Of a stretch of 64,000 nt of DNA, positions 1 through 64,000 are shown one piece after another (positions within the stretch are counted from its first letter, which is position 1; every line of letters begins with the position of its first letter). A program made the translations under genes and the position numbers. The notes under the pieces are model-generated. The model did no database searches. It was not told the DNA's origin and was given only the letters and a program-made list of their open reading frames with translations. Source of the stretch: Salinibacter ruber DSM 13855 (GTDB taxonomy: Bacteria; Bacteroidota; Rhodothermia; Rhodothermales; Salinibacteraceae). The stretch lies in contig NC_007677.1 in assembly GCF_000013045.1 (NCBI RefSeq), forward strand, positions 1,922,001 to 1,986,000, read 5' to 3'.

Positions 1-236
1 AGTAGAATTTCACTAACCCCCCCACTTACGTTCGGGATAGCAACATTTCCTTTGATGGTACCTGTACCAGGCTCGAAGGCTGTCACCTCGTTTGTGCCCT
101 CACTCCCGAGAAGGGCCATTTCCTGCGGGTTGCAGGCGCCAAGGACGAGACAGAGGGCGGCAACAAGCAGTACAGAGATGCTCGCTGCAGTTTTCGCGTC
201 ACGGACTGCAGGGTGGGAAGCGGACGTGTAGGTCAT
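1..236 (-). CDS. Secreted lipoprotein, N-terminal part (runs off the window)
   Basis: An open frame begins at the ATG complementary to 234-236 and stays open to base 1, so only the first 78 residues are present. A charged N-terminus (about 18 residues) is followed by a hydrophobic stretch and a lipobox, LVLGAC, with the lipidated Cys near residue 37. After the Cys comes a low-complexity linker and then GTGTIKGNVAIPNV, which resembles the opening strand of carboxypeptidase-regulatory-like (Ig-like) domains. The lipobox is seen directly; the domain assignment is an inference from about 15 residues. Function is unknown. The gene should continue beyond the left edge. Confidence 0.7.
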   Translation of the reverse strand, partial: MTYTSASHPAVRDAKTAASISVLLVAALCLVLGACNPQEMALLGSEGTNEVTAFEPGTGTIKGNVAIPNVSGGVSEIL

Positions 237-877
237 GGGCTTGGAGATCGTGATGGCACAGGGCATGGCAGATCCGACCCGAACACCAAGCGTCCTTCTG
301 AGGCAAGGCCCGAGAGGGGCTCGGGATGTACGGAGACACGTCAGCTCTGCAGGCCTAACGTCCCTGCCAAAACACCCAGTCACCGTGCCTGTCGCAACGG
401 GCCAATTCGTGACCCATCGAAGCGCGACACACAAGCCCGGGTACGGTGTTGAGGACCTTTCCTTTGAGGATGTCCACGAAGAGCCGCACGACCTCGTCGC
501 ACGCTTGAAGGCTTCTCGACCGCAGATGGAACGGTATTTTAAAAACGCTTTCTCCACCATCGAGGGGGTGGGCACATCCCGCTACGGCTCGGCCTCCCAC
601 ACGAAGAGCTCATTTGCTCTGAGGTCGACCCACAGGACAGTACGGGCCCCGTGATACATGATCCGCTCGGCTCAGGAGACGCCACACGCTTTTTCTTCGT
701 TTTCAGGGTCCTTTTTGCAGGTCGGGGATCGGTCTTATCGTAGAACTGCACACAGTCATGCCCGCACTGGAGGATGCGAACAACCATTAGAATGGGGCGA
801 CTGCTCAACTATAGATCACATTGGAGCAGTCCTTCCCGGTTCAAAGGGGTCCCCTGACGGCCGAGCCCCCCACAACT
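237..877. other. Stretch without a supportable gene
   Basis: About 640 bases between the lipoprotein start and the tRNA terminator. Several overlapping frames of 70-140 codons exist on both strands, including 235-654 plus and 355-600 minus, but none has a recognisable domain or a clear codon-position signal. The part around 440-620 is less GC-rich than its surroundings. It may hold the leader and promoter of the lipoprotein gene and degenerate coding DNA. I cannot name a source element. Confidence 0.4.
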
Positions 878-906
878 AAAAAGCCCCTCAGGCGACGCTG
901 AAGGGC
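878..906 (-). terminator. Rho-independent terminator of tRNA-Ser
   Basis: Read on the minus strand, GCCCTTCAG pairs with CTGAGGGGC (one mismatch) around a six-base loop, followed by five T. It lies 21 bases after the tRNA 3' end, where a tRNA terminator is expected. Confidence 0.85.
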
Positions 907-927
907 GATGTTCGAAGTGTAGGTCGG

Positions 928-1016
928 CGGTGGGGGAGGGATTTGAACCCCCGGGACCCGTGAGGGCCCTCCGGTTTTCGAGACCGGTGCATTCAACCAG
1001 GCTCTGCCACCCCACC
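928..1016 (-). tRNA. trnS(cga): tRNA-Ser, anticodon CGA
   Basis: On the minus strand the acceptor stem GGTGGGG pairs with CCCCACC, with discriminator G. The anticodon stem ACCGG/CCGGT closes a seven-base loop CTCGAAA, giving anticodon CGA, which reads the serine codon UCG. The T-arm contains GGTTCAAATCC. The variable arm is long, as in class II tRNAs, for a total of 89 bases. The bases after the discriminator are CCG, so the 3' CCA is not encoded and must be added. A matching terminator follows directly. Confidence 0.95.
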
Positions 1017-1135
1017 GTGAATGTCGATAATGCCGTACATCGTGCCGTGGGCCACGTTCCGCTGGTCGTGCGCCGCTCGCAGCTAAATCACTGTGAACCG
1101 GACCGGGGGGCCGCCCCACAGCGCCAAAACGGAAG

Positions 1136-4036
<2,901 letters not shown>

Positions 4037-4297
4037 TCGGTCTTGGCTGAGTGGAAGAGTCGTACAGAAGTCGGGGTCAGCGACGTATGCTCGAGCACTT
4101 CAAGTGATTGTCGAAGTTAAAGCCGGTGTTGAAACTCGCAACACTCGCGTGGAGCGACGGTCACACACCGTCACGGACGCCTGTGGGGGGCGAGTTTCGA
4201 GAGCGCGCATGAGTGTGAATCTCAGGGGCCCGTATGTACGGCTGAAGTCGCCGAGGATTCCCGATTGAGATCGTCCCTCTCGGATGCACAAGTGGGC

Positions 4298-4918
4298 TTA
4301 TCCACTCGGGCTGGCCGGTGAGACAAACCGGTTCGCCGCCACGTACCACCGCCAGGAGCGCTCCACCCCCTTGGAGATGCCGATGCGTGAGGACCGGGCC
4401 ACCTGTTCGTCGTCCACGGAGTCCCCGTCGGCAAAAAACAGCGGACGGGCCGTCAGGCGCGTCTGGTGAAACTCGCCGTCAATGCCGAACGCCTCGGCCA
4501 GCTTCCCGGGCCCGTTCGTCAAATCCACCCTGCGGTCGACGCCCCGCTCCGTCCGCATGTCCTGGAGGCCCTCCTCGGGCTCCACCGCCCGGACCAGCAC
4601 CGCGCCCGCCGTCCCCTCCGGTTCCGTCACCACGTTGAGGAGCCAGTGGACGCCGTAGATGAGGTACACGTACGCGGTGCCCGGCGCGGCGAACAGGTCT
4701 TGGCCCCGCCCCTGACCGACCACCTCACCGGTCTCCGGATCACGCGAGAGGTGCGAGGCGTGGCAGGCCGGGTCGTCCTCCGTATAGGCCTCCGTCTCCA
4801 CGATCCGCCCGACGAGGCGGGTGCCCGTCGGGGCCTCGTGGACGAGACGGGCGCCCAGCAGGTCCCGGGCAACGGAGACCGTAGGCCGGTTGAAGAAGGA
4901 TGCGGGAAGAGGCTCCAT
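4298..4918 (-). CDS. DNA-3-methyladenine glycosylase (AAG/MPG family)
   Basis: This base-excision repair enzyme hydrolyses the N-glycosidic bond of alkylated purines. Family signatures are present: ARDLLG near the N-terminus, RIVETEAY with the catalytic Glu, the CHAS element, YVYLIYGVHWLLNVVT, and LTNGPGKLAEAFGI. The 206-residue length fits the bacterial family. I chose the ATG at 4918 (MEPLPASFF) because the longer open frame to 5044 adds 42 residues with no family similarity and would run into the divergent neighbour's promoter. It sits upstream of alaS on the same strand with a 260-base gap, so cotranscription is uncertain. Confidence 0.93.
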   Translation of the reverse strand: MEPLPASFFNRPTVSVARDLLGARLVHEAPTGTRLVGRIVETEAYTEDDPACHASHLSRDPETGEVVGQGRGQDLFAAPGTAYVYLIYGVHWLLNVVTEPEGTAGAVLVRAVEPEEGLQDMRTERGVDRRVDLTNGPGKLAEAFGIDGEFHQTRLTARPLFFADGDSVDDEQVARSSRIGISKGVERSWRWYVAANRFVSPASPSG

Positions 4919-4997
4919 GTCAGGGTGAACAGTTGGCAGGGTGGTCGGTAGATCCGGGCGGCACAGGTATCTGCGCACTTGTTGCCCGATTGGTGTT

Positions 4998-5939
4998 ATG
5001 CCCCCTCCCTCCTCGACGGCGACCGTCATGGACGCGGCGTTCAAAGCCGGCGCGTTGGAGACGCTCCTCCTCGACGTCCCCGAGGCGCACCTCCGCCTTC
5101 AGCCCCACGACGAGGCCGATCGCATCCAGGTCCGTGGCGCGGTGCCCGGCGCCGATGCGGACACCGCCCGCCGATTGTTCGACCGGAAGGAGATTTCCAC
5201 ACATCAGTCGGGCGACCGGTTGCACGTCTTCGGGCGTCGCGTCTCCGAGGGCATATCGGATTGGCGCAAGCGCCTAAGCCGCCCCACCGCCGTTCGGCTC
5301 GACGTCTTCCTCCCTCCCAGCCTGGACGTCACTGCCCACGCCTTCGGTGGGACGGTCGAGTCCTCCAACCTGGCCGGCAGTGTCGACCTGACTGCCCCGG
5401 GCGGCTCGGTGTGCGCCACCGGGCTGACGGGGCCGCTCCGGGTTCGGGGAAGCGGCGGCGACCTCACGGTCCAGGACAGCACCGATGCCGCCCTTACCGC
5501 CCAGTGGGCGGCGGGCACCGTCCGCCTCGAACGCCTCCAGAACACGTCCGTCACCCTGCAGGCACGGTCCAGTCCCACCACCGTTGAGGACCTGAACGGA
5601 TCCGCCGACCTGTCCGTCCACGGCGCGGCGCTGACCCTCTGGCACCTGACCGGCCCCTGCAAGGCCCAGGTCCGGGGCGGGGCGCTCACCTACCGGGGCG
5701 CCCCCACTGAGAATACCATCCTTCGGGCGGTCGGCGGCGCCCTCCACACGCACCTTCCGCACGACCACGCCGCGGGCCTGCTTCTTACAGGCTCGCAGGT
5801 GGCCCTCGGCGACGACTTTGCGTTCGAGGGGGAACGAACGGCCCACCGCATCGAGGGCCGGCTCAACGGGGGCGGAGTCGCGTTCGAGGGGCGGGCCGTT
5901 CAGGGAGCGGCGCAGTGCCGCGCATTGTCCGGGGCGTAG
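4998..5939 (+). CDS. DUF4097-like beta-solenoid protein
   Basis: A 313-residue protein rich in alternating small and hydrophobic residues. From about residue 90 onward it shows short repeating strand units such as VESSNLAGSVDLT, SVCATGLTGPLRVRG and GSADLSVHGAALTL, typical of DUF4097/adhesin-like right-handed beta-helix proteins. No signal peptide or membrane segment is seen, so a cytoplasmic or peripheral location is likely. The function of this family is not established. Two ATG codons are possible, 4998 (MPPPSS) and 5028 (MDAAFKAG); the second gives the classical family start. It is transcribed divergently from the glycosylase gene and converges on the thiolase gene with a 20-base gap. Confidence 0.75.
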   Translation: MPPPSSTATVMDAAFKAGALETLLLDVPEAHLRLQPHDEADRIQVRGAVPGADADTARRLFDRKEISTHQSGDRLHVFGRRVSEGISDWRKRLSRPTAVRLDVFLPPSLDVTAHAFGGTVESSNLAGSVDLTAPGGSVCATGLTGPLRVRGSGGDLTVQDSTDAALTAQWAAGTVRLERLQNTSVTLQARSSPTTVEDLNGSADLSVHGAALTLWHLTGPCKAQVRGGALTYRGAPTENTILRAVGGALHTHLPHDHAAGLLLTGSQVALGDDFAFEGERTAHRIEGRLNGGGVAFEGRAVQGAAQCRALSGA

Positions 5940-5959
5940 TTGGGCGCGGGCCTTCTCCC

Positions 5960-7150
5960 TCAAGTGGTCCGCTCGATCGCCAGCGCCACGCCGCCGCCCG
6001 TCCCGTGGCAGATGGAGGCCATGCCCATCGTGCCGTCGTGCTGCCGGAGGGCGTGGAGGAGCGTCACCGTAATCCGCGTCCCCGACGCCCCGATGGGGTG
6101 GCCGAGCGCAATCGCGCCGCCGTGCACGTTCAACCGGTCGTACGGCACATCGAGTTCGCGGTGGAAGAGGATGTTGTTGATCGCAAAGGCCTCGTTGTTT
6201 TCAAAGAGGTCGTAGTCGTCCAGCGTCGTGTTGGTCGCGTCGAGCACGTTGTGGACCGCCGGAATGGGGGCCTCCGGAAAGCGCCACGACTCGCGCGCCG
6301 ACCACCCCCCGCGGTGCACCTTCGCGAGCGGCGTGAGGCCGTGCGCATCCACCGCGTCGGCGCTGGCGAGAAGCACCGCCGCGGCCCCGTCAGAGATTTG
6401 GCTGCTGTTGCCCGCCGTCAACACGCCGTCCTCCGCGAAGGCCGGCCCCAAGTTCGCGAGCCCCTCCGCCGTCGTGTCCGGGCGGATGCCCTCGTCCGTC
6501 TCCAGCGTCTCGGGCCCCGAGCGCGTGTCGTACTCCACCGGGGCAATCTCATCATCGAACCGGCCTTCGTCTGTGGCCTCGGCGGCCCGTTGCTGGGAGG
6601 CGGCCGCAACCTCGTCGAGCGCCGCCCGCCCGATGTCGTGCTCCGCACAGAGCCGTTCGGTCTGCTCGCCCATGGCGGTGCCGGTCTCCGGGTCACTCAG
6701 GCCGTCGCGGTGCATGATGTCCTGCAACTGCTCGCCCCCGGGCGAAAACGTGTAGCCCCATCGTGCCCCGGAATCCAGGTAGAAGCCCGCGTCGGACATC
6801 GCCTCGGTGCCCCCCGCTAGAATGAGATCGGCCTCCCCGGCCTTGATCATCGTCGCCCCGTTCATAATCGACATCATGCTGGAGGCACACACCATGTCTA
6901 CGGCGTACCCGTCGACGCTCTCGGGGATGCCCGCCTGGAGCGCCGCCTGACGCGGCACCAACTGCCCCTGCCCTGCCCGAAGCACATTGCCGAAGATGTA
7001 GAGGTCGAGCCCGCCGCCATCGACCTCGGCACGGTCGAGCGCCGCCCGCATGACCGGCGCGGCGAGGTCGACAGGTGAGTGGGTTTTGAGGGCCCCGCCG
7101 AGGCGCCCCATCGGGGTTCGGGCAGCCGCGGCAATATAAACATCACGCAT
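5960..7150 (-). CDS. Acetyl-CoA acetyltransferase (thiolase)
   Basis: The enzyme condenses two acetyl-CoA to acetoacetyl-CoA or cleaves 3-ketoacyl-CoA. All three thiolase active-site blocks are visible: the nucleophilic Cys88 in VDMVCASSMMS, the NEAFA block (NNEAFAINN), the His in LGHPIGASG, and the second Cys in ICHGTGGGVA near the C-terminus. The 396-residue length is standard. It is the last gene of a minus-strand run, 57 bases after the YyaL-type gene. No beta-oxidation partner genes are adjacent, so biosynthetic and degradative roles cannot be separated from sequence alone. Confidence 0.94.
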   Translation of the reverse strand: MRDVYIAAAARTPMGRLGGALKTHSPVDLAAPVMRAALDRAEVDGGGLDLYIFGNVLRAGQGQLVPRQAALQAGIPESVDGYAVDMVCASSMMSIMNGATMIKAGEADLILAGGTEAMSDAGFYLDSGARWGYTFSPGGEQLQDIMHRDGLSDPETGTAMGEQTERLCAEHDIGRAALDEVAAASQQRAAEATDEGRFDDEIAPVEYDTRSGPETLETDEGIRPDTTAEGLANLGPAFAEDGVLTAGNSSQISDGAAAVLLASADAVDAHGLTPLAKVHRGGWSARESWRFPEAPIPAVHNVLDATNTTLDDYDLFENNEAFAINNILFHRELDVPYDRLNVHGGAIALGHPIGASGTRITVTLLHALRQHDGTMGMASICHGTGGGVALAIERTT

Positions 7151-7207
7151 AGCGAAGCAGGGGAGTTGGTGAGAAAGCAGAAACGGGGTGACAGAGAAAC
7201 GGGCGCG

Positions 7208-9313
7208 TCAGTCCTCCCGATCGGTCCGGAGTTGCTCCCGGAGCGCGGCCGGGTCCGTGACCGGCGCCTCACACCGGAACGCCTCGCAGACGTACGCGGC
7301 GGCCCGGCCGTCCACGGGCGTTTGCGATTCCGTAAACGGGGCGAGGGCCGTGATGTCCGCGTCGCCCGGAGGACGTTGCAGCGTCACCGTGGTCGGGGTG
7401 TAGTCGTCCCGAAGCACGTCGATCAGGGCATTGGTGTCGTCCGAATCGGGCTCGCCCGCCACCACGACCTCCCGCGGGGTGCCCAGCGCCCAGTGCAGCC
7501 CCGAGAGCATCGCCGTAAACCCGGTCGGGCGGCGCCGGGCGGTCGCCCCGGCCCACCGGCTCAACGCCGCCGCCCGCTCCTCAAACTCGGTGCGACCGGT
7601 GAAGCGGGCCAGCCGCAACAGGTTCATCAGCTGCACCGAGTTGCCGGACGGCAGGGCACCGTCGTTCGCCTCCTTCGGGCGCACGATGAGGGCCTCTCCA
7701 TCCTCGGGGGTCATGTAGAAGCCGCCGCCCTCGGCGTCCCAGAAGCGATCCAGGGCCGCCTCCATGTGCTCGACCGCCGCCCGGAGCCAGTCGGCGTCGA
7801 ACGTCGTCTCGTACAGTTCGAGGAGTCCCCAGATCAGAAACGCGTAGTCGTCGAGGGTGGCCTGGATGCCGGCCTCGCCCTCCCGGTACCGGTGGAGCAG
7901 GCGCCCGTCCGCGTCGTGCATCGTGTCGAGCACAAACCGGCCCGTCTGGACGGCGGCCTCCTCGAACTGGGCATCGTCAAAAACGCGGGCGGCCTTCGCG
8001 AGCGCCGCCGTCATAAGGCCGTTCCAGTCCGTCAACACCTTGTCGTCGAGGCCGGGACGCGGACGCTCGGACCGCGCGTCGAGCAGGACACGGCGGGCCG
8101 TTTCGAGATGGTCTCGGAGCACATCTACCTCCATTCCTCGCTGCTCGGCCGCCGCGGCGAGGGACTGGTCGCGGTGCAGCACGTTTTTGCCGGTCCGCTC
8201 GCCCGTGCGCTCCTCCTGATAGTTCCCCGCCGGCGACATGTTGTAGACGTCAATCACGAGGTCCGCCAGGGCGGGCTCCAGGTGCTCTCGAATGTCCTCG
8301 ATCGACCAGACGTAAAACGCCCCCTCTTCCATGTCCCCTTCCGCGTTCAAACTATCGGCGTCCTCGGCGGAGAAGAACCCGCCGTCCGGGGCCTGAAGGT
8401 CGCGGCGGACGTACGTAAGCACCTCGCGGGCCGTGCGCTCGTACCGGTCGGTGCCGGTCGCCTGGTACGCCTCCGTGTACGCCAGGACATGCATGGCCTG
8501 GTCGTACAGCATCTTTTCGAAGTGGGGAAGCTTCCACTGCTGATCGGTCGAATACCGGTGGAAGCCGTATCCCACCTGATCGAAGAGGCCGCCCCACCGC
8601 ATCCGGTCGAGCGTCGTGGTAACCTGGTTGAGGGCCGCCTGCTCGCCCGTACGGTGCCAGTGGCGCAGCAGAAAGAGCAGGTTGTGCGGCGCCGGAAACT
8701 TCGGGGCCGACCCGAACCCCCCGTGCGTCCGATCGAACTGCTGGGCGAGCTGCCGCGCCGCGTCGTCGAGGAGCGTCGGCCCGGGCGCGTCCCCGTCCGT
8801 CTGGTCGTCCCCGATGCGTTGGAGCCGGTCGGTGACCTGCTCGGCGTCGTCGAGAAGCTTCGCCCGGTCGTCGCTGTTCCAGAGCTGCTTGACCCGCGGC
8901 AGCAGGTCCATGAGGCCCGTCTGCTGAAACCGCCCTTCTTTCGGCAGGTACGTCGCCGCGAAAAAGGGCTTCCGGTCCGGGGTGAGGAGCACGGTCAACG
9001 GCCACCCGCCCTGCCCCCGCATCATCTGGCAGACGTCCATGTAGATGCTGTCGACATCGGGGCGCTCCTCGCGGTCCACCTTGATCGGCACGAAGCCGTC
9101 GTTGAGGAGCGCGGCCACGTCGTCGTCCTCGAAGGACTCCCGCTCCATGACGTGGCACCAGTGGCACGTCGAGTACCCGATGGACAAGAAGATGGGCTTG
9201 TCCTCCTCGCGCGCTTTCGCGAACGCCGCGTCGCCCCACGGGCGCCAGTCGACGGGGTTGTCCTTGTGCTGGCGCAGGTACGGGCTTTGCTCGTCGGCGA
9301 GGCGATTGGGCAT
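7208..9313 (-). CDS. Thioredoxin-domain protein of the YyaL/SPATA20 (DUF255) family
   Basis: The 701-residue protein has an N-terminal thioredoxin-like domain beginning [19 protein letters not shown], the family hallmark, with a CHWCH motif at about residues 50-54. The remaining ~500 residues form the (alpha/alpha) barrel region similar to N-acylglucosamine 2-epimerase and mannose isomerase folds, with SAEDADS and [10 protein letters not shown]. Its biochemical role is not established in bacteria; redox or sugar-related functions have been suggested for the fold. No signal peptide is visible. It lies between the M14 peptidase (52-base gap) and thiolase genes on the same strand. Confidence 0.92.
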
Positions 9314-9365
9314 GGCGTCGTCAGTGTGTTGGTGAACCTGAGCACGCGGACACGCTCCCTGGGCC

Positions 9366-11963
9366 CTACAGGATTTGGCCGAAGTGGACGGCGTTCAGGA
9401 AGAGGCCGTTGGTGCCGTACCAGAAGGCCCGGAAGTTGGGGTTGTCCATGAAGAGGATGACCTGCCCACCGCCCACCTCGTGGGCCTCAATGGACGCGGC
9501 GCCCCGGGCTTGTTCGGTCTGCTCGTCGGAGAGGTAGCCGCTCAGGCGCGGCGTGGCGTCGTAGGTGCCCACGCTCGCCCCCGGCTCATCGCTCGGGTCG
9601 TAGAAGCCCGTCCCCACACGGAAAACGGGCACGCTCTCGTCGTAGCCGTAGGCGACCGGGTGGGTGGGGTCGAGGTTCGTTTCGAAGATGGAGCCGCCAA
9701 TGCCCTGTGCCCCATAGGCATTGTCAAGGTCCGCGTACGACTGGTCCTGAACCAGCGAGTCCACGTCCAGCTCGCGCTCCTCCAGGTCCACCATGCCCTG
9801 TTCGATCGGCCACTCCACGGCGTCCTCCACGCCAATGAGCGTGCCGCCGTTCCGGACCCAGTTCTCGATGTCGTCGGTGGGCAGGTCGTTGAAGCTGCCG
9901 CCGGCCAGCACCATGGTGTTGTAGCGGTCGAGGTCCGCGTACTGCACGTCGGACAGGTCGACCAGCGACACCGGCACGTTCATGCGCTCGCTCAGGAGGT
10001 GCCACACCTCTCCCGCGTTGTAGGCGCTCGTGCCGCTGTAGCGGGAGCCGCCGCCGGTCCCCGTAATGATCGCGACCTTCGGCGGGTCGAGAATGTCGGA
10101 GCCCGCGCTGCCGAGATCCGGGCCCTGCGGGGTCATCCCCTGGTCCACGGCGTAGACGTCCACGTAGTCGTCCTCGGCGATGCGTTGGACGACCTGGTGG
10201 ATGCTGTCGGCGGCCACGCCGCGCTGTTGGACCTGCACGACGATGGCGCCCCGGTCGAAGGACTGGGACGATCCGTTGACGCGCGCCGTGAACGGCTCGG
10301 TCATCACGCGGGGACGGATGTCGTTGTTGTGGAGGCGCTGTACGGCCCGCGGGGCGTAGTACTTGCCCCAGGGCAGCACGTAGGTGTATTCGGAGCGTCC
10401 CCCGACGACCTCGCCACTTTCGTAGCTCGGATCCTGAAGCCGCTGCCCCTGCGCCGGCGCGTCGGAGACGGCCGCGTGCTCGACCCCGAAGGCCAGCGGG
10501 AGGCTCCAGGTCGACACGTCGTAGAAGATCGAATCGGGGTACGTGGAGGTGCGCTCCATCGCCGCCTTCACGAAGCGGCCCTGCGGCTGGTCGAGCGGAA
10601 CCATGTAGGCGTCGCCCGGCCGAAAGGTGGTTCCGTTGGCCTGAACCGACTCGTCGAGGTCAAACATCCGGACCTCGTGACGGTCGAGCACCTGCGCCAG
10701 GGCGCGGGCCCGGGTGGGCTGCGCCGACCGGTCGACGAGGAAGGCCTCGGTCTCGGTGTCCTGCAGCGCCTCGTCCCGGTTGGCAAAGAAGTCGCGCTGA
10801 TACTCCAGCAGATCGGTCCGCAGTTCCACGACGGCCCGCATCGTCGAGAGCGAGGTCATGAACTGATTGCGCACCGTGAAGGGATAAGTCAGCTCGCCCT
10901 TGCTCGTCTCCTTCCGCAGCGCCCGCGAGGAGGCCTGCTCGAAGAGAATCCCAATCGAGCCGTTGATGTCCGGGTACGTCGATCCCTTTCCGTAGTAGAA
11001 GTCGTCGAACGTCTCCCGGGTGTAGTAGAGGGACCCGATCTGGTCGAGGTACTCGCCGTGGCGCTCCGCGATGCGGCCGGTCAGCTCCTGATTCATCTCC
11101 GGGGTGTTGGGGTTGGTGCGGCTCTGCACGCCCGGCTGGAAGAAGTAGGTCGCCTCCGATCCCATCTCGTGGAAGTCCGTGAGCACCTGCGGCTTCCAGT
11201 TGTGGAAGTAGTCGAGCCGTCCCTGCGAGGACGGGTGCTGTGCGGGCAGCCAGTCCCGGTTCAGGTCAAACCAGTAGTGGTTGGTGCGCCCTCCCGGCCA
11301 CGGCTGGTTGTGCTCGCGGTCCTGCGGGTCGGCCGTGGGCGTGCCCCCCCGGTTGCCATTGACCCAGTCCACGAAGCGGTCGCGCCCGTCGGGATTGAAC
11401 ATCGGGTCGATGAGGGTGACCGCGTTTTCGAGGGCCGCCTCGACGTCCGGCCCGCTGCCGGCCGCCAGGTGGTACAGGAGCAGAATCGCGGCCTCCGTGC
11501 CGCTCGCCTCGTCGCCGTGGATGCTGTACCCCATGAGGACGACGGCCGGGCGGTCCTGCAGGTCCTCGTCCGACACCTGGGTCGGCGCGGTGGCGGCGCG
11601 CCGGTTGGCGCGTTGGATCTGGTCGAGGTTTTCCTGATTGTCCGTGCTCGTCACGACGGCGTGGATGAGCCGCCGCCCCTCGTAGGTGCGGCCGTGCTCC
11701 CGAAGTTGCACCCGGTCGCTGGCCGCCGCCACCGCCTCAAAGTAGCGCACGACCTGGGCCGGACGGGTGTGGCGCGTGCCGATCTCGTGGCCGATGACCT
11801 CCGTGGGGGTGGGGATGGCGTCGTCATAGCTGTCGGTCCCCGGGAGCGGGGTGTCCATGGCGAGCGGGAGGTCCTGGCCGGACGCCGGCGCCGCTGTGAG
11901 ACAGAGGCCGACGAGAATTGCCCCGAGAGCCGCGAGGCGCCGGAGAGACGATCGAGGAGACAT
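9366..11963 (-). CDS. Secreted M14-family zinc carboxypeptidase with C-terminal GATase-like domain
   Basis: The ATG at 11963 gives a clean signal peptide ([19 protein letters not shown], cleavage after ASG), so I prefer it to the longer open frame to 12089. The mature part has the M14 zinc site: H149-x-x-E152 in [10 protein letters not shown] and H265 in DFHEMGSE, with NPDGRDRF and FDLNRDW between them and the catalytic Glu probably in GILFEQASS. After the peptidase comes a domain around residues 640-865 with [19 protein letters not shown] and VEDAVEW, like the glutamine-amidotransferase-like domain attached to several large exported M14 peptidases. Expected role: extracellular or periplasmic peptide degradation. 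Mature length is about 835 residues. Confidence 0.9.
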
Positions 11964-12089
11964 GAGTGCGCAGGGTGCGTCGAATGCGAAGGCAGAACGA
12001 AGGAAGCTGAAGACAGATGTAGTATACCGATTCACTACGGCAGGTGAAATGACAGCCTCGTGAAAAGAGAGCCGCGCTCGGGAATGCAC

Positions 12090-13436
12090 TCAGGGCTGAG
12101 GGTCTTCGGGGAGGCTGAGCCCCACGTGCACGTCCATCACATTTGTATGGGTCGGCCCCGGGCGCAGGAGGTGATCGATGGCGTCAAAGAACGGGTACGC
12201 ATCGTTCTGCCGAAGGTGATCTTTGGGATCGCAATCGACGGCGCGGGCCTTTTCGGTCGTCATGGGGGTCGCCCAGGCCCCCGCCGCGTCCGTCGGGCCG
12301 TCGATGCCGTCGGTACCCCCACTCAAGAGCACCGTCGGCCGGGACGCATCCTCCATCGCCAGGGCAGCGCCCAGAGCCACCTCCTGGTTGCGCCCTCCCT
12401 TGCCATCGCCCGTCACCGTGACCGTTGTCTCTCCCCCCCACAGCCAGCAGGTCGGGGAATCGGGGGCTGCCTGGAGCATGGCCTGAACGTGTGCCTTGCC
12501 CACCGACCGCGCCTCCCCTTCTACCTCTTCCGCCTCCTGTCGCACCGCATACCCACGCGCCTCGGCCGCCTCCCGGGCCGCCGCGAGGGCCGTCCGGTTG
12601 GTTCCCACCAGCGTGTTCGACGTGCGCTCGAAACAGTCCGCCTCCGGGCCGGGCGTCTCTGGACGACGCCCGCGTGCACCCGTACTGAGACGCGTGCGCA
12701 CTGGGCCCGACACCTCGGTCCACAGGTCCCGCGTGTAGAGCACGCGCATAGCATCCTCGTACGTGGTGGGATCGGGAACGGTAGGCCCACTTGCAATAAC
12801 AGACATATCGTTCCCGACGACGTCGGAGACGATGAGGCTGCCCACGTCCGCCGGGGCCGCCGCCCGGGCAAGCTGGCCCCCGCCCGTCTGCGTCAGGTGC
12901 TTGCGCACCGCGTTCATCTGCTGGATGTTCACCCCGCTGCGCAGCAGAAGGTGGTAGGTGCGCTTCAGGTCCGCGAGGGCCATGCCGTCGGCCGGCAGCG
13001 TGCCGAGGGCCGTCCCGCCCCCCGACACCAACACGAGAAGCAGCTCGTCGGCCCCCGCGGCTTCGGCCTGCTCCACGATGCGTCGGGCCCCACGCACCCC
13101 CGCCTCCGTCGGGAGGGGGTGGCCGCCTTCCACCACGGTCCCCATCGTGGGGGCCGGACACGACGCCGGAAGGTGCTCCGGGTACCCCTCCGGCACGATG
13201 GCGTACCCGTCGGTCATGGCATCGCCGAGCACCTGCTCGACGGTCCCCATCATCGCCATGGCGGCCTTTCCGAGCCCGACGACGCGGATTCCCTCGTAGT
13301 GGCCTAACGGTTGCGGCGCCCACGCGTCCGGGTCGGTCGAATTGAGCAGGCGGTCGGCCTGTACGCGGCGGACGGCCGCACGGAAAATGGCCTTCGCGTC
13401 CGCGGCGGTGGTGTCGAGAAGATCCGGGGTTGACAC
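12090..13436 (-). CDS. Glycerate 2-kinase (DUF4147 / MOFRL type)
   Basis: The product phosphorylates D-glycerate to 2-phosphoglycerate, a step in glycerate or serine-type carbon salvage. Seen: the N-terminal domain with VVGLGKAAMAMM, HPLPTEAG and VLVSGGGTAL, and the C-terminal MOFRL domain with GGETTVTVTGDGKGGRNQE and LSGGTDGIDGPTDAAGA. Such proteins were formerly annotated as hydroxypyruvate reductase (TtuD). I use the GTG at 13436 (VSTPDLLD), giving 448 residues; the longer frame from a GTG at 13580 adds an Arg-rich tail unlike the family. The M14 peptidase gene starts 126 bases downstream. Confidence 0.9.
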   Translation of the reverse strand: MSTPDLLDTTAADAKAIFRAAVRRVQADRLLNSTDPDAWAPQPLGHYEGIRVVGLGKAAMAMMGTVEQVLGDAMTDGYAIVPEGYPEHLPASCPAPTMGTVVEGGHPLPTEAGVRGARRIVEQAEAAGADELLLVLVSGGGTALGTLPADGMALADLKRTYHLLLRSGVNIQQMNAVRKHLTQTGGGQLARAAAPADVGSLIVSDVVGNDMSVIASGPTVPDPTTYEDAMRVLYTRDLWTEVSGPVRTRLSTGARGRRPETPGPEADCFERTSNTLVGTNRTALAAAREAAEARGYAVRQEAEEVEGEARSVGKAHVQAMLQAAPDSPTCWLWGGETTVTVTGDGKGGRNQEVALGAALAMEDASRPTVLLSGGTDGIDGPTDAAGAWATPMTTEKARAVDCDPKDHLRQNDAYPFFDAIDHLLRPGPTHTNVMDVHVGLSLPEDPQP

Positions 13437-13678
13437 GGTCGACTGCTCGCTTTGAGGAGGAAGATCGCAATTTCGTACACGTCGTTGTCGCCGGGAAGTG
13501 TCCCGCACGGGTCCCGGCGGCGAAAGATCGGCCGTGGGTTGGGGCCCGCTCCACGGTTCGATCCGGACCACATCGCGCACAGGAATCTCAATCGCGGCTC
13601 TGGGGTACAGAGCATCAAGTCAGGCCTCACGCGCGGCGTTGGCGCAGCGTGCACTGGATCGACTGGAGAGGGTCTCTC

Positions 13679-14722
13679 ATGTCCTCAATTCCGGATGGCG
13701 ACGCCAGCACCGGCACAAGCAGCTCAGCCCCCTCAGGCGCGGCGCAGCCGCCCGCGGTGCCCGAGACCTGCGCCAACTGCGGGCAGACCTTCGTGGGAGA
13801 CTACTGTCCGGCCTGTGGACAGCGGGCGGAGCCGGAGCTTTCCATCATCAGCATTCTCGGCGGGTTCGTCCGCGAGCTTATTGACACGGAACGCGGGCTC
13901 TGGCGAACCTTCAGGGACCTCACGCTCCACCCCGGTACGGCCGTGCGGGCCTACCTGGCGGGGGCACGACAACCGTTCACGAACCCGGGGCGCTACCTGC
14001 TGGTCGGCGCCATCGTCACTACAGTCGCTTCTGCAGCGTTGCAGGGAATTGGTGCCCCAGACCACAACATTGGACGATTCGCTGTACACGTCGCACAGGG
14101 CTTTACGAAGGGCGCGGCCGAGGATTCAGGGGAAGCAGCGGCCGCCTCTCTCGAAGGAACCGCGTGGGGCGCGGCCGTTCAGGATCTCGAGCAGCTCGGC
14201 GCGTATCCTGCTCTGGCGCTCGTGCTGATCGCGGGGCTCGTTGGGCTCCTTTACTGGGCTTTGTTTCGCCGAGACACGAACGTTCCGGCCGAAGCCTTCG
14301 CCGTCGGGACGTACGCCACCGCCCACGCGGTCATCCTCTACCAGTGTGCCGACTGCATCCTCGAACTCCTCGTGCACCACGGAGCGCTCGGGGCTCGACT
14401 CTCGACTGCGTTCGATTGGGGATCCCAGGCGCTTCTCTTCGTCTATCCGGGTGTTCTTACGTACGGATGCTTTGGGGCAAGCGTGTGGAACGGAATCAAG
14501 GGAAGCCTCGGATTGGCATGGGGATACACTGAGGCCGCTCCGGTGTCAATTGTGGGCCTCGCAGGATACGCCGAATGGCTGCTCTGGGCGTATCCGGACG
14601 CCTACTCTGGGAGCGGACCTGGTGGGGTTATCGTAGCGGTGGCATTCGCGGCCGTTCTTCTTCTCGTGCATGGAGCCTTTGAACTCTATGCTCGCTACCG
14701 GCACGGGGGGCACTCGGCCTAG
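13679..14722 (+). CDS. DUF3667 zinc-ribbon membrane protein
   Basis: After a 30-residue Ser/Ala/Pro-rich head the 347-residue protein has a zinc ribbon C31-x2-C34 ... C43-x2-C46 (CANCGQTFVGDYCPACGQ), then ELIDTERGLWRTFRDLTLHPGTAV, a DUF3667 signature. About five hydrophobic segments follow, near residues 97-117, 175-200, 210-235, 255-280 and 310-335. The family is frequent in Bacteroidota and relatives and has no known function. The ATG at 13679 is preceded by GAGAGGG, one of the few Shine-Dalgarno-like sites here. It is divergent from the glycerate kinase gene. Confidence 0.85.
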   Translation: MSSIPDGDASTGTSSSAPSGAAQPPAVPETCANCGQTFVGDYCPACGQRAEPELSIISILGGFVRELIDTERGLWRTFRDLTLHPGTAVRAYLAGARQPFTNPGRYLLVGAIVTTVASAALQGIGAPDHNIGRFAVHVAQGFTKGAAEDSGEAAAASLEGTAWGAAVQDLEQLGAYPALALVLIAGLVGLLYWALFRRDTNVPAEAFAVGTYATAHAVILYQCADCILELLVHHGALGARLSTAFDWGSQALLFVYPGVLTYGCFGASVWNGIKGSLGLAWGYTEAAPVSIVGLAGYAEWLLWAYPDAYSGSGPGGVIVAVAFAAVLLLVHGAFELYARYRHGGHSA

Positions 14723-14835
14723 CGCCTCCCGCTCATCGCCTCGCAGGGAACGGGCGTCCGGTGCCGTCCGGAACTGCGGCGAAGCTAAGAAGTGAAGGCG
14801 CCGTACGTTATCGTCGAGATGCACCCACCTCAGTC

Positions 14836-15519
14836 ATGGAGAATACGTCCACCAACGGGGAGCCCGCCCGCGCCGAAAAATCGATCGGCCGCCTGCACGT
14901 GCTGACCGACTTCCACCTTCAGCAGGATCGCTCCCACGCCGAGCTGGCCCGCCTCGCCATTCGGGGCGGGGCCGACACCATTCAGTTTCGGCAGAAGCAC
15001 GGCGGCATCCAGAACAAGCTCCTGGAGGCGCGCAAGGTCGCCACGGTGTGTGCCGACGCCTCCACGCCGCTCCTGATCGACGACCATCTCGACATCGCGC
15101 AGGCCACCGATGCCGACGGGGTGCACCTTGGGCAGGACGACTTTCCGATCGACGCGGCCCGCTCGGTGCTGGGCCCCTCCCCCATCATCGGCGGCACGGC
15201 CAGCAAGCCCCACGAGGCAGCGGAGGCCTACGAACAAGGGGCCGACTACATCGGCTTCGGGCCGGTCTTTCCCACGACCTCGAAGCGCAACCCAAAGTCC
15301 GTGAAGGGCCCCGACGGCCTGGCCGACGCGTGTGAGGCCGTTCCCATCCCGGTCATCGCAATCGGGGGCATCACCCACGATCGGGTGCGGAGCGTTCTGG
15401 AGGCGGGCGCCCACGGCGTCGCCGTCTTGTCCGCTGTCGACACGGCCCGCAACCCCGAGCAGGCGACCGCCCGCTTCCGGGCCGCCATCGACGGCGTGCT
15501 TCGCGAGGCGGACTCGTGA
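14836..15519 (+). CDS. thiE: Thiamine-phosphate synthase
   Basis: ThiE joins HMP-pyrophosphate and thiazole phosphate to thiamine monophosphate in the cytoplasm. The TIM-barrel signatures are present: ADTIQFRQK, LLIDDHLDIA, DGVHLGQDD, the IIGGTASKPHEA strand, GADYIGFGPVFPTTSK, and IPVIAIGGI near the phosphate-binding loop. At 227 residues it has the usual length. No TPP riboswitch-like leader is visible in the 113 bases upstream, and no other thiamine gene is present. Its stop codon lies one base from that of hemD on the opposite strand. Confidence 0.95.
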   Translation: MENTSTNGEPARAEKSIGRLHVLTDFHLQQDRSHAELARLAIRGGADTIQFRQKHGGIQNKLLEARKVATVCADASTPLLIDDHLDIAQATDADGVHLGQDDFPIDAARSVLGPSPIIGGTASKPHEAAEAYEQGADYIGFGPVFPTTSKRNPKSVKGPDGLADACEAVPIPVIAIGGITHDRVRSVLEAGAHGVAVLSAVDTARNPEQATARFRAAIDGVLREADS

Positions 15520-15520
15520 C

Positions 15521-16264
15521 TCAGGAGGAACGCGCGCCTGCCCGCTGAAGGGCCGCCACGAGCCCATCCGGAGACGGCTCGTCCGCCACCGCCTCCACGG
15601 CGTGCCCGTCGCCCTCTAGGGCCTCCGCCGTGGTCGGCCCGATGGCCGCGAGCCGATGGGCCTGCACGTCTACCCCCTCCGCGCGGGTCACCGCTTCCAA
15701 GCCGGACGGGCTGAAAAAGACGAGCCAGGACGCCCTCCCCCGCGCCGGCACGTCGAGATCAGTGCGGGCGTGCGTCTCGTACACCACCAGCTCGTCGAAA
15801 CGGACCTCCGCGGCCCGCAGGGCCTCCGGCAACGTCTCACGCCGTCGATTCCCGGACAGGAAGAGCAGGGGCGCGTCCGGATCGTCCTTGACGATGCGCG
15901 CGGCCAGGGCGTCCGCAGTGCCTGTATCGTCCCCGCGGGCACGGAGTCCCAGCGCCCGCAGGCGGGCCGCGGTTTTCGGCCCCACCGCGTACGCCAGGCG
16001 GTCCGCCCATCCGTCCGCGAGTGCTTCGTGGGACGCAAACACCTGTTCGAGGGCGACAGTGGCCCGCGGACTGGTGGCGAGGAGCCCCGCGTACGGGTCG
16101 GGTGCGGCCAGCCGGTCGCGGAGCTGTGCCTGTCGGGGGAACGTGAAGGCGAGTACAGGCTCGCAGACCGCCCGCAGCCCCGCCTCGCGCAAGGCGGCCC
16201 GGTACCGGTCCGGGGCTTCATCGTCCGCCGACCGGAGAAGGATGACGTCGGGAGCGGCGCTCAT
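15521..16264 (-). CDS. hemD: Uroporphyrinogen-III synthase
   Basis: HemD cyclises hydroxymethylbilane with inversion of ring D, giving uroporphyrinogen III. Sequence in this family is poorly conserved; here the bilobed layout is seen with LLATSPRATVALEQVF and YAVGPKTAARLRALGL in the first half, and LFLSGNRRRETLPEAL, LVVYETHA, LVFFSPSGLEAVT and AIGPTTAEALEGDG in the second. The 247-residue length and position right behind hemC support the call. I use the ATG at 16264 (MSAAPDVILLRS); the 15 residues upstream overlap poorly with the family. Confidence 0.9.
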   Translation of the reverse strand: MSAAPDVILLRSADDEAPDRYRAALREAGLRAVCEPVLAFTFPRQAQLRDRLAAPDPYAGLLATSPRATVALEQVFASHEALADGWADRLAYAVGPKTAARLRALGLRARGDDTGTADALAARIVKDDPDAPLLFLSGNRRRETLPEALRAAEVRFDELVVYETHARTDLDVPARGRASWLVFFSPSGLEAVTRAEGVDVQAHRLAAIGPTTAEALEGDGHAVEAVADEPSPDGLVAALQRAGARSS

Positions 16265-16309
16265 GGTCGATGCCAGATGCCCGCAGGGCCACGCGAGACG
16301 GGGTCTCAA

Positions 16310-17281
16310 TCAGGGCCGGAAGGGAGAGTTCGACGTCCCCTCCCGGCTTTCGCCGAGCACGTCGTCGAGGATGTGGTCGCCCCCCATCGCCAGCAGGTCG
16401 GCAGCCAGCTTCCGCCCGACGGCCGCCCCGTCCTCCGGCGCGCAGCGCCGCTCGTCGCGGTAGTGCTCGCTGCCGTCGAGGGCGGCAATGCAGGCGTCCA
16501 GCACCAGCGTGCCGTCGTCGATGTGGGCCCACGCCCCGAGCGGCACCTGACACCCCCCGCCCACCTTTTTCAAAAAGGCCCGCTCCGCGTTCGCGGCATG
16601 CCCACTGGGGGCGTGGTGGAGGGTCTCCCGAAGCAGGTCGCGGAGCGCATCCTGATCCTCCCGGCACGCGATGCCGAGCGCCCCCTGCCCCACCGCCGGC
16701 ACAATGAGCGACGGATCGATCCGGTCGCGAATGTGAAGCGACAGCCCGAGCCGCACGAGGCCCGCCACCGCCAGCACCATTCCCGTCCAGTCGCTCTCGC
16801 CCAGTTTCTCGAGGCGGGTGTCCACGTTGCCCCGAACCGGCACGACCTCAAGGTCGGACCGCCAGGTGAGCAGCTGGGCCGTGCGGCGGAGCGAGGCGGT
16901 CGCCACCGTGGCCCCCTCCGGCAGGTCGTGGAGGTGCCCGTCGAAGGACGGGTGCGCGACGAACGCATCCCGCGGGTCTTCGCGCTCCCCGATCGCGGCT
17001 AGTGCGAGCCCCGACGGGACCGTCGACGGGATGTCTTTGAGGGAGTGGACGGCCAGATCTACACCTCCCTGGAGCAAGGCACGGTCCAGCTCCTTGGTGA
17101 AGACCGCCTCGTCCCCGATCTCCGAGATGGGCGTGTCCGTCGCCTCGTCGCCGCGCGTCGTGATGGTCTCCAGCTCGACGCGGTGCCCAGCCGCTTCGAG
17201 TCTCGACCGCACGACGTTGGCCTGCCGAAGGGCAAGTTCACTACCTCGGGTGCCGAGAACAAGCGGGTCGGAAATCGACAT
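16310..17281 (-). CDS. hemC: Porphobilinogen deaminase (hydroxymethylbilane synthase)
   Basis: HemC polymerises four porphobilinogen units into hydroxymethylbilane. Signatures: LGTRGSELALRQAN at the N-terminus, AVHSLKDIP, IGEREDPRDAF, ASLRRTAQL, VRGNVDTRLEKL and the cofactor-attachment Cys in GGGCQVPLG. The 323-residue length is typical. The ATG at 17281 (MSISDPLVLG) matches the family start. It lies between hemA (110-base gap) and hemD (45-base gap) on the same strand, so the three probably form one transcript. Confidence 0.97.
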   Translation of the reverse strand: MSISDPLVLGTRGSELALRQANVVRSRLEAAGHRVELETITTRGDEATDTPISEIGDEAVFTKELDRALLQGGVDLAVHSLKDIPSTVPSGLALAAIGEREDPRDAFVAHPSFDGHLHDLPEGATVATASLRRTAQLLTWRSDLEVVPVRGNVDTRLEKLGESDWTGMVLAVAGLVRLGLSLHIRDRIDPSLIVPAVGQGALGIACREDQDALRDLLRETLHHAPSGHAANAERAFLKKVGGGCQVPLGAWAHIDDGTLVLDACIAALDGSEHYRDERRCAPEDGAAVGRKLAADLLAMGGDHILDDVLGESREGTSNSPFRP

Positions 17282-17391
17282 GCCCAGTCCAGGGAAACTC
17301 AAAGAGAATGCGATCGGCACTCCGCACGTCTACGGCACAGTTCCCCTCCAGCCGTGCGGGGCACGGTTGAGACGACGGCCAACGGGCCCTC

Positions 17392-18831
17392 CTACCCGCC
17401 GCGGACCTCTTCGGAATGAGACGCGGCCTGATGCGCGGCCGACAGGCGAAGGGCCTTTTGCACCTCCTCCGTTTCCGTTCCGTCGCCTCCAGGGTCGTGG
17501 GTCATGTAGGGACAGCGGGACGGGGCCTCGCCCAAATCGGGCGTATCGGCGTCGGGCGCCTCCGCCAGGGACCGGCCGGCATCGCTCTCGTCGGACGGTG
17601 CAAACAGCGCGTGGAGCAGCTCAATGCCCTGGACGAAGTCGATGCTCTCCGGGTCGACGTTTTTGAGCCGCACGATGGGGACCGCCAGCAGCTTCTGCAT
17701 GATCGACTCCGTGAGGCGGTCGACCTCTTCGCGGTCCATGCCCGTGCGGTGGGCGTGGCGGTCGACCTCCTGTTCCCGAATCGTGTCGAACGTGCTGCGG
17801 ATGGCCTGGATGGCGGGCTGGAGGGCCTGCTGGTGGAACACCCAGGTCACAAAGTCCTCAAGGAGCTCCTCACAGATGGACTCCGCCTCGGGAACGGCGT
17901 CGGCCCGCCGCTCGCGGACCTCCGCGGTCCAGGCCTCCAGGTCGTCCAGGTCGTAGAGGCGGTACCCGGGGCGCTCGTCCACCGCCGGATCCACGTTGCG
18001 GGGCATCGCCACGTCCACGACGAGGGTCGCCTCGTCGGGGGCCGGCAGCGCGGGGGCGTGCAGGACGGGGTCGGACGCGCCCGTAGCAACCAGCGCGAGA
18101 TCCGCGGTGGCCACGGCCCGGTGGCGGTCGGCCCACGGCTCGGTGTCGCCCCCGAACGGCGAGGCCACTTCACGGGCCCGGTCGGGCGACCGGTTCACGA
18201 CGGTCAGCGACGCAAGGGATTCGTCCGCGAGGGCTTCCAGGGCGAGACGTCCCATCTTGCCCGCCCCCACGAGCACAATCTCCGTGTTTCGAAGCCCTTC
18301 GCCGCCGGCCTCCGAAAGGTCTTGGCGTGCCATCTCCACGGCCGCGGTCGAGACCGACGCGGCCCCGCGGCCCAGTCCCGTCTCCGAGGAGACGCGCTTG
18401 GCGGCCCGGAATGCGGTGTGGAAGAGCCGGTGCATCACCGAGTGAATCCCGCCAGCGTCCACCGCCCGCTCGTAGGCCGCCTTGACCTGAGCGAAGATTT
18501 GGCGCTCGCCGAGCACCACGGAGCGGAGGCCACTCGTTACCTGCAGCAGGTGCCGGACCGCGGCCTCGTCCCGCTCCTGAAAGGCCGTTTCTTCGGGCCA
18601 CCGGGTGCCGCCCCCCTGCCCGATCAGGGCCTTCACCTGGCGCAAGTCCGCCTCGGTGCCGTAGAGGTAGGCCTCCGTGCGGTTGCAGGTCGACAGGACC
18701 ACGACCTCCGCGTCGGCACTCAGGCTCAGGTTTGCGTACAGGGCCTCTTGTTCTTCTGCACTAAGCGCGAACGTTTCGGTCTGCTCCAGCGAGGTGCACT
18801 CGTGATTAAGCCCGACTGCGTAGAACCTCAT
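17392..18831 (-). CDS. hemA: Glutamyl-tRNA reductase
   Basis: HemA reduces glutamyl-tRNA to glutamate-1-semialdehyde with NADPH, the first committed step of the C5 heme pathway. The catalytic Cys49 is in VLSTCNRTEAY; GLRSVVLGERQIFAQVKAAY follows, and VLVGAGKMGRLALEAL forms the NADPH-binding loop. At 479 residues it is about 50 longer than common homologues because of an acidic C-terminal tail (from about residue 415) with a CPYM element. The ATG at 18831 gives the family start MRFYAVGLNHE. It leads the hemA-hemC-hemD operon; hemL and hemB are not in the window. Confidence 0.97.
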   Translation of the reverse strand: MRFYAVGLNHECTSLEQTETFALSAEEQEALYANLSLSADAEVVVLSTCNRTEAYLYGTEADLRQVKALIGQGGGTRWPEETAFQERDEAAVRHLLQVTSGLRSVVLGERQIFAQVKAAYERAVDAGGIHSVMHRLFHTAFRAAKRVSSETGLGRGAASVSTAAVEMARQDLSEAGGEGLRNTEIVLVGAGKMGRLALEALADESLASLTVVNRSPDRAREVASPFGGDTEPWADRHRAVATADLALVATGASDPVLHAPALPAPDEATLVVDVAMPRNVDPAVDERPGYRLYDLDDLEAWTAEVRERRADAVPEAESICEELLEDFVTWVFHQQALQPAIQAIRSTFDTIREQEVDRHAHRTGMDREEVDRLTESIMQKLLAVPIVRLKNVDPESIDFVQGIELLHALFAPSDESDAGRSLAEAPDADTPDLGEAPSRCPYMTHDPGGDGTETEEVQKALRLSAAHQAASHSEEVRGG

Positions 18832-18917
18832 AGAGCCCGTTGAAAGACACAAGCGTTCGATGCAAACCTGTTACACGAGGCAAGGGGCGCTGTTCGCAAC
18901 CAGGGTTGAATAAGGCG

Positions 18918-19637
18918 TCAACGCCCGGATGCGGACAGGGGGCCGTCCCCATCCGGGGCAGTGAGGAGGGACAAGACGATTTCGGAGGAGGACCGGGCGG
19001 CCTCCTGCATGAACGCCTCGAAGTCGACGTCGGACGTGCCGTCCGCATGGTCCGAGATGGCCCGCACCACGAGGTACGGCACGTCGTTCATCGCGCAGAC
19101 CTGCCCCACGGCGGCGCCCTCCATTTCCACACAGTCCCCTTCAAGCTCCTCGCGGAGCTGATGACGGTCGGCTTCGTCCTCAATGAACCGATCCCCCGTC
19201 AGCACGCGCCCAGGGGTAATCCGGTGATCGGGCAGGTCAACCGCCAGTGCACGGCGACGCAATGCAGCATCCGTCTTAAAGAAGCGAAAGTCGGTGAACG
19301 GAACCTGTCCGCGCGGCAGCCCGAGGAACTTGACCACCACGTCGTGCTGCACACAGTCGGTCGCCACGACGACGTCACCGATATCGAGCGCCGGATTCAC
19401 CGCCCCGGCCGAGCCGGTACAGATCACGGCCTCGGCGTCGAACGTATCGATCAGAATTTGTGTGCAGAGGGCGGCATTCACCTTCCCAACGCCCGCCCGG
19501 ACAAGGACAAGATCGTGCCCGTGCCACGACGCCTCATGAAAGGCAAGTCCCGCCCGCTGCGTCGAGCGCAGGATCTCGCAGCGGTCGAGATACAGCTCCA
19601 TTTCGACGTCCATCGCAGACATGATGGCCAACGGCAT
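18918..19637 (-). CDS. mtnN: 5'-Methylthioadenosine/S-adenosylhomocysteine nucleosidase
   Basis: The enzyme cleaves adenine from MTA and SAH, salvaging products of SAM-dependent reactions. The phosphorylase-like fold is visible: VLVRAGVGKVNAAL, VICTGSAGAVNPALDIGDVVV, LTGDRFI, CVEMEGAAVGQV with the ribose-contacting Glu, and VVRAISDHADG with the catalytic Asp. The ATG at 19637 (MPLAIMSAMDVEME) gives the family start. Futalosine hydrolase, a close relative in menaquinone synthesis, is the main alternative. A lipoprotein gene ends 20 bases upstream on the same strand. Confidence 0.85.
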   Translation of the reverse strand: MPLAIMSAMDVEMELYLDRCEILRSTQRAGLAFHEASWHGHDLVLVRAGVGKVNAALCTQILIDTFDAEAVICTGSAGAVNPALDIGDVVVATDCVQHDVVVKFLGLPRGQVPFTDFRFFKTDAALRRRALAVDLPDHRITPGRVLTGDRFIEDEADRHQLREELEGDCVEMEGAAVGQVCAMNDVPYLVVRAISDHADGTSDVDFEAFMQEAARSSSEIVLSLLTAPDGDGPLSASGR

Positions 19638-19657
19638 ACGGACGCACACCTCAACTA

Positions 19658-20194
19658 TTACTTTAAATACCGGCTTACAGGGCGACGGTAGACGACGCGA
19701 CGTTCCATGTCGGCGACCAGCCCGAATACCGCCCCAATGGCACCACATGCGAGGGCGATGATGGTGCCATAGCGCACGCCTAGTTCACTTCCCGACACAA
19801 GCGAAGTGCCAATGACAATGCCGCCAGGAATTGCACTGATGGCAGATTCAGATACAACACCACCACCGCCTACGAGTGCCTCAATCTGCTGTACGTCCTC
19901 AATTGGGCGAGAGCGCGTCTTCTCGGATTCTGGCAGACGGGATGATTCCCAACGACTCGCCCCGCCCGGATCCGTGTGGAGCCGATAGCGAATGGAGTCT
20001 CGGGACAGGCGAACGTATTCGGCATCCTTGTCCCGATTCCCTGAATCCCAGACGATGGTCGCGTCGGACGATTCGAGGACCCGATTGATTTCAGAAAGTC
20101 TGGTGGGGGGCTGGGCAATCTCAGAGCTACCCGCACAGCCGGTCAGAGTTGGGACCAAGAGGACGAGAAGGAGACAATAGCAGCAACAGCGCAT
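19658..20194 (-). CDS. Small lipoprotein of unknown function
   Basis: The 178-residue product starts with a Cys-rich hydrophobic signal (MRCCCYCLLLVLLVP) ending in a lipobox LTGCAG, so it should be lipid-anchored. The middle is polar, with DATIVWDSGNRDKDAEYVRL suggesting a short beta-rich domain. The C-terminal 60 residues contain glycine-rich hydrophobic segments (GGIVIGTSLVSG and IIALACGAIGAVFGLVA), perhaps a membrane hairpin. No family is recognised. GC content is lower than in neighbouring genes (many A/T third positions), hinting at different ancestry. It precedes mtnN by 20 bases and may be cotranscribed. Confidence 0.75.
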   Translation of the reverse strand: MRCCCYCLLLVLLVPTLTGCAGSSEIAQPPTRLSEINRVLESSDATIVWDSGNRDKDAEYVRLSRDSIRYRLHTDPGGASRWESSRLPESEKTRSRPIEDVQQIEALVGGGGVVSESAISAIPGGIVIGTSLVSGSELGVRYGTIIALACGAIGAVFGLVADMERRVVYRRPVSRYLK

Positions 20195-20287
20195 CAGAGA
20201 GGGGCGTTGTGCTCCAGTCCGCTTCGCCCCACTGGGCCGCCTGGATCACCCTTCAAGTAACACTCGAAGTCTCCCAGCGGATCAGGC

Positions 20288-22429
20288 CTACCGCACGACC
20301 GACCCGTCCTCCGCCTCCGTGGTGACCGGCACGAACGTACCATCCGGCTCCTCGGCCATGAGCACCATGCCCTGGCTCTCGAACCCAAACATCTCCTTCG
20401 GCGCCATGTTGGCGACGACGACCACCTCCAGCCCCACCACGTCGTCGGGGGCCATTTGCTCGGCCACCCCCGCGAGGATCTGCCGCTCCTCGAAGCCGAG
20501 GTCGACCTCCAATCGAAGCAGCTTGTCGGCGTCGGGCACCGGCTCGGCGGTCGTTACGGTCCCGGCGCGCAGGTCGAGCTGCGTAAAGTCGTCGAACGAA
20601 ATGTTGTCGCTGAGGGCTTCGTAGTCCATGTCGGTGGTGGATGATGGGTCCGTATCTCGTTCAGCGGCCCGATCGCGGAGCTTCTCGATCTGGGCTTCGA
20701 TGGTGTCGTCGTCGATTTTCTGGAAGAGCGGCTCCGGGTCGGGGCCGCTCGGGATCGGGTGTCCGGCGGGCAGAAGGGGCGCCCCGGCGTCTTCCCAGCC
20801 TACGGCGCCGGCGGGATCGTCGTCGGGGGTGCTGGTCCGCACATTCTCGAGCCCGATGCGCTCCCGAAGCGTCGCCGCGGCACTGGGCAGCACCGGCTCG
20901 AACAGAATGGACAGCGCGGCGCACACCTGCAGGCTGACGTGGATTGTGTTGGCGCAGGCCTGCGGGTCGCTCTCGTGGGTGTGCCACGGCTCCGTGTCGT
21001 TGAAGTATTTGTTGCCGCGACGCGCCAGCGCCATCGTCTCGAAGACCGCGTCCCGCGTGCGGTGCTCCTCGTAGGCCGCGCCCACAGTATCGGGCACCTC
21101 GGCCATCCGGTCGAGCATGACCCGGTCGGCCTCGGAGGGATCCTCCAGCGGCGGGACCGTGCCGTCGAAGTAGCGCTGCGCAAAGGTGAGCGTCCGGTGC
21201 ACGAAGTTGCCGAAGACGTTGGCGAGCTCCCCGTTCACGCGCTGCTGAAATCCCTCCCAGCTGAAATCCGCGTCCTTCGTCTCGGGAAGGGTCGTGGCGA
21301 GGGCGTAGCGGAGCAGATCGGGCGCGTGCCGCTCGTCCGCAAAGTCGTCGAGGTACTCGTGGAGCCAGACCGCCCAGCCGCGGCTCGTGGACAGCTTCTC
21401 CCCCTCCAGGTTCAAGAACTCGTTGGCGGGCACGTTGTCCGGCAGGACGTAGTCGCCATGCTCCATGAGCATGGACGGAAACATGAGGCAGTGGAAGACA
21501 ATGTTGTCCTTGCCGATGAAGTGGACGAGGCGGGTGTCTTCATCCTGCCAGTAGTCGGTCCACGCGTCGGGCTCGCCCTGCTCCGCGGCCCACTCCTTCG
21601 TGGCCGAGATGTAGCCGATCGGGGCGTCGAACCACACGTAGATGACTTTGCCTTCTGCCTCCAGCCCGTGCCGCTCCGCCACGTCGTCGGGAACCGGCAC
21701 GCCCCAGAGCACGTCGCGGGTGATGGCGCGGCCCTTGAGCCCCTCGTCGAACCAGCTCTGTATCTGCCCGACGACATTGTTTTTCCACTCCGGATGCGAG
21801 CCAATCCATTCTTCGAGTTGGGGCTGGAGCTCCCCGAGGGGCAGGTACCAGTGGGTGGTCTCTTTGAACTCCGGCGTCGCGTCGGTGAGCGTGCTCTGCG
21901 GGTTCTCCAACTCCGTCGGGCTGAGAGACGAGCCGCACTGCTCGCACTGGTCGCCGTAGGCCTCCTCGAAGCCGCAGACCGGACACGTCCCGATCACGAA
22001 CCGGTCGGCCAAAAACATCTCGGCCTCCGGGTCATAGAGCTGCTCGTCGGTTTTGAGGTCGAAGCCCCCGTTCTCGTCGAGCACCCGGAAGAAGTCCTGC
22101 GTCGTCTCCGTGTGGGTCTCGCTGGAGGTGCGCCCGTAGTAGTCGAAGCTCATCCCAAACCGCTCGAAGTTGTCGCGGATTTGGGGGTGATAGGTGTCGA
22201 TGATGTCCTCCGGGGTTCGGTCCTCCCGAATGGCCCGCATGAGGATGGCAACGCCCATTTCGTCGGAGCCGCAAATAAAAGCCACGTCTTCCCCCTTCAG
22301 CCGCTGGTAGCGCACAAAGAGGTCCGCCGGGAGGTACGCCCCCGCCAGGTGGCCGATGTGGATGGGGCCGTTGGCGTACGGAAGGGCCGCGGTGACGAGG
22401 AGACGCTCGGAAGAAGTCGGATCGGCCAT
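20288..22429 (-). CDS. metG: Methionyl-tRNA synthetase with C-terminal tRNA-binding domain
   Basis: The class I synthetase charges tRNA-Met. HIGH is at about residue 25, the zinc knuckle CPVC...CEQC at about 150-166, and the KMSKS equivalent is KLSTS near 347 (GEKLSTSRG). The anticodon-binding helical domain follows, then an EMAPII/Trbp111-like OB-fold domain from about 600 (FDDFTQLDLRAGTV ... NMAPKEMFGFESQGMVLMA) used for tRNA binding and dimerisation. The first ATG is at 22429; a TTG one codon earlier is also in frame. Length 713. Confidence 0.98.
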   Translation of the reverse strand: MADPTSSERLLVTAALPYANGPIHIGHLAGAYLPADLFVRYQRLKGEDVAFICGSDEMGVAILMRAIREDRTPEDIIDTYHPQIRDNFERFGMSFDYYGRTSSETHTETTQDFFRVLDENGGFDLKTDEQLYDPEAEMFLADRFVIGTCPVCGFEEAYGDQCEQCGSSLSPTELENPQSTLTDATPEFKETTHWYLPLGELQPQLEEWIGSHPEWKNNVVGQIQSWFDEGLKGRAITRDVLWGVPVPDDVAERHGLEAEGKVIYVWFDAPIGYISATKEWAAEQGEPDAWTDYWQDEDTRLVHFIGKDNIVFHCLMFPSMLMEHGDYVLPDNVPANEFLNLEGEKLSTSRGWAVWLHEYLDDFADERHAPDLLRYALATTLPETKDADFSWEGFQQRVNGELANVFGNFVHRTLTFAQRYFDGTVPPLEDPSEADRVMLDRMAEVPDTVGAAYEEHRTRDAVFETMALARRGNKYFNDTEPWHTHESDPQACANTIHVSLQVCAALSILFEPVLPSAAATLRERIGLENVRTSTPDDDPAGAVGWEDAGAPLLPAGHPIPSGPDPEPLFQKIDDDTIEAQIEKLRDRAAERDTDPSSTTDMDYEALSDNISFDDFTQLDLRAGTVTTAEPVPDADKLLRLEVDLGFEERQILAGVAEQMAPDDVVGLEVVVVANMAPKEMFGFESQGMVLMAEEPDGTFVPVTTEAEDGSVVR

Positions 22430-22472
22430 CAAACCAAAGTCGCAAGTACGTAATCGTTACGGCATGCCTGGG

Positions 22473-22537
22473 ATTGCGTATTTCATATTGCGTGAGCCCA
22501 CAGCTCGGGGAGAAGTACGCAATCCGCATCACGCAAT
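22473..22537. repeat. Cluster of four ATTGCGT cores, two direct and two inverted
   Basis: ATTGCGT occurs at 22473-22479 and 22487-22493, and its complement ACGCAAT at 22517-22523 and 22531-22537. The outer and inner pairs can form nested hairpins. The patch is AT-richer than its flanks and lies in the upstream region of metG, 44 bases from the start codon. It could be an operator, a processed-RNA hairpin or a small dispersed repeat. Confidence 0.6.
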
Positions 22538-22601
22538 ACGAATCGGAAACGGGCGATCTGTCCCGAAGGGCCTGGCCCGTTCCGGGAAACAGCGGGACGT
22601 C

Positions 22602-22967
22602 TCAGTTAAAGCTCACCCCGTCGAGCGGGTCTCCCTCCTTCTTTCGGAGGGCCTCCTCCGCGAACCAGGCCTCCTCCACCTCCTGGGTCGTGTCCGGAAG
22701 GTCCTCGTGGGGCTTTTCGTAGCCCTCGATGTCTTTGAGCCAGACGAGCGTCTTGGTCCGCATCGTGCCGTCTTTCGCCTCGAACTCGATGTCTTCTTCC
22801 CGGGCGGCACACGTTCCCTCGGCCTCGCCGTACACGCCCCCCAGCTTGGGGTGGCGCAGCAGGATGCGAACCCGCTCGCCGTAGTCGAATCGGCTGTCCT
22901 CGAAGTCGGCCTCGCTGTAGGTTGCCACGGGTCGTTGCGATTCTTCGCGGGAGATTGGAGCAGTCAT
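22602..22967 (-). CDS. Conserved-looking small acidic protein, function unknown
   Basis: A 121-residue cytoplasmic protein with no signal or membrane segment and many Glu/Asp residues. Notable stretches are DYGERVRILLRHPKLGGVYGEAEGTC and DGTMRTKTLVWLKDIEGYEKPHEDLP, suggesting a small beta domain followed by helices. I do not recognise a family. The ATG at 22967 is preferred to the longer frame to 23081, whose extra residues look untranslated. It is divergent from hisB (about 130 bases between starts). Confidence 0.7.
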   Translation of the reverse strand: MTAPISREESQRPVATYSEADFEDSRFDYGERVRILLRHPKLGGVYGEAEGTCAAREEDIEFEAKDGTMRTKTLVWLKDIEGYEKPHEDLPDTTQEVEEAWFAEEALRKKEGDPLDGVSFN

Positions 22968-23095
22968 ACCAACCGGTGGGCACTTCCACCAGATCCAAGT
23001 ATATGAATCAGCGGGTGCTTCTGCGTGTTCACGACGCGTGAGCCCCTCGTGAAAACAGGGACGACTCGTTTCTTCGCTCACACTCCGGCCGCCTC

Positions 23096-23704
23096 ATGTC
23101 CACCCCCAGCTTCTCCCCCCGCACGGCGACCGTCGAGCGCACCACCGCCGAGACGGATGTGTCCGTCGCCCTCACCCTCGACGGCGACGGGAGCTACGAC
23201 GTCGACACCGGCGTCGGGTTCTTCGACCACATGCTGTCCCTCTTCGCCAAGCACGGCGCGCTCGACCTCGAGGTCCGGTGCGACGGCGATCTGGAGGTGG
23301 ACGACCACCACACGGTCGAGGACGTGGCCATCGGCCTCGGCCGCGCCCTCGACGACGCCCTCGGGGACAAGGCCCACATCGCCCGCTACGGCCACGCCTA
23401 CGTGCCGATGGACGACGCACTGGCCCGGGCCGTGGTGGACCTCTCGGGGCGAAGCTACTGCCACCTGGAGGCCTCCTTCGAGCGGAACCAGGTCGGCGGC
23501 CTGTCGACGGAACTGGTCGAACACGTGTGGCGCTCCGTGGCCGATCACGCCCGCTGCAACCTGCACCTGACCGTCCTCCGCGGGCACAACGCCCACCACA
23601 AGATTGAGGCCCTCTTCAAGGCCGCCGCCCGTGCCCTTCGCACGGCCGTGCGCCGCCGGGCCGACCACGCCGAGGTGGCCTCCACGAAGGGGACCCTGGC
23701 CTAA
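23096..23704 (+). CDS. hisB: Imidazoleglycerol-phosphate dehydratase
   Basis: HisB converts imidazoleglycerol phosphate to imidazole acetol phosphate, the sixth step of histidine synthesis. The metal-binding and family motifs are all seen: TGVGFFDHML, LEVDDHHTVEDVAIGLG, YGHAYVPMDDALAR, VEHVWRSVADH, HLTVLRGHNAHHKIEALFKA. At 202 residues it is the monofunctional form, without the phosphatase domain of the enterobacterial HisB. It opens the first half of the split his cluster and is followed by proC. Confidence 0.97.
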   Translation: MSTPSFSPRTATVERTTAETDVSVALTLDGDGSYDVDTGVGFFDHMLSLFAKHGALDLEVRCDGDLEVDDHHTVEDVAIGLGRALDDALGDKAHIARYGHAYVPMDDALARAVVDLSGRSYCHLEASFERNQVGGLSTELVEHVWRSVADHARCNLHLTVLRGHNAHHKIEALFKAAARALRTAVRRRADHAEVASTKGTLA

Positions 23705-23830
23705 CCCAAACGACGGCGGGCTGGGAGCGAGCCGGTCTAGGGGCTGTTCTGCGCCCTTCGCTCGGTCCTCACGCCTGTGCACGGTCCCATTCTCGACGCG
23801 AGCCCTTCTACGAAATACGCCCGCTCCCCC

Positions 23831-24649
23831 ATGCTCTCAAACGATACGGTCGCGGTCATCGGCGCCGGCAACATCGGCCACTCCCTCATCGGCGGCATGA
23901 TCGGCGGCAACCTGATCGAGACCGAGGACGTGATCGCGACCCGCCGGACCGGCTCGGCCCTCGACGCGCTGGCCGAAGAGTTTCCCGGCCTGCGCACCAC
24001 GACCGACAACGTGGAGGCCGTCCAGGACGCCTCCATCATTCTGCTGACCATCAAGCCCCAGAGCCGGGCCGAAGTCATTACCAACATCCGCGACCACGTG
24101 GACCGCGACGTGCTCGTCATCAGCGTGCTGGCCGGCATCACCAGCGAGCGGCTCCAGCTCGGGTTTGGGCAGGACCAGCCCGTAATCCGTGCCATGCCGA
24201 ACACACCGGCCCTCGTGGACGCCGGCGCGACGGCGCTCTCCCCCGGCACGTACGCGACCGACGCCCACCTGGAGAAGGCCCGGGCGATTTTCGAGGCCGT
24301 GGGAAACGCCGTGGTCGTACCCGAGGACCACATGGACGCCGTCACGGGGCTGTCGGGGAGCGGCCCGGCGTACGTATACATGTTCATCGAGGCGCTGACC
24401 GATGCGGGCGTGAAGCAGGGCATGTCCCGCGAAGACGCCTCGACGCTGGCCCGGCAAACGGTGTACGGCGCCGCCAAGCTGGCCATCGACACGGACAAGC
24501 ACCCTGCGATCCTGCGCGATGAGGTCACCACTCCCGGCGGGACCGCCATCGCCGCGGTGTCGTCGCTCGAAGAGCACGGGCTCCGCACCATGCTGATCAA
24601 CGCCGTCGGCACCGCCACCCAGCGCTCCGAGGAGCTCAACGACGAATAG
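23831..24649 (+). CDS. proC: Pyrroline-5-carboxylate reductase
   Basis: ProC reduces pyrroline-5-carboxylate to proline with NAD(P)H. The Rossmann loop AVIGAGNIGHSLIGGMIGG opens the protein; ILLTIKPQ, SVLAGIT, VIRAMPNTPALVDAGATALSPG, VTGLSGSGPAYVYMFIEALTDAGVKQGMSR and VTTPGGTAIAAVSSLEEHGLR are the family signatures. Length 272 is normal. The ATG at 23831 (MLSNDTVAVIG) fits better than the upstream one at 23777. It sits between hisB and hisH, an unusual placement for a proline gene; proline is also a useful osmolyte precursor. Confidence 0.97.
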   Translation: MLSNDTVAVIGAGNIGHSLIGGMIGGNLIETEDVIATRRTGSALDALAEEFPGLRTTTDNVEAVQDASIILLTIKPQSRAEVITNIRDHVDRDVLVISVLAGITSERLQLGFGQDQPVIRAMPNTPALVDAGATALSPGTYATDAHLEKARAIFEAVGNAVVVPEDHMDAVTGLSGSGPAYVYMFIEALTDAGVKQGMSREDASTLARQTVYGAAKLAIDTDKHPAILRDEVTTPGGTAIAAVSSLEEHGLRTMLINAVGTATQRSEELNDE

Positions 24650-24732
24650 CAGTCCCCCCCAGCCTCGGCGCCCACCAGGGGTCAGCGCCCCGTCCCTCCC
24701 GCCTGAACTGATTGTTCTGCCCCTTCCTCCCC

Positions 24733-25389
24733 ATGACGACCATCATCGACTACGGCATCGGCAACCTTCGCTCGATCGAGAAGGCCTTCGAGACCGTGGG
24801 GGCGACGGTGCACCGCACCGACGACCCGGCGGCCATCGCGGAGGCCGAGCGGCTCGTGCTGCCGGGGGTGGGGGCGTTTCGGGCCTGCATCGACGAGATT
24901 CGACGGCGCGACCTGGAGGGGCCGATCCACGACGCCATCGGCCGCGGGGTCCCGTTTCTGGGGGTCTGCGTGGGCATGCAGCTGCTCTTCGAGACCGGCT
25001 ACGAGAAGGGTGAACACGAGGGGCTCGGCGTCCTGCCCGGGCATGTCGCCCATTTTCGGGAGACCGATGCGGGCATGCCCGACGAGCTGACGGTTCCGCA
25101 CATGGGATGGAACGCAATCGAGCCGACCCGCGACCACCCGCTGCTCGACGAACTGGGGGCCACGCCGTACGTGTATTTCGTGCACTCCTACCACCCCGTG
25201 GCGGAAGACGCCGACGACGTGCTCACCACCACGTCCTACGGGCACACCTTCCCCTCCGTGGTGCAGCGCGACAACGTGTTCGGCGTGCAGTTCCACCCCG
25301 AAAAGTCGCAGGCCGCCGGCCTCGGGCTGCTCGACAATTTTGCCGCGCTTCCGACGACCGAGGAGGCCGGCCGGACAGTCTCTACGTAG
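24733..25389 (+). CDS. hisH: Imidazole glycerol phosphate synthase, glutaminase subunit
   Basis: HisH releases ammonia from glutamine and channels it to HisF. The class I amidotransferase triad is visible: Cys79 in FLGVCVGMQLLFE, and His and Glu in VQFHPEKSQ. The start MTTIIDYGIGNLRSIEKAF at 24733 is typical, and length is 218. Its partner hisF lies 1.7 kb downstream at 27098, separated by a small minus-strand ORF, the cold-shock gene and hisA. Confidence 0.97.
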   Translation: MTTIIDYGIGNLRSIEKAFETVGATVHRTDDPAAIAEAERLVLPGVGAFRACIDEIRRRDLEGPIHDAIGRGVPFLGVCVGMQLLFETGYEKGEHEGLGVLPGHVAHFRETDAGMPDELTVPHMGWNAIEPTRDHPLLDELGATPYVYFVHSYHPVAEDADDVLTTTSYGHTFPSVVQRDNVFGVQFHPEKSQAAGLGLLDNFAALPTTEEAGRTVST

Positions 25390-25428
25390 GACGAGACCGC
25401 CCTGCACGCTACTCCATCCTGTCCGGGC

Positions 25429-25521
25429 CTAAAGCAGCTGAATCAACAGGAGGACGAGAAAGCCCACCCCGCCCGCAGCGACGGTCAGAAATCGGATTGC
25501 GGTGTCGACGGAATTCTCCAT
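25429..25521 (-). CDS. Possible 30-residue single-pass membrane protein
   Basis: A short frame from the ATG complementary to 25519-25521 to a TAG encodes 30 residues: a polar N-terminus (MENSVDTAIRFLT) and one continuous hydrophobic helix (VAAGGVGFLVLLLIQLL) that ends at the stop. This is the profile of a bacterial small membrane protein. It converges on hisH with a 39-base gap. There is no Shine-Dalgarno site, but most genes in this window lack one. Expression is unproven. Confidence 0.4.
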   Translation of the reverse strand: MENSVDTAIRFLTVAAGGVGFLVLLLIQLL

Positions 25522-25659
25522 GAGGCTGAATTCACCAACGCGGGACGTTCGGTGCACCCAATGCTTCGTGGGGGTGACGAATGCCCAAAAAGGGTGCCAA
25601 CGCGCACAGTGCGCGGATCCGCCCCCATTCAGGATTCTCAGCAGCCGTTCAGGGAGTCA

Positions 25660-25680
25660 GGCTCGTAACTCTTACGAGCC
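25660..25680. repeat. Perfect 9-bp inverted repeat with 3-base loop
   Basis: GGCTCGTAA at 25660-25668 and TTACGAGCC at 25672-25680 form a perfect stem around CTC. No T-run follows on either strand, so it is not a standard terminator. It lies between the small membrane ORF and the cold-shock terminator and could be an operator or an RNA processing hairpin. Confidence 0.65.
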
Positions 25681-25717
25681 GCCGGTCCGTCGCGGAGGCG
25701 TTCTTGCGGCCCCCAAC

Positions 25718-25747
25718 AAAAAAAGCCCGCCCCGGAAGGGACGGGCT
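25718..25747 (-). terminator. Rho-independent terminator of the cold-shock gene
   Basis: On the minus strand AGCCCGTCCC pairs with GGGGCGGGCT (one G-T pair) around TTCC and is followed directly by a run of seven T. It starts 30 bases after the cold-shock stop codon. Confidence 0.9.
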
Positions 25748-25776
25748 CGGGTCTTCTCGCATCGGGTGCGCCGTCG

Positions 25777-25986
25777 TTATCCGACCGGCGAGGCGTTGAG
25801 GGCGCTCAGCCCCTTCTCCGTTCGCTCGGTCTCGAACGCAACGGTCTGGCCTTCGCGCAGGTCGTCGCCGCCCGTCGAACCGGTGATGTTGCTTACGTGC
25901 AGGAAGACGTCCTCACCGCCCTCCTCGGGCTCGATGAAGCCAAATCCCTTCTCGGTGTCAAACCACTTAATCGTTCCGCGTTGCAT
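25777..25986 (-). CDS. Cold-shock domain protein (CspA family)
   Basis: A 69-residue single CSD OB-fold protein that should bind single-stranded RNA and DNA as an RNA chaperone. RNP1 is KGFGFIEP (about 13-20) and RNP2 is VFLHVS (about 27-32). It is more acidic than E. coli CspA (EPEEGGED), as expected in high cytoplasmic salt. A longer open frame continues upstream to 27213 but is antisense to hisA, so I use the ATG at 25986. About 290 bases separate it from the divergent hisA and could hold a long structured 5' leader, common in cold-shock mRNAs. A strong terminator follows. Confidence 0.95.
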   Translation of the reverse strand: MQRGTIKWFDTEKGFGFIEPEEGGEDVFLHVSNITGSTGGDDLREGQTVAFETERTEKGLSALNASPVG

Positions 25987-26280
25987 ACTGTAACCGTCGT
26001 TGTGTTTGTTGGTGCGCTCCGCCGGTGCAACGCACGCATCCGGGGTGCTCGGGACGGCGAGGCAGCGAAGGAGACGCAAATGTAATATTGAGTTGTAGGT
26101 CCCATTCGCGGTCGTCTTCACAGTTCCGGATCGGTCCCGCCTGGGCGCTTTCTTCACCCAGTTCCCGTTTTCCGGGCCGGACTGGGCGGCGGAAGAATGG
26201 GGGGCCCCACGAACATTGCGTCGCCTCGTGAATGGAAGTAACGGTTCTCGCGCGAGTCTCCTCCTCACGTCTCCCAGTTC

Positions 26281-27057
26281 ATGCCCCTCGTCATTCCCGC
26301 CATCGACATCCGCGACGGCCGGTGTGTGCGCCTGCACCAGGGCGACTACGACAACGAGACCGTGTACTTCGAGGACCCCGTCAAGATGGCCAAGCTGTGG
26401 CGCGTGCAGAATGCGCAGACGCTCCACGTGGTCGACCTCGATGCCGCCCGGGGGGAGGGGGAACACAACCGGGACGTGATCGGGAAGATGTGCGACGCGC
26501 TCGACATCCCGATCCAGCTCGGGGGCGGCATCCGCTCCATGGATCAGATTGAGGCCGCCCTGGACCGGGGCGTGTACCGCGTCATCCTGGGCACCGCGGC
26601 CGTCCGCAATCCCGACTTCGTGGAGCGGGCCGTGGAGCAGTTTTCGGCCCGGCGGGTGGTCGTGAGCATCGACGCCCGCGACGGGGAGGTGCGCGTGCAG
26701 GGCTGGACGGAGGGATCCGGGCTCGACGCCGTCGCGTTCGCGAAGGACATGGAGCAGCGGGGCGTGCGCCGTCTCGTCTACACCGACATCAGCCGGGACG
26801 GAACGATGGACGGCCCCAACATTCAGGCGTACCGCACGCTCGGCCGCCAGCTCGCCCACGCCAAGGTTACGGCGTCCGGCGGCGTGGGCGAGCACGACGA
26901 CCTGCTCGACATTCAAACGCTCCAGCCCTACGGCGTCGATTCGGTGATCGTGGGCACGGCGCTCTACGAAAACCGCTTTCCGTGTCAGCAATTTTGGGCC
27001 TGGCAGGACAAGGACGCGGTGGACCTGGACACGTTCTCGACGGCGTCCCTCCGATAA
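26281..27057 (+). CDS. hisA: ProFAR isomerase (phosphoribosylformimino-AICAR-P isomerase)
   Basis: HisA performs the Amadori rearrangement of ProFAR to PRFAR in histidine synthesis. The (beta/alpha)8 barrel motifs are [20 protein letters not shown] with the catalytic Asp, [53 protein letters not shown] with the second Asp, and [10 protein letters not shown]. Length 258. The C-terminal 20 residues ([20 protein letters not shown]) form an acidic extension. hisF follows after 40 bases and is surely cotranscribed. Confidence 0.97.
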
Positions 27058-27097
27058 GCCCCTCTTCGTTTGTCCCCTCGTCTCCTTTCGCCCCTGT

Positions 27098-27904
27098 ATG
27101 CCCCTCGCGAAACGCATCATTCCCTGCCTCGACGTGGACGAAGGCCGCGTCGTGAAGGGCATCAACTTCGTCGACATCCGTGACGCCGGCGACCCGGTGG
27201 AACAGGCCCGCACCTACGACGCCGCCGGGGCCGACGAGCTGGTGTTTCTCGATATCACCGCCACGCACGAGGACCGCGACATCATGCACGACGTGGTGCG
27301 GCGCACCGCCGATCAGGTGTTCATTCCCCTGACCGTGGGCGGCGGGCTCCGCTCGGTCGACGACATGCGGGCGATGCTCCAGGCCGGGGCCGACAAGGTG
27401 GCCATCAACTCCGCGGCCGTGAAGGACCCGGACCTGATCGCCCGCGGCGCCGACGCGTTCGGGGACCAGTGCATCGTGGTGGCCATCGACGCGAAGCGGC
27501 GGGACGGCGACGGGCCCGCATGGGAGGTGGTCGTCCACGGCGGCCGCAAGCCGACCGGGCGGGACGCCGTGGAGTGGGCCGCCGAGGCGGAGGCCCGCGG
27601 GGCCGGCGAGATTCTGCTCACCTCGATGGACCGGGACGGCACGAAGGACGGGTACGACCTGGCCCTCCTCCGCGCCGTCACGGAGCGGACCCAGATTCCG
27701 GTCATCGCCTCCGGCGGGGCCGGCACCCTCGAGCACCTGCGGGAGGGCCTCGTCGACGGCGGGGCCAGCGCGGTGCTGGCCGCCTCGATCTTTCACTTTC
27801 GCGAGCACACCGTGGAGGAGGCCAAAGACCATCTCCGCGACGCCGGCCTGCCGGTTCGGCCTGCCCTGAACAACTGGACCGACCGATATGCCCCAACGGA
27901 CTGA
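27098..27904 (+). CDS. hisF: Imidazole glycerol phosphate synthase, cyclase subunit
   Basis: HisF uses ammonia from HisH to convert PRFAR into imidazoleglycerol phosphate and AICAR. Motifs: [16 protein letters not shown] with the catalytic Asp11, [51 protein letters not shown] with the second catalytic Asp, [13 protein letters not shown] and [13 protein letters not shown]. Length 268. Its last codons overlap the next gene by 17 bases in another frame, indicating translational coupling. Confidence 0.97.
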
Positions 27905-28211
27905 TTCCTCCTCCCCCACCACGGCCGCTCGCCTGCTGAAAGGAGCGGCCCTTGTGTTTTCCATGCTCGGGGGCGGGATGGCGGCCTGGGGCGTCGACAA
28001 GTGGGTGCGCTACCCCGAGGCCCGCGCGAGCCAGTTCGGGTTCGAGGCCCCGCTCTGGCCCGCCTTTACCCTGTTCGTGCTCGCCGCCACGGCCGTGGGG
28101 GTCCGGCTTCTCTGGATCGCGGCCGGGCGCGTCGAGGACGGCGAGGACCTCTTCGCACAGCGCCACCGTCGCCGCCGCTCCGACCCGCCGCCCCCGCCGG
28201 AGTCGGAGTAG
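27888..28211 (+). CDS. Small two-helix membrane protein, function unknown
   Basis: A 107-residue protein with two probable membrane helices, about residues 17-35 ([20 protein letters not shown]) and 56-80 ([24 protein letters not shown]), and an acidic then Arg/Pro-rich C-terminal tail ending [14 protein letters not shown]. No family recognised. The start overlaps the end of hisF by 17 bases, so the two are probably translated together although no histidine role is apparent. Confidence 0.7.
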
Positions 28212-28214
28212 CCG

Positions 28215-28673
28215 CTACGCCGATGCCAGCAGGGCCTCGAGAATGGACCGGGCCTGGCGGTAGATGCCGTCCCCCTCGCTCGCCCGCGGCCCCGCCACGT
28301 TCAGGACCCGCACATCGTGTTCTGCCGCCCACGCATGGATCATTGGCACCGGCGCGGGATCCGTCAGGCGAACATGGAGAAGCGGTTTCTTGCGCGCCTC
28401 AGCCTCCCGTTGCGTGAGCGCCGTCCCGCCCTCCAAGGGGCCGGGCGCAACGATGAGGGTCCCGTCGCTGTCCCGCACGTTCCACGCCGTCCGCTCCGCA
28501 TACGCGTCCGTCGGCGTCTCCCGGAGCGGGTAGCGCGGGGCAATCGGCCCGTCCTCCGCCCGTCGCCCCTGTGGGCACCACCCCCCAACCGCCACGTCGT
28601 GGGTCCGCGCCGCGTCCAGCGCCGCCCGGTCAACGCCGGTCTGTCCACCGGATATGATTTTGCGAAACTGCAC
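28215..28673 (-). CDS. Putative molybdenum-carrier-like (MoCo carrier fold) protein
   Basis: The 152-residue product begins with a Rossmann-like nucleotide-binding signature KIISGGQTGVDRAALDAA, continues with VGGWCPQGRRAEDG and then DGTLIVAPGPLEGGTALT, matching the family annotated as putative molybdenum carrier (related to LOG/DprA-type folds). No functional proof exists for bacterial members outside algal MCP comparisons. I use the GTG at 28673 because homology starts right there; an ATG at 28730 would add 19 residues. It is divergent from thpR. Confidence 0.75.
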   Translation of the reverse strand: MQFRKIISGGQTGVDRAALDAARTHDVAVGGWCPQGRRAEDGPIAPRYPLRETPTDAYAERTAWNVRDSDGTLIVAPGPLEGGTALTQREAEARKKPLLHVRLTDPAPVPMIHAWAAEHDVRVLNVAGPRASEGDGIYRQARSILEALLASA

Positions 28674-28791
28674 GCGGCCGCGGGAGCTTGTCAGAGAGGA
28701 TCTTGGGCACCCGAACCCTCCGCCCGTCATCCGGTTTCGTCAGGGGCCTTTGCTTCGAAGCGCATTGCCACCCGCCCAAATCCGCCCTCGC

Positions 28792-29331
28792 ATGCGACTC
28801 TTCACGGCGATTGATCTCCCCGACGGATTCCGAAACGAAGTGGCCGACCTGCAGGCACCGTCCGCGCTGGACACCCGCTGGACCGATCCGGCCCAGTTTC
28901 ACGTGACGCTCCGCTTCATTGGCGATGCCAGCCCCGAGCGGGCGGCGCGCTACGAGCAGGCCCTCGCGGACCTGACCGCCCCGGCCGCCCGCTGCGAGCC
29001 CTACGGCCTGGACGTGTTGCCGTCCCGGCGCTCTCCTCGCGTCCTGGTGCTCGGCCTGGAACGCACCGAGTCCCTCCTGGCCCTCCACACGGCCGTCGGC
29101 GATGCCCTCGAACGGGAAGGCCTGTCGCCAGACGATCGCGACTACACCCCTCACGTCACGCTCGCCCGGGTGGGGGACACCGCCCCGGAGACGGTGCACG
29201 CGTTTCTGCGAACCGCGGACGTGCCCTCTTTTCCGGCCTTCCAGGCCGACCGGTTTGTGCTATACGAAAGTACCCTCACCTCGGACGGGGCCGTTTACGA
29301 TCCACGAGCGATTTACCCGCTCAACGGATAG
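28792..29331 (+). CDS. thpR: RNA 2',3'-cyclic phosphodiesterase (LigT/ThpR family)
   Basis: A 179-residue 2H phosphoesterase. The two catalytic HxTx motifs are HVTL at 37-40 (FHVTLRFIGD) and HVTL at 121-124 (PHVTLARVGD), and the N-terminus MRLFTAIDLPD is typical. It opens 2',3'-cyclic phosphate ends of RNA and in vitro can ligate tRNA halves; its physiological role is unsettled. The start at 28792 matches the family; the longer frame upstream overlaps the divergent neighbour's promoter. Confidence 0.93.
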   Translation: MRLFTAIDLPDGFRNEVADLQAPSALDTRWTDPAQFHVTLRFIGDASPERAARYEQALADLTAPAARCEPYGLDVLPSRRSPRVLVLGLERTESLLALHTAVGDALEREGLSPDDRDYTPHVTLARVGDTAPETVHAFLRTADVPSFPAFQADRFVLYESTLTSDGAVYDPRAIYPLNG

Positions 29332-29442
29332 GCCCGCGTCCCGGCCATCAATTTTTCGTGATCGGGCGGCGGGCCCACGATAATTGGGACGATCGGTCGT
29401 TAGGTTGAACCCGCATGCTGTTTTGCGTTTCTCTCCCCAACC

Positions 29443-30084
29443 ATGTTACGACGCCTCCTACTGCTCGGCGTCCTGTTGTGCGCAGTCGCCCTCCCGGCGG
29501 GCGCCCAGGACGGCGGCCCGACCCTTCAAGCCCTCCAGTCGCGCTACAGTGCCCTGCAGGGCCTCCGGGCCGCCTTCACGCAGGTGACCGCCTCCGAGTT
29601 TGCGGACGACTCCACCCGGATTGACGGGACGGTGCTTCTCGCCGGGAACCGATACCGGGTCGAGACCCCCGCGCAGACGGTCGTGACGGACGGCGCGACG
29701 ACGTGGATTTACTCCCCTGCCGACAGTCAGGTCGTGGTGAATACGGCCGACGCGGAGGCCTCCACCCTGACCCCCCAGGCCTTCCTCACGACCGCGGCGG
29801 ACAAATACGACCGCACGGCCCGCCGTACCGTGACCCGAGCCGGAACGGCACACGAAATGCTGTCCCTGACCGCGGCGGATTCGTCGGCCCGGTTCGAGGA
29901 GGCGACGCTGTGGGTCCGGCGCCCCGACCGCATCGTCACGCGCCTCCGGGCCGTCGACCGCAACGGGTCGATTCTGGACCTACGGCTGCGCGACATCCGG
30001 GTCGACCCGCCCATCAACGGGAATCCCTTCTCGTTCTCGCCCCCCGCGAACGCGGAGGTGGTGGATCTTCGCCCCACCGACTAG
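29443..30084 (+). CDS. lolA: Outer-membrane lipoprotein carrier LolA
   Basis: A 213-residue periplasmic carrier that shuttles lipoproteins from the LolCDE exporter to the outer membrane. The signal peptide (LRRLLLLGVLLCAVALPAGAQ) is clear. The mature part has the LolA pattern: LQSRYSALQGLRAAFTQV, GTVLLAGNRYRVETPAQTVVTDGATTWIYSP, and the C-terminal DLRLRDIRVDPPINGNPFSF like the family element before the last strand. The next gene starts 58 bases later and may share its transcript. Confidence 0.9.
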   Translation: MLRRLLLLGVLLCAVALPAGAQDGGPTLQALQSRYSALQGLRAAFTQVTASEFADDSTRIDGTVLLAGNRYRVETPAQTVVTDGATTWIYSPADSQVVVNTADAEASTLTPQAFLTTAADKYDRTARRTVTRAGTAHEMLSLTAADSSARFEEATLWVRRPDRIVTRLRAVDRNGSILDLRLRDIRVDPPINGNPFSFSPPANAEVVDLRPTD

Positions 30085-30142
30085 CGAACCACACAGGGCA
30101 CTTCGGGGGAACTGAACGGCTCTGGAACGAATCCCACGACGC

Positions 30143-31333
30143 GTGCTGAATCGACGGCGGTGGTTTCAAATCGGAAGCTTCGTCCTGGCGGGCGGCCTTC
30201 TGGCCCTCGCCGTGTACGGCGTGGACATGGGCAACATCTGGACGGCCTTCCGGGAGGCCGACTACCGGTGGCTGCTCCCCCTGGTCGTGCTCGTCCTGGG
30301 GAGCAACCTGTTTCGCGCCTGGCGCTGGCAGATCCTGGTGGAGGCGCTGCCGCCCCCCGAGGAGCGGGCCGACCACACGGCCCGCCCCCGAATGCTGGAG
30401 GCCTCTTTCTCCTCCGTTATGATCGGCTACATGGTGAACTACGTCGCCCCTCGGATGGGCGAGGTGGCGCGGACCGCAAACCTTTCGGCCCGCACCCCCT
30501 ACCGGTTTAGCAGCATTTTCGGGACCGTCGTCTCCGAGCGCATCTTCGATACGGCCGTGCTGGGGGCGGCCCTGCTGAGTGCCGTCGGGCTGCTCTTCAA
30601 TCGCCTCGACGTGCTGCGCGAGCAGTTCGTGGCCCCGGCGTGGGCCCGCCTCCAGTCCATCTCGCTCGACTGGCTTGCCGGGGGCACGCTCGGCCTGCTC
30701 CTGCTGCTCGTCCTCGCCATCGGGGGGGCCCGTTGGCTCCTTCAGCGCGAAGACTCGTGGCTCGGTCGCGTCTGGAGGACCACCCTCAAGCCCGCCGCGA
30801 TGTCGTTCCAGAAAGGGATGGCCACACTGGTGGCCTCCCCCCGCCGCGGGGCCATTGTCCTCTCCACGGTCGGCATGTGGGCCGGATACCTGTTGATGGC
30901 CTATCTCCCCTTCCGGATGCTCCACCTCGCCGAGCCCTACGGCATTGGGATTTTGGACGCGTGGGCGCTCATGGCGATCGGCGCGATCGGCATCCTGGTG
31001 CCCTCCCCCGGCGGCATCGGGTCGTACCACTACATCACCGAACAGGCACTGGTCCACCTCTACGGGGTCCCGTCGGCGGAGGCCCTCACCTACGCCTTCC
31101 TCACCCACGGGGCGCAGCTCGTCTTTTACACCCTGGCGGGCCTCGTGGCGGTGGTGTATCAGGGCAGCGGCTTCCGGCCCCTGCTCGCCTTCGGGGCCGA
31201 CGCCCCCACAGCCTCGGCGAAAACGGACACGCCCCCCGCCCGCTCCGACGGCGAGACGGACGAGGCCCGCCCCGCTGCCTCGTCCCTCGCCGGCGCCTCT
31301 CCCGACGACCAGCGGGGCAATCCGGACGAGTAG
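30143..31333 (+). CDS. Lysylphosphatidylglycerol synthase-type TM protein (UPF0104/YbhN family)
   Basis: An integral membrane protein of 396 residues with about eight hydrophobic helices. It carries the flippase-like family motifs SNLFRAWRWQILV, MVNYVAPRMGEVAR, SSIFGTVVSERIFD and LVPSPGGIGSYHYITEQAL. These proteins resemble the membrane half of MprF and glycosyl-carrier lipid proteins such as AglD; the substrate is unknown. The C-terminal 60 residues are a charged cytoplasmic tail. The start is a GTG at 30143 (VLNRRRWFQ). Confidence 0.88.
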   Translation: MLNRRRWFQIGSFVLAGGLLALAVYGVDMGNIWTAFREADYRWLLPLVVLVLGSNLFRAWRWQILVEALPPPEERADHTARPRMLEASFSSVMIGYMVNYVAPRMGEVARTANLSARTPYRFSSIFGTVVSERIFDTAVLGAALLSAVGLLFNRLDVLREQFVAPAWARLQSISLDWLAGGTLGLLLLLVLAIGGARWLLQREDSWLGRVWRTTLKPAAMSFQKGMATLVASPRRGAIVLSTVGMWAGYLLMAYLPFRMLHLAEPYGIGILDAWALMAIGAIGILVPSPGGIGSYHYITEQALVHLYGVPSAEALTYAFLTHGAQLVFYTLAGLVAVVYQGSGFRPLLAFGADAPTASAKTDTPPARSDGETDEARPAASSLAGASPDDQRGNPDE

Positions 31334-31447
31334 CGGCCCGGCCGCCCCTCCGCTTTTCGCAAAATATTGCTGGCAGGCCGCCGCCGCAGTCCGTTGATTA
31401 CGGGACGAATCACATCATTCCTTTTTCCCCAAATTCCTCATCCTCCC

Positions 31448-32392
31448 ATGAAAGTGACAGTCATCGGTGCCGGCAATGTGGGCGCCACCGTCGCCGAGTG
31501 TGTAGCCCGACAGGACGTGGCGAAAGAGGTCGTCATGGTCGACATCAAAGACGGCATGCCGCAGGGCAAGGCCCTCGACATGCGCGAATCGAGCCCCATC
31601 CACGGCTTCGACACCCGCGTGACGGGCACCAACGACTACGGCCCCACGGAAGACTCGGACGTGTGCATCATCACGGCCGGCCTGCCCCGTAGCCCCGGCA
31701 TGAGCCGCGACGACCTGCTGGCCAAAAACACGGAGATCGTGGGCGGGGTCACGGAGCAGTTCGTGGAGGGCAGCCCGGACAGCACGATCATCGTGGTGGC
31801 GAACCCGCTCGACGTGATGACCTACGTCGCCTACGAGGCGAGCGGCTTTCCCACGAACCGCGTGATGGGCATGGCCGGCGTGCTCGACACCGGCCGCTTC
31901 CGCTCGTTCATCGCCGAGGAGCTGGACGTGTCGGTCCGCGACGTGCAGGCGCTTCTGATGGGCGGCCACGGCGATACGATGGTGCCCCTGCCCCGCTACA
32001 CGACGGTCGGCGGCATCCCGGTCCCGCAGCTGATCGACGACGCCCGCATCGAGGAAATCGTGGAGCGCACGAAGGGCGCCGGCGGCGAGATTGTGGACCT
32101 GATGGGCACCTCCGCCTGGTACGCCCCGGGCGCCGCGGCGGCCGAGATGACGGAGGCGATCCTCAAAGACAACAAGCGCATCCTCCCCTGCGCGGCCTAC
32201 TGCGACGGCGAGTACGGCCTGGACGACCTCTTCATCGGCGTGCCCGTGAAGCTCGGGGCCGGCGGCGTGGAAGAGGTGATTGAGGTCGACCTCGACGCCG
32301 ACGAAAAGGCCCAGCTCAAGACCTCGGCCGGGCACGTGCACAGCAACCTGGACGACCTCCAGCGCCTTCGCGACGAGGGCAAGATCGGGTAG
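31448..32392 (+). CDS. mdh: Malate dehydrogenase (LDH-like type)
   Basis: Catalyses NAD-dependent malate/oxaloacetate interconversion in the TCA cycle. The Rossmann loop is VIGAGNVGATVAE, the substrate loop ITAGLPRSPGMSRDDLL with the catalytic Arg, the ANPLDVMTYVAY strand, and the catalytic His in GGHGDTMVPL. The 314-residue tetrameric LDH-like form is the type described from Salinibacter ruber, and the sequence matches my memory of that enzyme. The N-terminal MKVTVIGAG at 31448 fixes the start. It is transcribed alone after the UPF0104 gene. Confidence 0.98.
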   Translation: MKVTVIGAGNVGATVAECVARQDVAKEVVMVDIKDGMPQGKALDMRESSPIHGFDTRVTGTNDYGPTEDSDVCIITAGLPRSPGMSRDDLLAKNTEIVGGVTEQFVEGSPDSTIIVVANPLDVMTYVAYEASGFPTNRVMGMAGVLDTGRFRSFIAEELDVSVRDVQALLMGGHGDTMVPLPRYTTVGGIPVPQLIDDARIEEIVERTKGAGGEIVDLMGTSAWYAPGAAAAEMTEAILKDNKRILPCAAYCDGEYGLDDLFIGVPVKLGAGGVEEVIEVDLDADEKAQLKTSAGHVHSNLDDLQRLRDEGKIG

Positions 32393-32434
32393 ACCAGCGC
32401 GGGATGGACGGGGGGGATGCCCGTCCTCCTCGTC

Positions 32435-33409
32435 CTATCTCCGCACCTCGCGGAGCGGATCCGTCGGCTCGCGGTGCTCGTCCGGGTGGGCCTCGTCGTG
32501 CTGACGCGGCTCGAGATGAGCGGTGACGTGCACGTCCTCGTCCGGAAAGAGGGCGTCGACCCGGTCCTCGACCTCGTGGGACCGGGCGTGCGCCTCGTGG
32601 ATCGGCATATCGCCCGGAAACATGAGGTGGTATTCGATCCACACCTGGTCGCCGGACGTGCGGTGGCGCACCTGGTGGAAGCTGGCGATGAGCCCCTCTT
32701 CCACCGCGGTGCCCAGCTCGTCGAGCAGGGCGGAGGAGGCCTCCCAGTCCGCCTCGTCCATCAGGCCGTAGACGGATCGGCGAAGCAGCCCGGTGGCCGT
32801 CCACACGATGTTGGCCGCTACCAGCAGCCCCACCGCGGGGTCGAGCCAACGGATGCCGGTGATCCATACGAGCCCAATCCCGACGATGACGCCCAGGCTC
32901 GTCCACATGTCGGTCAACACGTGCTCCCCGTTCGACTCGAGGACGAGGCTGTTGGTGCGCCGCCCCACGCGAACGAGGTACGTTCCGAGCGCGAAGTTGA
33001 CGGCCGTGAGTCCGCCGATGAGGTAGAGGCCCACGTCGAGCTGCCGAAGGTCGGCGCCCGTCACGAGGTCCTGCACGGCCATCCACCCGATGCCGACGGC
33101 GGCTGCGAGAATAAGGGTGCCCTCCACGGCCGACGCAAAGTACGCCACTTTGCCGTGCCCGTACGGGTGCTCCACGTCCGGAGGCGTGGACGCGTACCAC
33201 AGGCTGAAGCCCGCGAACCCGGTCGCGAAGAGGTGGATGACGGACTCCGCGGCGTCGGAGAGGATCGCGGTACTGCCGGTGAGGGAGGCTGCCGTGAGCT
33301 TCCCGACGAGCATCAGGAACGACACCAGCAGGCTCGCCGTCATGGCCCGCCGCCGTGCGCGCTCCGCCTCGGCACGGGACTCATCGTGTGGAGACTGGGA
33401 TTCAACCAT
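32435..33409 (-). CDS. Cation diffusion facilitator metal exporter
   Basis: A 324-residue inner-membrane antiporter that exports Zn2+, Fe2+ or Mn2+ in exchange for protons. Six helices precede a cytoplasmic ferredoxin-like domain. The first metal-site half is SDAAESVIHLF (helix II, with Glu/His where many family members have His and Asp) and the second is EHVLTDMW (helix V, HxxxD). HPYGHGKVAYF is the typical cytoplasmic loop. The C-terminal domain has MFPGDMPIHEAHARSHEVEDRV and a His/Glu-rich tail that may bind metal. Start is the ATG at 33409; a GTG precedes it by one codon. Confidence 0.93.
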   Translation of the reverse strand: MVESQSPHDESRAEAERARRRAMTASLLVSFLMLVGKLTAASLTGSTAILSDAAESVIHLFATGFAGFSLWYASTPPDVEHPYGHGKVAYFASAVEGTLILAAAVGIGWMAVQDLVTGADLRQLDVGLYLIGGLTAVNFALGTYLVRVGRRTNSLVLESNGEHVLTDMWTSLGVIVGIGLVWITGIRWLDPAVGLLVAANIVWTATGLLRRSVYGLMDEADWEASSALLDELGTAVEEGLIASFHQVRHRTSGDQVWIEYHLMFPGDMPIHEAHARSHEVEDRVDALFPDEDVHVTAHLEPRQHDEAHPDEHREPTDPLREVRR

Positions 33410-33510
33410 CACATTGCCTGTACCCGAGCAGGCACTCTCAGGTTCATCGTTTCCCTTCTTTTCGCACCGAGACGGGTTCCCACGCTCGCCCCCAGCACCC
33501 GGCCCCCGCC

Positions 33511-34674
33511 ATGGCTCACCTCGACCACATCGGCATCGCCGTCGACGACACCGCGGCCGTCATCGAACGGTTCCGGGACCTGCTCGGCATCGTTTCCTAC
33601 AAGTCGGAGTCGGTGCGCGACCAGCAGGTGCGGACCCACTTTCTGGATGCCGGCTCGGCCAAACTCGAACTGCTGGAGGCGCTCGCCGACGGGTCCCCGG
33701 TTCGGCGCTTCCTCGACCGCCACGGGGAGGGGCTGCACCACGTGGCGTTCGAGGTCGACGACCTGTCGGCCACGATGGAGCGCCTCCGGGACGCCGGGAT
33801 CGAGCTGCTAAGCGAGACGCCCCAAGCCGGGGCGGACGACAAGCAAATTGCGTTTGTGCACCCGAGTCAAACCCACGGGGTCCTGGTGGAGTTTTGTGAA
33901 TCCACCACACCCGACTGGACGGCCCGAACCGTGCCCCGCCACGACGGGCACCTCGCCGTCTTCGAACGGGGGGCACGGGACCGGCCCTCCCTCCTCGTCC
34001 TGCACGGCGCCGCGGGGACGACACAGCACGACGCGGCCCCCCTCATTCGGCGGTTGGAGTCGTCCTTCCATGTCGTCGGCGTTGACCTGAGCGGACACGG
34101 CACGTCGGCCCTGCCTGGGGACGCGCCCCTTTCGCTCGACCTGTTCGCCGAAGACGTACGCACCGTCCTAAACGCGCTCGACCTGCCCTCGGCGCACGTC
34201 TTTGGCTTCTCGCTCGGGGGCGGCGCGGCCCTCCGCCTCGCCCAGATGCACCCCAAGCGGGTCGACCGCCTTGCCGTCCTGCAGACAAACGCCCACTGGA
34301 CGGACGACCACGCCCGTCGCATGCAGGCGCGGCTCGACCTCGATGGCCTCGCGGACCGGGCCCCGGGCCGCGCAGCGGGCCTCCGGGCCCGCCACGAGGC
34401 CCCCGACCGCCTCGTGCCGGACCTCCAGACGTTCGTCACCACCCTGCCGGACGCGTCCGACACGCTTACCCAAACCCTTCCGGACCTCGACGCCCCGACC
34501 CTCGTCGCAGGGCTCGATCGGGATCCCCTCTTCGAACTGGCCTCCACCCGGGCCCTCCACGACGCCCTCCCCAACGCGCGGCTGGCCGTCCTTCCCGGCG
34601 ACACCCATAGCCTGTCGCGCGCGCCGAAAGGCTGCCTTGCCCCCCTCCTCTCGGATCATTTCTTAGAGGCGTAG
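33511..34674 (+). CDS. Methylmalonyl-CoA epimerase / alpha-beta hydrolase fusion
   Basis: A 387-residue two-domain protein. Residues 1-130 are a complete glyoxalase-fold epimerase: MAHLDHIGIAVDD (metal His6), LDAGSAKLELLEAL, GEGLHHVAFEVDD (His77) and THGVLVEFCE (Glu127), as in methylmalonyl-CoA epimerases of about 135 residues. Residues 145-387 are an alpha/beta hydrolase: LHGAAGT oxyanion loop, VDLSGHGTS, nucleophile Ser234 in GFSLGGG, an Asp near 337 and His366 in GDTHS. There is no stop or frameshift between them. The epimerase half should interconvert (R)- and (S)-methylmalonyl-CoA; the hydrolase substrate is unknown, perhaps a CoA thioester. No mutase gene is nearby. Confidence 0.9.
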   Translation: MAHLDHIGIAVDDTAAVIERFRDLLGIVSYKSESVRDQQVRTHFLDAGSAKLELLEALADGSPVRRFLDRHGEGLHHVAFEVDDLSATMERLRDAGIELLSETPQAGADDKQIAFVHPSQTHGVLVEFCESTTPDWTARTVPRHDGHLAVFERGARDRPSLLVLHGAAGTTQHDAAPLIRRLESSFHVVGVDLSGHGTSALPGDAPLSLDLFAEDVRTVLNALDLPSAHVFGFSLGGGAALRLAQMHPKRVDRLAVLQTNAHWTDDHARRMQARLDLDGLADRAPGRAAGLRARHEAPDRLVPDLQTFVTTLPDASDTLTQTLPDLDAPTLVAGLDRDPLFELASTRALHDALPNARLAVLPGDTHSLSRAPKGCLAPLLSDHFLEA

Positions 34675-34715
34675 GCCTCTTCCTCGTCCCTCCCCAAAGT
34701 CGCCCTGTCCCCATC

Positions 34716-35717
34716 ATGTCCCTCCCCTCCCCCCGTTATCTCGGCGACACCGGCGTAAAGGTGTCGCCCCTCTGCCTGGGCACCATGACCTTCGGCGGCC
34801 CCGCCGACCGGGCGACCGCCGCCGCAATGTTTCGGCGCTGCCGCGAGGCCGGCATCAACGTGTTCGACTGCGCCAACGTCTACGAGGACGGCCGTTCCGA
34901 GGAGATTCTGGGAGAGCTGGTGGCCGACTGTCGGGACGAGGTGGTCCTGACGACGAAGGCCTACTTCCCCGTCGGCGACGACCCCAACGCCCGCGGCGCG
35001 AGCCGCTACCACCTCGTCCGGGCCGTCGAGGACAGCCTGCGGCGCCTCGACACGGACCGCATCGACGTGTTCTTCGTCCACCGCTTCGACGAGCAGACCC
35101 GTCTCGACGAGACCCTCCGCGCCCTCGACACCCTCGTGCAGCAGGGCAAGGTGCTGTACCTCGGGGCCTCCAACTTTGCCGCCTGGCAGGTGATGAAGGC
35201 CCTCGGCCGGCAGCGCGCCGAGGGCTGGACGCCCTTTCACGTGATCCAGCCGATGTACAACCTCACGAAGCAACAGGCGGAGGTGGAGCTGTTGCCGATG
35301 GCCCGGAGCGAGGACCTCGGCGTGCTGTCCTACAGCCCCCTCGGGGGCGGCCTGCTGACGGGCAAGTACGGCGTCGACCGGCGGCCCGACGACGGGCGGC
35401 TCGTGGAAAACCCGATGTACCAGACCCGCTACGGGGCCGACGTGTACTACGAGGTGGCCGAGCGGTTTACGACCTTCGCGGAGGAGCACGGCTACGACCC
35501 CGTGTCGCTGGCGGTCGCGTGGGTGGCGCACCACCCCGCCGTGACCGCGCCCATCATCGGCGCCCGCACCCTCGACCAGCTCGACGGGTCTCTCGGGGCG
35601 TTGGAGATCGACATGACCGAGGCCCTCCGGTCGGACATCAGCGCCCTCGCGCCCACCCCGCCGCCGGCCACGGACCGTGTCGAGGAGCGCTCGGAGCACA
35701 CGTACGGCGATCGGTAA
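34716..35717 (+). CDS. Aldo/keto reductase
   Basis: A 333-residue NADPH-dependent oxidoreductase with TIM-barrel fold. The catalytic tetrad elements are FDCANVYEDG (Asp, Tyr), LTTKAYF (Lys) and VFFVHRFD (His). The rest follows the family: GVKVSPLCLGTMTFGG, YLGASNFAAWQV, VIQPMYNLTKQQAEVELLP, VLSYSPLGGGLLTGKY and PIIGARTLDQL. Substrate cannot be inferred. It starts 41 bases after the fusion gene and is followed after 34 bases by a small ORF; the three may form an operon. Confidence 0.94.
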   Translation: MSLPSPRYLGDTGVKVSPLCLGTMTFGGPADRATAAAMFRRCREAGINVFDCANVYEDGRSEEILGELVADCRDEVVLTTKAYFPVGDDPNARGASRYHLVRAVEDSLRRLDTDRIDVFFVHRFDEQTRLDETLRALDTLVQQGKVLYLGASNFAAWQVMKALGRQRAEGWTPFHVIQPMYNLTKQQAEVELLPMARSEDLGVLSYSPLGGGLLTGKYGVDRRPDDGRLVENPMYQTRYGADVYYEVAERFTTFAEEHGYDPVSLAVAWVAHHPAVTAPIIGARTLDQLDGSLGALEIDMTEALRSDISALAPTPPPATDRVEERSEHTYGDR

Positions 35718-35751
35718 GTCTTCTTCCTTCTCCTCAAACGTCTGTTGTCCC

Positions 35752-36258
35752 ATGCCCTACTACGCCCCCGACGATGAGTCCTGGTCGGCGGTCGCCGATC
35801 CCCCAGCCGACCCGCCCCACATCGCCGTCGATGGCGATGGCGTCGCCGTGCGGTTCGTGGGCCCCTCCGATTCATTTTGCCTGGAGGGTGCCCCCGTCCG
35901 TACGGCGAGCGAAACCATCCACACCGTCGCCCTCGTCGCCCCGTCCCTGAACGAGGGGCTGGTGCTGTGTGCACTGCGGGCCGAGGGGCAGGACCTAACC
36001 GTGGAGGACCGTCGGCCCGGCGACGCCCGCGGGCGGCACGCGGACGCTTTCGACCAGCTGCAGTCGGCCCTGGATGAAATTCTCGTCCCGGTGTACATCG
36101 ACGACGCGCTCGAAGAAGTGAGCGAGTCCGTCGACGCGCTCGTCGCCGTCCACACGGCCCAGTACGCCGCGCCGCCGACGGACGACAACACCTACTTCCG
36201 GACCTCGGTCTTCCAGGCAGGGACGCTGCTGCTCGAAGAGGAGCAGGGGGCGCTGTAG
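35752..36258 (+). CDS. Acidic protein of unknown function
   Basis: A 168-residue, very acidic cytoplasmic protein (start MPYYAPDDESW at 35752). No membrane or signal segment is present. It contains GDGVAVRFVGPSDSFCLEGAP, VALVAPSLNEGLVLCALRAEGQ and a helical C-terminal half (DAFDQLQSALDEILVPVYIDDALEEVSESVDALV). No family recognised. Its position directly after the aldo/keto reductase gene suggests cotranscription. Confidence 0.75.
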   Translation: MPYYAPDDESWSAVADPPADPPHIAVDGDGVAVRFVGPSDSFCLEGAPVRTASETIHTVALVAPSLNEGLVLCALRAEGQDLTVEDRRPGDARGRHADAFDQLQSALDEILVPVYIDDALEEVSESVDALVAVHTAQYAAPPTDDNTYFRTSVFQAGTLLLEEEQGAL

Positions 36259-36445
36259 CCCCGGCCCACCTCACAACCCCGCCGCCCCCTCGCGGCAGAT
36301 ACGGTCAGCAGGCACTTTTCCGGCCCAAGTCCCCCCACGGGTGTAACGGAGTCGACGATTGGGAAACGGAAGGAATTGGGAGAAAGTATGCTGTCCCGCA
36401 AAAGCCGAAGACGTTTTTCCCTTCACGCGACCGGTTCCTTGTGTC

Positions 36446-37138
36446 ATGACGCCCTCCACACAGTCGTACTGGCTTCTCGGAGCCGCCCTGCTTGCGGCCG
36501 TTCTGGCCGGCGGGATGTTCTTCCAGGGCCCCGCTCCGGACGGCAACGCGCCGTCCCCTGCTCCCACCGACTCGGTGCCCGCCGCCGTGGCCGACACCGC
36601 AACCTTTGCCGGGGGGTGCTTCTGGTGCATGGAGCCGCCCTACGACAAGATCGACGGCGTCGCGTCGACGACCTCCGGCTTCGCCGGGGGCGAGGAGGTG
36701 GACCCCTCCTACCGCGAGGTGGCCAGTGGCGCCACGCGCCACACGGAGGTCGTCCAGGTCGTGTACGACTCCACGACCGTCTCCTACGAGCGTCTCCTTC
36801 GGGTCTACTGGCACAACGTCGACCCCTTCGACGGCACCGGGCAGTTTTGCGACCGCGGCTCGCAGTACCGCCCCGCCATCTTTGCCCACGACGCCCAGCA
36901 GCAGCGAAGCGCCGAGCGGTCGAAGGACACCGTTGCGGCCCAGTTCGACCGGGACATTGCCGTCCAGGTGCAGTCGCTCGATGCCTTCTACGCTGCGGAG
37001 CAGTACCACCAGAACTACTACCAGAAAAACCCCGCGGACTACAAGCGCTACCGGCAGGGCTGCGGCCGGGACGCGCGGCTCCGGGAGATCTGGGGCGAGG
37101 CGGCCCTGTCGGACGCGCCGCTCGACGGAACGACCTGA
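36446..37138 (+). CDS. msrA: Peptide methionine-(S)-S-oxide reductase, membrane-anchored or secreted
   Basis: MsrA repairs methionine-S-sulfoxide in proteins. The catalytic motif is GGCFWC with Cys58; GVASTTSGFAGG, TEVVQVVYD, LLRVYWHNVDPFDGTGQFCDRGSQYRPAIF and AEQYHQNYYQKNP are all typical, with a recycling Cys in RQGCGRD near the end. The first 27 residues form an N-terminal hydrophobic helix (SYWLLGAALLAAVLAGGMFF) followed by a Pro/Ala/Asp linker, so the enzyme acts outside the cytoplasm, unlike the E. coli protein. I chose the ATG at 36446; the longer frame from 36359 adds unrelated residues. Confidence 0.95.
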   Translation: MTPSTQSYWLLGAALLAAVLAGGMFFQGPAPDGNAPSPAPTDSVPAAVADTATFAGGCFWCMEPPYDKIDGVASTTSGFAGGEEVDPSYREVASGATRHTEVVQVVYDSTTVSYERLLRVYWHNVDPFDGTGQFCDRGSQYRPAIFAHDAQQQRSAERSKDTVAAQFDRDIAVQVQSLDAFYAAEQYHQNYYQKNPADYKRYRQGCGRDARLREIWGEAALSDAPLDGTT

Positions 37139-37631
37139 TCTCTCACCCCCCTTCATTTCACGAGTAGAGAAGGACTCGGAGGCGTACTGGCCGTGTACAG
37201 TTGGGGAAGTCCGTTCGTCGGTGCCGGGTCGACCTGTACTGACGAACGCTGCGGCATGCCTCGTTTGTCGCCTGCCGCCACTCTCAGCCTCGTTGTCCCC
37301 CGCCGGAGTCAAATCGCCCCCTGTCTCTTCTCCCCACCGGACTGTTTCTGATCGACATCGGTCCGGCCATCGAACCTTCACGGACGGAGCGCCGCCGGGC
37401 AGCGTGGCAGAGGAATGAACCACCGGTCGCATTCAGGCGAGCACGAGGACTCGTTGCCCCGCTGGAGGTTCTACTCGACGACCAGGTGGAGTTGCGCCTG
37501 TCTCAGAGCAGTGACGGATCAGTGCAGTCCGTCGACGACGCGGGACGGACGTTGCGTCCGCCGGCTGTCGTTTGTAGTATCAGGATCGGAGCCGCACCCT
37601 CCGTGCGTTTCGTCGCAACAATACCGCCTCT
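37139..37631. other. Stretch without a supportable gene
   Basis: About 490 bases between msrA and the AbgT gene. A plus-strand frame is open from about 37246 into the AbgT gene (frame shared with 37486) and a minus-strand frame runs antisense to msrA, but neither has a domain or a plausible start. No hairpin followed by a T-run was found. It probably contains the promoter of the transporter gene. Confidence 0.4.
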
Positions 37632-39173
37632 ATGTCTTCCGACCCAGCCCCCACCGACACGTCCCCGAGCTGGTCCGACCGCTGGCTCAACCGCATCGAG
37701 CGCACCGGCAACGCCCTCCCCGACCCGGTCACGCTCTTCTTCATTTTCATCGCCATTGTCATGGTGGCGTCCTGGATCACCCACACGGCCGACGTGAGCG
37801 TGGTCCACCCGGGCACCGATGAGACGATTACGGCCGACAACCTCTTCTCGGACGAAAACATCCGGCGCCTCTTCACGGACATGGCGGAGACGTTTGCCGA
37901 CTTTCCGCCGCTCGGCCTGGTGCTGGTCGTGATGCTCGGCATCGGGGTGGCGGACAAGACCGGGCTCATCAGTGCGGCGCTCAAGTCGTTCGTCGCCAGC
38001 GTACCGGACGCGTTGCTTACCGCGGCGCTCGTCTTTGCGGGCATCATGTCGAGCCTCGCCGTCGACGCCGGGTATGTGGTCGTCATTCCGCTGGGCGCGG
38101 TGCTGTTCTATGGCGTCGGGCGGCACCCGCTGGCCGGCCTCGGGGCCGCGTTCGCGGGTGTGTCGGCCGGCTTCAGCGCCAACCTTCTGCTCACCTCGCT
38201 GGACCCGCTCCTGGCCAGCTTCACCGAGCCCGCCGCCCAGTTGATCGCGGAGGACTACAGCGTGCCGGTTACGGCGAACTGGTATCTCATGATCGCGCTC
38301 ACCCCCGTCTTCGTGGTCCTCGGCGCGTACATCACCGACACCATCGTCGAGCCGTACCTCGGCGAGTACGAGCCGCCGGAGGACTTCGACGAGGAAGACG
38401 CCGAGTCGAGCGAGTTGACCGACGAGGAGCGGCGCGGCCTGCGCTGGGCCGGGGGCGTCACCCTCGCCTCAATCCTCGGCGTCGTGCTGCTGGCCGTGCC
38501 GGAGGGCGCACCCTTGGCCGAGTTTGAGGCACTGATCGAGAGCATCGTCGCCCTGATGGTGTTTCTCTTCTTCCTGCCCGGCCTCACCTATGGAATCGTA
38601 GTGGGCGAGATCGAGGACGACTCCGACGTGGCCGACATGATGGCCGACTCGATGGCCGACATGGGCGCCTACATCGTCCTCGCCTTCGCGGCAGCCCACT
38701 TTATCGCCATGTTCGAGTGGTCGAACCTCGGCTCCATCATCGCCATCAGCGGCGCCGACGCCCTGCAGAGCATCGGCTTCACGGGGCTGCCGCTCCTGTT
38801 CTCGTTCATTTTCGTCTCGGCCCTCATCAACCTGTTCGTGGGGAGCGCCTCGGCGAAATGGGCCATCATGGCGCCGGTCTTCGTGCCCATGCTCATGCTG
38901 GCGGGCGACCCCGGTTACTCCCCCGAAACCGTGCAGGCCGCCTACCGCATCGGCGACTCGTTTACGAACATCCTCACCCCGCTCCTCCCCTACTTTCCCC
39001 TCGTCATCATCTTCGCCCAGCGGTACGATGAGGACGCCGGGATCGGCAGCATCATCGCCCTCATGCTCCCCTATTCCGTCGGGTTCGGGGTCGTGAGCAC
39101 GATTGTCTTCTTGGTCTGGGTGCTGCTGGGCCTGCCGCTCGGGCCCGGGGCGGAGCTCTACTACATGGGGTAA
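37632..39173 (+). CDS. AbgT-family transporter
   Basis: An inner-membrane protein of 513 residues with roughly eleven to thirteen hydrophobic segments. Family features are the N-terminal [23 protein letters not shown], the [16 protein letters not shown] loop, [21 protein letters not shown], and the C-terminal [19 protein letters not shown] re-entrant region. AbgT proteins import p-aminobenzoyl-glutamate or act as proton-driven sulfonamide exporters. A long acidic cytoplasmic loop lies near residues 245-270 ([20 protein letters not shown]). The PIN gene converges on it with a 14-base gap. Confidence 0.93.
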
Positions 39174-39187
39174 TGAGCGGGCCGCCG

Positions 39188-39610
39188 TCACTCTCGCCGG
39201 TGGTCGAGAATCGTGAGCAGCTCCGTCGGGGTGTGTACCGACAGCGAGGCGGCGCTGAAGTCCGCCGTGTTGCGGGTCACAATGCCGTCCGCGCCGGCCG
39301 TGCGGGCGGCGCTGTGGAGGACCGCGTCCTCGTAATCCTGAAAGTCCGACTCCGCGGCTCGCTCCAGTGGCGCCCGGTGAACCGGCGCTACGTCAAACAG
39401 ATGCAAGAGGTCCCTGACGTCCGTCCGCGCGGCCGGCCCGTCATACCGCTTCTGGACGAAATAATAGACGGTCGTGACGGTGGTCGCACAGAGCTGTCCC
39501 GTTAGATCCCCCCGTTCAACTGCATGGATGAGCCCGGTGGCCGCCTGCTGGTATGGCGTTCGTTGGAGAACCCCGTCAAGAATCACATTCGTGTCAAAGC
39601 AAATGGTCAT
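39188..39610 (-). CDS. PIN-domain ribonuclease toxin (VapC-like)
   Basis: A 140-residue PIN domain. The acidic metal ligands are visible in CFDTNVILD (Asp6), DFQDYEDAVLHSAA (Glu/Asp in the middle) and IVTRNTADFS near the C-terminus, arranged as in VapC endoribonucleases that cleave tRNA or rRNA. It follows the ribbon-helix-helix gene by 6 bases, the normal antitoxin-then-toxin order of a type II system. RNA target unknown. Confidence 0.88.
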   Translation of the reverse strand: MTICFDTNVILDGVLQRTPYQQAATGLIHAVERGDLTGQLCATTVTTVYYFVQKRYDGPAARTDVRDLLHLFDVAPVHRAPLERAAESDFQDYEDAVLHSAARTAGADGIVTRNTADFSAASLSVHTPTELLTILDHRRE

Positions 39611-39616
39611 TGCCCA

Positions 39617-39877
39617 CTATTTGTGTTTCTCCTGGAGGTACTCGTAATAGTCCGTCTCCTCCGTCTCCGAGGTGGAGGTTCGCCGGGCAAGCCGGCTCGT
39701 AAACGGGCCCAGGGATTCAGGAACGAGATCATTGCCCTGCTCTCCCTCCTCTCTCCCAGTGAGTTCGTCAAAGTAGCTCTCCACGAGCCGCGACACCGAC
39801 GTGTCGCGCTCGGCCGCATAGGCCTTGGCCCGCTCAATCACGTCCTCGTCGAGCCGTAGCGTGAGTTTTTTGGACAT
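39617..39877 (-). CDS. Ribbon-helix-helix antitoxin (DUF6364-like)
   Basis: An 86-residue protein whose first 45 residues are a ribbon-helix-helix DNA-binding unit: KKLTLRLDEDVIERAKAYA, then DTSVSRLVESYFDEL. The C-terminal 40 residues are polar, acidic and end in TDYYEYLQEKHK, as expected for a flexible toxin-binding tail. It precedes the PIN gene by 6 bases. An 8-bp inverted repeat 26 bases upstream of its ATG is a likely autoregulatory site. Confidence 0.85.
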   Translation of the reverse strand: MSKKLTLRLDEDVIERAKAYAAERDTSVSRLVESYFDELTGREEGEQGNDLVPESLGPFTSRLARRTSTSETEETDYYEYLQEKHK

Positions 39878-39902
39878 GGCAGGGGAGGAAGGCTATTGAG
39901 CA

Positions 39903-39931
39903 GACGTACATTGTCATAAATTTTGTACGTC
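39903..39931. promoter_or_regulatory. Inverted repeat, candidate operator of the toxin-antitoxin pair
   Basis: GACGTACA (39903-39910) and TGTACGTC (39924-39931) are perfect complements separated by an AT-rich 13-base spacer; half-site centres are 21 bases apart, two helical turns. It lies upstream of the RHH antitoxin start at 39877 and also 85 bases before uvrC. RHH antitoxins usually bind such paired sites to repress their own operon. Confidence 0.55.
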
Positions 39932-40015
39932 CCCTGCGGCCCCAGGTTCGGCCGAATCACGCCCCCTGCTCCGGCGTTTTTGAAGCACGTACTCTCGGCT
40001 TCAATCCCCCCGTCC

Positions 40016-41917
40016 ATGAGCGAGGTTCTCGACGACAAGCCCGAGGTTCTGGTCCAGAAGCTCGACGCCCTCCCCACCGACCCCGGCGTCTACAAATTTC
40101 TGGACGACGAGGAGTCGGTCCTCTACGTGGGCAAGGCCAAGAACCTGCGCAATCGGGTGCGCACCTACTTCCAGCAGAGCCGGCAGCGGGACGGCCGGAT
40201 CGAGGTGATGGTGCAGAAGGCCGTCGACGTGGACATCATCGTGACGGACACGGAGGCGGAGGCGCTCATCCTGGAAAACAACCAGATCAAGGAGCTCCAG
40301 CCCCGCTACAACGTCAACCTGCGGGACGACAAGACCTACCCCTACATCTGCATCAAGAACGAGCGCTTCCCCCGCGTCTTCAAGACGCGAACCGTGAAGC
40401 AGGACGGGTCCGAGTACTTCGGCCCGTACGCGGACGTGTCGAAGATGAACTCGATGATGGACGCGATCCGGTCGGTCTTTCAGCTGCGCACCTGCTCGCT
40501 TGACCTCACCGAGGAGAAGATTGAGGCCGGAAAGTACGACGTGTGCCTGCAGCACCACATCGACAACTGCAAGGCCCCCTGCGTGGGCAAGCAGTCCGAG
40601 GCGGACTACATGGAGACGATCGAGCAGGTCAAGAAGCTGCTCAACGGGCAGACCCAGGAGCTCATGGACCTGCTCAAGGACGAGATGCAGCGGCAGTCCG
40701 ACGCCCACAATTTCGAGGAGGCCGCCCGCCTGCGCGACCAGGTCAAGGCGCTGAAGGACTACTCCCAGCAGCAAAAGGTCGTCAGCCAGGACTTCGCCGA
40801 CCGCGACGTGTTTGCCCTTCACGTCGAACGGGATGAGGACATCGGCTGCGGCGTGCTCTTTCAGGTGCGGGAGGGCAAGATGATCGGCAAGCGGCACAAG
40901 TTTCTCCGCTCGGTGGAGGAGCGGTCGGACGCGGAGCTGATCCTATCGCTGGTGGAGAACTACTACGCCGAGGCGAACTTCTACCCCGAAGAGGTCCTTC
41001 TCTCTCACGACCCGAACGACCACCCGGCCCAGGACACCCACGCCCTCGAAGAACTGCTCCGGCAGGAGCAGGGACACCAGGTCCCGATCAAGGTGCCTCA
41101 GCGCGGCGAGAAGGCCAGCCTCGTCCGCATGGCCACGTCCAACGCGAAGCTGCAGGTCGGCGAGTGGAAGACCCAGCAGATGAAGCGGGAGCGCAACCGC
41201 ATCCCGGAGAGCATCAAGGCCCTGGGTGAGGCCCTCAACATGGAGGCCCCGCCGCGCCGCGTGGACGGCATCGACGTGTCGCACCACGGCGGCAAGGAGA
41301 CGGTCGCCTCCTGCGTCGTCTTCACCGACGCCACGCCGCGCAAGAGCGACTACCGCACCTACAAGATCCGCTCGACCGAGGAGGGCACGCCCGACGACTA
41401 CAAGGCGATGCGGGAGGTCGTGCGGCGCCGCTACCGGCGCATGGTGGAGGAGGACGGCCCCTGGCCCGACCTCGTCGTCATCGACGGCGGGAAGGGCCAG
41501 CTCTCCAGTGCCGTCGAGATGCTGAAGGAGGTCGGCGCGTTCGACCGGTTCCCCGTCATCGGCCTCGCGAAGCGCCTCGAAGAGGTCTACCGGCCCGGCG
41601 ACTCCGACCCGGTCTTCCTCGCCAAGGACAGCCCGGCCCTCCAGCTGCTCCAGAAGGTGCGGGACGAGGCCCACCGGTTCGCCGTCACCTACCAGCGCAA
41701 GCGGCGGAAGAAGAAAACGCTTCAGTCCGAACTGCTCGACATCCACGGGATCGGCCCCAAGACCGCGAAGAAGCTGCTCGGGGAATTCGGATCCGCGGCG
41801 AAGGTGAAAGAGGCCGACGAAGAGGCCCTGGCCGAGGTCGTGGGCCCGGCCAAGGCCGAGACCATCACGGACTACTACGACGAGACCGAGGCCCCAGCGC
41901 CCGCGGAGACGGAGTAA
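40016..41917 (+). CDS. uvrC: Excinuclease ABC subunit C
   Basis: UvrC makes both incisions in nucleotide excision repair. Domain order is complete in 633 residues: GIY-YIG nuclease (DPGVYKFLDDEESVLYVGKAKNLRNRV, about 20-95), UvrB-interacting UVR region (about 205-240, DAHNFEEAARLRDQV), the RNase H-like 3'... 5' incision domain (RRVDGIDVSHHGG ... LVVIDGGKGQL, about 415-545) and the C-terminal helix-hairpin-helix pair (LLDIHGIGPKTAKKLLGEFGS). The start MSEVLDDKPEV at 40016 is chosen; the frame upstream overlaps the antitoxin control region. It is divergent from the toxin-antitoxin operon. Confidence 0.97.
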   Translation: MSEVLDDKPEVLVQKLDALPTDPGVYKFLDDEESVLYVGKAKNLRNRVRTYFQQSRQRDGRIEVMVQKAVDVDIIVTDTEAEALILENNQIKELQPRYNVNLRDDKTYPYICIKNERFPRVFKTRTVKQDGSEYFGPYADVSKMNSMMDAIRSVFQLRTCSLDLTEEKIEAGKYDVCLQHHIDNCKAPCVGKQSEADYMETIEQVKKLLNGQTQELMDLLKDEMQRQSDAHNFEEAARLRDQVKALKDYSQQQKVVSQDFADRDVFALHVERDEDIGCGVLFQVREGKMIGKRHKFLRSVEERSDAELILSLVENYYAEANFYPEEVLLSHDPNDHPAQDTHALEELLRQEQGHQVPIKVPQRGEKASLVRMATSNAKLQVGEWKTQQMKRERNRIPESIKALGEALNMEAPPRRVDGIDVSHHGGKETVASCVVFTDATPRKSDYRTYKIRSTEEGTPDDYKAMREVVRRRYRRMVEEDGPWPDLVVIDGGKGQLSSAVEMLKEVGAFDRFPVIGLAKRLEEVYRPGDSDPVFLAKDSPALQLLQKVRDEAHRFAVTYQRKRRKKKTLQSELLDIHGIGPKTAKKLLGEFGSAAKVKEADEEALAEVVGPAKAETITDYYDETEAPAPAETE

Positions 41918-42052
41918 GTTTCCTCACAGCACCGAACTCTGCCGGCGGGTTTTTCTTCGCAATAACGGTAATAGACAGGATCGAAAAAGCGCCGATCCCG
42001 TCCCAGTCTCCACTCGACATCTGTTTTCTCTGTCACGTCCCACGCCCCCTAC

Positions 42053-42385
42053 ATGCCTCCCCCCGACCCCGGATCGCTGCTCAACCGGCTCGTCGACGAA
42101 CACTGGGACACCGCGGCCCGGCACGCCTGGCGCCAGTACGACCAGCGGGGGCGTGGGGCGATCGTCTTTACCGTCCAGGCCGACGCCGCCCCCGAGGAGC
42201 GCACGCCCCTCAAGTACCTCACCTTCAACGACACGTCCGCGGCCGAGGACGGGGCCTTCTCGAAGCTCCACGAACTGGTGCGGGCGTACAACCCCGAGGA
42301 GCAGGTCGTGGCCGCCGCCGTGCTACCCGACGAGCGCACCGTCTTCGAGGTGTACGAGCAGGAGCCGCACCCCCCTCAGGCCTGA
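42053..42385 (+). CDS. Small acidic protein of unknown function
   Basis: A 110-residue soluble protein (MPPPDPGSLLNRLVDEHWD) with a regular alternation of helix and strand: ARHAWRQYDQRGRGAIVFTVQ, LKYLTFND, FSKLHELVRAYNPEEQVVAAAVLPDERTVFEVY. It has no signal or membrane segment. No family recognised. It lies 135 bases after uvrC and converges on a thioredoxin-like gene. Confidence 0.7.
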   Translation: MPPPDPGSLLNRLVDEHWDTAARHAWRQYDQRGRGAIVFTVQADAAPEERTPLKYLTFNDTSAAEDGAFSKLHELVRAYNPEEQVVAAAVLPDERTVFEVYEQEPHPPQA

Positions 42386-42607
42386 CCGGACAAGAAACAA
42401 GCAGGAGTCGCAGGCGCCGAGCCGGCGGAACGGCCCGTTCGCCCCGGCACAGCACGGAGTCGTTCCGCCGTCCGGAGGACGGAGGGACATCGGTCTCCGC
42501 GACGATGGGCACGTACTTCCACCTCCTCTCGATGCAGGTGCCTTCCGCGAACGGACGCGTCGGTGGCCCCACAGTCGGTGGTCCCACAAGATGAGGCAAG
42601 CCGGAGG

Positions 42608-43237
42608 CTACTCGTCCACGACGGACGGGGACGATCCCACGGCGGCCTGAAGCCGCTCCGCGAGTTCCGCGTCGGCATCCTCCCAGCCGCCCGCCTCGTA
42701 GTGCTCCAGAAATTCGCCGATGAGCTCCATCTTGTCGTCGTACGCCTCCGTCAGCTCCTCGAACCGGCGGGCCGCCGCGTCCGGCCGCGGGCCCCACGTG
42801 AAGAGCTCCGCCCCGTCGCTGGAAAACACCACGAGCTTCGGGATGCTGCGGCTTCCGTCCGTCAGGTACTGGTCCATCACGTCCAGATTCTCATCCCGGG
42901 GCAGGATGCGGAGCGACACCTGATCGGACAGGGCCGCCGCCTCCGCAATCACCGGGAGCAGGAACGCCGAATCGCCACACCACGGCTCGGTGAGCACCAT
43001 CCAGAGCTGGGGCTCCTCGATGGCCGCCACGGCCTCACGGAGCGGCTCCGACGGGGCGTAGGCCTCGTGGACCTGCGCCTGCCGGTCCCAATTGTATTCG
43101 AGGTAGTGGTGCAGGCGCCGCGCCTCCGGATCGGTGTCGTCGGCGGGCGGCGTGTCCAGCCGTTCAGACCACGCCTCTCGGTACTCCTCGTATCGCAGCC
43201 CGTCGTGCGGACGGCCCTCGTCGAAAAAATCAGGCAT
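42608..43237 (-). CDS. Thioredoxin-fold protein lacking CXXC (thioredoxin_9-like)
   Basis: A 209-residue protein with a helical N-terminal half (LRYEEYREAWSERLDTPPADDTDPEARRLHHY in part) and a thioredoxin fold in which the active-site position reads EPWCGDSAFLLP, that is Cys without the second Cys. RSIPKLVVFSSDGAELFTWGPRP contains the cis-proline strand. This matches the family whose members share WCGDs and are not classical disulfide reductases. Function unknown. The ATG at 43237 is used; the frame further upstream is antisense-like and Arg-rich. Confidence 0.82.
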   Translation of the reverse strand: MPDFFDEGRPHDGLRYEEYREAWSERLDTPPADDTDPEARRLHHYLEYNWDRQAQVHEAYAPSEPLREAVAAIEEPQLWMVLTEPWCGDSAFLLPVIAEAAALSDQVSLRILPRDENLDVMDQYLTDGSRSIPKLVVFSSDGAELFTWGPRPDAAARRFEELTEAYDDKMELIGEFLEHYEAGGWEDADAELAERLQAAVGSSPSVVDE

Positions 43238-43322
43238 CGGTGGGAAGACAAAAAGTTCGGGATCGCAGTGAATCGGGTCGCGCTCTTCGGGACCGCACGG
43301 CCGCCCGACGCGTGGGGCGCCG

Positions 43323-44072
43323 CTACAGCCAGCGACGCACCTTCGCCGCGAGGTAGCCGCCCGCCGCCAGGCCGGCCACCGTGAAGATCGACTGGCGGAG
43401 CGCCGAGGACTCGTCCTCGCCCGTGAGGGTTTCCTGTGCGGACTCCACCTGTTCTTCGATGGTGTCCTCCGCCTCGTCCGCGAGCCGCGCCCCAACCTCT
43501 CGGGCCTCGTCGGAGGCCTCGGCCGCCGCCTGGCGCACCGTTTCGCCGGCCTCGGTGCCCGCACGTCGGGCCTGCTCGGAAGCGCGCCGGGCCAGGTCTT
43601 CGGCCTGCTTGCGGAGGCCCGCCCCCTGTTTCTGGGCCTGATCGGCGAGGCGCCGACCGGTCTCTTCGGCACGGTTGCGGACGTCTTCGCCGGAGCGGGC
43701 GGCCCGTTCAGACAGGTCCGTCCCCACGCCGGTCGCTACGCGCTGGGCCTCGTCGATCAGGCGGCGCAGACGGCCACGGGCCTGCTCCGAAAGGCTGGGC
43801 GGCTGCGGCCGTGTAGCGCGGGCGGCCCCGTATCCGGCGGCCGCCCCCGCAAGTGAGGAGATCGTCAGTGCGAGGAACGGATGGCGCTGCACCCAGCTTT
43901 CGGCCTGCTTCTTGGCCTGCTGGGCCCGCAGGCGCGTCACCTCGGCCCGGAGCTCGTCGAGGAGGTCGTTCATTTCTTGTGCCGTCTTGTCCGCAGTCGA
44001 CTCGTCGGATGGGGCGTCCGAAGACGCCTCCGAGGCATCGGTGCGGTCAATATCGGAATTGTCTGGGCTCAT
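43323..44072 (-). CDS. Amphipathic-helix repeat membrane protein (DUF883/LEA-like)
   Basis: A 249-residue protein: acidic N-terminus (about 1-30), coiled coil (KTAQEMNDLLDELRAEVTRL), a first hydrophobic segment (FLALTISSLAGAAAGYGAA, about 68-87), then about 110 residues of Ala/Arg/Glu helix with 11-residue periodicity (ARRASEQARRAGTEAGETV and similar), and a last hydrophobic segment (IFTVAGLAAGGYLAAKV). Such A/R/E repeats resemble late-embryogenesis and apolipoprotein helices; the terminal GG motifs resemble DUF883 ribosome- and membrane-associated proteins. A role at the membrane under osmotic stress is an inference. It pairs with the 78-residue gene upstream. Confidence 0.75.
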   Translation of the reverse strand: MSPDNSDIDRTDASEASSDAPSDESTADKTAQEMNDLLDELRAEVTRLRAQQAKKQAESWVQRHPFLALTISSLAGAAAGYGAARATRPQPPSLSEQARGRLRRLIDEAQRVATGVGTDLSERAARSGEDVRNRAEETGRRLADQAQKQGAGLRKQAEDLARRASEQARRAGTEAGETVRQAAAEASDEAREVGARLADEAEDTIEEQVESAQETLTGEDESSALRQSIFTVAGLAAGGYLAAKVRRWL

Positions 44073-44157
44073 GGGCTGAAAGGGGTCGGAAGAGGGAATT
44101 GAAGTTGAATGAGAGCCGGGGACAAGGTCTCTTGGCTTCACGCCCGGCTGGGATCCT

Positions 44158-44394
44158 TCAGTCTCGGAGCATCACCCCGACGAACACGCCGACGCCGAAC
44201 GCCCCGATCATCGTGGCCTTTTGGTGTTGCCGTACCCACGAACGGGCCATGTCCGTCGCGAGGGAGGACGACAGGCCGCCGGGCATCTCCATCTCATCCG
44301 CCTGATCCCAAGATGATGGATCGGGGTCCTCGAAGGGAGCCCCCGAAGACGTCGGGGAATCACCGGGCGCAGGATCAGTCGAAGGATTAGACAT
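44158..44394 (-). CDS. Small tail-anchored membrane protein
   Basis: A 78-residue protein: 45 polar, Pro/Ser/Asp-rich residues, then an amphipathic part (SLATDMARSWVRQHQKATMIGAF) and a C-terminal hydrophobic helix GVGVFVGVMLRD. The helix with repeated small glycines and the terminal Arg-Asp resembles the end of DUF883 proteins. It is on the same strand as, and 85 bases upstream of, the amphipathic-helix protein, which has the similar element ESWVQRHPFLALTI, so the two may be related and interact. Confidence 0.65.
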   Translation of the reverse strand: MSNPSTDPAPGDSPTSSGAPFEDPDPSSWDQADEMEMPGGLSSSLATDMARSWVRQHQKATMIGAFGVGVFVGVMLRD

Positions 44395-44616
44395 GAGCGT
44401 CTAAGCTTTTGGGAGAAAGGAGGTTGAGACGGAGTGGATTTAGAAGTTTCTGAGTCCCCGGGTGGGAACGAAGGCGCCAGCGGCGACTTTCGTCTAGGGC
44501 GCTCGTCCTGGGTCGAACCGCCCTCGGTTCGTGTCGTAGGAGAGAGCCATACCGAGGACCCGGCCTCAAATTTCCGTTCGGCGTCGTCACTCGGATTTGA
44601 CTCGCACACCCTAAAA

Positions 44617-47600
44617 ATGATTCCCCACTGGCGTCGATTTCTTCTCCTCTGCGTGCTGGCGGGGACGGCCTTGTCCCCGGCCCGGGCCCAACAGGAGGCC
44701 CCTCGGCCGGCGGACGCATTTGGGGGGGCGGTGGAGCTGTACCAGCAGCAGCTCTATCCGGACGCGGCCACGGCGTTCGCTACGTTTCGACAGGCCCACG
44801 CGTCCCACGTTGCGGCCCCGCAGGCCCTCTACCTGGAAGCGCGGGCCGCCCTGGCGCAGGGAGACGACGCGGGCACCCGACGCCTGCTCAGCCGGCTTCA
44901 ACGCGAGTATCCGTCGCACCCGCGGGCCCGGACCGCCCGGCTCGGGCTGGCACAGTACTACCTGGATCAGGGGAATCCCGACCGGGCCAAGTCGCAACTC
45001 CAAACCATCGCGACGGCCCCCAGTCGCCCGGACGAGGGCGCGCAGGCCCTCTACCTCTTGGGCCGGACGGAGCAGAATCAGGGCAACCCCAACGCCGCCC
45101 TCCCCTACTTCAAACAGGTTTACTCCCGCTACCCCAACGCCGAGTTGGCCCCAGCGGCCCTGTACGCCCGGGGCGTCACTCAGGTGCGACTGGAGCGCTA
45201 CGACCGGGCCACGGCCTCGTTCGAGCGGCTCGGCGAGCAATTTCCGGACTCCCCGTTTTCGGAAAACCTGGGCACCATTCTGGGCGAAGTGTACTACCGG
45301 GTTGGCCAGTACGAGAATGCCGCCACGGAGCTGCAGCGACGCCTTCCGGATCTCACCGGCTCCACTCGCGCCCGCACCCTGTTCCTGCTCGGCGAGACGT
45401 ACAGTGCCCTCGGGCGCCGAGAGGACGCCACAACGCAGTACCGGTTGATTCTGGAGGAGCTGCCGAACAGCTCGTACACAACTCCTGCCCGCTACGGGCT
45501 CGCGTGGCAGCACTACAACGCGGGGCGGCACGCGGCCGCCGCCGAGGCCTTCGCGGCGGTGCGCGCAGCGGACCATCCGCTCGCCGACAGGGCAACGTAC
45601 TACGAGGCCGCGAGTCGGGCCCTCACCGGCGCCCGGGCGGAGGCCCTGGAGCTGTACCGCACCTTCCTCGATCGGGCCGAGGCGGGTCCGCTGGCAACCG
45701 CGGCCCAGTACGAGGTCGGCCTGCTTCACTACCGACGGGAGCGCTACGACCGAGCGGCCTCGGCCTTCCGCGCCGCCACCCAACAGGCCTCGTCGGCGGG
45801 GCCGCGCGGCGAGGCATTCTACTGGCTCGGCAATGCCTACCTGGCGACCGACAATCTGGACTCGGCCCTAGATGCGTATACTGAGGCGATCGATCGGGGG
45901 GCCGCTCCCGAGTCGGTAACCGCCAAGGTGCGGTTCCAAAAGGCATGGTCCCTGTACCGCAACGGGCGCTACGGCGAGGCGGGCACGGAATTCCAGGCCC
46001 TCGCCGACGCTCACCCTGAAACGGCCCGGGGCCAGGAGGCGCTCTTCTGGGGGGGCGACACGTTCTATCAGCGGGAGCAATACGGAGCGGCCCGACGACA
46101 ATTCCAGGCGTACCTGGACACCAGCCCGGACGCACCGCAGCGAGCGGGCGCGCGGTACGCCCTTGCCTGGACGTATTTCAAGCAACGTCGCTTCGAGCCC
46201 GCCGCCCGGTCGTTTCGCCGGTTTCTGGACGTGTACGACAGGGACTCCATGTCCGACGTCCCGTACCGGCAGGACGCCCGCCTTCGATTGGCGGACTGCT
46301 ACTTTGCCCTCAAGCGGTACGACGACGCCCGGGCGGCGTACGACCGCGTCGACGGGGCAGGCGTCGAGTACGCGCTCTACCAGGGAGGGCGGGCCCTGTA
46401 CTACGCGGGCCAACCGGGCGCCGCCCGCGATCGCCTCCGTCGCTTCGTCGACGACTTTCCCGACAGTCCCCTCCGCCCCGATGCGCTGTACCGCCTCGGG
46501 GACATTCACTTCCAGGAACAGCGCTACGAGGCCGCCCGGGACGCCTTCACTCAACTGCTCGACGATCACCCCGAGACGGCCCGTGCCGCCGAGGCCCAGT
46601 ACGCGATCGGGGACACCCACTACAACGCGGGCGAGATGAAGGACGCTGTGCAGGCCTACCGCGCCGTCCTCGAAACCTATCCCGAAAGCCCCTCCGCCAG
46701 TGAGGCGGCCTCCAGCCTCTTCTTTGCCCTCAACGCCGCGGGCCAACAGGATCGCGCCGACAAGCTCATCGCGGCGATCGCAAACCGCGTGCCGGACGCC
46801 AACATGGAGGACCGCCTGCGCTACCACCGGGCCCGGGCCGCGTACCAGCGCGGCGACTCGAAGCGGGCCCTCCGCCTCTTCCGCACGTTTGTGCGCACAA
46901 CCTCCACCGAGGCGCGCGTGCCGGACGCGTATTACTATCTCGGGCTCTTGTACGCCGACACCGACCAGTACGAGGAGGCCAAAAACTACCTCCGGCAACT
47001 CACGGACCAGTACCCCGACAGCGAATACCTCTCGGATGCCAGCCTTCGGCTCGGGGAGATTTACCTCGAGGAAGGGGCCAACGAGCAGGCCGCGGCGGCC
47101 TACCGCACCGCCGCCGAGCAGGACGACACCCGGGACGAGCTGCGGGCCCAGGCCCGGTACGGCCAGAGCCAGGCCCTCCTGCAGCTCGGCCGCACCAGCG
47201 CGGCCGACACCCTCCTGTCCCAGATTCTGGAGGCCGAGCCCCAGGGCCCCCTCCGAAATGCCGCGCGGCTCGGCCTCGGACGGGTTCGAGAGGAGCAGGG
47301 GCGCACCGACGAGGCGCTCGACCTCTACCGGCGTGTCATTCGCGCGTCGGATGGGGAAACCGGCGCCGAGGCGCTGTACCGCCTCGGGCGGCAGCTTCGG
47401 CGGCAGGGAAATCCCCAGACCGCCATCCGTGAACTGGAGCGCATGCCGTCCCTCTTCGCCGGACACCCCGAGTGGGAGGCCCGGGCGCTGCTCGAACAGG
47501 CCCGGGCGTACCGCGCCCGGGGCGAGACCGGCCAGGCCGTTCAGCTGTACGACGAGGTGCAGCAGGCCTACGGCGGCACTCCGTTTGCCGAGACGGCCCG

Positions 47601-47628
47601 GGAAGAACAACAGGCAATTGAATCGTAG
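44617..47628 (+). CDS. Large periplasmic TPR-repeat protein
   Basis: A 1003-residue exported protein: signal peptide (HWRRFLLLCVLAGTALSPARAQ), then almost entirely 34-residue tetratricopeptide units, at least twenty, with recurring Y-x2-A-x3-F and YP...A patterns, for example GNPNAALPYFKQVYSRYPNAELAPAAL in part. It resembles the YbgF/BamD type of periplasmic TPR, greatly extended. Expected role: scaffold for assembling envelope complexes. It opens a six-gene plus-strand block ending in ExbB-ExbD; the beta-barrel gene starts 57 bases later. The longer frame from 44434 adds residues before the signal peptide and is rejected. Confidence 0.92.
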   Translation: MIPHWRRFLLLCVLAGTALSPARAQQEAPRPADAFGGAVELYQQQLYPDAATAFATFRQAHASHVAAPQALYLEARAALAQGDDAGTRRLLSRLQREYPSHPRARTARLGLAQYYLDQGNPDRAKSQLQTIATAPSRPDEGAQALYLLGRTEQNQGNPNAALPYFKQVYSRYPNAELAPAALYARGVTQVRLERYDRATASFERLGEQFPDSPFSENLGTILGEVYYRVGQYENAATELQRRLPDLTGSTRARTLFLLGETYSALGRREDATTQYRLILEELPNSSYTTPARYGLAWQHYNAGRHAAAAEAFAAVRAADHPLADRATYYEAASRALTGARAEALELYRTFLDRAEAGPLATAAQYEVGLLHYRRERYDRAASAFRAATQQASSAGPRGEAFYWLGNAYLATDNLDSALDAYTEAIDRGAAPESVTAKVRFQKAWSLYRNGRYGEAGTEFQALADAHPETARGQEALFWGGDTFYQREQYGAARRQFQAYLDTSPDAPQRAGARYALAWTYFKQRRFEPAARSFRRFLDVYDRDSMSDVPYRQDARLRLADCYFALKRYDDARAAYDRVDGAGVEYALYQGGRALYYAGQPGAARDRLRRFVDDFPDSPLRPDALYRLGDIHFQEQRYEAARDAFTQLLDDHPETARAAEAQYAIGDTHYNAGEMKDAVQAYRAVLETYPESPSASEAASSLFFALNAAGQQDRADKLIAAIANRVPDANMEDRLRYHRARAAYQRGDSKRALRLFRTFVRTTSTEARVPDAYYYLGLLYADTDQYEEAKNYLRQLTDQYPDSEYLSDASLRLGEIYLEEGANEQAAAAYRTAAEQDDTRDELRAQARYGQSQALLQLGRTSAADTLLSQILEAEPQGPLRNAARLGLGRVREEQGRTDEALDLYRRVIRASDGETGAEALYRLGRQLRRQGNPQTAIRELERMPSLFAGHPEWEARALLEQARAYRARGETGQAVQLYDEVQQAYGGTPFAETAREEQQAIES

Positions 47629-47684
47629 CGGGCCGCCGCCTCCCGCCTCTCACTCTCGCTGTAATCTCTTCTTGGCTCTCCCGT

Positions 47685-49412
47685 ATGCGCACTCTTCGTC
47701 TCGGGCCCGTGCCCATGCGTTCCCGTCTCATCGGCCTCTGCCTCACCGGGATGGTCCTCCTCTTGATCGCTCCGCCCGTGCAGGCCCAGCAGACCGACAC
47801 GACACAGCTCCCCGAAATCGCCCCGCGGGAGATCGAAATTCGGGGCGAGCGCCAGATCGCCCTTCCCTCCCTGGAGCGCCAGCCCCTGACCGGCTTCACG
47901 ACGCCCCCTGCGGTCCCGACCGTGCCGCCGGACCATCGCCCGTATACCGGCACCTACGACCAGCCCCTGGACGGCCTTCCCGAGAGCCTGCCGGTCCCCG
48001 AATCGGTCGCGTCGTCGATGGCCCCCACCGCCGAGCCGGCTCAGGGCTACCTGGAGGGCGGCAGCGGCCGGTACTTTAGCCGGTTCTTCGAGGGGCGGGT
48101 TGGGGTGCCGGTGTCGCCCCGCAGTCGCCTCTCCGTGCACGGCGCGTACACGGGCACCGAGGCGGACCCGAACGACGACGTCGCCGAGGCCCGCGTGCGT
48201 CTTCAACACACGCAGGACGCCGTTCGGGTCGACGCAATGGCGCACGGCAACGTGCAGCGGTACGCCCTCTACGGCGCCTCTCCCCTCAGGCCATCCATCG
48301 CCGAAGTCCCCGACCGGGAGAGCTACTCGGCCGGCGGCGCGGTGCAGGTCCGCCGCACAACCCCGAATGCCCCGGCCCGGGCGACGGTGCGCTACGACCA
48401 AACCGAATATACCTCTCACTTTGATCCTGCCACCTCGGAGCAGACCTACAGCCAGCAGCAGCTGGGCCTCCGTGGATCGGCGACGGCCCCGGTTCCCTAC
48501 CGGCCCCGCGTGCAGGCCCAGTACCGACGATCGTGGTTGGGGGAGGACCCGCAGACCCAAACCGCCTACGACGCGGACGTCAGCGGCACGGTCTCGTACT
48601 CCCCGATCGAGTCGGTGTCTATCGAGGCCGGCGCCGCCGTCCTCGCCTTCGACACGCCCGCTCGGCCGGCCCGGTCGAACGCCGGATCGGTGGGCGCGAC
48701 CTTCGTCGCACCCGTCGTAGACGCCGAGTGGCGGGTTAATGGCGGAACCCGGCTCTTTCTTCGCAATCAGCCCCGGCTCGGCGATACGGCCCTGGATGCA
48801 CTCTACGCCACCAACCCGTACGCCCAGCACGCCCCCTCTCTCCGCCCCACCCTCGAAACGACCCACGCGGAGGGGGGCCTCACCCTCACGCGCGGCCCGG
48901 TGCGGATGAAGGCCGCCGCGGGGTACCGGTACGCCCCAACCTACCGGTACTTCAACCGCGCCGGCCAGGGCGCCTACCAGGGGCTGTATCGGGTTCGGTA
49001 CGATGCCGCCCGCATTCTGGAGGGCCGGGGGGAGGTGGCCCTGCAGGGCGTCGACGGCGTGCAGGCCTCCCTGGGCCTGTCGGTGCGGGACGGGACGCTT
49101 CCCGACGTGGACGGCCCCATTCCGAACTTTGCCGCCGTCACCGCGGACGCCCTCGTCACGGTCTCATTCGCAGGGGGCGACGGCTTTTTGAAGGCCCACG
49201 GGGAGTTTCACGGGCCGCGCGACGCCGGCCTCGCCCGCACCGTTCGGCTTGACCCATACGTCTCCATCGACCTCGAAGGCACCTACGCCGTGGGGGCGGA
49301 CCTCGAGCTCGTGGCCCGCGCCGAGCAGCTCTCGCCGGACTCGCCAACCCTATGGGCAAACTATCCGCAGCCCGTCGCCGAGCTCTCGGTGGGCCTGCGG
49401 CTGCAATGGTGA
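47685..49412 (+). CDS. Outer-membrane beta-barrel protein
   Basis: A 575-residue protein with a signal peptide (IGLCLTGMVLLLIAPPVQAQ) and an N-terminal proline-rich region (about 35-120). The rest alternates hydrophobic and polar residues in strands of 10-12, with many Tyr/Arg girdle residues (YRYAPTYRYFNRAGQGAYQGLYRVRYD in part), and ends in a C-terminal Trp (ELSVGLRLQW), a Bam-type barrel signal. There is no TonB plug domain. Function unknown. It lies between the TPR gene and the HU-like gene. The second ATG, 11 codons in, is also possible. Confidence 0.85.
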   Translation: MRTLRLGPVPMRSRLIGLCLTGMVLLLIAPPVQAQQTDTTQLPEIAPREIEIRGERQIALPSLERQPLTGFTTPPAVPTVPPDHRPYTGTYDQPLDGLPESLPVPESVASSMAPTAEPAQGYLEGGSGRYFSRFFEGRVGVPVSPRSRLSVHGAYTGTEADPNDDVAEARVRLQHTQDAVRVDAMAHGNVQRYALYGASPLRPSIAEVPDRESYSAGGAVQVRRTTPNAPARATVRYDQTEYTSHFDPATSEQTYSQQQLGLRGSATAPVPYRPRVQAQYRRSWLGEDPQTQTAYDADVSGTVSYSPIESVSIEAGAAVLAFDTPARPARSNAGSVGATFVAPVVDAEWRVNGGTRLFLRNQPRLGDTALDALYATNPYAQHAPSLRPTLETTHAEGGLTLTRGPVRMKAAAGYRYAPTYRYFNRAGQGAYQGLYRVRYDAARILEGRGEVALQGVDGVQASLGLSVRDGTLPDVDGPIPNFAAVTADALVTVSFAGGDGFLKAHGEFHGPRDAGLARTVRLDPYVSIDLEGTYAVGADLELVARAEQLSPDSPTLWANYPQPVAELSVGLRLQW

Positions 49413-49534
49413 TCCAGTCCGGACGCGTCGGGGGGCGGCGTCCTCAGGCCCTCGGATTTTATGTTGCGCCCCACGAACGTATTTTTAGGGTGACCCTCGG
49501 ACCACTCCCGCTCATTCATTCTCCCACGTTCGTC

Positions 49535-49741
49535 ATGGAGTCCCCTTCCGCCGAAGACGTCATCGAGGCGTTCACCGACGTGGTCCAGGATCAACTGGAC
49601 ACCGGAAACGCCGTAGAGGTGCCGGGCCTCGGCACGTTTTCCGTTGAGCACCGCCCGAGCGGGGTGCAGGAGGAGGACGGCGTTCGTCGTCTCGCCCCGC
49701 CCCGCAACGAGGTCGTCTTCACCCCAGAACCGGGCGCGTGA
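49535..49741 (+). CDS. Short HU-family-like DNA-binding protein
   Basis: A 68-residue protein with the HU/IHF layout: one N-terminal helix (SAEDVIEAFTDVVQDQLDTG), then VEVPGLGTFSVEHRPSG and the arm region RRLAPPRNEVVFTPEPG. It is shorter than the 90-residue HU and lacks the first helix pair, so DNA bending is not certain. It is 24 bases upstream of the HU-TM-SPOR gene whose N-terminus has the same fold. The ATG at 49535 is used; the upstream frame overlaps the barrel gene. Confidence 0.75.
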   Translation: MESPSAEDVIEAFTDVVQDQLDTGNAVEVPGLGTFSVEHRPSGVQEEDGVRRLAPPRNEVVFTPEPGA

Positions 49742-49765
49742 CTCCTTCATCACTTGCAGACCCCC

Positions 49766-50602
49766 ATGCCCACATCCATCATCCCCCTCCTCGCGGAGCG
49801 GCTCGACATTCCGGAGGACCAGGTCCGCCCCCTGCTGAGCACCATGGTGGAGGAGCTCCGCCAGCGCGCCGCGTCCGATGGCGTTCAGCTGTCCGGGCTC
49901 GGCACGTTTCGGGAGGACGGCGACGCCCTCACCTTCGACCCCAGCCCGGCGCTGCAACGACGCGTCAATCGGCCGTACGAGGGCCTCTCCGCGGAGTCCC
50001 TCTCCCCTGAAGCCGAGCCCGACCCGTCCTCCGCCCAGGATCCCTCCGAGGAGGCCGCGCCGTCCCCGGCGTCGGACGCCGATCAGGACGAGGACCTCGC
50101 GCAGGACCGCCCCCCGGCCCAGCCCAACGCCGACACCCGCTCCCCGGACTCTTTCACGATCCTCAGTGGCGTGCTCGCGGCCCTCTTCCTTGCCGGGGCC
50201 GGATGGTTCGTGGTCACCCAGACAAACGTGTTGGGCCCGACCCAGAACCCGCCCCCCACGGCCACCGAGACGCCGGCCGACCAGACCGGGCGTAACGCCA
50301 CCGCGGATTCCGCCTCTGACTCCCAGTCTGTCGACTCGACGGTCCCCGAGGACGAGGCCTCGGACGTTCGGGACTGGACCATCGTCGTGGCCTCCAGCTC
50401 CTCCCGCGGCGGTGCACAGGAGGCCGCGGACCGGTATGCCTCCCAGTTTGACTCCGTCGCCGTCGTGTCCGGAACGGTGGACAATACGACGTGGTACCGC
50501 GTGACGATTGGGCGGTATGCCTCCGAGTCGACCGCCGAACGCGTCCTCTCCGAGCGGGCCGATGCCCTCCCGTCGGACGCGTGGACCCACCGCCTCGAAT
50601 AG
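49766..50602 (+). CDS. HU-like / transmembrane / SPOR-domain protein
   Basis: A 278-residue single-pass inner-membrane protein. Residues 1-75 look like the CCDC81-type prokaryotic HU domain (IIPLLAERLDIPEDQV ... LSGLGTFRE); 76-128 is an acidic Pro/Ser linker; 130-150 a membrane helix (TILSGVLAALFLAGAGWFVV); 203-278 a SPOR domain (DWTIVVASSSSRGGAQEAA ... WYRVTIGRYASESTAERVL) that binds denuded septal peptidoglycan. This topology places the HU-like part in the cytoplasm and SPOR in the periplasm. Start is ATG 49766; a TTG four codons earlier is in frame. It precedes exbB by 30 bases. Confidence 0.85.
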   Translation: MPTSIIPLLAERLDIPEDQVRPLLSTMVEELRQRAASDGVQLSGLGTFREDGDALTFDPSPALQRRVNRPYEGLSAESLSPEAEPDPSSAQDPSEEAAPSPASDADQDEDLAQDRPPAQPNADTRSPDSFTILSGVLAALFLAGAGWFVVTQTNVLGPTQNPPPTATETPADQTGRNATADSASDSQSVDSTVPEDEASDVRDWTIVVASSSSRGGAQEAADRYASQFDSVAVVSGTVDNTTWYRVTIGRYASESTAERVLSERADALPSDAWTHRLE

Positions 50603-50632
50603 CATTTCTCGAACCGACCCCGTCTCGCCCCT

Positions 50633-51370
50633 GTGCCTTCTTCTTTGCTGACCGCCGCGACCGTCCTCCCTCAACAGGTGGACACCACGGCCCTCGACAC
50701 CACCCAAACCGCATCGGGGCAGGCCTCCTCCCTCCTCGATATTCTGGTGCTGGGGGGGTGGGTGATGGTGCCACTGGTGTTGCTTTCCCTGCTCACCATC
50801 TACCTGCTGGTGGAGCGGCTCATCACGATCCGACAGGCCGCCTCCGACCCCGAGGCCATTACCGATCGGGTGCGCGAGTTCGTGCGCAGCGGCAACGTCG
50901 AGGCCGCCATCCAGTACTGTGAGGAGAAGAACGTGCCCATCACCCGCATTCTGCAGCAGGGCCTCGAGCGCCTGGGGCGGCCGATCTCCGAGATTCAGGA
51001 CGCCGTGCAGGCCGCGGGCAAGCACGAAACCTTTGACTTGGAGAAGCGGACGAACCTGCTCGCCAGCATCGCCGGCATTGCGCCCATGCTCGGCTTCTTC
51101 GGGACGGTGGTCGGCATGATCCGGGCGTTCCAGCAGATCCAAAACCTGCAGGGGAACGTGAACCCCTCCGTACTGGCAGGGGGGATTTGGGAGGCCCTGA
51201 TCACGACCGCGGCGGGCCTGCTGGTCGGCATCCTGGCGCTCTTCTCGTACAACTACCTCATGGGGCGCATCCGGCGCCTATCGAACGACATGGAGCGCTC
51301 CGCCACGGACTTCATTGACCTACTGCAGGAGCCCGTCTCGCCGGAGCGGTCCGAGGAGCTGCCGTCGTAA
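50633..51370 (+). CDS. exbB: MotA/TolQ/ExbB proton-channel protein
   Basis: A 245-residue inner-membrane protein with three helices: about 35-60 (LDILVLGGWVMVPLVLLSLL), 138-160 (SIAGIAPMLGFFGTVVGMI) and 178-205 (IWEALITTAAGLLVGILALF), plus the cytoplasmic loop. It has the family signature GFFGTVVGMIRAFQ and the conserved Thr/Gly of helix 3. With ExbD/TolR it forms the pmf-driven channel that energises the outer membrane. The start is GTG at 50633 with poor leader. It is followed after 47 bases by exbD. Confidence 0.93.
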   Translation: MPSSLLTAATVLPQQVDTTALDTTQTASGQASSLLDILVLGGWVMVPLVLLSLLTIYLLVERLITIRQAASDPEAITDRVREFVRSGNVEAAIQYCEEKNVPITRILQQGLERLGRPISEIQDAVQAAGKHETFDLEKRTNLLASIAGIAPMLGFFGTVVGMIRAFQQIQNLQGNVNPSVLAGGIWEALITTAAGLLVGILALFSYNYLMGRIRRLSNDMERSATDFIDLLQEPVSPERSEELPS

Positions 51371-51417
51371 ACCTGCGCCTGCGCCGCCCCTCTCGTTGAC
51401 CAACCGCCCGCGCCGCC

Positions 51418-51825
51418 ATGCCGCTCGACTTCTCCCCTTCCCGCGAGCCGATGACAACCTTCAGCCTCGCGGGCATGACGGACGTCGTCCTGCTCCTCCT
51501 CATTTTCTTCCTGCTCACCTCGAGCTTCATCCCGCAGATGGGGATTCAGGTAAACCTGCCCCAGGTGGACAGCGCGTCGCCCGTGTCGGAGCAGTCGATT
51601 ACCGTGTCGCTCACAAAAGACGGCAACTACTACGTGGCCGGCTCGCCGGTGCCGCAGGCGCGCCTCGTGAGCGAGCTGCGCGCCCGCCGGACCGATCAGC
51701 AGTTCCTCATCATGCGGGCCGACCAGGAGGCCCGGATCGGCCAGTTCGCGACGGTTGCGTCCGCGGCTCAGGCCCTTAACATGCGTGTGCTCGTGGCGAC
51801 GGAACGGGCCGGGCAGTCGCGGTAG
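51418..51825 (+). CDS. exbD: ExbD/TolR biopolymer transport protein
   Basis: A 135-residue protein with one membrane helix containing the conserved Asp: AGMTDVVLLLLIFFLLTSSF, and a periplasmic domain with GIQVNLPQVDSA, ITVSLTKDGNYYVAGSPV and VLVATERAG. The Asp carries protons in the ExbB/D channel. No tonB, tolA or pal gene follows; instead the plus-strand block ends here and a broken lactonase fragment is found on the other strand. Confidence 0.93.
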   Translation: MPLDFSPSREPMTTFSLAGMTDVVLLLLIFFLLTSSFIPQMGIQVNLPQVDSASPVSEQSITVSLTKDGNYYVAGSPVPQARLVSELRARRTDQQFLIMRADQEARIGQFATVASAAQALNMRVLVATERAGQSR

Positions 51826-51894
51826 CTGTGGCGCTTGTTCTGGACCCGTACTCTCGCCGACACGCCCCGAAGGTGTGATCACGCCGTGGTCGAG

Positions 51895-52041
51895 GGGACT
51901 GACGGCGGTCGTGGTCGGGTTCGGGACGTCAGCCGAGGGGCCCGTGTAGGTCAGCCGCCCGGTGTCCGTGTTAACGTCAAAAACCGAAATGGCATCCGCC
52001 CGGCGGTTGGCGACGAGAAGATGGCTCCCTTCGGGCACTCG
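51895..52041 (-). pseudogene. C-terminal fragment of a lactonase (6-phosphogluconolactonase-like beta-propeller)
   Basis: On the minus strand about 49 codons read VPEGSHLLVANRRADAISVF, then DVNTDTGRLTYTGPSADVPN and PTTTAV, a good match to the last blade of YkgB/lactonase-family propellers (pattern PdGrflyvaN...sisvF.vd..tG.L). Nothing upstream encodes the other six blades: the fragment begins immediately after the comM stop codon. Downstream the frame runs on without a stop into antisense of exbD. It is therefore truncated at both ends and surely not functional. Confidence 0.65.
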
Positions 52042-52046
52042 GCATC

Positions 52047-53597
52047 TCATCCGTGCCACCACTCCCGATCCAGCGAGCGGTACTGAATGGCCTCCGACAC
52101 GTGCTCGGCCCGAATCGATGCGCTTGCCTCCAGGTCGGCCACGGTCCGGGCCACCTTCAGGATGCGCGTGTAGCCGCGGGCACTGAGGCCAAGCCGGTCG
52201 GAGGCCGTGCGCAGTAGGTTCTGCCCTGCATCGTTGAGCGCGCAGTGCTCCTGCACCCGCTGGGCATCCATCTGGGCATTGCTGTAGAGGGCCTCCACCG
52301 CCCCAAACCGCTCCGACTGCCGCTCTCGGGCCTGCACCACCCGCTTTCGTACGGCAGCGGACGACTCGCCGGTCCGCTCGGCGCTCATCGCATCGAAGTC
52401 CACCGGCGCCACCTCCACGTGCAGGTCGATCCGGTCCATGAGGGGCCCGCTAATTTTGCCGAGGTACCGTTGCACCTGGGCGGGCGTGCAGACGCACTCC
52501 TGATTCGGGTCGTTGAGGTGCCCGCACGGGCACGGGTTCATCGAAGCGATGAGCATGAAACGGGCCGGGTAGGTGACGGTCGTCTCCGCCCGGCTGATCG
52601 TGATGCGCCCCTCCTCCATCGGCTGGCGGAGGACCTCCAGGACCCGCCGCTGAAACTCGGGCAGTTCGTCGAGGAACAGGACGCCGTTGTGGGCAAGGGA
52701 GATTTCGCCGGGGGTCGGATGGGCGCCGCCTCCACAGAGACCCGCGTCGGAAATGGTGTGGTGCGGGGCCCGAAACGGGCGCGTGGCGAGGATGCCGTGG
52801 TCGGACGCGAGTTCGCCGCTGACGGAGTGAATCTTGGTCGTTTCGAGCGCCTCGTCGGTACTGAGCGGCGGCAGGATCGTGGGCATGCGGCGGGCGAGCA
52901 TGGTTTTGCCCGAGCCGGGCGGACCGACCATGAGCGCGTTGTGGCCGCCGGCCGCCGCCACTTCGAGGGCCCGCTTTACGTTTTCCTGGCCCCGCACGTC
53001 GCTCAGGTCGCGTCGGTACTGGCGCGCCTGGTCGAAGATCGCGTCCAGATCGTTCGTGTAGGGCTCCGGCGCCGCCGGGCTGTGGGGATCGTGCAGAATG
53101 TCAGACGCGTCGGTGACCGTCTCCACCGGGTAGACCCTGAGGTCGTCCACCACGGCGGCCTCCGCGGCGTTCTCGGCGGGGACGAGCACGCCCTCGTACC
53201 CTTCCTCCCGCGCCTTCATCGCCATCGGCAGCACGCCGTTGACGGGACGCACGGTGCCGTCCAGGGCCAGCTCGCCCGTGAGCCAGTACCGATCCAGCAC
53301 GTCCGCCGTGACCGTGGTGCCGCTGGCGGCCACCCAGCCGACCGCCATCGGCAGGTCGAACGCCGCGCTTTCCTTCGGCACGTCCGCCGGCGCGAGGTTG
53401 ATGGTAATGCGTCCCCACTCTACGGGAATGTCGTTGTTCTCGAGGGCGGCGCGCACCCGGTCGAAGCTCTCCCGCACCGCCGCCCGCGGCAGCCCCACGA
53501 CCGATAGGCCCCGCATGCCGGAGGCGACGTTCGTTTCGAGCTCGACCGGCAGGGCCTCAACACCGTGCGTCGTGCTACTCCAGACCTGGCTCAACAT
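52047..53597 (-). CDS. comM: ComM/YifB-family Mg-chelatase-like AAA+ ATPase
   Basis: A 516-residue protein; ComM is a hexameric helicase promoting branch migration during natural transformation. Layout: N-terminal Lon-protease-S5-like domain (GVEALPVELETNVASGMRGLSVVGLPRAAVRESFDRV), AAA+ core with Walker A GPPGSGKTM, Walker B LFLDELPEF, then the CPCG...C zinc-like loop (NPCPCGHLNDPNQECVC) and a C-terminal helical domain. Length and order are normal for the family. Its stop codon directly abuts the lactonase fragment. Confidence 0.93.
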   Translation of the reverse strand: MLSQVWSSTTHGVEALPVELETNVASGMRGLSVVGLPRAAVRESFDRVRAALENNDIPVEWGRITINLAPADVPKESAAFDLPMAVGWVAASGTTVTADVLDRYWLTGELALDGTVRPVNGVLPMAMKAREEGYEGVLVPAENAAEAAVVDDLRVYPVETVTDASDILHDPHSPAAPEPYTNDLDAIFDQARQYRRDLSDVRGQENVKRALEVAAAGGHNALMVGPPGSGKTMLARRMPTILPPLSTDEALETTKIHSVSGELASDHGILATRPFRAPHHTISDAGLCGGGAHPTPGEISLAHNGVLFLDELPEFQRRVLEVLRQPMEEGRITISRAETTVTYPARFMLIASMNPCPCGHLNDPNQECVCTPAQVQRYLGKISGPLMDRIDLHVEVAPVDFDAMSAERTGESSAAVRKRVVQARERQSERFGAVEALYSNAQMDAQRVQEHCALNDAGQNLLRTASDRLGLSARGYTRILKVARTVADLEASASIRAEHVSEAIQYRSLDREWWHG

Positions 53598-54092
53598 GAG
53601 ACGCCGGGGACGTCGGTTCGGGGACGGCGGGCAGGGTCCACAGACACATCGGCTTCACGGGGCATAACGTTCGCCCGGCACGGCCTGCGCCTTCGCGTTT
53701 CAAGGCCGCAGCCAGACGGGTGCCCTCGGTGTCCGCCCCCGCCGTCCGCATGAATGTCCCCCCTCGATTCATGCCCCGCTGCCATCCGAGAAGGGGCCGG
53801 GTCGCCCGGGCCGACCGTTCAATCTGGGTCTAGTGGGGAGATCGTGGTTCCCTTCCGGACTCCCCCAACTTGCGACGGGCCCAGTAGGATTTGATCGAAT
53901 CCCAATTTTACTCGTGGGGGGATCCAAGGTGCGGCACCGTGACAGAAGCGCTCGTCCGGGCGTTCCCATACGGAGACTGACGGAGCAACCGGGTCTCGCC
54001 AAGCCATGGGTGGCGGGGCTCAACGCGTTGGCCGCCCAGCCGCCCATACAGGGGGGAATCGCGGTACATACTGCATGAACCAGAGGCGCCGT

Positions 54093-54122
54093 GGCACGGG
54101 GCGCGGGGATGCGCCCCGTGCC
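54093..54122. repeat. Perfect 12-bp inverted repeat (strong hairpin)
   Basis: GGCACGGGGCGC (54093-54104) and GCGCCCCGTGCC (54111-54122) are perfect complements around GGGGAT, and flanking GCC/GGC can extend the stem past a two-base bulge. No T-run follows on either strand. It is about 100 bases downstream of the azurin-like stop codon and may end or protect that transcript. Confidence 0.65.
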
Positions 54123-54190
54123 GGCGTCCTCAGAGGGGACGTCGACAACTGCAAGAGTGTACCCCCCGGGAGAGTTGAATCTTCGAGGCA

Positions 54191-54217
54191 GGCCCGCATC
54201 CACGGACCTGCGGGGCC
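54191..54217 (-). terminator. Hairpin directly after the azurin-like gene
   Basis: GGCCCGC (54191-54197) and GCGGGGCC (54210-54217) pair with one bulged G. The stem starts 5 bases after the stop codon. There is no T-run, so an intrinsic terminator of the classical type is not shown. Confidence 0.3.
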
Positions 54218-54221
54218 GGCC

Positions 54222-54791
54222 TTAGGTCACGATCATCGTGCCCTGCATGGTTGCCCAGTGGCCCGGGTAGGTGCATACGTAGCCGTACTTGCCCGACTCC
54301 GACGGCGTCGTGAACGTCACCGATACCGTTTCGCCCGGCTTCGAGATGTCCGTGGCCGCCAATACCGCAGGGTGGTCGGGGACATATTCGTTCGATGCGC
54401 CCGCCTGCACGCCGGCCTGTCCCACCTCCTTAAAGGTGCTCTGCTCCGGGGGCTTGTTCATAAGAACCACATTGTGCTGCATCGACGGGCTCGATGCAGT
54501 GTTCTCGAACACCAGCTCAATCTCCGTGTCCGCCGGCACCTCGAACTCCGTCTCCTTGTACTTCATCTGATTGCCCTGCGGGTGGATCGTCACCGTCTGG
54601 GCGCCGCCTCCGCTCGACTGCCCGGACGCCTGGCTCGCGGATTGGCTCGTGGACCCGGAGGAGGAGCCGCCTCCCTCTCCGCCCCCGCCCCCGCAGGCCG
54701 ATACCAGCGATCCGGCGCCGAGGCCCGCAATGCCGACCACGCTCAGGCGCTGTAAGAAATCACGTCTCGAAACGTCCTGTTCATTTGCCAT
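54222..54791 (-). CDS. Tat-exported azurin-like blue copper lipoprotein
   Basis: A 189-residue protein. The N-terminus has a twin-arginine motif (SRRDFLQ), a hydrophobic part and a lipobox SAC with Cys33, so it should fold in the cytoplasm and be lipid-anchored outside. A Ser/Gly linker (34-64) follows. The cupredoxin domain shows type-1 copper ligands His106 (MQHNVVLM), Cys173, His178 and Met182 (VCTYPGHWATM), as in azurin and auracyanin. Role: mobile electron carrier in a respiratory chain. It starts the copper-linked region and is preceded by a palindrome at 54864-54883. Confidence 0.93.
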   Translation of the reverse strand: MANEQDVSRRDFLQRLSVVGIAGLGAGSLVSACGGGGGEGGGSSSGSTSQSASQASGQSSGGGAQTVTIHPQGNQMKYKETEFEVPADTEIELVFENTASSPSMQHNVVLMNKPPEQSTFKEVGQAGVQAGASNEYVPDHPAVLAATDISKPGETVSVTFTTPSESGKYGYVCTYPGHWATMQGTMIVT

Positions 54792-54863
54792 AGTGATGCA
54801 AAAACCTAGTTTGGGGTCTAGCCGAAGGATGTCAGGTCTCTGTGCTTTGAAAGCCCGCTGCAG

Positions 54864-54883
54864 TCACGGGGTCCTACCCGTGA
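54864..54883. promoter_or_regulatory. Palindrome upstream of the azurin-like gene
   Basis: TCACGGG and CCCGTGA are separated by six bases and lie 73 bases before the azurin-like ATG, a plausible operator position. No regulator is known for it. Confidence 0.4.
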
Positions 54884-55160
54884 TTAAGACACCACGAAAA
54901 GTAGTTTACTCGACCACGAAGACCGATTGGAGCCAGACGCGCTTCGGCCCTTTTTCTTCACGACAGTAAGGTGAATTGGTAGATTAAGGTCTCACACGCG
55001 CAAGGGCATTGAGACAGGGACTCAACGTCGCCACCGTCTTTGTTCAATACTTCTCATTTGCGGGGGAAGTGCACGTGTGTCCAGTCGGATTAACATTGTG
55101 TGGTGGGTTTCCCCACACAGATAAATCGTCCAGAGTCGTCCGCACCTCGCCCCCGCACCT
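54884..55160. other. Divergent upstream region between azurin-like and DUF3047 genes
   Basis: Rather AT-rich compared with coding DNA. Apart from the palindromes listed separately I see no small gene, terminator or RNA. It presumably carries promoters for both divergent genes. Confidence 0.4.
55097..55119. promoter_or_regulatory. Inverted repeat upstream of the DUF3047 gene
   Basis: TGTGTGG (55097-55103) and CCACACA (55113-55119) are perfect complements separated by nine bases, about 50 bases before the DUF3047 ATG. It could be an operator or a leader hairpin. Confidence 0.35.
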
Positions 55161-55169
55161 GTGAGGTTG

Positions 55170-55979
55170 ATGATCTCAGTCCTACGTTTGCCCGCTTGCT
55201 GGTCGCTCGTCCTCTGCGCAATTGGCCTCATGGTCGGCTTCGCCACGCACGCCCCCCCGCAGCGGTACATCGGGCACTTTTCGACCGCCGAGGCCACCCC
55301 CGACGGGCACCCATCCGGGTGGCAGACTGTCCGCTTCGGGGACGTAGAGACGGAGACCCGGTACCGGCTCGTTGAACGACCGGTCGGGGGCGACTCCACC
55401 GCGGTCGTTCGTGCCGTCAGCGACGGCGGGGCCGCGGGGCTGGGGCGCACACTGACCCTCGACCCGCAACGGTACCCGGTGTTGTCCTGGCGGTGGAAGG
55501 TGACCAATGTGCTCGACGAGGGCGACGCCCGAACCAAAGACGGGGACGACTATCCGGCTCGGCTCTACGTTACCTTCGACTACGACCCGAGCAACTTTGG
55601 CCTGGTCGATCGCGCCAAGTACGAAGCCCTCCAGGCCCTCGGGTACGACCAGATCCCGACTCGGGCCCTGAACTACGTCTGGGCAAGCCGGGTCGACCGG
55701 GACACCATTCTCCCGAACGCGTTCACGGACTGGGTGCAGATGATTCCCGTCGAGAGCGGCTCGACGAAGGTGGGGACGTGGGTTCGCGAACGGCGGGACA
55801 TTCGTGCAGACTACCGCCGGGCGTTCGGGGGCGCCCCGCCGCCCATCGACGGCGTCGCCATCATGACCGACACCGACAACACCGGCGAGGCGGCCACCGC
55901 GTACTACGGCGACATCGTGGCCCGGCGTCCCCCCTCGGTCCAAGATTCGAACCTCGACTGGTCGGACCTGAACGATTGA
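55170..55979 (+). CDS. DUF3047 family exported protein
   Basis: A 269-residue protein with an N-terminal hydrophobic signal (ISVLRLPACWSLVLCAIGLM). DUF3047 traits are visible: YPVLSWRWKVTNVLDEGDARTKDGDDYPARLYVTF in parts, ALNYVWASR, RDIRADYRRAFG and IDGVAIMTDTDNTGEAATAYYGDI. The family is a beta-jelly-roll-like periplasmic protein of unknown function, often found with cytochrome or membrane-enzyme genes. The ATG at 55170 follows a GTG at 55161 in the same frame. It is divergent from the azurin-like gene. Confidence 0.88.
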   Translation: MISVLRLPACWSLVLCAIGLMVGFATHAPPQRYIGHFSTAEATPDGHPSGWQTVRFGDVETETRYRLVERPVGGDSTAVVRAVSDGGAAGLGRTLTLDPQRYPVLSWRWKVTNVLDEGDARTKDGDDYPARLYVTFDYDPSNFGLVDRAKYEALQALGYDQIPTRALNYVWASRVDRDTILPNAFTDWVQMIPVESGSTKVGTWVRERRDIRADYRRAFGGAPPPIDGVAIMTDTDNTGEAATAYYGDIVARRPPSVQDSNLDWSDLND

Positions 55980-56014
55980 AACCGTCCGGTCGGGTCGGTC
56001 AGCGGGGCCGGTTC

Positions 56015-56172
56015 TCAGAAGACCATCTGCCCCGGTACGGCCAGGGCGACCGCGGCGCTGTAGGCGTACGCGACGGCGATGGCAAAGGCCACGAGCATCA
56101 TCATGCCAGGCGTTTGCCCTCGCCGGTCGTCGACGAGGCACCGTCGGCATCGGTGGAACGAGCGCGATCCCA
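56015..56172 (-). pseudogene. Remnant of a CopB-type heavy-metal P-type ATPase
   Basis: A minus-strand frame ending in TGA reads RRGQTPGMMMLVAFAIAV and AYAYSAAVALAVPGQMVF. This resembles the second-to-third transmembrane region of CopB-type ATPases, where PGMMTLIALAISVAY...YS is conserved. Only about 45 codons are left and no catalytic motif is present. If translated from the triple ATG at 56104 it would give a 29-residue hydrophobic peptide. It lies between the DUF3047 gene and the methyltransferase gene. Confidence 0.5.
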
Positions 56173-56217
56173 GGCCATGCCGTGGTTAGGTGGGCGAGCA
56201 CGTCATCGAGAGCGGCG

Positions 56218-56862
56218 TCAAGTCCCCGTGGGGCGGGCGACGGCCCCCATCATCCCCCACACGAAATCGAATCGATAGCGGAACGCATCGGGCACATCGA
56301 AAGTGGCGTGCCCCAGCATGGTCGTCAGGGCCGGAAGGGTATAGCACGTCTCGTACGCCGGGTCGATATGCCGGAGCACCCGGTCCATGACGCGACACGT
56401 CCAGTAGTCCCGGCACCAGTCGAGGAGCACGAGGCGGCCGCCGGGCCGCAGGACACGGCGCACCTCCCCCAGCACGGCGACGGGATGGGTGAAGTAGTGG
56501 AACGTATTGGCGCAGGCCACGACGTCGAACGTGTCGCCGGCGAACGGCAACTCGTGGGCGTCGGCCCGCTCGATGCGCGCGTTCGGCACGTCGGCCAGTT
56601 TGTGACGCGCCCGCTCGACCATCTTCGGCGCCAGGTCGACGCCCCTCAACGCAGCCCCCGGCACGTCCTTCGCGATGCGCCGGAGCAGCTCGCCGGTCCC
56701 ACAGGCCAGATCGAGCATCCGCTCGTTCGACTCCGCGTCGGCCATCCGCCGCACCACCGGCAGAGTCCCGTTCATGTATCGGGCCCAGAACCAGTCGTAG
56801 ACCCTCGCCCAGGCGTCGTACTGGGCCGAAACGGACGAATCCTGACGGGACGAATCAGTCAT
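56218..56862 (-). CDS. SAM-dependent methyltransferase (UbiE/class I)
   Basis: A 214-residue Rossmann methyltransferase. SAM-binding motifs are MLDLACGTGELLRRI (motif I), LRGVDLAPKMVERAR and VVACANTFHYFTHPVAVLGEVRRVLRPGGRLVLLDW (motifs II-III). The N-terminal helix region YDAWARVYDWFWARYMNG is typical of small-molecule methyltransferases; the substrate is unknown. The ATG at 56862 is chosen; the frame to 56979 has no homology. It is on the same strand as the cupredoxin gene, 132 bases downstream of it. Confidence 0.88.
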   Translation of the reverse strand: MTDSSRQDSSVSAQYDAWARVYDWFWARYMNGTLPVVRRMADAESNERMLDLACGTGELLRRIAKDVPGAALRGVDLAPKMVERARHKLADVPNARIERADAHELPFAGDTFDVVACANTFHYFTHPVAVLGEVRRVLRPGGRLVLLDWCRDYWTCRVMDRVLRHIDPAYETCYTLPALTTMLGHATFDVPDAFRYRFDFVWGMMGAVARPTGT

Positions 56863-56994
56863 CGGGGGGCACGAGCAAGGACCAACGTGACGAACCGCGT
56901 GCGGATCAGCGCCAGACGAGCCCCCCAGGGGCAAAAGTCCCTCCGTGGAGTCGCCCCACGAGGCCCGCGGTTTTCTCATTGCCCCCTACGGATG

Positions 56995-57564
56995 CTACTC
57001 GTCGTCCGGGGCCGTCACACGCAGGGTGCCCTCCATGCCCATCTCGTAGTGCTTCCGTCCGCCCGTCGTCTCGAAGCACGCGATGGTGTACGTGCCCGCC
57101 TTGGCGGCCGGGAGGGTGAAGGTCATAGACCCGCGTCCGCCCGGCGGCAACTCGAACTCGTTCTCGTGGTGATCCCCCTCTTCCGCCTCGTCATGCTCCC
57201 CCTCTTCTTCGTCGGCGTGGCCGCCGGGCTGCTTGTTCTTCTCGATCGAGACGCCCTCGAAGAGATTTTGCTCGAATCCCTCCTTGTCGCCGGCTACGAG
57301 GGACCCCACAACGAAATAGTGCTCCACGGTGCCCTCGTTGGTAAATTGCAGCGTGACCGGTTCCCCCGCGGGGAGAGTGAGCGTGGACGGTTCATAGGCG
57401 TGATCCGTCATCGTGACCTCAATTGTATCGGCGGAGGGAGAGACGCTCCGGAACAGGCGGTCGGTCGGGGCGGCCTCGGGGCCACGAGCGGCGAGCCCCA
57501 GGACGAGACCGGCACTGAGCCAGGCGGCCAAGGATCGCCAATGGAAGACACGGACGGGCATCAT
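56995..57564 (-). CDS. Secreted cupredoxin-like protein with His/Glu-rich insert
   Basis: A 189-residue protein with signal peptide (WRSLAAWLSAGLVLGLAARG). The cupredoxin fold shows EVTMTDHAYEPSTLTLPAGEPVTLQF in part, likely ligands His82 (VEHYFVVG), Cys163 (IACFETTGG), His172 and Met175. Between strands, residues 111-137 form an insert dominated by His, Glu and Asp (GGHADEEEGEHDEAEEGDHH), a probable second metal site. Two ATG codons, 57564 and 57561, are adjacent. It lies 82 bases after copA on the same strand, so it likely belongs to the copper operon. Confidence 0.88.
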   Translation of the reverse strand: MMPVRVFHWRSLAAWLSAGLVLGLAARGPEAAPTDRLFRSVSPSADTIEVTMTDHAYEPSTLTLPAGEPVTLQFTNEGTVEHYFVVGSLVAGDKEGFEQNLFEGVSIEKNKQPGGHADEEEGEHDEAEEGDHHENEFELPPGGRGSMTFTLPAAKAGTYTIACFETTGGRKHYEMGMEGTLRVTAPDDE

Positions 57565-57646
57565 AAGGGTAGTGGGTGCGGTACGTGAACGGACGGGCGC
57601 GTCGCAAAGAGGTATGAAATGCCGATGGGCTGGATCCGCCCCGGGC

Positions 57647-60268
<2,622 letters not shown>

Positions 60269-60312
60269 GGATTAGACCGGGGCCCATTTATCAGCGTGTG
60301 AGGCGTTTCTGC

Positions 60313-60356
60313 ATAGGGTACCCCCCTATACTACAAGCAGACCAGCCAGGTTTCAA
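60313..60356 (-). promoter_or_regulatory. Candidate copA promoter with copper-regulator-like palindrome
   Basis: Read on the minus strand: -35 TTGAAA (60351-60356), 17 bases, then -10 TAGTAT (60328-60333). Just after it ATAGGG (60324-60329) and its complement (60313-60318) form a palindrome around five bases, making a GTATAGGGGGGTACCCTATG-type site. Its position over the -10 and start region, 45 bases before the copA ATG, fits repression by a CsoR-type copper sensor. No regulator gene is in the window. Confidence 0.5.
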
Positions 60357-60526
60357 TTGCCCCCGAGTTCCGCGGGCCGCGTCCTCGGGGCGTGCCAAGA
60401 ACCCGTACAGTCCGGAACCCCGCCGCAGGAGCGCCAATAGAGCATCCCGTCGTCACGCTTGGGCCCTCCGGCGCCCATGGTCGACGTCCCCCCGATCGGT
60501 TTCTTCTCGCCCATCTGTCCGTCGTC

Positions 60527-60880
60527 ATGATTGTAGTCACAATTCTCAACGCCCAAGAGCTCGCTCGCCGCCAGATGGGAGCCCGTGCCGCTCAAGCCTC
60601 CGGGGCCGGGGTCGACATCGAATCGGCCGTCCGGAACCAAATGGCCGACCACCTGGAGGAGGGATTTCAGAGCCGCGGCATCGAGGCCTACGTCGACACG
60701 AAGGGGGCCCGGAAATTGGAGATCACCGTTGAGGACGCCACGGAAGCCGCGTGGCAGCAGGGATACCTTGCCTGGTTGGTCGCCAAGTTCGTCCCGAGCA
60801 CCGTCGAGCAGAACCTTGCCCCGGAGGTCCGCGACCGCCTCAACGACCAGGGCATCGAGGCGGAGGTCGAGGTGGAATAG
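60527..60880 (+). CDS. Small protein of unknown function
   Basis: A 117-residue soluble protein (start MIVVTILNAQELARRQ at 60527) with a helix-strand pattern: DIESAVRNQMADHLEEGFQSRGIEAYVDTKGARKLEITVEDATEAAWQQGYLAWLVAKFV (in parts) and a terminal strand NDQGIEAEVEVE. It looks like two short alpha-beta units. No family recognised. It is divergent from copA (258 bases) and followed after 59 bases by a methyltransferase gene. Confidence 0.7.
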   Translation: MIVVTILNAQELARRQMGARAAQASGAGVDIESAVRNQMADHLEEGFQSRGIEAYVDTKGARKLEITVEDATEAAWQQGYLAWLVAKFVPSTVEQNLAPEVRDRLNDQGIEAEVEVE

Positions 60881-60939
60881 GCCGCCGGTTCCCCACTGTG
60901 CCGCGAAATCCCGTCGACAGACCACGCGATCCCCTCTCG

Positions 60940-61680
60940 GTGGCCGTTCCGCTCCTTCCGGACCTCTCATCTCGCCTGGAAACCGAGGAGTGGATGGATG
61001 ATTTTTCGATCGCGGACGCTCGTCTCACGCGGGCCCTCCGCGACCTCCGACGCATCAACCGGTTGCTCGGAGGGTACCGGGCCACGGATCGCGCCCTCGA
61101 CCCGGCGCTCAGGCACCACGATCGCCTCCGTCTGCTGGACGTGGGGTGCGGGAGCGGAGACCACTTGGTCCACCTGGCCCGGCGAGGCGAGCGCTTCGGG
61201 TGCACCCTGGACCTCATCGGCGTTGACGCCAACCCCGTCACGGTGGGCCATGCCCGGGCCCATCTCGACCAACACCTGCCCCCCCGTCTTCGGAACCGGG
61301 TCCGTGTCGAGATCGGGGACGCCCAAGCCCTTTCCCACGATGCCGGGGCCGTCGACATCGCCCACGCGGCCCTGTTTCTGCATCACTTTCACGGCCCCTC
61401 GGCGGTCCGGGTGCTTTCGGAGATGCAGCGGGTGGCCCGGCACGGCCTTCTCGTGAACGACCTCCACCGGCACCTCCTCGCCTATGTGGGGATCTGGGGC
61501 CTCAGCCGCGCCCTCGGGCTCGCCCCGATGGTGCAGCACGACGGGCCCGTGTCCGTCCGGCGCGGGTTTCGTCGGGCGGACCTCCACACCCTCGCCCGGG
61601 GCGCCCGGCTGCCCGTCCCAACCGTCCGGTGGCATTGGGCCTTCCGGTGGACCCTGTCGACGCTCGACCTCGATGCGTGA
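60940..61680 (+). CDS. SAM-dependent methyltransferase (polyketide/lipid tailoring type)
   Basis: A 246-residue class I methyltransferase: LRLLDVGCGSGDHLVHLARRG (motif I), LIGVDANPVTVGHAR (II), VEIGDAQAL and VDIAHAALFLHHF. The N-terminal ETEEWMDDFSIADARLTRALRDLRRIN matches the head of methyltransferases that accompany type III polyketide synthases, which is why I extend the start to the GTG at 60940; the ATG at 60994 would lose that part. The next gene is an FAD-dependent reductase that is the usual companion. No polyketide synthase is present in the window. Confidence 0.83.
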   Translation: MAVPLLPDLSSRLETEEWMDDFSIADARLTRALRDLRRINRLLGGYRATDRALDPALRHHDRLRLLDVGCGSGDHLVHLARRGERFGCTLDLIGVDANPVTVGHARAHLDQHLPPRLRNRVRVEIGDAQALSHDAGAVDIAHAALFLHHFHGPSAVRVLSEMQRVARHGLLVNDLHRHLLAYVGIWGLSRALGLAPMVQHDGPVSVRRGFRRADLHTLARGARLPVPTVRWHWAFRWTLSTLDLDA

Positions 61681-61797
61681 CGGACCCGCGCCGAAAGACG
61701 TTTCCATTCTGTGACGGACGGGTCCGCGACCGTCGGGAGCCAACCGGCCGGTTGCCAGTTGCTTGAGCCCATTGCCATTCGCAACCAACGTCCCTTC

Positions 61798-62955
61798 ATG
61801 CCCTACGATGCACTCGTAATTGGCGGTGGCCTGTCGGGGTGTAGCACCGCACTCCAACTGGCCCGCGAGGGCCACGACGTGCTCCTGGCCGAGCAGTCAA
61901 CCTATCCGCGCCAGAAGCTGTGTGGGGAGTTCTTGTCGCCGGAGGCGCAGTCCTCGTTTCGACGCCTCGGCGTGCTCGACGACGTTCGCGCCGCGGGGGC
62001 AGAACCCATCGGCCGGACATGCCTGACCACCTCCAGCGGCGCCACAACGTCCCACTCTCTTCCCGATGCGGCCCTTGGCTTTAGCCGCTACCGGCTCGAT
62101 CAACTGCTCTTCCAAAAGGCCTGCACGATGGGGGTCGAAGGCCGCTCCGGGACCCGGGTTACAAACATCCGTGGTGGTCTCCGGGACGGGTTCGTAGCAA
62201 GCGTCGGTGGCGATTCTGTGGAGGCCCGTCTCGTCCTCGGGGCGCACGGCCGCAGGAGTCGACTGGACCGGTCGTTGGAACGGCCCTTTTTGTCGGAAAA
62301 CACGCCGTACGTGGCCTTCAAGGCCCACTACGCCGGCCCCACCGCGGCGGCCCTGGAGAACACGATTGAACTCCACAGCGCCCCGGGCGCGTACTGCGGG
62401 CTGTCTCCGGTCGAGGGGAACCGCATCAACGTCTGTTGGATCGGACGCACCGACGCCCTCAAGGACGCCGGCGGGTCGCCCGAGGGCATGCTCAACACCA
62501 CCCTCCGCCAGAACCCGGCCTTCGACGAGCGGCTCAGCGGACTCACGCGTGTCAGCGACCGCTTCGAGGCGGTGAGCCAGGTCCCCCTCATGCCGAAATC
62601 CCGGTTCGCGGATGACGTGTGCATGATCGGGGACGCCGCGGGCATGATTGCCCCGCTCTGCGGCGACGGGATGGCGATGGCGCTCCGGACCGCGGATCTG
62701 GTGAGTCCGCTGGCGTCCGACTTTCTCAACGGACGGCATCCGGCCCACGCGTTCCGGACGAGCTACGAAACCGCCTGGACCGACACGTTCGGCCAACGCA
62801 TGCGGTTGGGGCGGTGGATCCACGCGGCGGCGTTTCGTCCGGGGGCCGCCTGGACCCTGGTCCAGAGCTGTCGGCTGCTTCCGCCGCTCGCGCAGTGGAT
62901 CATCCGTAGCACCCGGGGGCGGCAGGGGGCCCTCGCCGGTGCAGGGGCTCCGTGA
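61798..62955 (+). CDS. FAD-dependent oxidoreductase (geranylgeranyl-reductase-like)
   Basis: A 385-residue flavoprotein. The dinucleotide motif is YDALVIGGGLSGCSTALQLAREGHDVLLAEQ at the N-terminus (in parts), then RQKLCGEFLSPEA, and the second FAD motif VCMIGDAAGMIAPLCGDGMAMAL near 275-297. These are typical of geranylgeranyl reductase and halogenase-related lipid oxidoreductases. Start ATG 61798. It follows the methyltransferase with a 117-base gap; likely the two modify the same lipid or polyketide, but the substrate is not known. Confidence 0.88.
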   Translation: MPYDALVIGGGLSGCSTALQLAREGHDVLLAEQSTYPRQKLCGEFLSPEAQSSFRRLGVLDDVRAAGAEPIGRTCLTTSSGATTSHSLPDAALGFSRYRLDQLLFQKACTMGVEGRSGTRVTNIRGGLRDGFVASVGGDSVEARLVLGAHGRRSRLDRSLERPFLSENTPYVAFKAHYAGPTAAALENTIELHSAPGAYCGLSPVEGNRINVCWIGRTDALKDAGGSPEGMLNTTLRQNPAFDERLSGLTRVSDRFEAVSQVPLMPKSRFADDVCMIGDAAGMIAPLCGDGMAMALRTADLVSPLASDFLNGRHPAHAFRTSYETAWTDTFGQRMRLGRWIHAAAFRPGAAWTLVQSCRLLPPLAQWIIRSTRGRQGALAGAGAP

Positions 62956-63005
62956 TGAACCCGTTGCTCCGAGTGAAATGAATGTCGCGCACAGGCCCGA
63001 ACGTT

Positions 63006-63953
63006 CTACCGGGCCGCCGCACGACGAAGGCGGTCGTTGAGCGCCCGCCCCAGTCCGTTGGGCGGTACGGTCTGGGCATAGATGACCTCAACCTCGTTCT
63101 CGTCGCAGGTCCGAAAGATATGGAAGAGGTCGTGGGCGTAGGCTTTCACGCTCTCCTCGACATACACGGCCCCGAGGGCGTCCGGATGGGGGGGCACATC
63201 GAGCCCAACGTACGCGTGGCGGTCCCCGGAGACGGCCTCCGAGGGATCTTCGACGAGCCGCACCTGAGCGGACGGCGCGTAGTGCCGGTGACGCGTGCCC
63301 GGGCTCCGCGGGGCCTCATCCGCGTCCGAGGAGGGCACCTGCACTGCACCCAGGGCGCGACGAAGGGACTCGACCGACACGGCCCCGGGACGAAGCACCG
63401 TGGCGGGGTCTGTGGTGCAGTCCACGACCGTCGACTCAACCCCGGCGTCCGTGCGCCCGCCCTGTAGGATGCAGTCGATGCGCCCCGCCAGGTCGTGCTC
63501 TACGGCCTCCCAGCTCGTCGGGCTCGGCCGGCCCGACCGGTTGGCCGACGGCGCCGGCACCGGCGTGTCGCACGCCTCCAGAAAAGACTGCGTCAGCGGC
63601 AGACGCGGGACGCGAACGCCCACCGTCTCCAGCCCCGCCGTGACGACCGAGGGGAGGTCTTCGTGCTTGGGCAGAATGAGGGTCAGGGGGCCCGGGGCGA
63701 AGGCATCCAGGAGATGCTGCGCGACAGAGGGGACGCGGGCCGCCACCTGCCCAATCTGGTCCCGGCGTCGGAGGTGGACGATCAGCGGATTGTCGGCCGG
63801 ACGGCCCTTGGCCTCAAAGATGCGCCGCACGGCGTCCGGCTGGAAGGCGTCCGCCCCGAGCCCGTAGACCGTTTCGGTGGGAAAGGCGACCAGCTCGCCG
63901 CGGCGAAGGCGATCGGCCGCCTCCGTGGGAGAAGTCGTGCGTGTGGTTGCCAC
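63006..63953 (-). CDS. tsaC: Threonylcarbamoyl-AMP synthase (Sua5 type)
   Basis: Makes threonylcarbamoyl-AMP from Thr, bicarbonate and ATP for the universal t6A37 tRNA modification. The YrdC domain is seen: [87 protein letters not shown] and VLRPGAVS. A linker with PRSPGTRHRHYAPS leads to a C-terminal Sua5 domain, so at 315 residues it is the long Sua5 form and not the short TsaC. The start is uncertain: GTG 63953 is used; a GTG at 63998 would extend it by 15 residues. Confidence 0.93.
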   Translation of the reverse strand: MATTRTTSPTEAADRLRRGELVAFPTETVYGLGADAFQPDAVRRIFEAKGRPADNPLIVHLRRRDQIGQVAARVPSVAQHLLDAFAPGPLTLILPKHEDLPSVVTAGLETVGVRVPRLPLTQSFLEACDTPVPAPSANRSGRPSPTSWEAVEHDLAGRIDCILQGGRTDAGVESTVVDCTTDPATVLRPGAVSVESLRRALGAVQVPSSDADEAPRSPGTRHRHYAPSAQVRLVEDPSEAVSGDRHAYVGLDVPPHPDALGAVYVEESVKAYAHDLFHIFRTCDENEVEVIYAQTVPPNGLGRALNDRLRRAAAR

Positions 63954-64000
63954 AGGAAAAACCAACAGCGAGTTCGAGACGACTGCCCGGGCGGGCACTA

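Follow-up and report, generated by a model that had tools for sequence, protein, structure and literature searches.

The halophilic bacterium Salinibacter ruber encodes, in one uninterrupted reading frame, a methylmalonyl-CoA epimerase of the VOC superfamily followed by a predicted α/β hydrolase, and sequence comparisons across its relatives indicate that the hydrolase half of this fusion is dismantled by degrees, with the remnants still in frame. We think it rather probable, on the strength of residue conservation, that this protein represents an ancestral bifunctional epimerase-hydrolase of the order Rhodothermales, both halves of which would still be active in S. ruber, while in sister families the hydrolase would have been reduced to a structural remnant. 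A first-pass annotation of this DNA had interpreted the gene as a fusion of two complete domains that is unusual among epimerases; this part of the interpretation held, whereas the repeated erosion of the hydrolase half had gone unnoticed in it.

An epimerase and a hydrolase in a single frame

The gene lies in a window of 64,000 nucleotides (the whole stretch of DNA that was analyzed), and the features discussed below are, in window positions:

33511..34674, + strand: epimerase-hydrolase fusion gene; 387 residues, ATG start, where homologs mostly have Met
33517..33900, + strand: methylmalonyl-CoA epimerase (VOC) domain, residues 3-130; TIGR03081, 6wf6 alignment and fold match
33913..34671, + strand: predicted α/β hydrolase domain, residues 135-387 (start approximate); Abhydrolase_1, AlphaFold model and 2ocg match
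34210..34212, + strand: predicted nucleophile Ser234 (GFSLGG); in 34/34 complete fusions, with Ser in 5/35 shortened forms
34294..34464, + strand: cap region (residues 262-318) containing W263 and H295, both invariant; 51-59 residues long in all 34 complete forms
34522..34524, + strand: most likely acid, Asp338, which the alignment pairs with the valacyclovir hydrolase triad Asp; in 34/34 complete fusions, with Asp in 5/35 shortened forms
34606..34608, + strand: predicted catalytic His366; in 34/34 complete fusions and 0/35 shortened forms
32435..33412, - strand: divergent cation diffusion facilitator gene (TIGR01297, 211.7 bits); a synteny marker common to many relatives
34716..35717, + strand: aldo/keto reductase, starting 41 bases past the fusion stop on the same strand

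Translation of 33511-34674 on the + strand yields 387 codons and then a stop, with no break, and both TIGR03081 and Abhydrolase_1 match this frame over their cut-offs, in agreement with the earlier description of a VOC epimerase running in frame into a complete hydrolase. Upstream, window positions 33355-33510 form an extension that is open to a GTG at 33355 and overlaps the divergent transporter gene; comparison with the homologs makes the ATG at 33511 the better fit. The AlphaFold model of the whole chain has a mean pLDDT of 91.2 and a pTM of 0.86. That the fusion might be an artifact of assembly or annotation, i.e., a frameshift merging two genes, is a notion to which we assign a negligible probability: three sister genomes (92%, 86% and 83% identity) have the frame open as well, so it is not an assembly frameshift, and there are 34 complete in-frame copies spanning 38-100% identity. 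Neither a frameshift nor a split into separate genes, which the first reading had named as the outcomes that would undo it, was encountered in close relatives.

The epimerase half

Residues 3-130 match the curated methylmalonyl-CoA epimerase model TIGR03081 with 137.8 bits (cut-off 114.95), and in Foldseek comparisons on the model this half superimposes on the solved epimerases 6bu2 and 6wf6 with an rmsd of 1.2. The likeness to these proteins, from M. tuberculosis (6BU2) and S. coelicolor (6WF6), extends across the whole VOC fold; their chains, however, comprise 134-161 residues, whereas that of S. ruber adds a C-terminal hydrolase of ~255 residues. In a search of the S. ruber genome (3,587,328 bases, two contigs) the fusion was by far the top epimerase-family match, with 93 bits against 47 for the next. 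Its N-terminal half would hence be the methylmalonyl-CoA epimerase of the organism, and its C-terminal half a predicted serine hydrolase with a Ser-Asp-His triad and a cap.

H6, E53, H77 and E127 align with residues 7, 60, 84 and 134 of the S. coelicolor epimerase (6wf6), which we take to be the metal ligands of that enzyme, in the pattern His, Gln or Glu, His, Glu. The metal ligands noted at first sight are thus found at the putative ligand positions, and all four columns are identical in 90/90 proteins of the order. One position counts against an active epimerase: the residue corresponding to E43 of S. coelicolor is Thr42 in S. ruber (window 33634-33636), so that this Glu is lacking, while a review gives the catalytic bases of methylmalonyl-CoA epimerase as Glu/Glu (PMC8142540). 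This column holds Thr in 68/90 order proteins, with Val, Ala or Ile in the others, and Thr in 10/10 outgroups. A shortened relative from family f7 scores 100.2 bits against TIGR03081, under the cut-off of 114.95.

The hydrolase half

The hydrolase half matches Abhydrolase_1 from residue 159 with 80.7 bits (cut-off 25.8). VIA-align searches placed 2ocg, the valacyclovir hydrolase (BPHL) of humans, at the head of the solved folds (Z 30.8; 246 residues superimposed at rmsd 2.4), with meta-cleavage hydrolases next. The triads of the two proteins align, at 22% identity, although the solved 2OCG chain is a hydrolase alone, of 254 residues, and Asp123 of valacyclovir hydrolase, the residue named in the title of 2OCK, corresponds to Leu235 in the fusion. 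The valacyclovir hydrolase triad is given as S122-D227-H255 in PMC4198189, and the equivalent triad of the fusion would be S234-D338-H366, with D338 the most likely acid. Ser234 and His366 had been proposed as catalytic residues before and were confirmed at these positions in all 34 complete copies; the Asp previously placed near 337 is also present, most likely as D338 by the valacyclovir hydrolase alignment, on which alone this choice rests because D336 is equally invariant. The oxyanion His would be H165. Altogether, H165, H196, G197, S234, W263, H295, D336, D338 and H366 are identical in every complete copy, against a mean column identity of 52% among 20 hydrolase halves, and the C-terminal dN/dS in the 11 full-length pairs tested was 0.09-0.37.

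No curated model over its cut-off names a substrate for this half: the 3-oxoadipate enol-lactonase PcaD (TIGR02427) reached 76.4 bits, under its cut-off of 255.85, and the PF00975 thioesterase 21.1 bits, under 26.4. Going by the model names, the bifunctional PcaDC/PcaCD offers a parallel in which a hydrolase is likewise joined to another enzyme of one pathway; the fusion scores 90.7 bits against that model, with a cut-off of 390, and the partner there is a decarboxylase and not an epimerase.

Complete, shortened and free-standing forms

We searched 114 genomes of the order and read the epimerase protein in 90, S. ruber included; family f5 holds further genomes with an epimerase match outside these 90 (at least G269, G270, G272, G273 and G287). 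The 90 proteins divide into 34 complete fusions, 3 that are truncated or interrupted by N, 35 whose C-terminal part is shortened and 18 free-standing epimerases. Among the named relatives, Salinibacter altiplanensis, Salinivenus and Longimonas carry the fusion. The three with truncated or N-interrupted C-termini (G243, G262 and G235) are excluded from the triad counts; in G235 (L083) the hydrolase half is broken by a run of N.

Beyond the order, among the matches listed for genomes of the phylum (180 of 198), none covering the epimerase half passes query residue 155, which bears out the earlier impression that the fusion is not a common form of this enzyme. With the hydrolase alignment as query (one peptide pattern), a scan covering 84,980 species retrieved 76 loci: 57 without an epimerase in the locus and 19 fusions, all of the latter with titles of the Bacteroidetes/Rhodothermales type except L150 ("uncultured bacterium"); two of these fusions are fragments of a single MAG.

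Scores against the hydrolase profile, built from 20 of the fused copies, are 194-362 bits for the full-size fused copies, counting partial ones. In the 114 genomes (hits at E <= 1e-20, with at most 23 candidates per genome scored) no close unfused hydrolase was found, the best scoring 128 bits, and on this comparison we rejected fission with the freed hydrolase retained elsewhere. Nor were hydrolase relics detected at E <= 0.01 within ~1.5 kb downstream of the free-standing epimerases at 18 loci. Since the free-standing epimerases in the more distant families of the order fall inside the tree of fused relatives, and close unfused hydrolases were not found, they are best read as later losses. 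A separate case is the divergent free-standing epimerase of G236 (L082:3779-4207; TIGR03081, 135 bits), the nearest relatives of which on the rpoB tree carry the fusion; this gene is probably a replacement.

Graded erosion of the hydrolase

The shortened C-terminal parts fall into sizes of about 190, 150 and 115 residues. In an alignment that is itself unsure for the strongly shortened forms, none of the 35 retains the catalytic His, and none combines the Ser with the acid. The five with Ser in the nucleophile column (three from f3, G276 and G207) count against our best reading. The cap columns hold at most 10 residues in 32 of the 35, and 22-29 in the remaining three. Such remnants are easily missed by annotation: none of the seven shortened proteins that were scanned had a hydrolase match attaining the Pfam cut-off. 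G224 gave a sub-threshold Abhydrolase_1 match (E 2e-5), and that of G030 was weaker (0.0028).

Profiles were built for groups of shortened parts, and each was compared by hhalign with the hydrolase profile and with decoys (20 shuffled and one reversed). For 7/8 groups, holding 31/35 genomes, the match exceeded all decoys, over 53-172 aligned columns. Scores, with the maximum of 20 shuffles in parentheses, were 163.7 (19.2) for f4/f40/G224, 52.3 (18.7) for f3, 51.0 (16.1) for f7b, 48.8 (17.4) for f5x, 42.7 (19.9) for f41, 39.8 (29.4) for f7a and a weak 28.1 (18.7; E 0.0016) for f46; the eighth group, f5y (4 genomes), gave 18.0, below its shuffle maximum of 20.8. The match is confined to the end of the domain in f7, and to its beginning in f41 and f5x. 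As judged by these profile comparisons, the shortened C-terminal part of 31 of the 35 is hydrolase-derived.

By Nei-Gojobori counts on single pairs, several of which are saturated, the C-terminal dN/dS of the remnants was 0.12-0.15 in f3, 0.11-0.50 in f7, 0.33-0.53 in f46, with two f5y pairs at 0.56-0.60. Of the remnant pairs for which both values exist, all but G199/G206 and G201/G202 show a looser C-terminal part than epimerase half. Among 10 remnant pairs subjected to 1000 bootstraps, seven never reached a dN/dS of 1, and three did so in 30, 10 and 3 of the replicates. These figures suggest purifying selection on most of the remnant pairs tested, a genuine yet weakened constraint whose least certain case is f5y.

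These remnants raise the possibility, which we regard as unlikely though deserving of attention, that even in S. ruber the hydrolase half serves chiefly for structure or dimerization, and that catalysis by the retained triad is not the main target of selection. Consistent with this, non-catalytic shortened forms persist in frame in 35 genomes, and the C-terminal part evolves under the constraint just described in f3, f7 and f46 (0.11-0.53), with seven of ten pairs free of any bootstrap at or above 1. There is also a precedent in ABHD5, described in PMC5314347 as an α/β hydrolase without the nucleophile that acts as an activator. Like the remnants, it is an α/β hydrolase retained past the loss of catalysis; it differs in that it activates a lipase, whereas the remnants are fused to an epimerase, mostly capless and as small as ~115 residues. 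Against such a role stands the retention of S234, D338, H366, H165, W263 and H295 in every complete copy against a background of variation across the domain, since a purely structural domain need not retain these residues. This conservation leads us to favor an S. ruber protein in which both halves would be active.

How often was the hydrolase lost?

The species history was approximated by an rpoB tree built from 60 genomes of the order plus 6 outgroups, with SH-aLRT support only and frames chosen by similarity; family f42 lies outside it, because its genome yielded no rpoB match. The outgroup epimerases are free-standing in the 4 of 6 that were read. Family f3, with shortened forms, splits off first (support 85 for the remainder); f44/f45 and the S. 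ruber family are full-size, G236 excepted; and the shortened G224 is nested with the full-size G223 and G225 (support 99). With regain barred and G236 left out, this tree yields six losses, or three after collapsing branches below 80 or below 95.

Gene order speaks to the same question. Among the 51 loci compared (the epimerase being missing from the crude gene calls in 7/51), common neighbors tie together complete, shortened and free forms at many loci. The divergent cation-efflux gene stands upstream of complete forms (the S. ruber family, f42 and f45), shortened forms (f40 and f5) and free forms (f8 and f5), and UvrC downstream of complete forms (f43-f45), shortened forms (f40, f41, f43 and f7) and one free form. 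Both markers occur together at L057 (shortened) and at L085, L086, L087 and L098 (complete); neither was found at the f3, f4 and f6 loci. A CoA-disulfide-reductase-like flavoprotein (L086:1168-2580; 319 bits, under the 578.8 cut-off) is encoded near the epimerase in 16/51 loci.

A single loss event spread by gene transfer would also account for the shortened forms, and the epimerase half does not speak against it: in an AU test on 131 columns without G236, a single clade of shortened forms was not rejected (p 0.118), and f3 and f4 are without synteny markers. We nonetheless deem this scenario improbable, because no fewer than three losses are required on the rpoB tree even with weak branches collapsed, and because gene order puts many shortened copies at the place of the complete form, e.g., L058 beside L094/L095. 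Moreover, holding f43 together on the epimerase half was likewise not rejected, with a likelihood slightly above that of the free tree. On its own, the epimerase half has too few positions to settle this history. Under the repeated-loss history that we favor, the fusion would have arisen once, at or before the base of Rhodothermales, and sister families would have lost the catalytic parts several times, leaving the domain shell fused; the shell was probably retained because the epimerase had come to depend on it structurally.

What might the hydrolase do?

The hydrolase half would most likely cleave a small (thio)ester. More tentatively, the putative substrate may be an acyl-CoA from the pathway of the epimerase, for instance (S)-methylmalonyl-CoA or an off-target relative, whose cleavage would free CoA when the B12-dependent mutase is short. 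According to PMC4198189, valacyclovir hydrolase cleaves homocysteine thiolactone, an analogy that is suggestive only. A role of the epimerase beside the canonical mutase is supported by family f2, where in 7/7 genomes the listed matches to the fusion fall in the hydrolase half only and the sole mutase matches lie in frames of ~1160-1170 residues, which we take to be the fused isobutyryl-CoA mutase. In f44/f45 (G226-G228, G232-G239) the best mutase frames span ~480-720 residues, mostly shorter than the ~680-830 seen elsewhere, and the mutase of these families is perhaps of another type.

It is about as conceivable, and equally short of an even chance, that two unrelated activities were joined for expression only, with the target of the hydrolase outside the propionate pathway. 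Esterases and C-C hydrolases are the closest folds among solved structures, the mutase gene lies elsewhere, outside the window, and the hydrolase has been lost while the epimerase was kept. The repeated loss of catalysis, which shows that it is dispensable to the epimerase, also counts against our best reading. Against two unrelated activities, the fusion has been held over several families, and the lack of any close unfused relative in the 114 genomes would be odd for an unrelated activity. Co-transcription of the fusion with the aldo/keto reductase is possible; as operon evidence, the reductase accompanies 6/51 loci compared, all in S. ruber's own family.

Implications

Our literature search, which covered only a minority of subscription journals, listed no paper on this epimerase-hydrolase fusion. 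PMC3102087 mentions haloarchaeal epimerases and unrelated fusions, and the phrase "methylmalonyl-CoA hydrolase" was found within this search in one paper, where "D-methylmalonyl-CoA hydrolase" is a name for Mmut (PMC12486507).

As a speculative synthesis, an active capped hydrolase might have been fused once, the epimerase might then have grown structurally dependent on it, and catalysis might have been lost on at least three occasions with selection of ever smaller remnants, the intact form being a (methyl)malonyl-CoA hydrolase. This would propose a role in the propionate pathway for a serine hydrolase of halophilic bacteria. More generally, related proteins, many of them at one locus, lead from a fusion of two intact enzymes, by way of non-catalytic remnants in several sizes, to a free epimerase, and such a series makes testable the question of why fused domains may outlast their own activity.
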